Virus record (IMG/VR): IMGVR_UViG_3300014501_000042
Coordinates: 1-36,563 of that record
DNA: 36,563 nucleotides
Direction: 5' to 3' (one strand)
Source: a virus
The notes under the pieces: model-generated
Database searches by the model: none
What the model saw: the letters and a program-made list of their open reading frames with translations, nothing else
Told to the model about the DNA's origin: nothing
Translations under genes and position numbers: made by a program
Shown: in pieces, positions 1-36,563 of the stretch
How positions within the stretch are numbered: position 1 is the first letter of the stretch
Layout of the letters: each line of letters opens with the position of its first letter

Positions 1-106
1 CAGCGCGACGGAAATGGTCCATGGCGTAAGCGATTGATGCGCCGCAACCGGGGTTTTTGCAGGCATTTTTGAGATTTTACCTCGCTCGCGGGCCCCTTGC
101 GTCGAG
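1..106. other. Left flank, outside the putative attL
   Basis: This stretch precedes the 17-bp repeat and is probably chromosomal. No gene can be assigned. On the minus strand an ATG at 66-64 opens a frame running off the edge (begins MPAKTPVAAHQ), with a GAGG about 13 nt upstream. Another minus frame contains CKNPGCG, which looks like a zinc knuckle but has no start codon. A plus frame stops at about 72. The piece is too short to choose between them. Confidence 0.3.
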
Positions 107-123
107 CTTAACATAACACCCAT
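107..123 (+). repeat. 17-bp direct repeat, putative attL core
   Basis: The sequence cttaacataacacccat occurs here and again, perfectly and in the same orientation, at 36441-36457. The two copies bracket a complete siphophage gene set. In both, cccat is followed 7-11 bases later by atggg, giving a small imperfect dyad such as tyrosine recombinases bind. That it is the crossover core is an inference; no empty site can be seen. It is not tRNA-like. Confidence 0.55.
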
Positions 124-125
124 AC

Positions 126-154
126 TTGACATGGGAGGCTCGCCAGCCGATAAT
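126..154 (+). promoter_or_regulatory. Sigma70-type promoter of the left operon
   Basis: TTGACA (126-131) and GATAAT (149-154) are separated by exactly 17 bp, a near-consensus housekeeping promoter in otherwise GC-rich DNA. It starts directly after the putative attL core and points into the leader and replication gene, so it is probably the main early promoter. A start near 161 would leave a leader of about 400 nt before the first gene. Confidence 0.6.
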
Positions 155-278
155 TTCGGGTGTTGCAGTGCTGGAGGCGCGATCGAGGGGAATCGAGCCT
201 GGGGGCGATAAATTTTGGCCGGGATGGGGCGGGAGATTTGTGTCGTGCTGGCGGCGGGGCTGGTCCGAAGAGGGGGGG

Positions 279-332
279 ATGAATGTGCCAACCCCACCCG
301 CGCGGGCCGCGCCTGAGCGCACCAGCGGGTGA
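279..332 (+). CDS. Possible 17-aa leader peptide
   Basis: A short open frame starts at ATG 279 directly after a G-rich Shine-Dalgarno-like run (agaggggggg) and encodes MNVPTPPARAAPERTSG. It lies in the leader between the first promoter and the structured region at 345-544. It could couple translation to folding of that leader, or be chance. No family is recognisable. Confidence 0.2.
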   Translation: MNVPTPPARAAPERTSG

Positions 333-340
333 AGAAAAAC

Positions 341-370
341 TTGACGTCTTCGAAGAGGCGTGGTTATCAT
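341..370 (+). promoter_or_regulatory. Second promoter, overlapping the long inverted repeat
   Basis: TTGACG (341-346) and TATCAT (365-370) are 18 bp apart. The interval between them is almost entirely the left arm of the 22-bp inverted repeat (345-366), which contains the palindrome cttcgaag. That placement would suit repressor occlusion or control by cruciform extrusion. A transcript starting near 377 would lack the left arm and could not form the long stem, whereas one from the 126-154 promoter could. Confidence 0.45.
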
Positions 371-544
371 TCCACGCAGATCACTCTCGCGAAAGGGTGA
401 TCCGGGCTTCGCGGCCCGCCCGTGGTGGCTCAGTGGCGATTGACCTTGCGCTGAGTCTAACCACGCCTCTTCGACGACGCGAGCATCTGCCGCAGGCATG
501 ACGCCTCGACCTCGTGACTCGAAGGGCAAGGTCAATCGAGGTCG
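345..544 (+). ncRNA. Highly structured leader with long stem and pseudoknot-like pairing
   Basis: Arms 345-366 and 458-479 pair over 22 bp with one mismatch. Inside are hairpins 379-387/394-402 (GNRA-like GCGA in its loop), 403-407/414-418 and 429-433/451-455, plus a helix 372-376/421-425 that encloses the first two. The loop of the last hairpin (437-449) is perfectly complementary over 13 nt to downstream 526-538. A rival helix 507-514/537-544 overlaps the end of that pairing, and 358-363/372-377 competes with the long stem. The design suggests a switching leader, an antitermination RNA or a cruciform replication element, directly upstream of the initiator gene at 559. I know of no named family that matches. 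Confidence 0.5.
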
Positions 545-558
545 GGAAGTGAGCCACG

Positions 559-1839
559 GTGGGCTCGCGCATTTCTTCCGATGACGCGCCGAACGCGCGC
601 AGCGATTCCAATTCCCAACTGCACCAGACGACGTTCATCAGTGATGAGGCGTACAAGCTTCACATCGAGACGCACGGCGGTGTCGTCCTCCGTTTCCTGG
701 TAGAGTTGAGGCGGCGAAAAGTTTTTGTCCACGCGGCGTCCTTCGAAGTGCTGGTGAGGATGCTGGAGGTGCTCGATGAAGACGCGCTCCGACAGCACCG
801 CTTCGTCGCCAGGGTCAGCCAGGGCTATCTCTGCGAAGCCACCGGCCGAATACCGAGCACCGGAACGCGTGGACATATCGCTCGGCTGCTGCAAGAACTG
901 GTCGCCGCCAAGATCATCACCTGCATCGAAAATGGAACATCGACCAGCGCCAGTTCCTACGAGCTGCATTTGCCGAAGGAAGCCACCGATCGGTCCAATC
1001 CGTTTCCCGTCAAACGATCCAGCAAGAAGGGGCGTTGCGCCCGTGATAGTACCCAGCGCGCGCGGGCGCTTGTACCTAACAATCCTATAACGCGCGCCGG
1101 CGCTGGGAACCAGCGCGCGCCTGAGGTTGTACCTGACGGAACCCTAGCGCGCGCCGGCGCTTGTAACCAGCGCGCGCCGGCGCTAGGAGGGGGTACTATC
1201 ACGGGCGCAACACCCCCCCCCGATACTACAGAGGTCTTTTCTTCTTCTTCTCCTGCTGTAGAAGAAGAAGAGCGGAGGGCCGATGCTGCTGCTTCAGTGC
1301 TGGCTGAGTTCGGGTTCGGCGACGAAGCGGTCCTCCAAATCCTCAACCTTCCAACCGCGACGCTGCTAGTGGTCCGTGCCGCCTGCGAGGAGGCGACGCA
1401 CAAGCCACTGGGCCAGCGATTCGGATTGGCCAGGAGCCTGATCAAAAAACCGGGCAACATCAGCCCGCATATTCTCGATCGCGTTCGCAGGCAGATCGAG
1501 GACGCCAGGGTGAAGCCGTTCGACGGGATGATCGAGCCGGCGAAGGTTGCGCGGCAGATCGATGCGGCCACATCACAGTTTCGATCTGCTCAACCGGAGG
1601 ATCCACGCGAGCTGCGGCGAGCCAAGTTGGCGGAACTGAAGGCATTGCCGGATGAGCAACTGGCGGGATTGATCGATCGGCTCATCGAGCAGGTGCCGGC
1701 GGACAATCACTTCCTCCGCAATTTGTACGAAGGGAAACGATTCGTCGCGTTGAATTTCGCGCCGATGGTGGACGCGCTGCACGATCAACTGACGCGCGAG
1801 CGGTCCGCGGCCGCGGCGGAAGTGGGGGGGCAGCCATGA
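559..1839 (+). CDS. Lambda O-like replication initiator with internal origin
   Basis: The 426-aa product starts at GTG 559, with gggaag as a modest Shine-Dalgarno. Residues about 30-140 are compact and helix-rich and look like a winged-helix DNA-binding domain. Residues about 155-235 are a low-complexity linker (repeated RAGAGNQRAP-type peptides, acid and serine stretches). Residues about 240-426 are helical and may bind partners. The linker is encoded by GC-rich iterons inside a long inverted repeat, exactly as oriLambda lies inside the O gene. By that analogy the protein binds its own gene and recruits the host helicase machinery. There is no lambda P or helicase gene beside it. The assignment rests on architecture, since I cannot show homology. 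A more general phage regulator with a winged helix is the alternative. Confidence 0.55.
   Translation: MGSRISSDDAPNARSDSNSQLHQTTFISDEAYKLHIETHGGVVLRFLVELRRRKVFVHAASFEVLVRMLEVLDEDALRQHRFVARVSQGYLCEATGRIPSTGTRGHIARLLQELVAAKIITCIENGTSTSASSYELHLPKEATDRSNPFPVKRSSKKGRCARDSTQRARALVPNNPITRAGAGNQRAPEVVPDGTLARAGACNQRAPALGGGTITGATPPPDTTEVFSSSSPAVEEEERRADAAASVLAEFGFGDEAVLQILNLPTATLLVVRAACEEATHKPLGQRFGLARSLIKKPGNISPHILDRVRRQIEDARVKPFDGMIEPAKVARQIDAATSQFRSAQPEDPRELRRAKLAELKALPDEQLAGLIDRLIEQVPADNHFLRNLYEGKRFVALNFAPMVDALHDQLTRERSAAAAEVGGQP
1034..1271 (+). other. Putative replication origin (iterons in an inverted repeat)
   Basis: Two perfect 21-bp inverted arms, 1034-1054 and 1191-1211, enclose five copies of a GC-rich iteron with consensus agcgcgcgccggcgctt plus gtacc/gtaacc. 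The copies begin near 1055, 1090, 1112, 1146 and 1169, so spacing alternates about 35/22/34/23. Each iteron is itself nearly palindromic. A run of C (about 1213-1221) follows, then a pyrimidine/purine tract with perfect 12-bp arms (1240-1251 and 1260-1271), which could serve as an unwinding region. All of it is inside the initiator coding sequence. The function is inferred by analogy with lambda. Confidence 0.6.
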
Positions 1840-2084
1840 AGCTTCCCGATCCGCACCTGGCGGTGAGCACTTCGGCGTGTACGAGGCCGATCCCGGCGGG
1901 TTATTTGACCGTCGAGCAGATCGCCCAGCGATCCGGCTGGCCGGCGGAGATGCTGCACAAAAAGTTTCTGCGGCTTTGGAGTGAGCAGGGCGTCGCGGTG
2001 AAGCGCGGCGAGCAGTGGTACGTAGACCCGATTGTAATCCCGGCGATCGAGAAAGATCGCAGACCGCAGGTTCGCCGGACATGA
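1836..2084 (+). CDS. Small helix-turn-helix protein
   Basis: The 82-aa product overlaps the initiator by ATGA, so it is probably translationally coupled to it. Residues about 22-70 (YLTVEQIAQRSGWPAEMLHKK onward) read as a helix-turn-helix followed by a short wing (VAVKRGEQWYVDP), similar to excisionase or MerR-like DNA-binding proteins. A copy of the dispersed repeat cacctggcggtgagcac (1854-1870) lies inside the gene and encodes LAVSTSA. It could be a replication partner, an excisionase or a regulator. The fold is likely; the role is unknown. Confidence 0.6.
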   Translation: MKLPDPHLAVSTSACTRPIPAGYLTVEQIAQRSGWPAEMLHKKFLRLWSEQGVAVKRGEQWYVDPIVIPAIEKDRRPQVRRT

Positions 2085-2157
2085 AATTCCAGCGGCGCGG
2101 TCGATCGAGGTTTTTTGACGTTGGTGTTAATGACTCGATCGACGGCCGCTGGAAATT
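2084..2157. repeat. Imperfect inverted repeat after the HTH gene
   Basis: Arms of about 24 bp (2084-2109 and 2134-2157, cores ttccagcggc/gccgctggaa and cgatcgag/ctcgatcg) flank an AT-richer loop containing TTTTTTGACG. There is no T-run after the 3' arm, so it is not a classical terminator. It is the only sizeable gap in the first 6 kb and may be an operator or an RNA-processing hairpin separating the replication genes from the small-gene chain. Confidence 0.45.
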
Positions 2158-2253
2158 AAGTGCCGACTGCAAAGTCAAAAACCGGCGCGCGCCAAAGGGC
2201 AGGCGGCGCCGGTGGATTAGAAGCCCCGACAACTTACAGGATTGGAGGCAGTC

Positions 2254-2469
2254 ATGCCATTGTCAGTGCGCGAGCTCGTGGACGAAACGCCGACCCCGAG
2301 CGTCGAGTCGATTCGGCGGCGGCAGGAACGAGCGAACGAACGTCATCGCGCCGAGATTGATTTCATCGGCCTTGTGGCTGACCTGGCCGGGGCGGTAGAG
2401 CGCCTGGAATCGACGATCCGCTCGCGCTTCCCCACCGTCGAGGAATTGGAAAGCGAGGTACGATCATGA
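2254..2469 (+). CDS. Small charged helical protein
   Basis: The start is ATG 2254 behind a strong GGAGG at the right distance; a TTG at 2242 lies inside that ribosome-binding site and is discarded. The 71-aa product is charged and almost wholly helical (ESIRRRQERANERHRAEI, then LAGAVERLESTIRSRFP), which suggests a coiled coil. It ends in EVRS and overlaps the next gene at gaggtacgatcATGA, the first of a series of near-identical gene junctions. No known family is recognised. Confidence 0.7.
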   Translation: MPLSVRELVDETPTPSVESIRRRQERANERHRAEIDFIGLVADLAGAVERLESTIRSRFPTVEELESEVRS

Positions 2470-2759
2470 GCGAGGCTCGCATAATTCAACTTGGTCGCCA
2501 TGAGGCTGACCTCAAAGAATTCCGAAAGGTGACTTCCCCCAATGGCGCTGTCTCCCGGGAGTCAGTGGTAGTCGGAACTATCAACGCGGAGTTAGAGCTT
2601 CTCATTGATACGAGCAAAATCCCCTGGCACAAAATCCAGCGGGCGCTTCTCGCCAAGACCAAACGCACGGTCACGAATGGCGGCCTAGTCGTCATCCGCG
2701 TTAAATCTGGAACCGAGAAGATGATCGCCACGCCGCAGCTCCAGGAGGTGCGATCATGA
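2466..2759 (+). CDS. Hypothetical small early protein
   Basis: The 97-aa product overlaps both neighbours by ATGA. It has an alternating pattern suggesting a small alpha/beta domain (VVVGTINAELELLID, then GGLVVIRVKSGTEKMIA). Its C-terminus QEVRS is encoded by the shared junction GGAGGTGCGATCATGA (2744-2759), which also holds the ribosome-binding site of the next gene. No motif identifies a function. Confidence 0.65.
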   Translation: MSEARIIQLGRHEADLKEFRKVTSPNGAVSRESVVVGTINAELELLIDTSKIPWHKIQRALLAKTKRTVTNGGLVVIRVKSGTEKMIATPQLQEVRS

Positions 2760-2962
2760 CGCGATGCCAATCCGTTGCAGATTTGCGGCGAGAGTTTCCT
2801 CGCGACACGATCGTGCATCACCTCGGCGGCAAAATGAGAATCGTCGGGCACAGGATCACGCGGACGTACAAGCAGCCGCAATTGTTGGTGCAAACGTCTG
2901 AAGCTGCGGACGCTCGCAGAATATGGATTGGGGCGCCGTGCGCCGCGGAGGTGCGATCATGA
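2756..2962 (+). CDS. Hypothetical small early protein
   Basis: The 68-aa basic product overlaps both neighbours. It reads as a small beta-rich domain (DTIVHHLGGKMRIVGHRITR, QLLVQTSEA), similar to short phage proteins carrying a single SH3-like or KOW-like barrel, but that is only an impression. It ends AAEVRS, encoded by another copy of GGAGGTGCGATCATGA (2947-2962). No function is assigned. Confidence 0.6.
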   Translation: MTRCQSVADLRREFPRDTIVHHLGGKMRIVGHRITRTYKQPQLLVQTSEAADARRIWIGAPCAAEVRS

Positions 2963-3210
2963 AAACCCACGGTGTGGAGATCAATCCTTCCACGGCGCGT
3001 GTCGCGCCCAGCTTCGGGGGCTTCGGCGTTTTCTGCGGCAACACGCCGATCAACTGGTACTCGAATCGCGAGATGGCCGACGCCGTTGCCCAGCGTCTGC
3101 TGCAGCTCGCGGACAAGAGAGGCGACATCAGTCTGCAACAGATCGAGGCCGATGCGCAGGACCTAATTCGCCGCGCCAAGGCCACGGCTGCGAAGGCCGG
3201 TGTTTCATGA
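2959..3210 (+). CDS. Hypothetical small early protein
   Basis: The start is placed at ATG 2959, the ATGA overlap, rather than the upstream ATG at 2923, because the shared junction gives a ribosome-binding site there. The 83-aa product has an N-terminal part with FGGFGVFCGNTPINWYSNR followed by an amphipathic helical half (MADAVAQRLLQLADKRGDISLQQIEADAQDL). No family is recognised. It is coupled downstream by ATGA to a zinc-ribbon protein. Confidence 0.65.
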   Translation: MKTHGVEINPSTARVAPSFGGFGVFCGNTPINWYSNREMADAVAQRLLQLADKRGDISLQQIEADAQDLIRRAKATAAKAGVS

Positions 3211-3488
3211 GCCGGCCGCAGGCCCCCACCTGGGCGGAGATCGAGGCTGGGATGTCCGCCGCGATCGCGGCGGGGCGGCACTGCCGGATCGAGGATTGGC
3301 ACGGCGAGGTCTGTGCCGGCTGCGACCAGTGGACGCGCGTGATTTACCACACGGCGGAGGACGGCAAGCGCTTCTGTCCGGCGTGCGCCGACAAGATGGG
3401 CCAGGGCCCGCAAGCGTGGATCGAGAAGCAAAGACGCCGCGCGGCGATGGCGGCGATGGCGGCGGCCGCACGCGGAGGTGCGCGTTGA
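3207..3488 (+). CDS. Small zinc-ribbon protein
   Basis: The 93-aa product contains two CxxC pairs (CAGC near residue 34 and CPAC near residue 60) about 25 residues apart, a typical zinc-ribbon arrangement. It then has a conserved-looking WIEKQRRRAAM helix and an Ala-rich tail. Zinc ribbons of this size in phages often contact nucleic acid or RNA polymerase; which applies here cannot be told. It ends with GGAR encoded by the junction GGAGGTGCGCGTTGA (3474-3488), which starts the next gene at TTG. Confidence 0.65.
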   Translation: MSRPQAPTWAEIEAGMSAAIAAGRHCRIEDWHGEVCAGCDQWTRVIYHTAEDGKRFCPACADKMGQGPQAWIEKQRRRAAMAAMAAAARGGAR

Positions 3489-3730
3489 GCGCGACGCCGA
3501 GAATCATCCTGCGCATCGAGATTTCCCCGCGGGCCAGGTCCGCGCTCGAGGCGTACTGCATCGGCGCGGGCAAGATCAAGATGCGGGCGATGAGCCAACT
3601 CGTGGAGTGGTTCGCGTCTCAGCCGCCGATGGTGCAGGCGTCGATCATGAACGATTTCCCGCCGAGCATCGCCGCGGAGGCCAACCGGATGATTTTGAAA
3701 AGAATTCTTTCGACGGAGGGCCGCGCGTGA
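3485..3730 (+). CDS. Small protein, possible DNA-binding regulator
   Basis: Translation probably starts at TTG 3485 (TTGA overlap) with GGAGG upstream; no in-frame ATG fits. The 81-aa product begins TPRIILRIEISPRARSALEAYC, a beta strand followed by helices, a layout seen in ribbon-helix-helix proteins, and continues SQLVEWFASQPPMVQASIMND. That pattern would suit a small dimeric repressor or activator of the early operon. This is a fold-level guess. It is coupled to the methyltransferase by GTGA. Confidence 0.55.
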   Translation: MSATPRIILRIEISPRARSALEAYCIGAGKIKMRAMSQLVEWFASQPPMVQASIMNDFPPSIAAEANRMILKRILSTEGRA

Positions 3731-4650
3731 ACCGGATCAAGGCCATCGATCTGCTTTGCGGGGCGGGCGGTTGGGGCTGCGCGACGCGCGGGCTGCCGAT
3801 CGACGTGATTCTTGCGGTCGATCTATGGGATGCTGCGTGCGTCACGTATGGATTGAATCATCCAAACGTCACCATCTGGGCCGTCGATGTGCGCGATCCG
3901 GTCGTGCAGGAGAAGATCATCGCCTTCGCCCAGGACCATGATGTGCGCTTGGTGCTCGGCGCGATCACCTGTCAATGGCTCAGCGTCTATAGGCACATCC
4001 AGAAGGTCGACCATGCCGAGCGCGAAGCGAACCGTCTCACCCTGGATTCCTGCCTCTGCCTGGTGAAACAGATCGAGCCGCAATGGTGGTGCCTGGAGGA
4101 TGTGACGCAGATTACTCGCGAGCTGCCGCCATTCACCCCTTACGAAATCTTCAACGCCGCCCACTGGTCGGCGCAGCGTCGGCGGCGTTGCTTCATCGGC
4201 GAATTTCCAAGGCCACGCAAATGTCCGGTGGGCGGCGCGAAGCTTCTGCGGGATTGCATCCGGCCAGGTCCCTATCGGATCGGGCGACGACTGATGGGGA
4301 GAATCCCACAGCGGGCCAGGACGTTCACGAAACAGACCTGTCTCGCCGCCGAGCTTGATCGCAAAGCGCCGACCGTTTTGTCTCAATGCTCTCGCAGGGA
4401 CGCGGAAATGGCGATCGTCGATCCGTCGCTGCCCGGTGGCATGCGCAATCCGGAGTGGCAGGAGTTGGCGGCGATCCAGGGCTTCCCCGACGATTACCTT
4501 TTTTACGGCTCACCCACCGACGTGATGAAGCAGGTCGGCGGCGCGGTTCCGATCCCCCTGGCCCACGCCATCCTTCGCGGCATCGTCGAGCAGGCAGCGC
4601 GGCACAATTCTCACGCGGCGATCGCCGCAACACACGGAGGTGCACGTTGA
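3727..4650 (+). CDS. C5-cytosine DNA methyltransferase (variant motif IV)
   Basis: The 307-aa product (GTG start) has the class order of C5-cytosine methyltransferases. Motif I is DLLCGAGGWG near the N-terminus. Motif IV is ITCQW with catalytic Cys82, motif VI is LEDVT in place of ENV, motif VIII is AQRRRR, and motif X is VGGAVPIPLAHAI at the C-terminus. The usual Pro before the catalytic Cys is Thr, and Asn of ENV is Asp. Both are unusual and may alter activity or mark a divergent branch. No restriction enzyme is adjacent, so it is a solitary enzyme that probably protects phage DNA from host restriction. The region between VIII and X is short for a target-recognition domain. Confidence 0.85.
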   Translation: MNRIKAIDLLCGAGGWGCATRGLPIDVILAVDLWDAACVTYGLNHPNVTIWAVDVRDPVVQEKIIAFAQDHDVRLVLGAITCQWLSVYRHIQKVDHAEREANRLTLDSCLCLVKQIEPQWWCLEDVTQITRELPPFTPYEIFNAAHWSAQRRRRCFIGEFPRPRKCPVGGAKLLRDCIRPGPYRIGRRLMGRIPQRARTFTKQTCLAAELDRKAPTVLSQCSRRDAEMAIVDPSLPGGMRNPEWQELAAIQGFPDDYLFYGSPTDVMKQVGGAVPIPLAHAILRGIVEQAARHNSHAAIAATHGGAR

Positions 4651-6191
4651 CAGCGACATTGGCGGCCAGCCCTGAGCTGGGCCGAAGGGAGCCAATTAAA
4701 AAGGTGAACGGGCATCCGGCGGTGAGCAAATCGCCGGCGACATCGCCGCGCATGACGGTGCGGACCGCATCGCCACCGGCGACGGTGGTCGACGAGGATT
4801 TGCAGTTTCATCCTGCGGCCGAGATCGTGCCGCCGCTGCCCGATGTGGAGTTGGCGCAGTTGGCCGATCACTTCCGACGCCTGGGCAGCGCACCGAAGTT
4901 TCTGCGGGCTGGCCGGCTCATCATCGACAACCGCGATCGCGTTCTCGCTTGCAAAATGGCCGGTCTGCCATTACAGTTCGAGCAATGGGACGGATTCGGC
5001 TCACCTGCGGAGTTGGCGGCGCGGCTCAACATTCCGCCGCACCTCAACGAAAGCCAACGTGCGTGCAGCGCCGTCCTCATCGCCCAGCAGCTCGCCCGGG
5101 AGCATGGGCTGCCGCAGCGCCCCAGGGATGAGAAAGGGGCGTTTTTAGAGAAAAAACCCACAAGTGCAAATTTGCACTCGTGGCTGGACGCGCCTGGCGG
5201 CGTGTACCGGGGAATCGTCCAGACCGCCATCGCCATCGCCGGGGCACATCGCCGCAGCTTTTTTTACGCCGAACAGATGAGCCGTGAATCCGCCGATCTT
5301 TTCGGCAAGGTCCACGGCGGGAAGCTCAACCTCAATCAGGCCCGACTCAAACAGTCCAAAAACCTGGCGGTTCGCAAACTCGCCAATGTGAATGGCGATG
5401 CTCGTGGTTACAACCACGATAGTGCCGACTGCCAAGTCACGGTGGGCGATTGCCTGAAGATCATGCCCAAGATGAAGGATAAATCCTTCCCCCTCATCTT
5501 CGCCGATCCGCCCTACAACCAGGGCGAGCATTACGATGCCGACCCCACGCGCGACAAGCTGCCCGTCGACAAATATCTCGCCTGGTGCGAACAGTGGATG
5601 CGTCACTGCGCGCGGCTGCTCACGTCCGACGGCTCATTGTTCGTGATGATCTCGACGCGCTACGCCGGCCGCTTCGACGTGCTGCTGCGCAACCTGGGCC
5701 TGCACTGGCGCGCGATGATCACCTGGCACGGCAACTTCCCCGAACACACCCGCGCCAACTTCCAGCCGGCGGCGCGGATCATCCACTACTTCACCCGCTC
5801 GCCCAGCAAATTCATCTTCAACGATGATCTGATCCGCATGCCGTCGCGCCGGGACCAGATCGAGGATGCGCGGCGCGTCAGCGAGAAGGGCATCGTCCCT
5901 CACGACGTCTGGCAGATCCCCTGGGAGATTCCCTGCGTCACCGGCAACTCCAAAGAGCGCGTCCCGTTCGACGACATGCCGCCGCAACTGCCCCAGAAAC
6001 TTCTCACGCGCATCGTCCTGGCCGCGAGCAATCCCGGCGATCGAGTCTTCGACCCCTTCACCGGCAACGGCACCACCTGGCGCGCCTGCGGCGAGCACAA
6101 TAGAAAATTCACCGGCATCGAGCGATCCGAAAAATACGCCGCTCAGGCGCGCCGCTGGGCGCCTTCGCTTCCCGAGGGAGGCAAATCATGA
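4647..6191 (+). CDS. ParB-like domain fused to N4/N6 DNA methyltransferase
   Basis: The 514-aa product starts at TTG 4647 (TTGA overlap, GGAGG upstream). Residues about 65-160 resemble the ParB/sulfiredoxin-like N-terminal domain (LIIDNRDRVLACKMAGLPLQ), followed by a helical segment. Residues about 270-510 are an amino-methyltransferase with DPPYN at 287-291 and FDPFTGNGTT near 468-477, the catalytic-motif-first order of the beta class. Such ParB-methylase fusions are common in phages and methylate adenine-N6 or cytosine-N4. With the C5 enzyme upstream it would give the phage two kinds of base modification. No cognate nuclease is present. Confidence 0.85.
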   Translation: MTATLAASPELGRREPIKKVNGHPAVSKSPATSPRMTVRTASPPATVVDEDLQFHPAAEIVPPLPDVELAQLADHFRRLGSAPKFLRAGRLIIDNRDRVLACKMAGLPLQFEQWDGFGSPAELAARLNIPPHLNESQRACSAVLIAQQLAREHGLPQRPRDEKGAFLEKKPTSANLHSWLDAPGGVYRGIVQTAIAIAGAHRRSFFYAEQMSRESADLFGKVHGGKLNLNQARLKQSKNLAVRKLANVNGDARGYNHDSADCQVTVGDCLKIMPKMKDKSFPLIFADPPYNQGEHYDADPTRDKLPVDKYLAWCEQWMRHCARLLTSDGSLFVMISTRYAGRFDVLLRNLGLHWRAMITWHGNFPEHTRANFQPAARIIHYFTRSPSKFIFNDDLIRMPSRRDQIEDARRVSEKGIVPHDVWQIPWEIPCVTGNSKERVPFDDMPPQLPQKLLTRIVLAASNPGDRVFDPFTGNGTTWRACGEHNRKFTGIERSEKYAAQARRWAPSLPEGGKS

Positions 6192-6427
6192 AATTCTCTC
6201 CGCCCCAACCCCTGGACGACGAGGAGCTGCAGCGGCGCGTGGATGCCCTGCGCGCGGCGGGCAAGCCGCTGAGGATGGCCGACGTGCATCCCGAATACGT
6301 CGCCTACTACGCCGAGGCGCGATTGTTCCAGAAAACCGCCTGGGGCGTCGCCCTGATCGCCGTCGGCGGCATCGTCGCCGTCGCACTGATGGTCCTGGCC
6401 ATCCTCAAAATCGGAGGCATCATATGA
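6188..6427 (+). CDS. Small single-pass membrane protein
   Basis: The 79-aa product has a hydrophilic N-terminal half with EELQRRVDALRAAGKPLRMADVHPEY and a single C-terminal transmembrane helix (about residues 52-74, VALIAVGGIVAVALMVLAI). It overlaps the methyltransferase (ATGA) and the next membrane protein (ATGA). The tail-anchored form suits an inner-membrane accessory such as superinfection exclusion or an early membrane factor; nothing more specific can be said. Confidence 0.65.
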   Translation: MKFSPPQPLDDEELQRRVDALRAAGKPLRMADVHPEYVAYYAEARLFQKTAWGVALIAVGGIVAVALMVLAILKIGGII

Positions 6428-6597
6428 CACCTGGCGGTGAGCACTTGGACGTCATGGAGCAGATGAACCGGCGCGATCGGATCGTCCGCAACGCGTTCTG
6501 GGGATTCATCGGCGGGATGCTCCTGGGATTCCTCCTGGCGGCGCTGTTCATCATCATCCGCCTAGCGGCGAGCACTTCAACTGGAGGCACGCCGTGA
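6424..6597 (+). CDS. Small membrane protein carrying two repeat copies
   Basis: The 57-aa product has one transmembrane helix (about residues 27-48, GFIGGMLLGFLLAALFIII). Its N-terminus TPGGEHLD is encoded by the dispersed repeat cacctggcggtgagcac (6428-6444), and its C-terminus RLAASTSTGG by another copy (6561-6575), read in a different frame relative to the repeat. So the repeats form both ends of this protein. It may act as a pair with the preceding membrane protein. No family is recognised. Confidence 0.6.
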   Translation: MTPGGEHLDVMEQMNRRDRIVRNAFWGFIGGMLLGFLLAALFIIIRLAASTSTGGTP

Positions 6598-6836
6598 TCA
6601 AACGCGAAACGTTTAGTGCAGTCGTGTTGCTCGGGATCGAGGATCGGTTGCGCCGTCAGTTGATCGAGATCCAGGACGAAGTGTTGCGCGTGGAGTGCGC
6701 GATGTCACGCGAGACCAATTGCCGACGCATGATGCGTCTGGAGAACCATCGCAGCTCATTGCAGCGGCGGGAGGGGCGGATTCTCGACGCGATGAAGCTC
6801 GTACCCGGCCAGTACAAGGGAGCCGATCATGGATGA
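6594..6836 (+). CDS. Hypothetical small helical protein
   Basis: The 80-aa product starts at GTG 6594 (GTGA overlap), with ggaggc just upstream. It is basic and predicted wholly helical, with heptad-like Leu/Ile/Met spacing (EDRLRRQLIEIQDEVLRVECAM, then RRMMRLENHRSSLQRREGRI), consistent with a two-helix coiled coil. Its end overlaps the next start by 8 nt. The function is unknown. Confidence 0.6.
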   Translation: MIKRETFSAVVLLGIEDRLRRQLIEIQDEVLRVECAMSRETNCRRMMRLENHRSSLQRREGRILDAMKLVPGQYKGADHG

Positions 6837-7056
6837 GAAGACCGCGACAGTGGCCGAGCCGCCGTGGATGGTTCATTTTCGGATGGGCAGCGGTCGGTCT
6901 CCCGTCGTCGTGATCGTGGAGTTGGCGCTGGACGAAGCCGGCAACGTGCAGAGACTGACCGCCGCGCCGGCGCGGGGATGCAGCGACCTGCAATGCGCGC
7001 AGGCGGCATTCAACGCGGGCCTGCACACCATGCCGCAGCGGCAGGTGAATCCGTGA
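6829..7056 (+). CDS. Hypothetical small early protein
   Basis: The 75-aa product overlaps the previous gene by 8 nt. Its pattern (VVVIVELALDEAGNVQRLTAAPARGCSD) suggests a small beta-rich domain; two cysteines (CSDLQC) lie near residue 50. It is the last gene before a large host-type palindrome (7067-7130). No function is assigned. Confidence 0.55.
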   Translation: MDEKTATVAEPPWMVHFRMGSGRSPVVVIVELALDEAGNVQRLTAAPARGCSDLQCAQAAFNAGLHTMPQRQVNP

Positions 7057-7066
7057 CTGGAAGTTT

Positions 7067-7130
7067 CTTCGCGCTCTTTGCGCCTTAGCGGTTGAAGCGT
7101 TTCCACCGCGAAGGCGCGAAGGACGCGAAG
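7067..7130. repeat. Host-type dispersed palindrome
   Basis: Arms 7067-7092 and 7105-7130 are complementary at 22 of 26 positions (cttcgcg...gcgccttagcggt against accgcgaaggcgcgaag...cgcgaag). This gcgaaggcgcgaagg style of paired repeat resembles the second copy type at 12867-12947 and is of a kind I associate with Planctomycetota and Verrucomicrobiota intergenic DNA. It fills the gap between two small genes. As RNA it would form a long hairpin, but no T-run follows. Confidence 0.6.
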
Positions 7131-7160
7131 AAGAGCCAATTTTACCGAAAGGAGTCTGCG

Positions 7161-7475
7161 ATGAGTTGGAGCATGCATTTTGTCGGTCGGGCGATCGACG
7201 TTAACCAAGCGATCCACGAGGAGTCGGGGCATTATAGTGGCAAGTCGAAAACAGAAATCGAGCAGGCCGCGCCGCACATCATCGCGCTGCTGGAGATGAA
7301 CCAGTCCGAGCAGGCGACCCGGGGCGACGGTCCCGACGATTTCCTCGTGAGCGTCCGCGCCCACGGCAGCGCGTCGTGGCGGGGCGATGAAAGAATCTCC
7401 TCGGACTGCTACGTCGAGATAAAGCGGCTGGAAGGTACGCACGTGAAGCCGCCGACGAAGGGTCAGGTTGGCTGA
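7161..7475 (+). CDS. Hypothetical early protein
   Basis: The start is ATG 7161 behind a strong aaaggag; an in-frame ATG at 7092 lies in the palindrome and is rejected. The 104-aa product (SWSMHFVGRAIDVNQAIHEE, then HIIALLEMNQSEQATRGDGPDDFLVSVRAHGSA...) reads as a small mixed alpha/beta protein, with a conserved-looking core ending in strands. Similar small proteins occur in many phage early regions, but no function is recognised. It couples to the next gene by TGATG. Confidence 0.65.
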   Translation: MSWSMHFVGRAIDVNQAIHEESGHYSGKSKTEIEQAAPHIIALLEMNQSEQATRGDGPDDFLVSVRAHGSASWRGDERISSDCYVEIKRLEGTHVKPPTKGQVG

Positions 7476-7795
7476 TGTCAATCACCAATCGCCAGTTCGA
7501 AGATGCTCGCCGCAAGGTGCAATCACCAGCAGCCGAATCTCTGCATCGTCGCGTTCCCACGCACCTGGGCGGGTTGTGGCTGGCCACCGTCGAGCTGCTG
7601 CTGCTGATGGATCGGCCGGGGATGACCATCGAGCGGTTGCGAGGATCGCAGCCGGCGACGATGTTTCGGGCGCAGGTGCTGGCCTTCCGCCAGTGGATGA
7701 TCGAGGCGTCCCAGATCGTCCCCGGCATGACCCCCGAGGAAAAGAAATTCCTGGAGCATTGGTTCAAGGAACTTGATCGGGCCGATCAGCGATGA
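7475..7795 (+). CDS. Hypothetical helical early protein
   Basis: The 106-aa product is mostly helical (LGGLWLATVELLLLMDRPGMTIERL, then RAQVLAFRQWMIEA). Its C-terminus LEHWFKELDRADQR is notable because an almost identical 16-codon stretch reappears out of context at 8671-8718. The hydrophobic helix could be buried or membrane-associated. It overlaps the J-domain gene by ATGA. The function is unknown. Confidence 0.65.
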   Translation: MSITNRQFEDARRKVQSPAAESLHRRVPTHLGGLWLATVELLLLMDRPGMTIERLRGSQPATMFRAQVLAFRQWMIEASQIVPGMTPEEKKFLEHWFKELDRADQR

Positions 7796-8448
7796 GCCAG
7801 GGCGAATATATCTTCCGCCCCCTGGGCACGTGGCCGCGACCCGAGACGCCGCGCCACAAGCGCAAGACGCGCCCATTCAAGCAGACGCTTTCGAGCACCT
7901 ACAGCATTCTCGATCACGAGCTCTACAAATTGGCCGCGTTGATCCCGATCGTGATCGAAGCGAAGTTCTCGGAGCGCGAAATCCGCAACGACGGGAAGAT
8001 TCGCGCCGACGCTCGCCGGCCATCGTTCCCGGGGATCATCCTGTCATTCGAGACGAAGAGGCTGGGGCCGCTGAAATTTCTTTGCGACGATTGCGTGAAC
8101 TGGGAAGACAACCTCCGCGCGATCGCGCTGACGCTGGAACGGCTGCGCATGGCCGACATCTATGGCGTGACCAAGCGCGGGGAGCAATACACCGGCTGGA
8201 AGCAACTGCCCGGCGCGATCCTCACGCCGCCGCCGATGACGGTGGAAGACGCCGCGGCGTTCATCGCCAAGCATGGGGGCTTCGCGCCGCGTCAGGTGAT
8301 CGACGTCGTCGGAGTTTTCCGCGCCGCCTGGTTGCGCGCGGTCAAGGCGCTGCACCCCGACACCAACGGCCAGCAGGAGCGGCCGGAGTGGAAGACACTT
8401 CAGGATGCCAAGTCGGTCCTCGATCGACATCACGCGGAGGCCTCATGA
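7792..8448 (+). CDS. J-domain protein (DnaK co-chaperone-like)
   Basis: The 218-aa product has a C-terminal J-domain-like segment (about residues 172-215): FRAAWLRAVKALHPDTNG with the HPD signature at 188-190, followed by EWKTLQDAKSVLDRH, the helix III/IV pattern of DnaJ proteins. Residues 1-165 are a phage-specific domain of unknown fold, with one CDDC pair near residue 103. J domains stimulate DnaK ATPase and bring DnaK to a client. Here the natural client would be the initiator complex at the origin, or a host repressor. The J-domain call is good because the HPD and flanking helices agree. The client is inference. Confidence 0.75.
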   Translation: MSQGEYIFRPLGTWPRPETPRHKRKTRPFKQTLSSTYSILDHELYKLAALIPIVIEAKFSEREIRNDGKIRADARRPSFPGIILSFETKRLGPLKFLCDDCVNWEDNLRAIALTLERLRMADIYGVTKRGEQYTGWKQLPGAILTPPPMTVEDAAAFIAKHGGFAPRQVIDVVGVFRAAWLRAVKALHPDTNGQQERPEWKTLQDAKSVLDRHHAEAS

Positions 8449-8669
8449 GTTATACCCTGCCGAACGAAGCGGAGCGGCGCAGGCAAATTGCGGGAGACGG
8501 AATTGTCCAGCAATGGATCGCCAGGGGAGCTCTGCGGCCGCCAACGGACGAACTGCGTGAGGCGATTTGGGAACTGTCCCGCGCGATCAACGAACTCGCG
8601 CGCGCCGTGGCCTACCTTCGCGGCCAGACCGAGACGATGGTGGCGATGTTGGAAAGGCGGGCCAAGTGA
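8445..8669 (+). CDS. Small coiled-coil protein
   Basis: The start is ATG 8445 with gcggagg upstream, in a junction resembling those at 2.4-4.6 kb. The 74-aa product has an N-terminal EAERRRQIAGDGIVQQWIARG segment and a C-terminal amphipathic helix with regular heptads (LREAIWELSRAINELARAVAYL), likely an oligomerising coiled coil. No family is recognised. Confidence 0.65.
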   Translation: MSYTLPNEAERRRQIAGDGIVQQWIARGALRPPTDELREAIWELSRAINELARAVAYLRGQTETMVAMLERRAK

Positions 8670-8670
8670 T

Positions 8671-8718
8671 CTGGAGCATTGGTTTAAACAACTGGACCGC
8701 ACTTCGCTGTGCGAATGA
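8671..8718 (+). pseudogene. Duplicated C-terminal fragment of the 7475-7795 gene
   Basis: Sixteen codons without a start encode LEHWFKQLDRTSLCE and a stop. They match the end of the gene at 7475-7795 (LEHWFKELDRADQR) at both protein and DNA level (ctggagcattggtt shared). The piece lies between two genes and cannot be translated on its own. It looks like the remnant of a tandem duplication of the 7475-8448 block in which the second copy was replaced. Confidence 0.55.
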
Positions 8719-8731
8719 GAAGGAGAAGACC

Positions 8732-8980
8732 ATGGCCAAGGCAAAGACGAAGGTGAGGACCTCCATCAAGATCGTGATGATCGACGGAGAGATCAACGGC
8801 AAGCCGATCGTGCCGGTGAATTACCAACGCACCGAATTTTCAAACGGCACTATCGAGGAGGCCGGCACGCGCCCTCAAGGGACGAATCCCACCTCGACCC
8901 TCGGCGAGATTCTCGCCGCCGCTTTTGCGCAGGTTCAATCGCCAGCGAAGACGACTGCGGCCAAAAAGGCGCGCAGATGA
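8732..8980 (+). CDS. Hypothetical small basic protein
   Basis: The start is ATG 8732 behind aaggagaagacc. The 82-aa product has a basic N-terminus (MAKAKTKVRTSIKIVMIDGE), a middle with IVPVNYQRTEFSNG and a Lys-rich end (KTTAAKKARR), suggesting nucleic-acid binding. It overlaps the next gene by ATGA. No family is recognised. Confidence 0.6.
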   Translation: MAKAKTKVRTSIKIVMIDGEINGKPIVPVNYQRTEFSNGTIEEAGTRPQGTNPTSTLGEILAAAFAQVQSPAKTTAAKKARR

Positions 8981-9243
8981 AGTCGCCGACCAAGGCGGAG
9001 CTGGTGCGGATGATCAAGAGCCTGGTGATCTGCGCCGTCGGCGCTGGGCTGGATCGGCGCAGTGAATCGTTTCGCGCGACGACGTATTTTGCCGCCGAGA
9101 TGACCGAGAGATATGAGAAATGCCAGATTCGACCGATCCGCAAACGCGGGAAGAATGGCAATGGGCCGTCGACGCGGCGCATGGCGCGCTCGTCCTCGAT
9201 TCGGCCAGACGGTACGGCCTCGTCCAAGGTGGGCCGAAAGTGA
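8977..9243 (+). CDS. Hypothetical small protein with doubtful C-terminus
   Basis: ATG 8977 overlaps the preceding stop (ATGA). The first 48 residues (KSPTKAELVRMIKSLVICAVGAG, FRATTYFAAEMTERYE) look like a real folded helix pair. From about 9120 the frame runs through the start of another gene and becomes Arg/Ser-rich low complexity. In another frame a TGA occurs at 9114-9116, just before the next ATG. The gene may once have ended there, with a later frameshift extending it. The N-terminal part is likely genuine. Confidence 0.5.
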   Translation: MKSPTKAELVRMIKSLVICAVGAGLDRRSESFRATTYFAAEMTERYEKCQIRPIRKRGKNGNGPSTRRMARSSSIRPDGTASSKVGRK

Positions 9244-9389
9244 ACGTCGATCGATGCCAGGAGATTTTGGAACGCGGAAAGAAAATCGACGTCTGGCCGT
9301 CGCTGGACGCGGTCGAGCGATACCTCCAGGCGATGATGCGCGAACAGGAGACAGCATGCCTACAACAAAAAAAGGCGGCGTCGGAATGA
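9120..9389 (+). CDS. Hypothetical early protein with slippery 3' end
   Basis: The 89-aa product (EEWQWAVDAAHGALVLDSARR, VDRCQEILERGKKIDVWPS, VERYLQAMMREQE) is helical and has a strong coding look, better than the frame it overlaps upstream. Near its end the in-phase heptamer A AAA AAG (9368-9374) precedes the stop. A -1 slip there would join it to the reading frame of the next gene, giving a longer fused protein. The function is unknown. Confidence 0.65.
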   Translation: MPDSTDPQTREEWQWAVDAAHGALVLDSARRYGLVQGGPKVNVDRCQEILERGKKIDVWPSLDAVERYLQAMMREQETACLQQKKAASE

Positions 9390-9607
9390 AGCCGCGGACG
9401 CCCAAGCCGGACGTCCGACCGGGCGGGCAGCGAATGTCGATAGATGATCCCGTCCTTCGCGCGATCAACCGCATGGCGGAAATTCTCGAACCGTTCGACC
9501 GCACGGATCAGCTTCGCGTCTTGGCCAGCACCTGCATTAGTTTCGGAATGCTCGATGAGGCCGATCAGTTTATCCTACAGCTCAGGGCGGATCGAGGGGA
9601 ACCATGA
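9356..9607 (+). CDS. Hypothetical early protein
   Basis: The start may be ATG 9356 (caggag upstream, 83 aa, 34-nt overlap with the previous gene) or ATG 9386 (ATGA overlap, 73 aa). The first has the better ribosome-binding site; the second fits the local coupling style. The core (DPVLRAINRMAEILEPFDRTDQ then LRVLASTCISFGMLDEADQF) is helical. The previous gene could also be read into this frame by a -1 frameshift at 9368-9374. No family is recognised. Confidence 0.6.
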   Translation: MPTTKKGGVGMKPRTPKPDVRPGGQRMSIDDPVLRAINRMAEILEPFDRTDQLRVLASTCISFGMLDEADQFILQLRADRGEP

Positions 9608-9651
9608 TCGGCGAATCCCAGGCCTCCATCGCAGATGGAGAACGCTCATGA
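9604..9651 (+). CDS. Possible 15-aa micro-protein in the coupled chain
   Basis: An ATG at 9604 overlaps the previous stop (ATGA), and the frame encodes MIGESQASIADGERS before a TGA that itself overlaps the next ATG at 9648 (ATGA). Being joined on both sides by the overlap used throughout this operon favours translation. It may simply pass ribosomes to the next gene, or be a degraded gene. There is no database-recognisable motif. Confidence 0.35.
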   Translation: MIGESQASIADGERS

Positions 9652-9860
9652 ATGATTTCGTGCGGAAGTTTCAGGCGGCGATCATGGAGGCGGCGGTCAA
9701 GAATCTGAACCTGACCACCGCGTCGGGCGCCTACGCCGGCAAGTGGCGAGAGGACATCGCCCGCCTCCGCGCCAGCTTCGACGCCGTCGAGAAAGCCTGC
9801 GAAGCCGTCGAGACGGCGCTGGGGACCGCGGCGAGCATTGCCGATAATCAGAACGGATGA
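9648..9860 (+). CDS. Hypothetical small helical protein
   Basis: ATG 9648 has ggag upstream and overlaps the micro-ORF. The 70-aa product is helical (RKFQAAIMEAAVKNLNL, then RLRASFDAVEKACEAVETALG) and acidic toward the C-terminus, consistent with a small coiled coil. It overlaps the next gene by ATGA. The function is unknown. Confidence 0.6.
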   Translation: MNDFVRKFQAAIMEAAVKNLNLTTASGAYAGKWREDIARLRASFDAVEKACEAVETALGTAASIADNQNG

Positions 9861-10042
9861 AGACTCGCCGCGTCAAACGCCGATCCGCCGGCAAGCCTCG
9901 CACACCGACCCTCGCGGACCTCTGGTCTCTGTACGACGACCTGCGCCACTACAGGATGGCGCAGATGGAGTGGTGGAGATCCATGGCTCTGTTCAGCGTG
10001 ATCAAAAAACGTCAGCACAGGAGGAAACGATGCAAAAGATGA
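9857..10042 (+). CDS. Hypothetical small basic protein
   Basis: The 61-aa product is very basic at both ends (MKTRRVKRRSAGKPR and KKRQHRRKRCKR) around a central helix (LADLWSLYDDLRHYRMAQM). Such dipolar small proteins often bind nucleic acid. It overlaps the previous gene by ATGA, and its end overlaps the next start by 13 nt. No family is recognised. Confidence 0.55.
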   Translation: MKTRRVKRRSAGKPRTPTLADLWSLYDDLRHYRMAQMEWWRSMALFSVIKKRQHRRKRCKR

Positions 10043-10140
10043 AGGACACGTCGGAACTGCTGGAGATCGAGCCACCTGGCGGTGGGCACCACCTGCGCCT
10101 GGTGCATACCGGCAAGAAGAACAGTCTGAGGATTGATTGA
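10030..10140 (+). CDS. 36-aa protein ending the left operon
   Basis: ATG 10030 is preceded by a textbook Shine-Dalgarno (aggaggaaacg). The product MQKMKDTSELLEIEPPGGGH and so on is 36 aa. Its PPGGGHH segment is encoded by a copy of the dispersed repeat cacctggcggtgggcac (10073-10089). It is the last gene before the terminator at 10229-10272. Too small to classify; the ribosome-binding site makes translation likely. Confidence 0.5.
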   Translation: MQKMKDTSELLEIEPPGGGHHLRLVHTGKKNSLRID

Positions 10141-10143
10141 ATT

Positions 10144-10182
10144 AACTCGCAACTCGCAACTCGCAACTTCCCCGACTATAAT
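10144..10182 (+). promoter_or_regulatory. Tandem heptamers and a perfect -10 box
   Basis: Three exact copies of aactcgc (10144-10164) are followed by TATAAT (10177-10182), a consensus -10 element that is rare in DNA of this composition. The -35 position falls in the heptamers and is not consensus, so an activator might be needed. A transcript would start near 10189 and meet the terminator at 10229-10272 after about 80 nt, so it could make a small RNA or be attenuated before the 10378 gene. Confidence 0.35.
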
Positions 10183-10228
10183 CCCACCAACAAAAGCACA
10201 GCGGGCAAGACGGGGCACTTTACTCCTG

Positions 10229-10272
10229 ACCCGCGGCGATACTGCTAACCGCAGGTTCGCCGCGGGTTTTTT
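10229..10272 (+). terminator. Rho-independent terminator of the left operon
   Basis: Arms acccgcggcga (10229-10239) and tcgccgcgggt (10257-10267) pair perfectly and are followed by TTTTTT (10267-10272). This is the clearest terminator in the left half and closes the small-gene operon. The loop contains taaccgcaggtt, itself a small dyad. Confidence 0.8.
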
Positions 10273-10303
10273 CGTTGGAGGGCAAAGCGAAGGCGCAAAG
10301 CGG

Positions 10304-10339
10304 GGCCGCGGACATTGAGCTGTCCGCGGCCTACGTAGG
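10304..10339. repeat. 11-bp hairpin followed by CTACGTAGG
   Basis: ggccgcggaca (10304-10314) and tgtccgcggcc (10321-10331) form a perfect hairpin, directly followed by the dispersed motif ctacgtagg (10331-10339). The same hairpin-plus-CTACGTAGG layout occurs at 28801-28836. Here it stands about 40 nt ahead of the next start and does not supply the start itself. Confidence 0.6.
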
Positions 10340-10377
10340 AACGTATCCCCACAATTCTTTTTCGGGAGGCGTTCACG

Positions 10378-10899
10378 ATGCCCATCAGGATCCCCGCCGA
10401 CGCGAAGATCGTGCGCGATCATCGCCTCACCCTCATCCGTGCCATCAAAATCCTCTCCACCGACCGGCTGCAGCAACTGATCAAATCCGTGAAGGATTCG
10501 CTGCGCGAGCGGAAGGCCGCCTACGCCGAGTCGGACCTGTGCCTGGCGCGACTCCAGGGCGGCGGACCGGTGCGCTATGTGGATCCACGCAAAGTCTTCA
10601 AGATCGTCACGAAGGGGAGGGGGAAGGCGAAGGCGCGAGCGTCTCGCTCGCTCGCGCCTTCGCCTTTCTTAACGCTCAAGCAGTTCCTGAATTGCTGCTC
10701 GATCAGCATGGAGAAGCTCCAGCAGTTCATCCCCGCCGACCAGATCGACGCGCTGTGCTATCCGCCCAAGCCCGGTGAGCCGGCGCTGTACGTCGAGACC
10801 CGACCGGGCGTGGAGATCCACATCGACAGGCTGGAAGCGGCGATTTTATCTGCAACCGCGCCGCCGGCGGGTGATCGCGTGCCGGCCGCGGCGGCTTAA
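10378..10899 (+). CDS. Hypothetical protein with in-frame palindromic insert
   Basis: ATG 10378 has gggagg upstream. The 173-aa product is helical at the N-terminus (DHRLTLIRAIKILSTDRLQQLIKSVKDSLRE region). It ends with a beta-rich segment (GEPALYVETRPGVEIHIDRLEAAIL). Residues about 80-98 (GRGKAKARASRSLAPSPF) are encoded by a perfect 18-bp inverted repeat (10624-10641 and 10649-10666) that looks inserted between two folded halves without breaking the frame. It is the first gene after the terminator. No family is recognised. Confidence 0.6.
   Translation: MPIRIPADAKIVRDHRLTLIRAIKILSTDRLQQLIKSVKDSLRERKAAYAESDLCLARLQGGGPVRYVDPRKVFKIVTKGRGKAKARASRSLAPSPFLTLKQFLNCCSISMEKLQQFIPADQIDALCYPPKPGEPALYVETRPGVEIHIDRLEAAILSATAPPAGDRVPAAAA
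10624..10666. repeat. Palindromic repeat (gaaggcgcgagcg family) inside a gene
   Basis: Two perfect 18-bp arms flank a 7-nt loop inside the coding sequence at 10378-10899. Relatives of the arm occur at 11199-11216 (end of the next gene), 11796-11843 (hairpin, one mismatch), 20455-20468 (protease linker) and 10284-10302. Where it is translated it yields the peptide LAPSP in three different proteins. Confidence 0.7.
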
Positions 10900-10965
10900 T
10901 CGCCCGATGGAACCGCCCGATATGTCTGTGTCGCCGTACGCGGCGATAGTGCCGGCTGCAAGCCC

Positions 10966-11238
10966 ATGGCGAATGATGTTTGTGATTCGATCGCGGCCGC
11001 TGAGCAGGTGGCGCTCTTGCGCGCCCATGGGTTCGGGCCGCTGCTGGACGTGCTGGAGAACGATCCCACCGTCTTCTTCTGCACCAACGGGTCCCCGGTC
11101 ATGACCCGCATCGCCGAGCGCCTGGGCTGCTCGGATGACGCGGTGCTGCGGATGCTGCGAAGCGCGCGGGCACTGCTGGACGGCGAGATCGCCTGGAACT
11201 CGCTCGCGCCTTCGCCTGACGATCAACCCTCAACATGA
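10966..11238 (+). CDS. Small putative DNA-binding protein
   Basis: The 90-aa product starts at ATG 10966; no good Shine-Dalgarno is visible. Residues about 45-75 (MTRIAERLGCSDDAVLRMLRSARAL) read as a helix-turn-helix. The end NSLAPSPDD is encoded by a copy of the gaaggcgcgagcg-type repeat (11199-11216). It overlaps the sigma-like gene by ATGA, which suggests a joint regulatory role. Moderately sure it is a gene; the HTH is tentative. Confidence 0.55.
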   Translation: MANDVCDSIAAAEQVALLRAHGFGPLLDVLENDPTVFFCTNGSPVMTRIAERLGCSDDAVLRMLRSARALLDGEIAWNSLAPSPDDQPST

Positions 11239-11663
11239 ATGACCTCACGAATCCCACGGATGCCACGCTGTTCGAGTTCGCGCACCTGCTGCGCACGAAT
11301 CATCGCAACCGCAACCGCCGCCAGATCATGATCCGGCTGCACCAGATCGCGCAGGCGGCCACGCGCTGGCGCGGCTTCGACGCTTGGCGCGGGGCGGACC
11401 TGGAGGACGCCGCTTCCGAAGCGGTCCTGCAGGCGCTGCACCGGCTGGACCGCTTCGACAAGCGGCGCGATCATGCGTATGGCTATTTCTGCCGGATGAT
11501 TTTTCGTCTGATCGGCAAGCAGCTCCAGTCCACGCGGCGGCGGCGGCGGCTGGTGGCGCGCGTGGCCGACCTGCACCAGGACGGATTCGATTGCGGCTCC
11601 AACCGGTGGGGTGAGCATCACAAGATGGCCACCGCCCTTGAGCTGGGCAGGCCGATCTGCTGA
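11235..11663 (+). CDS. Sigma-region-2-like factor, resembling T4 gp55 late sigma
   Basis: The 142-aa product has residues 55-98 DLEDAASEAVLQALHRLDRF through AYGYFCRMIFRLI. This is the pattern of sigma region 2 (the FDxxxx...AYxYFxxMI helix) seen in phage late sigma factors such as T4 gp55, and it lacks a region 4. A basic stretch RRRRR follows (100-105). It would redirect host RNA polymerase to late promoters. Its place between the left operon and the late structural genes fits. A candidate late promoter TATAAACG lies 104 nt downstream (11767-11774). The assignment rests on motif spacing only. Confidence 0.6.
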   Translation: MNDLTNPTDATLFEFAHLLRTNHRNRNRRQIMIRLHQIAQAATRWRGFDAWRGADLEDAASEAVLQALHRLDRFDKRRDHAYGYFCRMIFRLIGKQLQSTRRRRRLVARVADLHQDGFDCGSNRWGEHHKMATALELGRPIC

Positions 11664-11949
11664 CGCCCGCCCCCCCTCGAATCGAGAAATTTATCCCCAC
11701 CACCGCGAGCGTGTCGCACGATTCGCCGCTCGGACGACCGATAACACGTCGGAGATTCGGGCGTCCTATAAACGACCCTGGGGGGTTTTATCACACGCTC
11801 GCGCCTTCGCTTTCTTCGTGGAGGGGAGACGAAGGCGTGAGCGGGGGGGCGTCGGTACTCCGACGTCGTGCTCACCGCCAGGTGCGTGATTAGAAGCGTA
11901 ATCACGCATGAGGCGAGCAATTTGGGCGGCGGCGGGGCTACGTAGGTTC
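11664..11949. other. Intergenic region with promoter-like and palindromic elements
   Basis: This 286-nt gap holds TATAAACG (11767-11774), similar to the T4 late promoter TATAAATA. It also holds a gaaggcgcgagcg-type hairpin (11796-11809/11830-11843), the compound repeat in reverse orientation (11850-11865 and 11868-11884), a perfect 9-bp hairpin gcgtgatta/taatcacgc (about 11883-11906), and ctacgtagg (11938-11946) just before the next start. It is probably the control region of the middle or late genes. Confidence 0.5.
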
Positions 11950-12252
11950 GTGAGCCGCATCAACACACCCGCCGGCAAGCGTGTCCGCCGCATCGAGCGG
12001 AGGGACCGCTGGCGGCGGGCCAGGTGCGGCGTCGATCGACTGGGGCGGAAGATCCGGACCCTCTGCATTTACGTCAGCAAGCGGGCGATCAAGGCGCAGC
12101 GTTACCTGCGAGAGCATGGGCTGCCGCACAGCGCGGCGGTGGCCGCGGTGATGATCGAGCCGACGGTGAAGCTGCCGCCCAAGACGATCGCCGTGCTCGC
12201 CTCACTGGTGGGAGTGGCGGCGGGGTTAGACCTGCCATGGAGAGCAACATGA
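11950..12252 (+). CDS. Hypothetical basic protein
   Basis: I place the start at GTG 11950, because ctacgtagg-ttc-GTG has the same motif and spacing found before ATG at 28840 and, with gac, before 15071 and 34927. An in-frame ATG at 11908 would make it 14 residues longer. The 100-aa product is strongly basic (KRVRRIERRDRWRRARCGVD) with a hydrophobic C-terminal helix (TIAVLASLVGVAAGLDL). It may bind nucleic acid or a membrane. It overlaps the next gene by ATGA. Confidence 0.5.
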   Translation: MSRINTPAGKRVRRIERRDRWRRARCGVDRLGRKIRTLCIYVSKRAIKAQRYLREHGLPHSAAVAAVMIEPTVKLPPKTIAVLASLVGVAAGLDLPWRAT

Positions 12253-12653
12253 GAAACACCGGAACAGAGGCGCGATCAAAGGGCGGCGAGCCAACACAGA
12301 ACGCTGCCGCCGATCGCGCCGACCAGGTCACGATTCGCCGGCCGTTGCCGGCGGCGTATGACGATCAGGGGCGCACGGTCATCGAGCATGAGGTGGTGGA
12401 GGGCCCGGGCGCCGCGCAGTTCGTGGGCGTCGCCCGGTTGAGCAAGCCGGGGATGCCGAATGTGCAGTTGAAGTTCCAGATCCCCGCGCCGTCGCTGGGT
12501 CAGGCGTTCGAGCGTTTCGACAAATATCGGGACGGGAAGATCGACGAGCTGAACGAGGCGGAGCGGAAGTCGGCGATCAAGCAGGAAATCCTTTGCGGCG
12601 CCGCCGCGGCGGCGCAGCCGGCGGTCCGCAAGCAGCTCCTGACCGACGCCTGA
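12249..12653 (+). CDS. Hypothetical protein
   Basis: The start is ATG 12249 (ATGA overlap, ggagag upstream); an in-frame ATG at 12237 contains that ribosome-binding site. The 134-aa product has a disordered N-terminus, a beta-rich middle (FVGVARLSKPGMPNVQLKF) and a helical C-terminus (QAFERFDKYRDGKIDELNEA). No family is recognised. It is followed at once by the tandem repeats at 12655-12731. Confidence 0.6.
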   Translation: MRNTGTEARSKGGEPTQNAAADRADQVTIRRPLPAAYDDQGRTVIEHEVVEGPGAAQFVGVARLSKPGMPNVQLKFQIPAPSLGQAFERFDKYRDGKIDELNEAERKSAIKQEILCGAAAAAQPAVRKQLLTDA

Positions 12654-12654
12654 C

Positions 12655-12731
12655 GCCTGCGGCGAGCACTTATGCCTGCGGCGAGCACTTATGCCTGCGG
12701 CGAGCACTTATGCCTGCGGCCAGCACTTTAT
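12655..12731 (+). repeat. Four tandem copies of a 19-bp repeat
   Basis: The unit gcctgcggcgagcacttat is repeated head to tail four times at 12655, 12674, 12693 and 12712. The first three are identical; the last has one substitution and one extra T. The unit is the core of the repeat family dispersed through the window. The array lies directly between a stop codon and ATG 12730, and the last unit supplies the AT of that start codon. Confidence 0.9.
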
Positions 12732-12852
12732 GCCGGCGTTCTTCATCATCCTCGCGGTGGTCGGCGCGGTGTGCGTCGTCTTCATCGGCATCGAGCTGAT
12801 GGAGGATTTCCACCGCTGGCGCAAACGGCGGCGGTGGGATCGGGAGTTCTAG
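12730..12852 (+). CDS. 40-aa single-pass membrane protein
   Basis: The frame from ATG 12730 encodes MPAFFIILAVVGAVCVVFIG and continues to a very basic tail (HRWRKRRRWDREF). One N-terminal transmembrane helix and a positively charged cytoplasmic end fit a minimal holin or a holin-like lysis or exclusion peptide. No Shine-Dalgarno is visible, because the upstream DNA is the 19-bp repeat array; translation might depend on those repeats. No lysin is adjacent, so the holin idea is weak. Confidence 0.5.
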   Translation: MPAFFIILAVVGAVCVVFIGIELMEDFHRWRKRRRWDREF

Positions 12853-12866
12853 CCTGGGGGATTGTT

Positions 12867-12947
12867 ACCGCAGAGAACGCGGAGGACGCGGAGGTTTGGG
12901 TAGCTTCCTTCCCCTGAATTCTTTGAGTCCTCCGCGTTCTCCGCGGT
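12867..12947. repeat. Host-type dispersed palindrome
   Basis: Arms accgcagagaacgcggagg(ac) at 12867-12887 and the complementary 12927-12947 differ at one of 21 positions. This gaacgcggaggacgcggag motif is typical of the widely scattered intergenic repeats of Planctomycetota and related genomes, as far as I know. It is the second such element in the window (see 7067-7130). It could act as a bidirectional terminator or simply be a repeat acquired from the host. Confidence 0.65.
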
Positions 12948-13019
12948 GAAAAATAAAATGTCGAGAGGCGGCGTAGTGGCACGGACAATTGGAATTCTCC
13001 TGCGGGGGGCCGTGGCGAC

Positions 13020-13430
13020 GTGAATCACATGTTCATCAGCGAGATGCAGGCGCGAGCGGAAATGACGGGAGATTTCACCATGGAAGATTTACGCAACGTC
13101 GAAGCGGCCCACGCCGGAATCAAGACGGTGGAAAAACCATCGCTGGGGCGGGCCGTCCACTACGTGATCCCGTTCGGGCCGCGCAAGGGGGAGCATCGCG
13201 TGGCCATCATCACCAGTCCCTGGGGATTCTCGCCGGTCAACCTGCAGATGTTCCGCGACCAGGCGGATGATCCCTGCGTGGATCTGTGCGCCGATCATTT
13301 CGGCTGCATCCACAAAGGCGGCGGCTTCGGCGTGGACGTGTATGCGATGGCGACGCTGCCCATCCGATCCGCCAGACATGATGAGGACGGCAAAGCACCG
13401 GGGACATGGCACTATCCGGAGGAGAAATGA
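13020..13430 (+). CDS. Hypothetical protein
   Basis: The start is GTG 13020 (G-run upstream) or ATG 13029. The 136-aa product has a helical N-terminus (ISEMQARAEMTGDFTMEDL) and a beta-rich core (HYVIPFGPRKGEHRVAIIT), then CVDLCADHFGCIHKGGGFGVD, with three cysteines and two histidines that could bind zinc. No family is recognised. It looks like a compact enzyme-like or metal-binding domain. Confidence 0.6.
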   Translation: MNHMFISEMQARAEMTGDFTMEDLRNVEAAHAGIKTVEKPSLGRAVHYVIPFGPRKGEHRVAIITSPWGFSPVNLQMFRDQADDPCVDLCADHFGCIHKGGGFGVDVYAMATLPIRSARHDEDGKAPGTWHYPEEK

Positions 13431-13497
13431 TGAATGCAAAATGATGAATGCAAAATTTAATTCATCACTCATCATTCATCCTTTTTACTTTCCCGCC
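13431..13497. repeat. AT-rich repeat with hairpin
   Basis: tgatgaatgcaaaa is directly repeated, then answered by attcatcactcatcattcat, so that tgatgaat/attcatca and longer alternatives form a hairpin; ctttttac follows. It may be a weak terminator and is compositionally unlike its GC-rich surroundings, suggesting an acquired repeat. Confidence 0.45.
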
Positions 13498-13716
13498 ATG
13501 CCCTTCACCCACTGCGACATCGTCATCGCCAAGGGACGCAAGGGGATCCTCTACAACATGATCCAGGACGACAAGGGGCACTGGTATTTCGTCGTCTTCC
13601 CCGATGGCGGCAGCGGCGTCTTCCGCATCACAGAGCTGATCCGCTGGGGTCCGGCGATCAACCCGCCGACCGCAGGTCCGCCGCCTGCGGCGAGCAACAC
13701 GTCGGGGCAGAAGTAG
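13498..13716 (+). CDS. Hypothetical small protein
   Basis: The 72-aa product from ATG 13498 is beta-rich (HCDIVIAKGRKGILYNMIQD, HWYFVVFPDGGSGVFRITEL), like a small SH3-like barrel, followed by a Pro/Ala tail. The tail PPPAASNTS is encoded by a copy of the dispersed repeat gcctgcggcgagca (13683-13696). The upstream DNA is the AT-rich repeat and gives no clear ribosome-binding site. The function is unknown. Confidence 0.55.
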   Translation: MPFTHCDIVIAKGRKGILYNMIQDDKGHWYFVVFPDGGSGVFRITELIRWGPAINPPTAGPPPAASNTSGQK

Positions 13717-13727
13717 GAGTGAGCGCG

Positions 13728-14027
13728 ATGCGCGAAGTCGAATGTCCCACCGGCGCGATCGGCCAGGAGATCGAGGCGTATGTTCGCAATCTGAAACTGT
13801 TCAACGACGCGATGCACGCAGCCAAAGCGGCCAGGGACGCGGCGGAATGCCACAACGCGATGATGGGGCAGTATTACGATCGAATCCTGAACCTGCTCGT
13901 CGGTGATGGCCTGATCCACACGCTGGCCGATGGAACGCGATTGTTGGTTCAGCGGCGCGGAGACCGTTTGAACATCGAATTCTACACCGTGGAGGGGAAG
14001 TTGATGGCCGGCGGTGAGCCAAAATGA
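13728..14027 (+). CDS. Hypothetical protein preceding the integrase
   Basis: ATG 13728 has gtaggag at a good distance; the in-frame GTG at 13719 is too close to it. The 99-aa product is a long helical N-terminal half (IEAYVRNLKLFNDAMHAAKA) and a beta-hairpin C-terminal half (TLADGTRLLVQRRGDRLNIE). Its 3' end overlaps the integrase by 14 nt, so the two are probably co-expressed; a small directionality or regulatory partner is possible but unproven. Confidence 0.6.
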   Translation: MREVECPTGAIGQEIEAYVRNLKLFNDAMHAAKAARDAAECHNAMMGQYYDRILNLLVGDGLIHTLADGTRLLVQRRGDRLNIEFYTVEGKLMAGGEPK

Positions 14028-15066
14028 GAATCAGAACGCGGCGCGCAGCTCTGGCGGCGGAGGCGGCGTAGGCGCGATCGTGCTGCGGCCGTTATCGCCG
14101 ACGCTGGCGATGCCGGCCGAGGATGATGAGCAGAAACTGCTGCGGATGTGGCTGCATGGGCGATCGCCCAACACGGCGCGCAGCTACGCCAAATCGTGGA
14201 GGCGATTCCGGGAATTCTGCGACACGCCGATCCTGAGCGTCGGGCTGGCCGATCTGCAGGCGTTCGTCGATCACCTCGACCTGGCGGTGGGCAAATCCGG
14301 CAAAGTGCTAACCGCAGGTTCAAGGCATACCGTCATGGCCGGCGTCAGGAGCCTCTTCGCCTTCGTCGCGCGACTCGGGCTGATGCCGGACATCGGCAAA
14401 GCCATCCGCATGCGCGGGCTGCGGCGCACGCTCAGCGGGCGCATCCTCAGCGAGGACGATACGCGGCGGCTGATCGAGGCGGCGCGGCCGGGGCGGGATG
14501 AGATCATTCTGGAAGTCTTATACCTCTGTGCCCTCCGCAGGAGCGAGCTGGCGGCGCTGACCTGGGCGGATGCCACGCCGCGCGATGACGTGGAGGGCAT
14601 GGGCGGCCAACTGGAGATCTTCGGCAAAGGGAACAAATCACGCCCGGTGCTCGTGCCCACGGAGACGTGGGGGAAGCTGATGGGCCTGCGGCCAGCACGG
14701 CCGGCGAGTACGCCGGCGGCATTGTCATCGGCGATGGTGGGGTCCTCAATTCCCTCGAGCATCGCCAGCGGCGGCGATGCTGGCCAGCAGGCCACATGCT
14801 CGCCGCAGGCGCGGATATTCCCGATCACGGCGGGGCAGGTGTGGCGGATCGTCAAGCGGACCGCTCGCGCCGCCGGCGTGAAGGCCAGCACGTCGCCGCA
14901 CGTCCTGCGGCATTGTCACGCCACCCACGCGCTGCGCGCGGGCGTGTCGCTGTCGGTGGTCATGCGGACGCTGGGCCACGCCAACATGAGCACGACCGGC
15001 GAGTATCTTCACGCATTCCCCAACGAGAGCAGCGGCAGCGTTTTGCGGGCGCGGCGGCCTACGTAG
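14014..15066 (+). CDS. Tyrosine recombinase (integrase, XerC/D-like)
   Basis: The 350-aa product (GTG start) has an N-terminal SAM-like core-binding domain (about residues 42-125) and a catalytic domain with all six active-site positions: Arg175 in LRRSEL, Lys205 in GKGNKS, His296 and Arg299 in HVLRH, His322 in LGHAN and the nucleophile Tyr331 in TTGEYLHA. It should catalyse integration at the att sites. Two oddities stand out. It lies about 14 kb from the left and 21 kb from the right putative att copy. Residues about 226-268 are also a Ser/Ala-rich insert encoded by inverted copies of the dispersed repeat, between two conserved strands. The stop codon TAG is part of the motif ctacgtagg. Confidence 0.92.
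   Translation: MSQNENQNAARSSGGGGGVGAIVLRPLSPTLAMPAEDDEQKLLRMWLHGRSPNTARSYAKSWRRFREFCDTPILSVGLADLQAFVDHLDLAVGKSGKVLTAGSRHTVMAGVRSLFAFVARLGLMPDIGKAIRMRGLRRTLSGRILSEDDTRRLIEAARPGRDEIILEVLYLCALRRSELAALTWADATPRDDVEGMGGQLEIFGKGNKSRPVLVPTETWGKLMGLRPARPASTPAALSSAMVGSSIPSSIASGGDAGQQATCSPQARIFPITAGQVWRIVKRTARAAGVKASTSPHVLRHCHATHALRAGVSLSVVMRTLGHANMSTTGEYLHAFPNESSGSVLRARRPT
14688..14816. repeat. Inverted repeat pair inserted in the integrase
   Basis: gcctgcggccagcac with a following ggcgagtacgccgg block (from 14688) and the reverse-oriented tgctcgccgcaggc (about 14802-14815) bracket about 100 nt that contain another hairpin (gcatcgcc/ggcgatgc). The layout of two inverted short repeats around a spacer is that of a REP doublet. 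It is in frame and adds about 43 residues to the recombinase. Confidence 0.65.
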
Positions 15067-15067
15067 G
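15059..15067 (+). repeat. CTACGTAGG motif at a gene junction
   Basis: The motif carries the integrase stop (TAG) and supplies agg-gac before ATG 15071. Other exact copies: 10331, 11938, 28828 and 34915; shorter ctacgtag versions lie at 18141 and 20889. Five exact copies of a nonamer in 36 kb is far above chance. Confidence 0.65.
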
Positions 15068-15070
15068 GAC

Positions 15071-15361
15071 ATGAAATGGGTGCTGCGAAATTGGCTGGCG
15101 GTAACGAGCTTCGCATCGGTGTGCCTGACCGGCGGGATGCTGTTCAGCGATGTCAGCACGATGCAGAAACAAGTGGACAAAATCAACGAGACCAAGCCGC
15201 AGGTGCTGGAATCGAAGATCGAGGATCAGGAGCAGGAGCGGTCGGCCGATCAGCAATTTCTCGCGCAGCAGTTGGCAGAGATTCACGCGGACCTCAAGCA
15301 ACTCAACGGCGACGTTTCCTTCATCAAGGGTCGCATTGAAAACATCGGAGGACGCGAATGA
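15071..15361 (+). CDS. Membrane-anchored coiled-coil protein
   Basis: The 96-aa product starts at ATG 15071 behind ctacgtagg-gac. Residues about 8-26 (WLAVTSFASVCLTGGMLF) form a transmembrane anchor or uncleaved signal, and about 30-90 a charged coiled coil (KQVDKINETKPQVLESKIED onward). The type matches small lysis accessory proteins such as inner-membrane spanins or haemolysin-XhlA-like proteins, though no lysin is near. The role is uncertain. Confidence 0.6.
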   Translation: MKWVLRNWLAVTSFASVCLTGGMLFSDVSTMQKQVDKINETKPQVLESKIEDQEQERSADQQFLAQQLAEIHADLKQLNGDVSFIKGRIENIGGRE

Positions 15362-15459
15362 ATCGGCGCGATCCCCCCGGCCTAAGAATCATTTTCGCCC
15401 GCGAGCAATACGGTTGTTGCGGCTGCTCGGTGGGGGCGGATTTGGGATTGGGAATTTAA
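15358..15459 (+). CDS. 33-aa cysteine-containing peptide
   Basis: ATG 15358 overlaps the preceding stop (ATGA) and has cggaggacgcga upstream, so translation is likely. The product MNRRDPPGLRIIFAREQYGC continues CGCSVGADLGLGI and has a CCGC cluster. It may be a short lysis or regulatory peptide, or a truncated gene. No family is recognised. Confidence 0.4.
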   Translation: MNRRDPPGLRIIFAREQYGCCGCSVGADLGLGI

Positions 15460-15548
15460 TTAAGGCGCACTGATGTGGCGCGGCGGCGTCGGATCGCGGC
15501 GCGGGGTGGGGTGTGCGGGCGGGCGCGGGGCTTTTTTAAGGGGAATTC

Positions 15549-16058
15549 ATGGCAACCGCTGAAGTCATTACCGGCGACGTCGTCATCCGCGGCAATTTGC
15601 AGCCGAGCACGATCTCGCAGCCGGCCAACTCCATCGCCGACGTCAACGTGGGGACGCCGGCGGCGGGCGCGGCCGGCGTCGCTTCCTCCAAGCTCAATCA
15701 CCGCTATCACAAGCACTGGCCGCAGCCCAATACCACGGCCACCACAGAGACACGCCCGCTGTTCATCACCTACGGAACCTCCGGCACGCTGGTCGCCTTC
15801 AAAGCCGGATCGATCGCGCCCTGCGCGGGCGCGGCCACCATCACCATCGATCTATACAAGAACGGCGCTTCGGTCCTCTCCGCGCCGATCACGCTCAACA
15901 GCTCCAACGTCGCGCGCGTCGCGACGCTGGGCACCATCACCGCGGCCACGACGGCGGCGGGGGACTGGTTCGACGCGGTCATCACCGCGACCGCCGGCGG
16001 CGGCACGCTGGGCACCGGTCTGTTCGTGGAGCTGGTGATCGATGAGACCCCGTCCTAA
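15549..16058 (+). CDS. Probable structural (beta-rich) protein
   Basis: ATG 15549 has aagggg upstream. The 169-aa product is rich in Ala, Thr, Gly and Ser and is strand-dominated (HKHWPQPNTTATTETRPLFI, AGAATITIDLYKNGASVLSA, GTLGTGLFVELVIDE), typical of virion decoration or fibre proteins. It is the first gene of the packaging/structural block and overlaps the small terminase by 17 nt. An unusual spot for a virion protein; the exact role is unknown. Confidence 0.6.
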   Translation: MATAEVITGDVVIRGNLQPSTISQPANSIADVNVGTPAAGAAGVASSKLNHRYHKHWPQPNTTATTETRPLFITYGTSGTLVAFKAGSIAPCAGAATITIDLYKNGASVLSAPITLNSSNVARVATLGTITAATTAAGDWFDAVITATAGGGTLGTGLFVELVIDETPS

Positions 16059-16530
16059 AAAACCGGTCCGTAAGCAGACCACCGAGCAGATCGCCGAGCA
16101 GCTCGACGTCGATCGCGCCACCATCCTGCGCTGGTGCGCGGAGGGGTTGCCGCATTCCAAGCCGAGCAAGCATCGCGAGGGCAACCGCTACGACCTGGCC
16201 GAGGCGGCGGCGTGGATGCAGGCGAACGGGCGCAGCGGCGAGGTGGGGCGGCCGCCCGAGAAGGATGAGCAGCTCCTATCCCTGCAAATCAAAAAACTCC
16301 AGGCGGTGGTGGAGAAGGTGCAGCGCGAGAACAAAGTGGCGGCGGGGCTGCTGATCGACGCCGCCGCCGAACAACGCCGCGATATCCAGAAAATCACCGT
16401 CGTGCGCAACCGCCTGTGCGGCCTGGGCGCGGCCATCTCTCCGCAACTGGAGGGGCTGGACGGCGCGGCGCGGCAGAGCGTCATCGACGCGGCCGTCGAG
16501 GAGATCCTGCAGGAGTTGGCCCGGTCATGA
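16042..16530 (+). CDS. Small terminase subunit (Nu1-like)
   Basis: The 162-aa product begins with a helix-turn-helix (TTEQIAEQLDVDRATILRWC, about residues 13-35) and a wing-like segment (HREGNRYDLAEAAAWMQA), the arrangement of lambda Nu1-type DNA-recognition subunits. A coiled coil follows (about 75-105) and then a helical C-terminus that would contact the large subunit. It sits directly before and overlaps (ATGA) the large terminase, as expected. It should select phage DNA for packaging at cos or pac. Confidence 0.75.
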   Translation: MRPRPKKPVRKQTTEQIAEQLDVDRATILRWCAEGLPHSKPSKHREGNRYDLAEAAAWMQANGRSGEVGRPPEKDEQLLSLQIKKLQAVVEKVQRENKVAAGLLIDAAAEQRRDIQKITVVRNRLCGLGAAISPQLEGLDGAARQSVIDAAVEEILQELARS

Positions 16531-18518
16531 AGCCGGGGCGCCTCCAGATCGCACACCGCCAGGTTGCGCACCGCCAGGTGTTCAGCGATGCCGAGCGGAT
16601 GGCCTGGGCCAAGCCGCGGAAGCTGCGGCCCAGTGAGTGGGCGGAGAAGAACCGCGTCATCCCATCGGCCAACGCCGCCGAACCCGGGCGCCTGCGACTC
16701 TCACGCACGCCCTACATCCGCGGCGTCATGGATGCCACCGACGAACCGGGCATCGAGGAAGTGATCTTCGTCGCCGGCACGCAGGTGGGAAAATCGACCT
16801 GCACCGAGAGCCTGATCGGCAAGTGGGTGGATGATGACCCCGGCCCGATCATGCTGGTGCTGGACACGGAGAAGTCGGCCGGGGAAGTGACCGAGGAGCG
16901 CATCCGACCGCTGGTCGCCGCCGAGCCGCTGGCGTCCCACCTGTCGGAAAAACCCAAGGACAACAAGCTCAACAGCATCAAGTTCGACACCTGCATGCTG
17001 TATCTCGCCTGGGCGCGCTCGCCCGGATCGCTGGCGCGTCGCGCGGTGCGGCGGGTGATCTTCGACGAAGTGGACAAATTCCCCACCGCCTCGGCCAGGG
17101 AGGCCGACCCGATCAGCCTGGGCATCGAGCGCACCGCGACGTACGGATACCGCCGCACCGTCTTCATGGCCAGCACGCCCACCGTGCGCACGGGCCTGAT
17201 CTGGCGGGCGATGGAAGCGGCGGGGGACCGGCGGCGATTCTGGGTGCCCTGCCCGCACTGCGGCGAATACCAGGTTTTGAGCTTCGCTCAGGTGAAGTTC
17301 CCCCCTTGCGGCGAGCCCAGCGGCGGCGTGTCAAGCGCCAGCTTCGATCGCAATCTCCACGCCGATCGCATCGAGACGCAGGGCTTGGCCCACTACGAGT
17401 GCGCGCATTGCCGGAAGGCGATCGTCGAATCGCAACGGCTGGCCATGGTCGTGCGCGGCGTGTGGCTCAGCGACGGACATCAGACGATCGACACCAACGG
17501 CGTGATCCAAGGCAAATCGCCCAGGGCCAAGCGTGTGGCATTCTGGCTCAGCGGCAGCTCCCTCTATTCCCCCTGGCGGACGTTCAGCGCCGTGGCGGCG
17601 GCGTTCCTGCGCAGCCTGGGCGATCCCGGCAAGCTCCAGAACTTCCGCAACGCATGGCTGGCGGAGGTCTTCGAGGAAACCATCAAGAGCCACAGCGTCA
17701 AGGAGTTTCGCGAGCTGCTGGTGGATGCGCCACGGCCCATGCTCGTGCCCAGGTGGGCCGAGTACATCATCGCCGCGGCGGACGTGCAGAAGGATCGCAT
17801 CTATTGGAACGTGCGGGCCTGGGGTGCGGACTATTTCTCCAAACTGATCACCTACGGCATCGCGCTATCCTTCGAGGAGCTGGCGCGGGCGACGCTGGGC
17901 ACTCAGTTCCCGCTGGAAACGCCCGCGGCGAGCACGAGCCAGGCGCACCTGCTGGTCTGTGACACGCGCTACCGACGCGATGAGGTCTACCAACTGGCCA
18001 AGACCGACCAGCGCATCCGCCCGGTGATGGGCGGCAACGACAAGCAGGCGATGCTGGTGAAGTTCTCCGCGGCCGGGAGGCAGTGGGGCATCCCGCTCTA
18101 CCTGCTCAACACCCAACTGCTCAAAGACAGGCTCAGCGTCCTACGTAGTGACGGGGGCGCCGCCGGCGGGAGCCGCGGGCTCGGGGCTCGGTGGCAGCTC
18201 AACAGCGCGGTCGAGGAGCAATATCTGCAGCACCTGGCCGCCGAGCACAAGGTGCTGATCAAGGGGGAATGGGTGTGGATGCCAAAGACCGCCGGCGCGG
18301 CCAACCACTGGGGCGACTGTGAGGTTTACCAGGTGGCGGGGGCGGAGATCGCGCGGGTTGATCTTCTGACTTCGACCCATCCTGAAACGACGGTGGATGC
18401 CGCTGTAATGCAAAACGCGGCGACTGCAGCCTCGACGCCGGGGGCGATGAGCGATCGCCGCGATGAGCGGCCCAGGGGCAACTGGCTGGGCAAAACGAAG
18501 GGGTGGCTGGATAAATGA
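16527..18518 (+). CDS. Large terminase subunit, GpA family
   Basis: The 663-aa product is a lambda A-type packaging motor. Residues 84-91 GTQVGKST are the Walker A motif, and VIFDEVDKF with D180/E181 is Walker B. Two CxxC pairs (near 242 and 292) may bind zinc. ADVQKDRIYWNVRAWG near 416-432 fits the start of the RNase-H-like nuclease domain. Near the N-terminus AHRQVAHRQV is encoded by a tandem reverse copy of the repeat caccgccaggt (16551-16581), and near 465-470 PAASTSQ by another copy (17921-17935). The family length is about 640-660, so it is complete. Confidence 0.93.
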   Translation: MKPGRLQIAHRQVAHRQVFSDAERMAWAKPRKLRPSEWAEKNRVIPSANAAEPGRLRLSRTPYIRGVMDATDEPGIEEVIFVAGTQVGKSTCTESLIGKWVDDDPGPIMLVLDTEKSAGEVTEERIRPLVAAEPLASHLSEKPKDNKLNSIKFDTCMLYLAWARSPGSLARRAVRRVIFDEVDKFPTASAREADPISLGIERTATYGYRRTVFMASTPTVRTGLIWRAMEAAGDRRRFWVPCPHCGEYQVLSFAQVKFPPCGEPSGGVSSASFDRNLHADRIETQGLAHYECAHCRKAIVESQRLAMVVRGVWLSDGHQTIDTNGVIQGKSPRAKRVAFWLSGSSLYSPWRTFSAVAAAFLRSLGDPGKLQNFRNAWLAEVFEETIKSHSVKEFRELLVDAPRPMLVPRWAEYIIAAADVQKDRIYWNVRAWGADYFSKLITYGIALSFEELARATLGTQFPLETPAASTSQAHLLVCDTRYRRDEVYQLAKTDQRIRPVMGGNDKQAMLVKFSAAGRQWGIPLYLLNTQLLKDRLSVLRSDGGAAGGSRGLGARWQLNSAVEEQYLQHLAAEHKVLIKGEWVWMPKTAGAANHWGDCEVYQVAGAEIARVDLLTSTHPETTVDAAVMQNAATAASTPGAMSDRRDERPRGNWLGKTKGWLDK

Positions 18519-18769
18519 GCGACGACGAAAATTGCATCCCGATTGAAGTGAGCGATGCGCAGATCCTCGCGGCCCTGCAACTGGCGCTGCTGACCTTCGC
18601 CACCAGCGGGGCGCAATCCTACACCATCCACGGCCGCACGTTCGTCCGCGCCCAAATCAAGGATATCCAGAACCTGATCGCGCAGTACGAGTCACGCGTG
18701 CTGGCAACGACGTCTCCCGGACTCAACGGCGCGACCATCCTGGCGCGGACCAACTCGGTGGGGCCATGA
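18515..18769 (+). CDS. Head-tail joining protein, gpW-like
   Basis: The 84-aa product sits between large terminase and portal and overlaps both by ATGA, as W does in lambda. Its layout (two short helices around a beta hairpin: LALLTFATSGAQSYTIHGRT, then RAQIKDIQNLIAQYESRV) matches gpW, which has the GRxxxxxxIxDLxxxI pattern. It would fill the connector after packaging. Assigned from position and pattern. Confidence 0.7.
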   Translation: MSDDENCIPIEVSDAQILAALQLALLTFATSGAQSYTIHGRTFVRAQIKDIQNLIAQYESRVLATTSPGLNGATILARTNSVGP

Positions 18770-20325
18770 ATTTCCTGGACAAGGTCATCGGCTACTTCTC
18801 GCCCGAGCGAGCCTTCCACCGCGCCCAGTTCCGCAAGGCCGCGGACCTGATGGCCAGCTACAGCGGCGCCTATCCCACCCGCGCCAGCACTCCCTGGTCG
18901 CAGAGCGAATCGATCGGCGGCCTGCCGCACCTGAACCTGATCGTGCAACGCAACCTGCGCGATCGCGCGCGGTCGCTGGTGGAGAACAACGTCGTGGCCA
19001 GCTCCATGCTGGACCGCGCGGTGGAGAACATCGTCGGCGATGGCTTCCAGTTCCAGATGGCCAGCGGCAACCCGGATTACAACAAGAAGGCCGAAGACCT
19101 GATGAACAACTGGTTCGGCATCATGGACTTCTATGGAAGCTCCTGGGTGCAGCACCAGCGACTGGCCGTCTACGGCCTGCTGCGCGATGGGGACATCGGC
19201 GGGGCGCTGCTATCGCGCGGGCAGGTGCAGTTGGTGGAGGGCGACTATATCTCCAGCCCCTTCACCCGACCGATGGCCTTCCTGCACGATGGCGTGGAGG
19301 TCGATAAATTCGGCCGCATCGTCCAGTTCTGGGTGATGCAGTTCGTCGATCTGAAAAAGAAGGAGTGGCGCCCGGTCAAGGCCCGCGACTTCCTCTTCCT
19401 GGCCAACATGCGGCGGCGCACGCAGTACCGCGGCGAGCCGTGCTTCGCGCAATGCTTCGACCTGTTCGATTCACTGGCCAAGTATATCGACGCCGTGACC
19501 ATGGCGCAGCAGATCGCCGCGTGTCTGGCCATCTTCATCAAGATGAACAACCCGGCCGCGGCGGTGAGCGGACTGCGCGGGGCGTGCGGCAAATCCGGCG
19601 ATGAAGGCTACAAGCAGTGGAAGATCGCGCCGGGGATGATTCAGGCGCTGCAGCCCGGGGAGGAAATCCAGCAGATCACCCCGCAGCAACCGGGCAATGA
19701 TTTCTCCCAGAACATCCGCATGTTCCTGCGCATCATCGGCCTGACCCTGGGCATGCCGCTGGAATACGCGCTGCTCGATTATTCGGGCGTCAGCGGACAA
19801 ACCGCCAAGGGCGTGGACCTGCGGGCGCAATTGGCATTCGAGCGATGGCAGAAGCTGGTCATTGATGAATACCTGACCCGCCTCGTGCGATGGCGGCTGT
19901 GCAAATTCGTGAAGGAAGGGCTGCTGGAACCGCGCGCCGACGGCACTCAACACATCTGGCACCCCAAGCCCTGGCCGTATCTGGACCGGGTGAAGGAACT
20001 GCAGGCGGCCAAGCTGGCGATCGATATCGGCCTGTCCACCGAGCAGGAGGAAATCCTGTCCCGCGGAGGCAAGCCGGACAAGATCGCGGCACAGCAGGCC
20101 AAGGAGCTGGCGCGCAAACGCAAGACGGGAATCCCCATCCTGCACAGCACAATGGTGCAGGAGATCGGCGTCAAGGCCCCGGCCTCCAACCAGGAATCGG
20201 TGGGGACACCGGATCCGGGGGGTGAACCGCCCGATGCGCCGGCGCCGGCCGACAACGGTGGCGGCGACGATGGGAATGGCGGAGACGACGGTGGGGGAGA
20301 GGGGGGCAATCGTGAAGCGGCGTGA
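18766..20325 (+). CDS. Portal protein, lambda gpB family
   Basis: The 519-aa product has the conserved lambda-type portal core: N-terminal RAVENIVGDGFQFQ, the GLLRDGDIGGALLSRGQVQL segment, and LGMPLEYALLDYSGVSGQTA near residue 325-345. It ends in an acidic, Gly-rich tail. It forms the dodecameric ring at the capsid vertex through which DNA enters. Its last 14 nt overlap the protease start. Length and order are as in lambda. Confidence 0.93.
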   Translation: MNFLDKVIGYFSPERAFHRAQFRKAADLMASYSGAYPTRASTPWSQSESIGGLPHLNLIVQRNLRDRARSLVENNVVASSMLDRAVENIVGDGFQFQMASGNPDYNKKAEDLMNNWFGIMDFYGSSWVQHQRLAVYGLLRDGDIGGALLSRGQVQLVEGDYISSPFTRPMAFLHDGVEVDKFGRIVQFWVMQFVDLKKKEWRPVKARDFLFLANMRRRTQYRGEPCFAQCFDLFDSLAKYIDAVTMAQQIAACLAIFIKMNNPAAAVSGLRGACGKSGDEGYKQWKIAPGMIQALQPGEEIQQITPQQPGNDFSQNIRMFLRIIGLTLGMPLEYALLDYSGVSGQTAKGVDLRAQLAFERWQKLVIDEYLTRLVRWRLCKFVKEGLLEPRADGTQHIWHPKPWPYLDRVKELQAAKLAIDIGLSTEQEEILSRGGKPDKIAAQQAKELARKRKTGIPILHSTMVQEIGVKAPASNQESVGTPDPGGEPPDAPAPADNGGGDDGNGGDDGGGEGGNREAA

Positions 20326-21754
20326 CAAAACCATCGGCGCGATCGCGCAGACGCAACTGTGGGCGATGGAGCCAACCGCGCTGCGCGGGCTGGCGTCGGC
20401 CGACCCCGCCGCCTTCGCCGCGCCTGCGGCGAGCACGACGCCGGCGGTTACACCGCTTGCGCCTTCGCCTCAACCTTCCGCATCGCTCTATCAGAAGGAA
20501 GGGTCAACCGCGATCGTGCCTGTCGTCGGGATGCTCACCAAGTATCCCAACCAGTTCGACGCCTGGTGCGGCTGCGTCTTCACACTAGAAATCCAGGCGG
20601 CGATCGCGGCGGCCCTGGACGATGAATCGGTCGAGCAGATCGTGCTGTTCATCGACTCCCCGGGCGGCGCGGCCGCGGGCACGCCGGACCTGGGCTCCTT
20701 CATCGCGCAGAACAAATCGCGCAAGCCGATCATCGCCTATTGCTCGGACCTGTGCGCCTCGGGCGCGTACTGGCTGGCCAGCCAGTGCACCGCCATCGTC
20801 GCCAATCCCTCCGCGCTGATCGGATCGATCGGCGTCTACGCGGTGCTGGTGGACCAAAGCGGCGCGGCGGAAAAAGGCGGGTGCAAGGTCTACGTAGTTT
20901 CGGATGGCCAGTTCAAGGGCCTCAACGAGCCGGGTCTGCCGGTGGACGAGCGGGCCCTGGGCGAGATGCAGCGGATCGTCGGCTCGATCGCGAATCTATT
21001 TCGCGCGGCCGTGGGGGAAGGGCGATCGCTGACGCCGGACGTGGTGGCGCAACTGGCCGATGGCCGCGTGCACATCGCGCAAGAGGCGATGGCCCTGGGG
21101 CTGATCGATGCGATCGGAACATTCGAGGAAACGATGATGATCACGAAAGAAGCACCTGCGACGGCGGCGGCGGCGGCTAACGCGAGGATCAAGACGGCCG
21201 TGAGAGTCGCGGATGATGCGGGCGGGGCGGACGCCGCTTCGCCGGACGTGGCGGAGATCTGCCAGAAGATCCTCGACGGGGTCAACGCCCTGACCGAGGC
21301 GTTCACCACATTCACGAAGAAAAAGGACGACGAGACGACCGATGACGCCGGCAGTGATTCGAGCAGCCCCGAGGATGCGACGTCCAAGGCGCTGGCCTCC
21401 GATCGGGCGCGGCTCAAGGCGATCAGCGACGCCTGTCCCGGGCGCGCGGATTTCGCGATGCAGCAATACCTGGCGGGCCGCAGCGCCGACGAGGTCAAGG
21501 CGATGGTCAGCGCGCTGGACGACGAAGTCGCAAAATTCAAAAAGCAAAACGCCGCGACCGCCAACGCGGTCGAGGGCATCGACCCGGTGGCCACGGGGGG
21601 CGCACCCGGCGATGAGCGCAATGACGCCGAATCCGACCCGGAGCAAATCTGGGAGAAGAACGTCGGGGGCGTGCAGCAGACCTACCGGGGCAAGAAAAAG
21701 TATTTCCTGGCGGCGTTCCGGGGCGGCTTCGTGAAGGTCGCGCCCGCCAAGTAG
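20312..21754 (+). CDS. S49 prohead protease (lambda C/SppA-like)
   Basis: The start is GTG 20312 behind ggagagggggg; earlier ATGs in the frame lie inside the portal gene. The 480-aa product has an SppA-type core at about 60-260: SPGG near 115, catalytic Ser150 in CASGAYW and Lys202 in SDGQFKGL, 52 residues later as in SppA enzymes. The N-terminal linker AAPAASTTPAVTPLAPSPQP is made of two dispersed repeats. The C-terminal about 205 residues are charged and helical and resemble a scaffold, as in the lambda C/Nu3 pair. It would cleave scaffold and portal during head maturation. Confidence 0.88.
   Translation: MKRRDKTIGAIAQTQLWAMEPTALRGLASADPAAFAAPAASTTPAVTPLAPSPQPSASLYQKEGSTAIVPVVGMLTKYPNQFDAWCGCVFTLEIQAAIAAALDDESVEQIVLFIDSPGGAAAGTPDLGSFIAQNKSRKPIIAYCSDLCASGAYWLASQCTAIVANPSALIGSIGVYAVLVDQSGAAEKGGCKVYVVSDGQFKGLNEPGLPVDERALGEMQRIVGSIANLFRAAVGEGRSLTPDVVAQLADGRVHIAQEAMALGLIDAIGTFEETMMITKEAPATAAAAANARIKTAVRVADDAGGADAASPDVAEICQKILDGVNALTEAFTTFTKKKDDETTDDAGSDSSSPEDATSKALASDRARLKAISDACPGRADFAMQQYLAGRSADEVKAMVSALDDEVAKFKKQNAATANAVEGIDPVATGGAPGDERNDAESDPEQIWEKNVGGVQQTYRGKKKYFLAAFRGGFVKVAPAK
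21134..21754 (+). CDS. Nested scaffold protein (Nu3-like internal start)
   Basis: Within the protease gene, in the same frame, gaggaaacg precedes a double ATG at 21134 and 21137, a good internal start. The 206-aa product would be the C-terminal part: Ala-rich, then acidic (KKKDDETTDDAGSDSSS), then a helix (DEVKAMVSALDDEVAKFKKQ), a composition typical of phage scaffolds. In lambda Nu3 arises exactly this way from gene C. Inferred from that analogy and the ribosome-binding site. Confidence 0.5.
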   Translation: MMITKEAPATAAAAANARIKTAVRVADDAGGADAASPDVAEICQKILDGVNALTEAFTTFTKKKDDETTDDAGSDSSSPEDATSKALASDRARLKAISDACPGRADFAMQQYLAGRSADEVKAMVSALDDEVAKFKKQNAATANAVEGIDPVATGGAPGDERNDAESDPEQIWEKNVGGVQQTYRGKKKYFLAAFRGGFVKVAPAK

Positions 21755-21798
21755 ATCGGCCGGGGGCAAGAGTCAGCAGTTCAACAGCGGGGTGAGCA

Positions 21799-22233
21799 AT
21801 GGCAAATTTAGCGGCTCCGACGCCACGCACGTATGAGATTCGGGCGGACTCCGACGAGCTGGATTATCCGCAGGGCGCCGAGCAGACCTGGGAAGGCTCC
21901 GCATTGACCGATGCGGGATCACCTGGCGCGGGTACAAACGTCATTCACACGCTGGTCGCTGGCGAGAACTTTGTCGGCTTCGCCAACACCAGCCAGAATA
22001 ACGCATCGGGCAGCGCGGGCGGGATCACCATCAACGTCAAGGGCAAGGGGTGCGTGAAGCTGAGCGTCACGGGGGTGACGGCGGCTTCGGTGGGCAAGAA
22101 GGTTTACGCCAGCGATGGCAACACCTTCACGCTCACCAGCATCAGCAACACGCTGATCGGAGTCATCAAGCAGATCGTGTCGGGCATCGTCTGCATGGTC
22201 GAGTTCGCGGGTGAAGGCTTCCAGGTCGGCTGA
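21799..22233 (+). CDS. Head decoration protein
   Basis: The 144-aa product lies between protease/scaffold and major capsid, the position of lambda D. It is beta-rich (GFANTSQNNASGSAGGITIN, VYASDGNTFTLTSISNTLIG), similar to DUF2190-type capsid-associated proteins, which share the VYxxxGNTFTxT pattern. It would stabilise the expanded head. Start ATG 21799; the upstream gcggggtgagca gives only a weak ribosome-binding site. Confidence 0.7.
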   Translation: MANLAAPTPRTYEIRADSDELDYPQGAEQTWEGSALTDAGSPGAGTNVIHTLVAGENFVGFANTSQNNASGSAGGITINVKGKGCVKLSVTGVTAASVGKKVYASDGNTFTLTSISNTLIGVIKQIVSGIVCMVEFAGEGFQVG

Positions 22234-22353
22234 GAAAGAAATTTCCGGGAGGGACGATCGGCGGGAGCCGCAGGCTCGGGGGCCGGTCGGGCTTTGGGGC
22301 TTGGGTCGGAGATCTTCGGGTCCGCGACCCTTTGGACGGATTGAGGATTTGCC

Positions 22354-23307
22354 ATGGGCAGTTCATATGACAATGTCTGGGTCCCCATGCTGATGGGGGC
22401 CTTCATGGAAAGCTACGAAGGGTGCGTGGAAAAAGCGTGGGGCAATCCGCTCACGCACCAACTCACCGACGTCGGCGAATTCGTCAAGCCGATCGACCTT
22501 GGGAGCGTCGGCGCCGTGCGCCAGTTCTCCGGGCCGCGTCAATCCACCAAGCCCCGCGTCTATACGCTCACGCAGCAGAACGTGCCCTGGGAGATCTCGA
22601 TGGAGATCGACGTCGAGGACGTCAACCGCGACAAGCTGGGGATGTTCGAGACCAAGGCCAAGGAGATGGGCTCGAAGTTCGCCGACCATCCGACCAAGCT
22701 GCTCATCCAGGACCTGCTGAACAACCCCATCTGCTTCGACGGGACCGCCTTCTTCGGCACGCATACGGTGGGGACGGGCACCATCATCAACGACGTGTCG
22801 GCCACGCAGATCCCGGCCCTGGCTGCGGCGATCGCCGCGGCGCCCACGGCCGTGGAGATGTCTAACATCGTCACGCAGATCCTGGGGTATTTCTACACCT
22901 TCATCGATGAAGCGGGCGATCCGATCAACGGCGATGCCCGCGAGTTCATGTTCGCCACCAGCAACCCGACCGTCAAAGCGGCGATCGATGCCGTCATCTT
23001 CAGCGAACAGATCACCCAGGGCCAGACCAACCTGGTCCGGGCTGGATGGGAAGTGAAGGGGTGGAGGGTCAATAGTGTCCTGGATCCCCGCCTGGGGTCG
23101 CTGACCAACACGATCTTCTACATGTTCCGCACGGACTCGATCGTCAAGCCGTTCATCTGGGCGGAGGAGACTCCGCTGCACCTGCAGTACCTGGGCGAAG
23201 GCTCGGACAACGCGGTCAAGAATAACAAGTACCTCTGGGGCACCAAGGCGGTACGCAGCGTCGGCGTGGGCCGCTACCAGCACTGCGTCCGCGCGACACT
23301 CTCATAA
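22354..23307 (+). CDS. Major capsid protein, Mu gpT-like
   Basis: The 317-aa product has the Mu gpT-type signature: TLTQQNVPWEISMEIDVEDV, then a helix KLGMFETKAKEMGSKFADHP and FDGTAFFGTHTVG, and it ends in a strand-rich C-terminus. This family adopts the HK97 fold. Start ATG 22354 with tgagg upstream. It is striking that head genes A-W-B-C are lambda-like while the capsid subunit is Mu-like; such mixes occur in phages. It should be the most abundant virion protein. Confidence 0.85.
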   Translation: MGSSYDNVWVPMLMGAFMESYEGCVEKAWGNPLTHQLTDVGEFVKPIDLGSVGAVRQFSGPRQSTKPRVYTLTQQNVPWEISMEIDVEDVNRDKLGMFETKAKEMGSKFADHPTKLLIQDLLNNPICFDGTAFFGTHTVGTGTIINDVSATQIPALAAAIAAAPTAVEMSNIVTQILGYFYTFIDEAGDPINGDAREFMFATSNPTVKAAIDAVIFSEQITQGQTNLVRAGWEVKGWRVNSVLDPRLGSLTNTIFYMFRTDSIVKPFIWAEETPLHLQYLGEGSDNAVKNNKYLWGTKAVRSVGVGRYQHCVRATLS

Positions 23308-23401
23308 CGCCGGCGGCGAGCGCGATCGGCGGGTACGCCGACAAATTTCTCTCGTCGAGGATCGCGGGCGGTGGCGATGGGGATGTCAATAGGACTTTTC
23401 G

Positions 23402-23764
23402 ATGGCACAGCAGAACACAACGGAAACGAACCCCACGCCGGCGGCACCGCCCGGGCCGTCGGTGGCGTGGATTTCGGCTTCGGCCCAAAAGCCGGCGGCC
23501 CCCTCAACGATCGCCAAGCTGCGCAAGGCCTACGACGATCTGGCGGCCGACTGTGCGGCCACCGCGTTGGCGATCGAGAAGCGACGGCCGGAGCTGGAGA
23601 AGAAAATCCAGGAGGAGTTGCTCAAGCTGGGGCTGAACCTGGAAGACAAGATCAAGCAGAAGCGCGCCGCCTGGACGGCCTGGGAAAAAGCGAGGGACGA
23701 GGCGAAGGCGCGGGCGGCGCAATCGAGCACACCACAATCGCCCACCGCAGGTGTGGCTGCCTGA
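23402..23764 (+). CDS. Coiled-coil protein after the capsid gene
   Basis: The 120-aa product has a Pro/Thr-rich start and a long charged helix (about residues 38-105, KLRKAYDDLAADCAATALAI onward), probably a coiled coil. By position it corresponds to lambda FI, a charged accessory that helps terminase dock the prohead, but the similarity is only in character. The gene is preceded by an aggact weak ribosome-binding site; the repeat at 23309-23340 lies in the gap before it. Confidence 0.6.
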   Translation: MAQQNTTETNPTPAAPPGPSVAWISASAQKPAAPSTIAKLRKAYDDLAADCAATALAIEKRRPELEKKIQEELLKLGLNLEDKIKQKRAAWTAWEKARDEAKARAAQSSTPQSPTAGVAA

Positions 23765-23782
23765 TCCAACAGGGGCGGCCGC

Positions 23783-26353
23783 ATGTCTCTTTCAGTCATC
23801 GCACAAGAATTGTTCCAGGGCGCGGGCAGCGTCCGCAACAGCGGACACCTGGGCGCGTTCAGCGCCATCTCCGGCACTTACACCTGTTACCCGGGCGGTG
23901 CGCGGGCCAGCTCCGACACCACCGGCGACAGCCTGGGCTGGAGCGGCGACGCCGCGGCGTATGTCGGATCGGGCGGCTCGGTTCATAATGCCCAGGCCTA
24001 CTTCGAGTCGTCCGTGCCGACCAGCGGCGGCATCGAAACCTCCTACTTCATCGACGCGATCACCCCGGGCACGACCAACGTCAACCAGATCATCGGCGCG
24101 TTCTTCAGCGGCGGCGGCAACAATAACCTCTACGCGACCATCGGGAGCAACGGGCACATCTTCACGGCACCCATCGGTAACGGCGGGACGTTGACGGATT
24201 CGGGCGTCGCGGCGCCGATTCGCCAGTGGTGGTTCGTGCGGCTGCTGTGGCAGAACACCGGCGGCAACAACTATTCCTGGCAACTTCAGTACCGGCTCGC
24301 CGGCGCGAGCGGTTTTACGGTCCTTTCCAGCGGCAGCGGCACGACCAACGGCGCGCCGTTCGCCATCTTCATCGGTCCGGCGATCCAGAACGGCAGCGAT
24401 GCCTACTGGCGCGGCCGCGTGGGGCCGGCCACGATGTTCTCCATCGCCTCGATCAGCGCGGATGGCAACACGCTGATTCCGTCGCTGGTCGATCCGCCCC
24501 TGCATCCATCGATCACGCATTTTGTCGATCCGGCCAATTACAGCGGCACGGCCAGCGACAGCAACGACGGCGTGACGGCGGCGACGCCGCTCAAGACGCT
24601 CTCGCAAATCTCGACGATGAACGCCGCGCCCAACTATGGGTTCTTCGCACCGGCGACGGCGTGGCAGCAGGCCAGCGGCGGCGTCCCGAACGGAACCGCC
24701 CTGGACATCACGCAGCACGTCGCGGTGCTGGACGCCAATCAGAAACTGACGGGTGGACTGCTGTTCGAATATCAGCATGGCACGGCGGCGCTGGCCGGCG
24801 ATACGCTGGTGATCAATAACGCGGGGGGCGCGGAGATCCCGTTCGGGCTGACCACGGCGCTCTTCCTGGAAACCTCTGGGCTCAGCTTCGTCTCCAGCGG
24901 GGGAGCGGCCAACCCGGCGGTCCTGTCTTTGTTCAAGACCATCCCCTCATCGGAGTGGTCCCTGACGGCGGGCAAGACTTTTACCTATCAGGCCACCGAC
25001 AGCGTGGCCCTGTGCGCGCTGTTCCAGAACCGCGTCGCGCTGAATCATCCTACCGGCGCGAATTACGCGGCGGTGGCCTCGTACCTCGAATCGACACCGG
25101 GCAGCTTCTGGACGGATGGCACCACGATGTACGTGCACCCGTTCAACTCCAGCAATCCGGGCGCGGACGGCAACCGCTACGAGCGGACGACGGTGGGCAG
25201 CTCGGTCATCACCGCGGCGGGCGTCTGCGTCGCCGCGCCCAACATGCTGATCAAGGGCGTCAACGTGATCGGCACGACGCTGACCGATCCCGCGGCCGGC
25301 GGCAATATCGCCGGTTACGCCCTGAGCGTCCTGGACGTTGCCAATTCCTTCGTCGTCTTCGATACCTGCAAATCGGATTATGGCACCAATCACGACTTCG
25401 CCCAGGTGGCGTCCACGACCGGCTTCTATAACTGCCGATTCGCCCTGATCAACTGCATCGCCCAGCGCGGCGGACCGTACGCGGGGGGCAGCGCCTACTG
25501 GGCCTTCGTCGATTTTACCCCAACCGGCTTCGGCAGCGGAAACGAGACCGCCTACCTGGGCTGCTCGACCGGGAACGGAGCGATCCAAATCATCGGATCG
25601 GCGCTGCCGGGAACCAACGGCTATGCCTGGGGAACGCACGGCGCGTCCGCGGGCTGGAACAACATCTTCATGCTCGGCTGCGATTTCTCGAGGTCAAACG
25701 GGATCTCGCTCCAGAGCGCGGCGATGCTGACCGCGGCGGACAGCAAATTCATGGGCAGCGTGGGGGGCGCGGCGGCCTCGATCTTCCAGCGCTGCTGGAT
25801 TTACGATGAGGCGATCTTCCCGGCCGGGAACTTCAGCAGCTGCGTGCTGAGCTTCAATAACGCGGCGGCGATCTCCGGGACGGGCAACACCGCCGTGCTG
25901 AATCACTGCGACCTGGACGCAACCGCCGCGACGGCGACGGCGATCTTCAGCAGCGCCGGCTCGAACAGTTTTACATTCAATAGCGGCGTCGTTCTTGGCA
26001 GTGCGGCCGTTCTATCGAACATCCAATCGTCTGACTCGGTCGCGCTGGCCTGCAACGAGATCCAGGGGACGACGGCCAGCACAGTCCTGAACAGCGTGGC
26101 CAACGGCAACATGACGCTGGCGCAGGCGGTCACGCATGGCTTCGATATCGGGTCGGCGATGACCGCTTCCCCGGCGGTCGATTCACTGACCTACCAGCGC
26201 ACCGCGCAGAGCACACCCGCCCAGGCCACGGGCGCGGCCACCGATTTGACCACCGTGTTGTTCGCCGATCGGCAAACCGCCGGCGCGTATGAATACGTCG
26301 CGGGCGCCGGCGTCGGCGTGCCCGGCTGCGGATCGAGGAAGGCACAAACCTAG
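23783..26353 (+). CDS. Large beta-helix protein (putative spike or fibre)
   Basis: The 856-aa product has an N-terminal beta-sandwich-like region (about 1-240). A clear right-handed parallel beta-helix entry follows (FVDPANYSGTASDSNDGVTA near 250-270), then many short turns rich in Gly, Asn, Ser and Thr to about 820. It ends in FADRQTAGAYEY, a common end of such domains. Beta-helices of this type occur in polysaccharide-binding or -cleaving tailspikes. It lies between capsid and head-tail genes rather than after the tail tip, so it might be a head fibre or head-displayed glycan-binding protein. It is the largest gene of the window. Confidence 0.7.
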   Translation: MSLSVIAQELFQGAGSVRNSGHLGAFSAISGTYTCYPGGARASSDTTGDSLGWSGDAAAYVGSGGSVHNAQAYFESSVPTSGGIETSYFIDAITPGTTNVNQIIGAFFSGGGNNNLYATIGSNGHIFTAPIGNGGTLTDSGVAAPIRQWWFVRLLWQNTGGNNYSWQLQYRLAGASGFTVLSSGSGTTNGAPFAIFIGPAIQNGSDAYWRGRVGPATMFSIASISADGNTLIPSLVDPPLHPSITHFVDPANYSGTASDSNDGVTAATPLKTLSQISTMNAAPNYGFFAPATAWQQASGGVPNGTALDITQHVAVLDANQKLTGGLLFEYQHGTAALAGDTLVINNAGGAEIPFGLTTALFLETSGLSFVSSGGAANPAVLSLFKTIPSSEWSLTAGKTFTYQATDSVALCALFQNRVALNHPTGANYAAVASYLESTPGSFWTDGTTMYVHPFNSSNPGADGNRYERTTVGSSVITAAGVCVAAPNMLIKGVNVIGTTLTDPAAGGNIAGYALSVLDVANSFVVFDTCKSDYGTNHDFAQVASTTGFYNCRFALINCIAQRGGPYAGGSAYWAFVDFTPTGFGSGNETAYLGCSTGNGAIQIIGSALPGTNGYAWGTHGASAGWNNIFMLGCDFSRSNGISLQSAAMLTAADSKFMGSVGGAAASIFQRCWIYDEAIFPAGNFSSCVLSFNNAAAISGTGNTAVLNHCDLDATAATATAIFSSAGSNSFTFNSGVVLGSAAVLSNIQSSDSVALACNEIQGTTASTVLNSVANGNMTLAQAVTHGFDIGSAMTASPAVDSLTYQRTAQSTPAQATGAATDLTTVLFADRQTAGAYEYVAGAGVGVPGCGSRKAQT

Positions 26354-26371
26354 CGGTTGGCAGGAATCACC

Positions 26372-27175
26372 ATGCAGCAGATCATCCAGCAAAACCAGAC
26401 CGCCGCTCCACTGATATTTCTGATGGTGCAGAGCGTGGATCACATTTCCCCGCTCACCGGCGCGGCCCCCGCGGTGCTGCTGAGCAAGAACGGCGCGGCC
26501 TTCGCGGCGCCGGCCGGCGCGATCAGCGAAATCGGCAACGGCTGGTACAAAGTCGCGGCCAACGCCACCGATGCGAACACCTTGGGGCCGCTGCTCCTGC
26601 ACGCCACGGCGACGGGCGGTGATCCGACGGATGCCGTCTTCGAGGTCGGCCCGGTTCCCGCCAGCGACGCCAGCGGCAACGCATTGGCCACCGCGGCGAA
26701 TCTGGCCACCGATACAGCCGCCATCGAAGCGGCCGTCAACGCCATCCCCGCCGCGGTGGTGGCGGACATCCAGGCGGCCGGCCAACTCATCTTCCAACTG
26801 GTATCACCTATGCTCGACAACGCAGGCTTCACGATCGTACGGGGCGACGACTACTTTAACACGGACGGGCGGGCCATCCCCTTCACCGCTTCGGCGGGCG
26901 TCTGGCCGGTCCTCACCGGCGCGACCATCGCCCTCAAAGCGGATATCTCGCCGTCCTGCCCCAACCAGGGGACGCCAATCGTGAACATCGCGGGCGTCGT
27001 GCAGACGGCCGGAAGCGGCATCACGCAGACGGTGTACGTGGAAATCCCCAGCGCCACCACGACCGGGCTGGCGATCGGCGCCAGCGCCTACAGCTATGCC
27101 GTCATCGCCACGCTGAGCGATGGGCACGTGGCCACGCTGGTGGAGGGGATGATCACGGTGAAATCGGCGCCCTGA
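26372..27175 (+). CDS. Putative virion protein with BppU-like C-terminus
   Basis: The start is ATG 26372 behind caggaatcacc; a TTG at 26357 is unlikely. The 267-aa product has an N-terminal beta domain (LLSKNGAAFAAPAGAISEIG, NGWYKVAANATDANTLGPLL), a helical connector (about 108-150) and a C-terminal domain beginning FTIVRGDDYFNTDGRAIPF. That domain resembles the N-terminal Ig-like domain of siphophage receptor-binding assemblies. With the preceding spike it may form an adsorption unit. Both domains are judged by pattern only. Confidence 0.6.
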   Translation: MQQIIQQNQTAAPLIFLMVQSVDHISPLTGAAPAVLLSKNGAAFAAPAGAISEIGNGWYKVAANATDANTLGPLLLHATATGGDPTDAVFEVGPVPASDASGNALATAANLATDTAAIEAAVNAIPAAVVADIQAAGQLIFQLVSPMLDNAGFTIVRGDDYFNTDGRAIPFTASAGVWPVLTGATIALKADISPSCPNQGTPIVNIAGVVQTAGSGITQTVYVEIPSATTTGLAIGASAYSYAVIATLSDGHVATLVEGMITVKSAP

Positions 27176-27195
27176 TCGGCCGACTTCAGAGGAAC

Positions 27196-27219
27196 GCCAC
27201 ACGATAGCCATCGTGTGGC
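27196..27219. repeat. Intergenic hairpin GCCACACGAT, copy 1
   Basis: gccacacgat-agcc-atcgtgtggc is a perfect 10-bp stem with a 4-nt loop between two tail genes. Related copies: 27592-27615 (one mismatch), 28771-28794 (one G-T pair) and 32724-32747. All four are in the tail module only, and none has a T-run. They could be RNA processing or stability hairpins between cistrons. Confidence 0.8.
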
Positions 27220-27235
27220 TTTCGAGGACAGAGGG

Positions 27236-27580
27236 ATGAGCGATTTTCTCGACACCCTGGCCGGCGACGCCGTCGCGACCTTCATGTCGCAGTTCGGGGA
27301 ATGGATCACCTACGAGCCGTGGCAGCAGCCCGAGCAGCGATTGAAGGCGATCATCGAGCGCGATGCGGCCAGCGAGATCGTCGGACTCAAGGGCGCCAGC
27401 AGCTACAAGCATGAGGTGATGATCCCACGGACCTGCGCGCCGGCGGGGCGGGAGTCGATCAATATCGGCAAGGACGCGGTCTGGTTCCACAACCGCATCG
27501 GCGACAAGACGGCGGTGCGCTTCGTGGTGCTGAAAGTTCCGCAGCAGGACGAGGGGATGTGGCTGCTCGCCGTCGGATGA
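27236..27580 (+). CDS. Head-tail attachment protein, FII-like
   Basis: The start is ATG 27236 (agaggg upstream). The 114-aa product is beta-rich, with a pattern (GEWITYEPWQQPEQRLKAII, then KHEVMIPRTCAPAGRESINI) seen in small phage head-tail attachment proteins; size and position match lambda FII (117 aa). The stop codon lies inside a hairpin of tgctcgccgtc/gacggcgagca (27564-27589), related to the dispersed repeats. Confidence 0.65.
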   Translation: MSDFLDTLAGDAVATFMSQFGEWITYEPWQQPEQRLKAIIERDAASEIVGLKGASSYKHEVMIPRTCAPAGRESINIGKDAVWFHNRIGDKTAVRFVVLKVPQQDEGMWLLAVG

Positions 27581-27591
27581 CGGCGAGCAAA

Positions 27592-27615
27592 GCCACAGGA
27601 TAGCCATCCTTTGGC
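27592..27615. repeat. Intergenic hairpin GCCACACGAT, copy 2
   Basis: gccacaggat-agcc-atcctttggc, a stem with one mismatch, in the gap before the Z-like gene. The compensating change (cg to gg with cg to cc) keeps the pairing, which argues for selection on structure. Confidence 0.7.
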
Positions 27616-27632
27616 GTTCGGGGGGCAGGCGC

Positions 27633-28304
27633 GTGGCAGACTTCCATTTTTCATTCTCCGACGTTCCGGCGTTCGCGCGGGCGATGAAAGTCGCCGCGCC
27701 CAGGTATCTGATGCGCGCGGTGGGCAAGGCGTTTTTCCGCATCGGCAAAAGCGACATCGACAAAATGAGGACGGAGGGGCTGGGACGATTGAACGTTCGC
27801 TTCGCCGGCTTCCGCAACTCCTTCAAGTTCCGCGCCACCGACAGCCGGTCGGCCAGGAGCGTCGATCAGATCCAACTGTCCGAATATACCGGCGCCAAGC
27901 CATTCCAGATCTTCGAGTACGGCGGGGACATCGCGCCCCTGCGGGCGCGGACGCTGACGGTGCTCGCTCCGGGCGCTCGCAATGGGGCCGGGTCCCGCAA
28001 ATACACGCGCAAGCAACTACGGGCGATGATCCAGAGCGGGGAGGCCAAAATCATCCAGACACGATCGGGGCCGGCGATCATCAAGGCGGACGAGCGGCTC
28101 ACGAAAAAGGGGGCGCTGCGGCGCGGATCGAAGGTGACCATCCTGGCGTGGCTGCGCCCGCGCGTGAAGGAACAGAAGCGGATCGACTTCGAGGGGAACT
28201 TCCAGGCCAACGCCGCGGAACATCAACGCTTCCTGGACGAGGCCGCGGATGAAGCGATCCAGAAGACCAGGGACGCCGAGGAATCGCAAGAGGGAGAAAT
28301 CTAA
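27633..28304 (+). CDS. Tail completion protein, gpZ/gp10-like
   Basis: The 223-aa product (GTG 27633) begins with an N-terminal helical part, has a basic middle (GRLNVRFAGFRNSFKFRATD) and then FEYGGDIAPLRARTLTVLAP, a motif of phage minor tail/head-closure proteins of the gpZ group. Its position between FII-like and U-like genes agrees with lambda. It probably joins head and tail. The 3' end overlaps the next start by one base (TAATG). Confidence 0.7.
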   Translation: MADFHFSFSDVPAFARAMKVAAPRYLMRAVGKAFFRIGKSDIDKMRTEGLGRLNVRFAGFRNSFKFRATDSRSARSVDQIQLSEYTGAKPFQIFEYGGDIAPLRARTLTVLAPGARNGAGSRKYTRKQLRAMIQSGEAKIIQTRSGPAIIKADERLTKKGALRRGSKVTILAWLRPRVKEQKRIDFEGNFQANAAEHQRFLDEAADEAIQKTRDAEESQEGEI

Positions 28305-28768
28305 TGGCCACGCCAGTCATCGAGCTGATCGCCGCCAACCTGCTGAGCACCATCGCCAAGGTCACCGAGCAATCCGGCTATCAGTACACGCTCACCGCGC
28401 AGCGGCGCACGCGGGCGGGGGTGCAACGCGACCACCTCAACGCCGTCCTCATCCAGGACAACCCCCGGCCGGTGAAGGACCCCAAGGTGCCCAACACCAA
28501 CGAATGGGACCAGACCTTCGCCGTCGGCGTGTTCATCATCCCCGCCGAAGAAGACCGGACGTCGATCGACACGTACGTGAACATCATTACCTCCGACGTG
28601 CAGAAGGCGGTCATGATCGACCGCTACCGCGGCGGCAACGCCATGGACACGCGGATCGTCGCGCCCGAGCTGGTGCCGGAGGAAGCCCTGGAATATGACA
28701 TGGCGATCATCAACGTGGAGGTCAACTGGCGCGTGTCAGAACTGGATCCGTACGTGAATGCGAAATAA
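28304..28768 (+). CDS. Tail terminator, gpU-like
   Basis: The 154-aa product lies between the Z-like and tail-tube genes, as lambda U does. Its alpha/beta pattern (VIELIAANLLSTIAKVTEQS; WDQTFAVGVFIIPAEEDRTS; IINVEVNWRVSELDP) suits the tail-terminator fold, which caps the tail tube and stops its growth. The assignment rests on position, size and pattern. Confidence 0.65.
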   Translation: MATPVIELIAANLLSTIAKVTEQSGYQYTLTAQRRTRAGVQRDHLNAVLIQDNPRPVKDPKVPNTNEWDQTFAVGVFIIPAEEDRTSIDTYVNIITSDVQKAVMIDRYRGGNAMDTRIVAPELVPEEALEYDMAIINVEVNWRVSELDPYVNAK

Positions 28769-28770
28769 AA

Positions 28771-28836
28771 GCCACACGATAGCTGTCGTGTGGCTTCGTA
28801 GCCCGCGGGAAATGATCGTTCCGCGGGCTACGTAGG
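28771..28836. repeat. Hairpin copy 3 plus hairpin with CTACGTAGG
   Basis: gccacacgat-agct-gtcgtgtggc (28771-28794) is followed by a second hairpin, agcccgcggga/tccgcgggct (about 28799-28830). That hairpin runs into ctacgtagg-ttc and ATG 28840. Two repeat families are therefore stacked in the leader of the tail-tube gene. Confidence 0.7.
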
Positions 28837-28839
28837 TTC

Positions 28840-29760
28840 ATGCCATTGCTCACTAAACGCCGCGTCCTGGCGGCCAAGATCGAGGCCACGCCCGGAACGC
28901 CCATCGCCCTGACCAGCGGCACCGATGGGATGATCAACGCCTATGACGTCGTCATCGATGGGGACATCCCCTACAACGAGCGCGTCGCCCAAGGCGCCTT
29001 CGGACGTCAGGCCAGCAACGTGGGCGCGTACGCCGGCAGCGTGAAATTCAAGGTGGAAGCGTACGGCTCGGGCACCGCCGGCACGGCGCCGCCCTGGGCA
29101 CTGGTGCTGCTGGAAGCGTGCGCCATGAGCCAGGCGGGGGGCCTGTTCACACCGATCAGCGCCGGCGCATCCCAGTCCACCGCCACCATCGCCGTGTACG
29201 AGGATGGGGCGCGCAAGATGCTCGCCGGTGCGGAGGGGACCTGGACCTTCGACGCCGAGGACGGCAAGGTCGGCGTGTTCAACTTCGACTTCAAGGGCAT
29301 CTGGCAGCCGGTCACCGACGCCGCGATGTTCACGCCGCAGTTCGCCACCGTCATTCCGCCGCGCTTCGCCGGCGCGACGCTCACGGTCGGGGCCTTCGTG
29401 CCCAAGCTCAGCAAGGTTTCCATCGCCTACGGCGCGAAAGTGGAATTGTGCCAGGACGCCACGCAGACCTCCGGCTACTACCGATCGATCATCACCGATC
29501 GCAAAGTCACCGGCAAGCTGGATCCGGAAATGAGCCTGGTGGCCAGCTATGACCAGTTCGGATCCTGGCTGGCGGGGACGACCGCGGCCCTGTCGATCGC
29601 GTTCGGCGCCAGCGGAATGGGATTCACCATCGCCGCGCCGGTCACGCAATACACCGGCATCAAGGAGGGAGACCGCAACGGCAAGGTGATCAGCAATGAG
29701 GACTTCATCTGCTGCCAGAACGGGAGCACGCCGGACTCGGAAATCACCATACAGTTTTGA
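28840..29760 (+). CDS. Major tail tube protein
   Basis: The 306-aa product starts at ATG 28840, three bases after ctacgtagg. N-terminal KRRVLAAKIEATPGTPIAL, then TFDAEDGKVGVFNFDFKGIW, is the signature seen in siphophage tail tube proteins (Phage_tube type); the rest is beta-rich with a probable C-terminal Ig-like extension. It forms the hexameric rings of the non-contractile tail. The order before the G/GT chaperones and tape measure supports this. The downstream gap holds a full-length compound repeat (29760-29794). Confidence 0.82.
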   Translation: MPLLTKRRVLAAKIEATPGTPIALTSGTDGMINAYDVVIDGDIPYNERVAQGAFGRQASNVGAYAGSVKFKVEAYGSGTAGTAPPWALVLLEACAMSQAGGLFTPISAGASQSTATIAVYEDGARKMLAGAEGTWTFDAEDGKVGVFNFDFKGIWQPVTDAAMFTPQFATVIPPRFAGATLTVGAFVPKLSKVSIAYGAKVELCQDATQTSGYYRSIITDRKVTGKLDPEMSLVASYDQFGSWLAGTTAALSIAFGASGMGFTIAAPVTQYTGIKEGDRNGKVISNEDFICCQNGSTPDSEITIQF

Positions 29761-29794
29761 CCTGGCGGTCGGCACGACCGGCGATTACGCCGGC
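29760..29794 (+). repeat. Full-length compound repeat (modules A and B)
   Basis: Module A acctggcggtcggcac is followed directly by module B gaccggcgattacgccggc, itself a hairpin (gccgg type arms). The reverse of the same compound stands at 34846-34880 and 30577-30612. It lies in the gap just before the tail-chaperone gene, upstream of caggagg. Confidence 0.75.
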
Positions 29795-29812
29795 AATTCA
29801 GGAGGCGCGTTC

Positions 29813-30337
29813 ATGCCCGTCGCACTCGATCCCAACGAAAAATATTCATACGTCCTTTCCACCGATCGCGCCTGCGGCGAGCACGCGCCGACGCTGGTGT
29901 TTCATTTCCCCACCTGCCGGGAGCAGGCGCGGATCGCCGAGCTGTTCGACGCCGCGGAGAAGACGCAGACGGTCCGGGAATCGCTCACGCTGCGCTGCGA
30001 CGCGGTGCGGATGATCCTGGTGGACTGGCGCAACCTGGTCGATCGCCAGGGGAAACCGATCGCCTACGACCCAGAGACGCTGGAGGACGTTCTGAGCGAT
30101 AACGACCTGACCGAGCTGCAGGCGCGGCTGCTGCGCGAGATGTCGATGGCGGAGTGGGATAAAAAAAAATCCGTGCTCTTGTCGCAATCCAATTCGGCGC
30201 CCTCTGCGCCAGGTGCCACGGCGGACGATGCGCCGAAGAACCCACCGCCACGCAAACGATTGATTTCGAGTGCGTCGCCTGCAGCGGCAAAGACCCAGAA
30301 TGCTCCAGCTGCGGCGGAACGGGCAAGTTCGGACTGA
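29813..30337 (+). CDS. Tail assembly chaperone G (short product)
   Basis: The 174-aa product starts at ATG 29813 with tcaggagg upstream. Residues 1-119 (NEKYSYVLSTDRA, FHFPTCREQARIAELFDAAE, LRCDAVRMILVDWRNLVDRQ) are folded and precede a run of nine A (30161-30169). After this the frame becomes low complexity (PSAPGATADDAPKNPPPRKR), while another frame encodes a conserved-looking zinc domain. ACGEHAP near residue 20 is encoded by a repeat copy (29870-29884). It corresponds to lambda gpG. Confidence 0.78.
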   Translation: MPVALDPNEKYSYVLSTDRACGEHAPTLVFHFPTCREQARIAELFDAAEKTQTVRESLTLRCDAVRMILVDWRNLVDRQGKPIAYDPETLEDVLSDNDLTELQARLLREMSMAEWDKKKSVLLSQSNSAPSAPGATADDAPKNPPPRKRLISSASPAAAKTQNAPAAAERASSD

Positions 30338-30522
30338 CGAGCTGTCCGTGGAAGTTCATCGATCACCGCACCGTGACGCTGATGCGCCACGTGCGACTGG
30401 CCGATCGGCACCTTCCGGTGGCGGGGGGGCTGCTGGACCAGTCGGCCAGCTTCGTCGAGGCGATGGAGTGGATCGAGCTGGAACGGGCGAGGTGGAAGGC
30501 CGAAGTATCTCTCCATCGCTGA
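29813..30522 (+). CDS. Tail assembly chaperone G-T (-1 frameshift product)
   Basis: A -1 slip on A9 (30161-30169; in-phase A AAA AAA) joins the first 119 codons to a frame that stays open to TGA 30520-30522, giving about 236 aa. The extension has several CxxC pairs (CARC, then CVACSGK, CSSCGGTGKF), close to the CxxCxGxG zinc modules of DnaJ. A helical end follows (LLDQSASFVEAMEWIELERA). Such -1 frameshifting between G and T-type chaperones is conserved in siphophages. The position just before the tape measure agrees. Confidence 0.72.
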
Positions 30523-30597
30523 GTACAGCGATGGAGGCCCGGGAAGAAAACCAAGAGGGGAGGGCGAGCCAAAAGCGGCGGCGTACTCGCCGACGTC

Positions 30598-32712
30598 GTG
30601 CTCGCCGCAGGCGTGCCATCGAAGCAACTTGAAATTCTCGTCACGGCCCGCGACCAGGCGTCGGGGGTTTTCCGCCAGGTGGGTGACTCGGCAGAGGGGC
30701 TGAGCGGCAAACTGGGCGGACTGAATGAGCTGGCCGAGACCGGGCACGGCATGCACCACCTGCTGCGCAGCGCCCGCAATATCTTCATCGCCTTCGAGGT
30801 GATCCCCGCCGCCACCGAGGCGGTGAAGGCGGCATGGGCCACGCTGAGCGGCACCGCGGAGCAGGCGGCGGAAGGGCAACGGGCACTTTACAACGCGATC
30901 AAAGAGATCCCCCTGGTCGGCAAGCCGGCGGCGGAGGCGGCGGAGTGGCTGGGGGCGAAGATCGCGCATGCCTTCGGCAGCGAATCCACGGCCGAGATCG
31001 AAGCGGAAACCGCCAAGAAGAAACAGATCCTTGAGGACTTCGCCAGGGATATGGAGAAGCTGACCAAAGACGTCGGCAAGAGCGATGACCAGGTGGCGAT
31101 GATCGGGCTGCTGCCCGGTGAAGCCGCGATCGAAAAAGCCAAGGAGGATTTCAAGCACAAGATGGACGACCTGAAAAAGGTCAAGGCCGACGCGATCAAG
31201 CGGGCGGGGGAGGATATCGAGCAGTCCAGCGATGCGTCGAACATGAAAGACCGGCTTCTGATGGGCGGCGGCGACGTTGACGCGGAGGCGAAAAAGAAGC
31301 TGGAGGCAATGAAGAATGATTTGGCCAGGGCCAACGCCGACATTGCCAGGGAGGAGGCCAATCAGAAAAAACTCCTGGCGTTCGCCACCGACCAGGCCCA
31401 CGCGAAGCAACTGGATGAGGAGAACCAGTTCAGTGAATCGCTCCAGGAGGCGCAGCGCAAACGGGCCGACCTGCTGGAATCTCTGGCCGAAGGCCTGCAT
31501 CAGCGGGAATTGGAAGCGGACAACCGGGGCTTCGAGGCGCGGCAGGCGAACCTGAAATCCCAGAATGAAAAAGAGGTTCGGCATATCCTCCAGGCGGCGG
31601 ATGAGCAGCGACGGGCGATCGAGAAAAGGATCAACGATCTGACGCCCAGCGCCAACAGTGGCGACGCCGCGGCGCAGAAACAGATCGAGGCGTGGAAGCA
31701 GCAGCAGGCCCAGAACGAACAATTCCTCGGGCAGGCGGTCGGCGCCGCCCAGGACGGAGGCGCGGCGCGGCTCTCCCAGGGGAAGGACGATCAGCTTCGT
31801 CAATCACGCCTGAAAATCCTCCAGGACGAAGCGGCGGCGGGGGACGCGGCGGCCAAGACGTCGCTGCGGAAAATGGAATACGACAAGGAGATGGACGCCA
31901 CCGCCAAGGCGCTATTGGCGATCGTCAAGGACACCGCCTCCACCGATCAGCAGCGCGTCGAGGCCAAGCGTCAGCTCAACGAGCTGGACAAGGCCAACAA
32001 GGAACACGCCGCCCAGGAATCGGCCAACGCGGAGCAGGCGCTGCGCCGCGCCAACCTGGAGATCCTCCAGAAGGAAGCGGCGGCGGGGGATGCGGCCGCG
32101 GCGGCGCAGCTCCTGCAGCTCCAGCGACAGCAGGAGCAATTAGAGCTGCGCAAGCAGCTTCTGGCGATCGAGCAGGCGGATCCCAACTCCAAGGAAGGCA
32201 AAGAGGCGCATCGGCAGCTGCAGGGCCTGGACGCGCTGGGCGGCAAACAGACCGATGCCGATCTGAACGCGGCCAACCTGGACCTGCTCCAGAAGGAAGG
32301 GCAGTTGGGAGACCAGAACGCAGCGCGTGAAGCCCGCAAGCTGGAACTGCAAAAACAATATAACGAAGAGCGGGCGAAACTGCTGGCGATCGAGAACGAT
32401 GCCAATTCAACCCAGGAGCAGAAGGAGAAGGCGCGGAAGATCCTGGGCGGCCTGGACGCCGCGGAGAAAAAAGCGGAGGCGGGGCTGGGCGGAGGCGGGG
32501 AGGACAAATCGGCCGACCACCGCGCGACGCTGGAGGCGGCGCAATATCTGACCGGCGTGTCGGCGAAGGCGGCGCAGGAAAAAGAGGACCCGATGCGGCC
32601 GGTCGTCGAGGCGCAGAAGGAGCAGACCGGGGTGATGAAGACGGTGGTGGATCTGCTCAAGGATTTCCTGCACGGACAGCGGGGCGTGAAGCAGCCGGTC
32701 TACGTCAGGTGA
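30598..32712 (+). CDS. Tape measure protein
   Basis: The 704-aa product is helical and charged throughout, with an N-terminal KQLEILVTARDQASGVFRQV typical of tape measures and one hydrophobic stretch near residues 55-85. Residues about 403-640 are three degenerate repeats of about 75-80 aa, each with LQxEAAAGD- and LLAI-like landmarks (starting near 405, 487 and 561). It sets tail length. The start is uncertain: GTG 30598 lies in a reverse repeat copy (gtgctcgccgcaggc) and GTG 30613 directly after it. No ATG is available, so the repeat may have replaced the original start. Confidence 0.82.
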   Translation: MLAAGVPSKQLEILVTARDQASGVFRQVGDSAEGLSGKLGGLNELAETGHGMHHLLRSARNIFIAFEVIPAATEAVKAAWATLSGTAEQAAEGQRALYNAIKEIPLVGKPAAEAAEWLGAKIAHAFGSESTAEIEAETAKKKQILEDFARDMEKLTKDVGKSDDQVAMIGLLPGEAAIEKAKEDFKHKMDDLKKVKADAIKRAGEDIEQSSDASNMKDRLLMGGGDVDAEAKKKLEAMKNDLARANADIAREEANQKKLLAFATDQAHAKQLDEENQFSESLQEAQRKRADLLESLAEGLHQRELEADNRGFEARQANLKSQNEKEVRHILQAADEQRRAIEKRINDLTPSANSGDAAAQKQIEAWKQQQAQNEQFLGQAVGAAQDGGAARLSQGKDDQLRQSRLKILQDEAAAGDAAAKTSLRKMEYDKEMDATAKALLAIVKDTASTDQQRVEAKRQLNELDKANKEHAAQESANAEQALRRANLEILQKEAAAGDAAAAAQLLQLQRQQEQLELRKQLLAIEQADPNSKEGKEAHRQLQGLDALGGKQTDADLNAANLDLLQKEGQLGDQNAAREARKLELQKQYNEERAKLLAIENDANSTQEQKEKARKILGGLDAAEKKAEAGLGGGGEDKSADHRATLEAAQYLTGVSAKAAQEKEDPMRPVVEAQKEQTGVMKTVVDLLKDFLHGQRGVKQPVYVR

Positions 32713-32723
32713 CCGGCTGTAAA

Positions 32724-32747
32724 GCCACACGATGGCGATCGTGTGGC
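32724..32747. repeat. Hairpin copy 4, containing a start codon
   Basis: gccacacgat-ggcg-atcgtgtggc is a perfect 10-bp stem. Unlike the other copies (gatagc), this one reads gatggc, creating the ATG at 32732 that may start the next gene inside the hairpin. Confidence 0.75.
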
Positions 32748-33751
32748 GTTCTGCGGAAATCGCGGGGTTCCGAACTGATGAGGGGGCCGTGGGGATAGCG
32801 ACACAGCGGTTCTCGGATACGAAACAGACGCAGCTGATCGACGGCTCGTGGAAGGCGACGATCGGCTGGGACGTCATCGATTACATCAGCGATTACGACG
32901 CGGTGAATTCCTGCCCGATCAAGCAGGGGAGCCAACACCCGCTGAATGAGTACCTGACCTGCACGTCGATCGGCGTGACGGAGAACAAGCTGACCAAGGC
33001 GATCGTCATCGCCGAATTCGAGGTGACGAGCCTGATCGACGCGGGTGTGAACCCGATTAACCGGCCGGAGGTAATCAATTGGAAGTGGGGCAAGCAGACG
33101 TTGCCGGTGGACACCGATGCCAGCGGCAACCCGATCGTCAACAGCGCGGGCGATGCGTTCAGGTCGAACTATAGCCGCAACTTCTCGGTGCGCTATCTGC
33201 GCGTGACGCGGTGGGAATTGTATTACGACCAGGCGCTGGCCTCGTCATACATCGACACGACCAACAGCGACACGGTCACCATCCAGCACACCCTGTCGGT
33301 GGGGCCGGGGCAGATGTATTTCGTCAATTACGCGCCGGTGGAGGAGTATCAGATCAACTCCCCCTACGTGAAGGCGATGTATGAATTCGAGATCCGCACG
33401 CCCAGCAGCCCGAACCTGACGACGCTGCAGGCACGTTACCCGTTCCAGCTTCGGCTGGTGGACCAGGGACAGCGGGGAAAATATCTCGATCCCAATTCGA
33501 CGCCGACAACGAATGCGCCGACCATGGGAAATTTCTGGCTGGGGGGGCAAGCATCGCAGGAATGCCGGCGAGAGGTACTGCTCAACGGGCAGGGGCGGCC
33601 GGCCGACGCGACCGTCAAGCTGACACAGAACCTCTACAGCGTTCAATCGAACACGATCCCCACATCGGTGCAAAAAGAGACGATCAACGGGGTCACGTTC
33701 CTGGTTTACCTGATCTATGCCGAACAGCCGTTCCTTCCCATTGGACTCTGA
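32732..33751 (+). CDS. Distal tail protein (unassigned)
   Basis: The frame gives 339 aa from ATG 32732 inside the hairpin (MAIVWRSAE); GTG 32789 behind gaggggg is the alternative start. The protein is beta-rich (WKATIGWDVIDYISDYDAVN; MYFVNYAPVEEYQINSPYVK) and carries no recognised enzymatic motif. Its place directly after the tape measure suggests a distal tail or hub component, but I see no lambda M/L/K/I/J relatives. It is very probably a virion protein of lineage-specific type. Confidence 0.65.
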   Translation: MAIVWRSAEIAGFRTDEGAVGIATQRFSDTKQTQLIDGSWKATIGWDVIDYISDYDAVNSCPIKQGSQHPLNEYLTCTSIGVTENKLTKAIVIAEFEVTSLIDAGVNPINRPEVINWKWGKQTLPVDTDASGNPIVNSAGDAFRSNYSRNFSVRYLRVTRWELYYDQALASSYIDTTNSDTVTIQHTLSVGPGQMYFVNYAPVEEYQINSPYVKAMYEFEIRTPSSPNLTTLQARYPFQLRLVDQGQRGKYLDPNSTPTTNAPTMGNFWLGGQASQECRREVLLNGQGRPADATVKLTQNLYSVQSNTIPTSVQKETINGVTFLVYLIYAEQPFLPIGL

Positions 33752-33768
33752 CCCACGGGGTGAGCAAT

Positions 33769-34842
33769 ATGGCCGACGAAACCGACATTCGACTGACACC
33801 GGAATTCGTGCGTGAGTGGGAGCGCATCCGCCACAAAGTGGACACGCTCAGCGGCGTCGGCGTGAACAACACCGCCACGTCGATTTCCATCGGCGATGAT
33901 GGGACTCAGCCGGATATGTGGCCGCACGTCGGCGAGCTGGCGCTGGTGCAGATCATCGGCACAGAGACGGGGGGTGGCTATTACAAGGGCACGCTGATGC
34001 GCGGGCTGAGCAACGGCGGCAACGGGGGAGCCGGCGGAACGATCGCCAGCAAGAATTTTCAGCTCCGTCCGAGCCTGACGCAATCGGCCACGGACGGGCC
34101 GCTCGCGACAACCAACTACGGGTACGTCAACAACGCGCTGGTCATCAACGTGCTGGAGCAATTCGTTCCCGGGAGTCACATGCTCTGGGCGCCGCAGGGT
34201 CAGCTTTCTCCGCCCAGCGGGTGGGGCGCGTTCTTCGCTTTTGGGCGGATCATGGGACAGACCAGCGAAGACCCATCGCGCACCATCGTCTACATCGAAG
34301 GATGGCCGATGGCGCCGGTCTGGGCAAAAATCACGGTGCACTCGACCAACGGCCAATATACCGGCCGGATTTTCCCGGGCCACGTCGCCGACTATCTCGC
34401 TCAGGCCGGGCCGATCTACAGCAACAGCGGTGGGAACAATTCGTACCTGGAACTGAACGTCCCCAGCGCCGACAATTGCTGGATCAACAACGGCTGGGAG
34501 CAGCGGGCGCAGTTGCCGTTGTGTCAGCTTCCCGTCGGTGTGTACGTGCCGGGGTTTATCGTGGGATTTTCCAACCAGGCGGGTTCGGCGGCGCCCTGGT
34601 ACGCGGTCTGGACCATGACCCCGCCGTCCGTCTCCGATCTGGCGGATCAGCCGGTAGCGCCATCGTCCCCGTATTACACAGCGGGAGCGGTCCCCACTGA
34701 AACCCCGGAGACTTTCGGCATCAACGAAATTCACATGCTCAATGCGGCGGCAAGCGACATCGCAAACCTCTACGTGACGCTGAACGACCTGTACCAGAAC
34801 CTCAAGAAAGCGGGCTACATCGGGCAACTGCCGGCAACCTGA
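33769..34842 (+). CDS. Tail tip or fibre protein (unassigned)
   Basis: The 357-aa product (ATG 33769) has an N-terminal helix (LTPEFVREWERIRHKVDTLS) and a beta-rich body with many Gly, Asn and Ser (GTETGGGYYKGTLMRGLSNG, NGQYTGRIFPGHVADY). It ends in a helical C-terminus (AAASDIANLYVTLNDLYQNL) that could trimerise. It is the last tail gene before a repeat cluster. A receptor-binding fibre or adhesin is plausible by position only. Confidence 0.6.
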   Translation: MADETDIRLTPEFVREWERIRHKVDTLSGVGVNNTATSISIGDDGTQPDMWPHVGELALVQIIGTETGGGYYKGTLMRGLSNGGNGGAGGTIASKNFQLRPSLTQSATDGPLATTNYGYVNNALVINVLEQFVPGSHMLWAPQGQLSPPSGWGAFFAFGRIMGQTSEDPSRTIVYIEGWPMAPVWAKITVHSTNGQYTGRIFPGHVADYLAQAGPIYSNSGGNNSYLELNVPSADNCWINNGWEQRAQLPLCQLPVGVYVPGFIVGFSNQAGSAAPWYAVWTMTPPSVSDLADQPVAPSSPYYTAGAVPTETPETFGINEIHMLNAAASDIANLYVTLNDLYQNLKKAGYIGQLPAT

Positions 34843-34845
34843 TTT

Positions 34846-34923
34846 ACCGGCGTACCCGCCGGTCGTGCCCACCGCCAGGTGTGCTCGCCGCGGGCGAATC
34901 GCGGATCGGTCGGCCTACGTAGG
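34846..34923. repeat. Stacked repeats: reverse compound, module A and CTACGTAGG
   Basis: accggcgtacccgccggt-cgtgcccaccgccaggt (34846-34880) is the compound repeat in reverse. gtgctcgccgcgggc (34881-34895) is a second reverse module A of the other subtype. ctacgtagg (34915-34923) follows, then gac and ATG 34927. The whole gap between two genes is made of repeat units. Confidence 0.8.
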
Positions 34924-34926
34924 GAC

Positions 34927-35508
34927 ATGAGATCATCCCCCATCGCGATTTTAATTCTGGCTGGACTGTTCATCTTCGCGCCGCTGGGCTGCGGATCATT
35001 GGGCCCGCTCGGCCCGGGCGCGAAGCAGAAGGTCGCGCAGGTCAAGGACCAGACGGCCATCCGGCACGCGCAGGCGGTCGGGAATCCCGTCCGCCACCCG
35101 TTGTCCCGCGCCAGCTTCACGGTCGAGGAATTCCACGCGCCGCTGATGCTGATTTGCTTCGTCGCGTTCCTGCTGTGCGCCGTCAGCTTCGGTTTGCAGT
35201 TCACCAGCTTCTCCAGGCTGGCGCGTTGGGGCGTCCCGGTGGGCGGCGCGGTGATGGTCGGATCATTCGCGTTGCTGGTGCTGCTGCCCTTCCTGCTCTG
35301 GATTATTTATGCCTGCGGCGCCGCGATCGGCGCGCTGATCATCTACGAGCTGGTGCGGTACGAAGGGAACGTGGGCGAGGCGCTCAAGGCAATTGAAACG
35401 GATGTTGGAATCGCCGCGGCGGCCGTCGAGCCGACCAAAGCGCCCGCGACTTCGCCAACCGCGGATTCGGCGATATCGGCCGGACCGGTCCCCCCCGCGG
35501 CGGGTTAG
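34927..35508 (+). CDS. Lipoprotein-like membrane protein
   Basis: The 193-aa product from ATG 34927 starts with a signal-like segment ending APLGCGS (a near-lipobox with Cys22). It continues with two transmembrane helices (about 75-98 and 105-140, with FALLVLLPFLLWIIYACGAA) and an Ala/Pro-rich acidic tail. As the last gene of the late operon, before a strong terminator, it may serve in lysis (holin- or spanin-like), host-surface alteration or superinfection exclusion. No family is recognised. Confidence 0.6.
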   Translation: MRSSPIAILILAGLFIFAPLGCGSLGPLGPGAKQKVAQVKDQTAIRHAQAVGNPVRHPLSRASFTVEEFHAPLMLICFVAFLLCAVSFGLQFTSFSRLARWGVPVGGAVMVGSFALLVLLPFLLWIIYACGAAIGALIIYELVRYEGNVGEALKAIETDVGIAAAAVEPTKAPATSPTADSAISAGPVPPAAG

Positions 35509-35540
35509 AAATCTTTTCCGCTGCCACCTCCTGCAGCGCG

Positions 35541-35573
35541 CGGCGATCGGCTGTAAAACCGATCGCCGTTTTT
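35541..35573 (+). terminator. Rho-independent terminator of the late operon
   Basis: cggcgatcgg (35541-35550) and ccgatcgccg (35559-35568) pair perfectly, followed by TTTTT (35569-35573). It ends the rightward operon and faces the reverse gene at 35589-36164. Confidence 0.88.
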
Positions 35574-35588
35574 ATTGGCGCGCCGGAT

Positions 35589-36164
35589 TCAGTTGCGATC
35601 GGAGAACCCCCGCCCCAGGCGTGAGTTGGTCGGGGCGGCGCGATGTTCGATCATGGCGTCGATGTCGGCGATGCGATCATCGGCGGGCGGCGGAGAGGAC
35701 GCCGCGGGCTTGAAGAGCGTCCCGCATTTATCACACACCCAGGCTTGACCCCATTGGGCGCGGAGGCGCGGGTAAATCTCTCGGTTCCAACGCCGCCAGG
35801 TGCGAGCGGTGGACGCGGCCGCCCAGCCCGCGCCGCCCAGCGCCGCGCCCAGCAGGCCACACCAGACGCGGGAGCCGGAATCGCCCTGGCCCGCGATCGC
35901 CCCGCCAAAAAGAAACAGCGCCAGGAAAAACGAAATGACGGCGGCGAGGATCATCCAATCCGATCGTTTCCTGGACGGCGGCGCCAGGCGCTGTGCGAAC
36001 AGGGACTGCGATGAGGAGACGCCGCCGAAAAGGCCGACCCGCCCACCGCCACTGAAACCGACGCCGCCAAAATCGCTGATGCGCGTTCCCCGCGCCCAGG
36101 CGACGCTGACGGATTGAGTGGAGCCGGAACCGCAGTCGGGACAGGCGTGAACATGATCGGACAT
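35589..36164 (-). CDS. Zinc-ribbon membrane protein on the reverse strand
   Basis: The start is ATG 36164 (reverse), with gaaggaggctgcc upstream. The 191-aa product has an N-terminal CPDCG ribbon half, a Gly-rich segment, and two transmembrane segments (about 72-92, MILAAVISFFLALFLFGGAI, and about 100-120). A C-terminal VCDKCGTLF half follows, so the zinc pairs lie on both sides of the membrane hairpin. It is the only long reverse gene inside the element and lies next to the putative attR, the usual place for lysogenic-conversion genes. It could equally be a host gene if the att call is wrong. Confidence 0.75.
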   Translation of the reverse strand: MSDHVHACPDCGSGSTQSVSVAWARGTRISDFGGVGFSGGGRVGLFGGVSSSQSLFAQRLAPPSRKRSDWMILAAVISFFLALFLFGGAIAGQGDSGSRVWCGLLGAALGGAGWAAASTARTWRRWNREIYPRLRAQWGQAWVCDKCGTLFKPAASSPPPADDRIADIDAMIEHRAAPTNSRLGRGFSDRN

Positions 36165-36165
36165 G

Positions 36166-36440
36166 GCAGCCTCCTTCGCCGGGCGATTGTACCCGACACA
36201 AAATTCCACCGCACGCGGAAACCGGGGAAGGGGGATCCCGGCCATGGACGCCCCGGCGTGTGGGGATCAGATCCGTCCAGATGGCACGTTGCCGGCGACG
36301 TCGATCAACGCCATGCATGAGGATGCCGCCGATCGGCCTAAAGGGTCGCCCGAAGCGACGCCTTCCCACACGGACTTGCCATTGGGAAATCGCCTCCAAA
36401 CCCCGTCTATTATCGGATCATAACTCGTTACCCCATCGCA
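36166..36440. other. Leader region of the reverse gene
   Basis: No gene is visible. The reverse strand offers a promoter with -35 TTAAGT (36445-36440) and -10 TATGAT (36422-36417), 17 bp apart. It reads toward the zinc-ribbon gene with a leader of about 245 nt. The -35 box overlaps the first bases of the 17-bp repeat. attatcgga occurs twice (36410-36418 and 36456-36464). Confidence 0.4.
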
Positions 36441-36457
36441 CTTAACATAACACCCAT
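36441..36457 (+). repeat. 17-bp direct repeat, putative attR core
   Basis: A perfect copy of the repeat at 107-123 (cttaacataacacccat), same orientation, 36,334 bp apart. It is followed by tatcggacgtg and atggg, echoing the dyad on the left. Together the two copies would delimit the prophage. Confidence 0.55.
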
Positions 36458-36486
36458 TATCGGACGTGATGGGGGGGCGAATCGGG

Positions 36487-36563
36487 TTATTTTTTGGCGA
36501 AGCGGGCGGCGGTTTCGCTCAGACGCTCGTCCATCATCTTGCAGGCGGCGATCGCGTCGAACG
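36487..36563 (-). CDS. C-terminal end of a reverse-strand gene, cut by the window
   Basis: On the reverse strand the frame entering from the right edge ends at TAA 36489-36487 and encodes FDAIAACKMMDERLSETAAR-FAKK. It has good coding character for a GC-rich genome. It lies just outside the putative attR and is probably a host gene. Too little is present to name it. Confidence 0.55.
   Translation of the reverse strand, partial: FDAIAACKMMDERLSETAARFAKK

Follow-up and report, generated by a model that had tools for sequence, protein, structure and literature searches.

A leader with antisense-like complementarity to the start of a putative replication gene in an orphan phage

Just before the first gene of its early operon, the phage analysed here carries a structured leader in which one segment can pair with the translation-initiation region of the gene that follows. 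We tentatively interpret this leader as RNA-level control of the early (replication) operon, acting on a putative initiator; we regard this as quite possible and hold it with reserve. In what we consider the best reading of its layout, the leader would be a same-strand antisense RNA or attenuator that works like the CI RNA of P4, the c4 RNA or the repZ pseudoknots, with membership in none of them. The window, by which we mean the whole stretch of DNA that was analysed, is the 36,563-base virus record IMGVR_UViG_3300014501_000042 (~63% GC); coordinates refer to it, and the leader features described below lie on its plus strand.

The leader is framed by an outer stem that joins a left arm (345-366) to a right arm (458-479) over 22 bp, with a T-C mismatch as its sole flaw. 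At a cut-off of 22 bp or more, no more than one mismatch and a distance within 150 nt, the window holds two inverted repeats, the second being 1029-1054/1191-1216; 60 dinucleotide shuffles gave none. Folding places hairpins P2a (379-402) and P2b (403-418) within the stem, followed by P3 (427-457; -13.8 kcal/mol alone). The loop of P3 carries positions 437-449 (CGATTGACCTTGC), the exact 13-nt complement of 526-538; on the plus strand of the window this is the only hairpin loop to have a complement of 13 nt within the following 150 nt, and 30 shuffles gave none. Both the 22-bp inverted repeat and the 13-nt loop complement are beyond chance. Further downstream, hairpin P4 (505-546, formed by 505-514/537-546 and 515-519/530-534; -21.5 kcal/mol) rivals 437-449 for 526-538. 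Two shorter pairings are likewise perfect: 6 bp at 358-363/372-377, which would form an alternative small hairpin (358-377; -9.5 kcal/mol alone) around a -10 element, and 8 bp at 507-514/537-544. Taken singly, neither is significant. The first-pass annotation had listed the outer stem, the loop complement and both shorter pairings at these positions and had proposed that they compete; all four were recovered, and folding bears out the competition. None of the six frames of the region scores as coding, and its folding z-score is -5.4 for 345-560 and -6.25 for 351-490, the latter ranking second of 521 plus-strand windows. Other intergenic regions of the window are as structured as the leader, which counts against a role at the RNA level.

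The complementarity to the downstream start reaches past the 13-mer. Segment 418-452 is antisense, in split form, to 523-564, the translation-initiation region of gene 559-1839, and comprises 13 nt (437-449:526-538), then 8 nt (425-432:550-557) and then a G-U-containing block on the GUG codon (418-423:559-564). The target holds a probable Shine-Dalgarno sequence, GGAAGTGA, assigned by inspection at 545-552, and the GTG start codon at 559. RNAduplex scores the duplex at about -50 to -52 kcal/mol, a value that none of 400 shuffled leaders matched. With the 13-mer taken as given, the second block, of 8 nt, would arise by chance in 110 of 20,000 cases (~0.006).

Two promoter-like sites suggest how the leader might be transcribed. 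Putative promoter P2 (TTGACG-18-TATCAT, 341-370; 10/12 match to the sigma-70 consensus, 18-nt spacer) overlaps the left arm and has a predicted start at ~378; because it sits on this arm, the predicted P2 transcript lacks it. Putative promoter P1 (TTGACA-17-GATAAT, 126-154; 11/12) lies upstream of the whole domain, and its predicted transcript, starting at ~161, would carry the left arm. These are the two sigma-70-like sites in positions 1-3000, against 0.5 expected; the minus strand of the same region has no promoter-like site. Earlier claims of a promoter on the left arm and of two possible transcripts are thus upheld. Separately, a palindrome at 119-135 (CCCATACTTGACATGGG) lies across the -35 element of P1 and looks operator-like.

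This arrangement could also be read as an early-leader RNA that would act on polymerase rather than on translation, in the manner of HK022 put (transcription antitermination) or of a Rho-dependent attenuator. The predicted P2 start is followed after 1-2 nt by two abutting hairpins, P2a lying at the 5' end of the predicted transcript, and a terminator-like hairpin stands at 549-568; both would suit such an RNA. The latter hairpin, however, has a poor U-tract and is of a kind expected about three times per 3 kb by chance, and antitermination would leave the start-region complementarity unexplained. Rfam lends it no match either. At the gathering score Rfam 15 returned none for the whole window, and at E up to 10 only sub-threshold noise for positions 1-2300, in agreement with the first-pass annotation, which could not match the leader to a described RNA class and had proposed a cmscan comparison with Rfam. 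We judge antitermination or attenuation improbable.

Folding of the alternative RNAs separates them by the left arm. RNAs that start at 161 to 350, and so hold most of this arm, form the outer stem with a probability of ~1 and the long-range pairing with a probability of ~0; with longer 3' ends the latter is still 0.0 for starts from 161 to 348. RNAs without the left arm show the long-range pairing at probabilities from near 0 to 0.9, varying with chain end and temperature, and the chain 378-565 reaches 0.998. In most equilibrium folds, hairpins P3 and P4 prevail over the long-range pairing, which weighs against control by RNA. These energies come from a nested model, and a true pseudoknot falls outside its scoring. 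The idea that only the long transcript exposes the GUG was dropped: the codon is unpaired in the fold of the RNA that starts at 161, but this result did not withstand changes of start and end and failed for starts from 250 to 348. A 13-bp helix exceeds one A-form turn. With the P3 stem closed, presumably only 3 nt (434-436) would be available to cross such a helix, which makes a strict pseudoknot doubtful; a full 13-bp pseudoknot with the hairpin intact is sterically unlikely. What survives of the earlier description as a pseudoknot-like switching leader is the competition between folds; the pseudoknot in its strict sense is in doubt, and the two local hairpins usually win in nested folding.

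Pairing in trans was weighed with the same nested-model energies. For a small RNA of 378-457, pairing with the target is favoured by ~10 kcal/mol over the separate molecules. Lengthening this RNA to 480 cuts the gain to 2.6 kcal/mol, and no intrinsic terminator that would delimit it was found after 457; both points count against the RNA interpretation.

Under RNA-level control, the leader would work as follows. An RNA starting upstream with most of the left arm (at or before 350) would fold the closed domain 345-479, which would lock 418-452 into its own hairpins and keep it from the start region at 523-564. The P2 RNA (start ~378), or a short product of its processing, would leave 418-452 free to open. 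Once opened, this segment could base-pair, in cis or in trans, with the start region, compete with P4 and mask the GUG. We infer that such pairing would reduce synthesis of the putative replication initiator and may serve copy-number control or lysogenic/superinfection control, with the state set by promoter choice, processing or RNA dosage. The stronger proposal of a new class of replication-control leader, in which tandem promoters choose between arm-locked and arm-free forms of an antisense module that shuts off the initiator, strikes us as unlikely.

The gene downstream (559-1839, plus strand; 426 aa) is a probable lambda-O-like replication initiator, judged indirectly from its in-gene repeats. 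At its 3' end it overlaps the start of the following gene (ATGA at 1836); the leader therefore stands ahead of the first gene of the early operon. Its N- and C-terminal parts are coding-like in codon use, and the codon score falls below zero in the middle, at a repeat block. This origin-like block (1029-1216) consists of three repeats with 57-bp spacing (1037-1184) enclosed by a 26-bp inverted repeat with one mismatch (1029-1054/1191-1216), and a stretch of 48% GC adjoins it. A pyrimidine-rich, low-GC stretch (1236-1262) also lies beside the block. In lambda O the origin lies mid-gene (PMC3985674). The present gene resembles it in having repeats mid-gene, flanked by two coding-like parts; it differs in the 57-bp spacing within a 26-bp inverted repeat and in that no protein similarity to known initiators was detected. 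Because the in-gene repeats resemble this layout, the gene is plausibly a replication initiator of the lambda O kind, and the label "replication gene" given by the first-pass annotation is plausible though inferred: the repeat array speaks for it, and no homologue was found. For RNA-level control of replication, the origin-like block counts in favour, and the indirect nature of the gene's identification counts against.

Comparisons of the predicted protein with Pfam, PHROGs, NCBIfam, PDB, and phage and plasmid records gave only chance-level matches, as did searches with the whole gene and its halves in IMG/VR and GTDB genome contigs. No homologue appeared in ~590 whole genomes from the phyla of the Acidobacteriota and Verrucomicrobiota loci. 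A single-sequence AlphaFold model of the N-terminal part had a mean pLDDT of 64, too uncertain for use.

The main rival of an RNA leader, and a serious one, is a DNA element: the leader might consist of inverted sites for protein binding, serving as operator or in replication control, or form a cruciform close to the origin. On this view, both inverted repeats (22 bp and 13 bp) would provide paired sites for proteins, and P2 would be turned off by protein binding or by extrusion. The outer arms are nearly perfect as DNA and span P2, the pairing 358-363/372-377 is palindromic around the -10 element, and the only other inverted repeat of equal quality in the window lies 500 bp away, around the origin-like repeats. 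Three unrelated phage loci (L014, L030 and L034) achieve the same architecture with inverted iteron arrays, which in L014 and L034 adjoin ATPase/helicase-like genes. Against a DNA element, the leader contains no repeated iteron unit, the 13-mer has no further copies in the window beyond chance, and the inner hairpins include G-U pairs; moreover, the antisense segment is directed precisely at the start region of the next gene, which a binding-site model does not require. We consider a DNA element possible, if rather doubtful.

The three loci had been candidates for relatives of the leader and were rejected, as inverted iteron arrays of unrelated phages; the idea that the leader itself is an iteron array was dropped for want of the repeated unit. 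Their inverted short-repeat arrays (CTGCGGGGACTC; CGTCCAACC), at L014 1047-1268, L030 1914-2135 and L034 2070-2248, would fold into giant hairpins and are likely replication origins of those phages.

Control through RNA pairing, as we tentatively favour for the leader, has several parallels. The CI RNA of P4 has pairing partners on either side, seqA upstream and seqC downstream, and brings about premature termination of transcription of the replication genes (PMC4825925). Like it, the leader would yield a structured same-strand RNA from untranslated sequence ahead of a replication operon, with complementarity to the adjoining part of the leader. Unlike it, the leader has its complement downstream only (526-538 was the sole nearby site in a search with the 13-mer) and over the start codon, with no upstream seqA-like complement, no termination site identified and no sequence relation found. 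In the c4 RNA of P1 and P7, antisense segments, likely in loops, complement sequence around a downstream phage gene's ribosome-binding site (PMC12197685). The leader shares the loop segment that complements a downstream ribosome-binding region (437-449/526-538 and 425-432/550-557); its target, however, is a putative initiator rather than an antirepressor, and it has no match to the covariance model of the c4 antisense RNA family (Rfam RF01695; PMC2864571), even at E up to 10.

A third parallel comes from the initiator genes repZ/repA of IncI-alpha and IncL/M plasmids. In control of the repZ type, a hairpin loop is reportedly complementary to sequence just upstream of the initiator's ribosome-binding site, and a competing hairpin is present. 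The leader resembles these systems in both respects, with a loop complement before the ribosome-binding site of the putative initiator and a competing hairpin. It differs in having no opposite-strand antisense promoter in positions 1-3000, and its 13-nt pairing is too long for a simple H-type pseudoknot. A possible leader ORF, 498-584, is the candidate here for the translated leader peptide that is coupled to the initiator in those systems; it overlaps GTG 559, and its codon score is negative. PMC10724649 cites Asano and Mizobuchi (1998) for repZ-type pseudoknot control.

By sequence comparison the phage is an orphan, with its closest terminase relative 42% identical and no similar DNA for the leader in phage and plasmid records (blastn). 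None of the terminase relatives (at most 42% identity) has the gene of 559-1839. One neighbouring gene has a single weak relative, in locus L121, from which a homologue of gene 559-1839 is likewise absent. The collections searched thus held neither a homologous leader nor a sibling phage, a result that counts against the RNA-level interpretation. Exact searches of IMG/VR with the outer-stem arm and the P3 core returned nothing, and the window has no second copy of the element. These results bear as well on whether the leader has no function and is either the remnant of a small, palindromic mobile element or a structure driven by repeats. Its sharp 22-bp terminal inverted repeats would suit a relic, as would the many further palindromic intergenic elements of the phage; yet no other copy turned up in the window or, with the arm, in IMG/VR, a target-site duplication is not evident, and the 13-nt complement beyond the repeat would go unexplained. 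A relic seems to us improbable.

The window encodes a GpA-type terminase, a lambda-family portal and an S49 protease; it also encodes an Xer-like integrase (14014-15066) and DNA methyltransferases (3478-6191). A small protein at 11235-11663 has a weak match to sigma-70 region 2 and is a possible phage transcription regulator. Genes 2 and 3 are separated by a long hairpin (2085-2158) whose loop GTTTTTTGAC can pair with the downstream GTCAAAAAC (2174-2182), the same loop-to-downstream topology as in the leader. Between late genes lie four copies of a hairpin of the form AAGCCACACGATRGC...GTGTGGC (27192-27222, 27589-27619, 28769-28796 and 32722-32749), perhaps terminators or processing sites; its half-sites have 9 matches, against 1.9 expected. 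Intergenic repeats of the GCGAAGGCGCGAAGG / CGCGGAGAACGCGGAGG type, large and palindromic, lie at 7065-7132 and 12862-12952; their resemblance to repeats of host genomes may give a hint of the host.

For plasmids and the satellite phage P4, control of replication initiators by RNA is well documented. Should the proposal for the leader be right, a tailed phage lineage of the lambda-packaging type, without described relatives, would join them, and there promoter choice would add or omit a locking arm. If it is instead a DNA element, the leader would still mark the compact control and origin region of an orphan phage.
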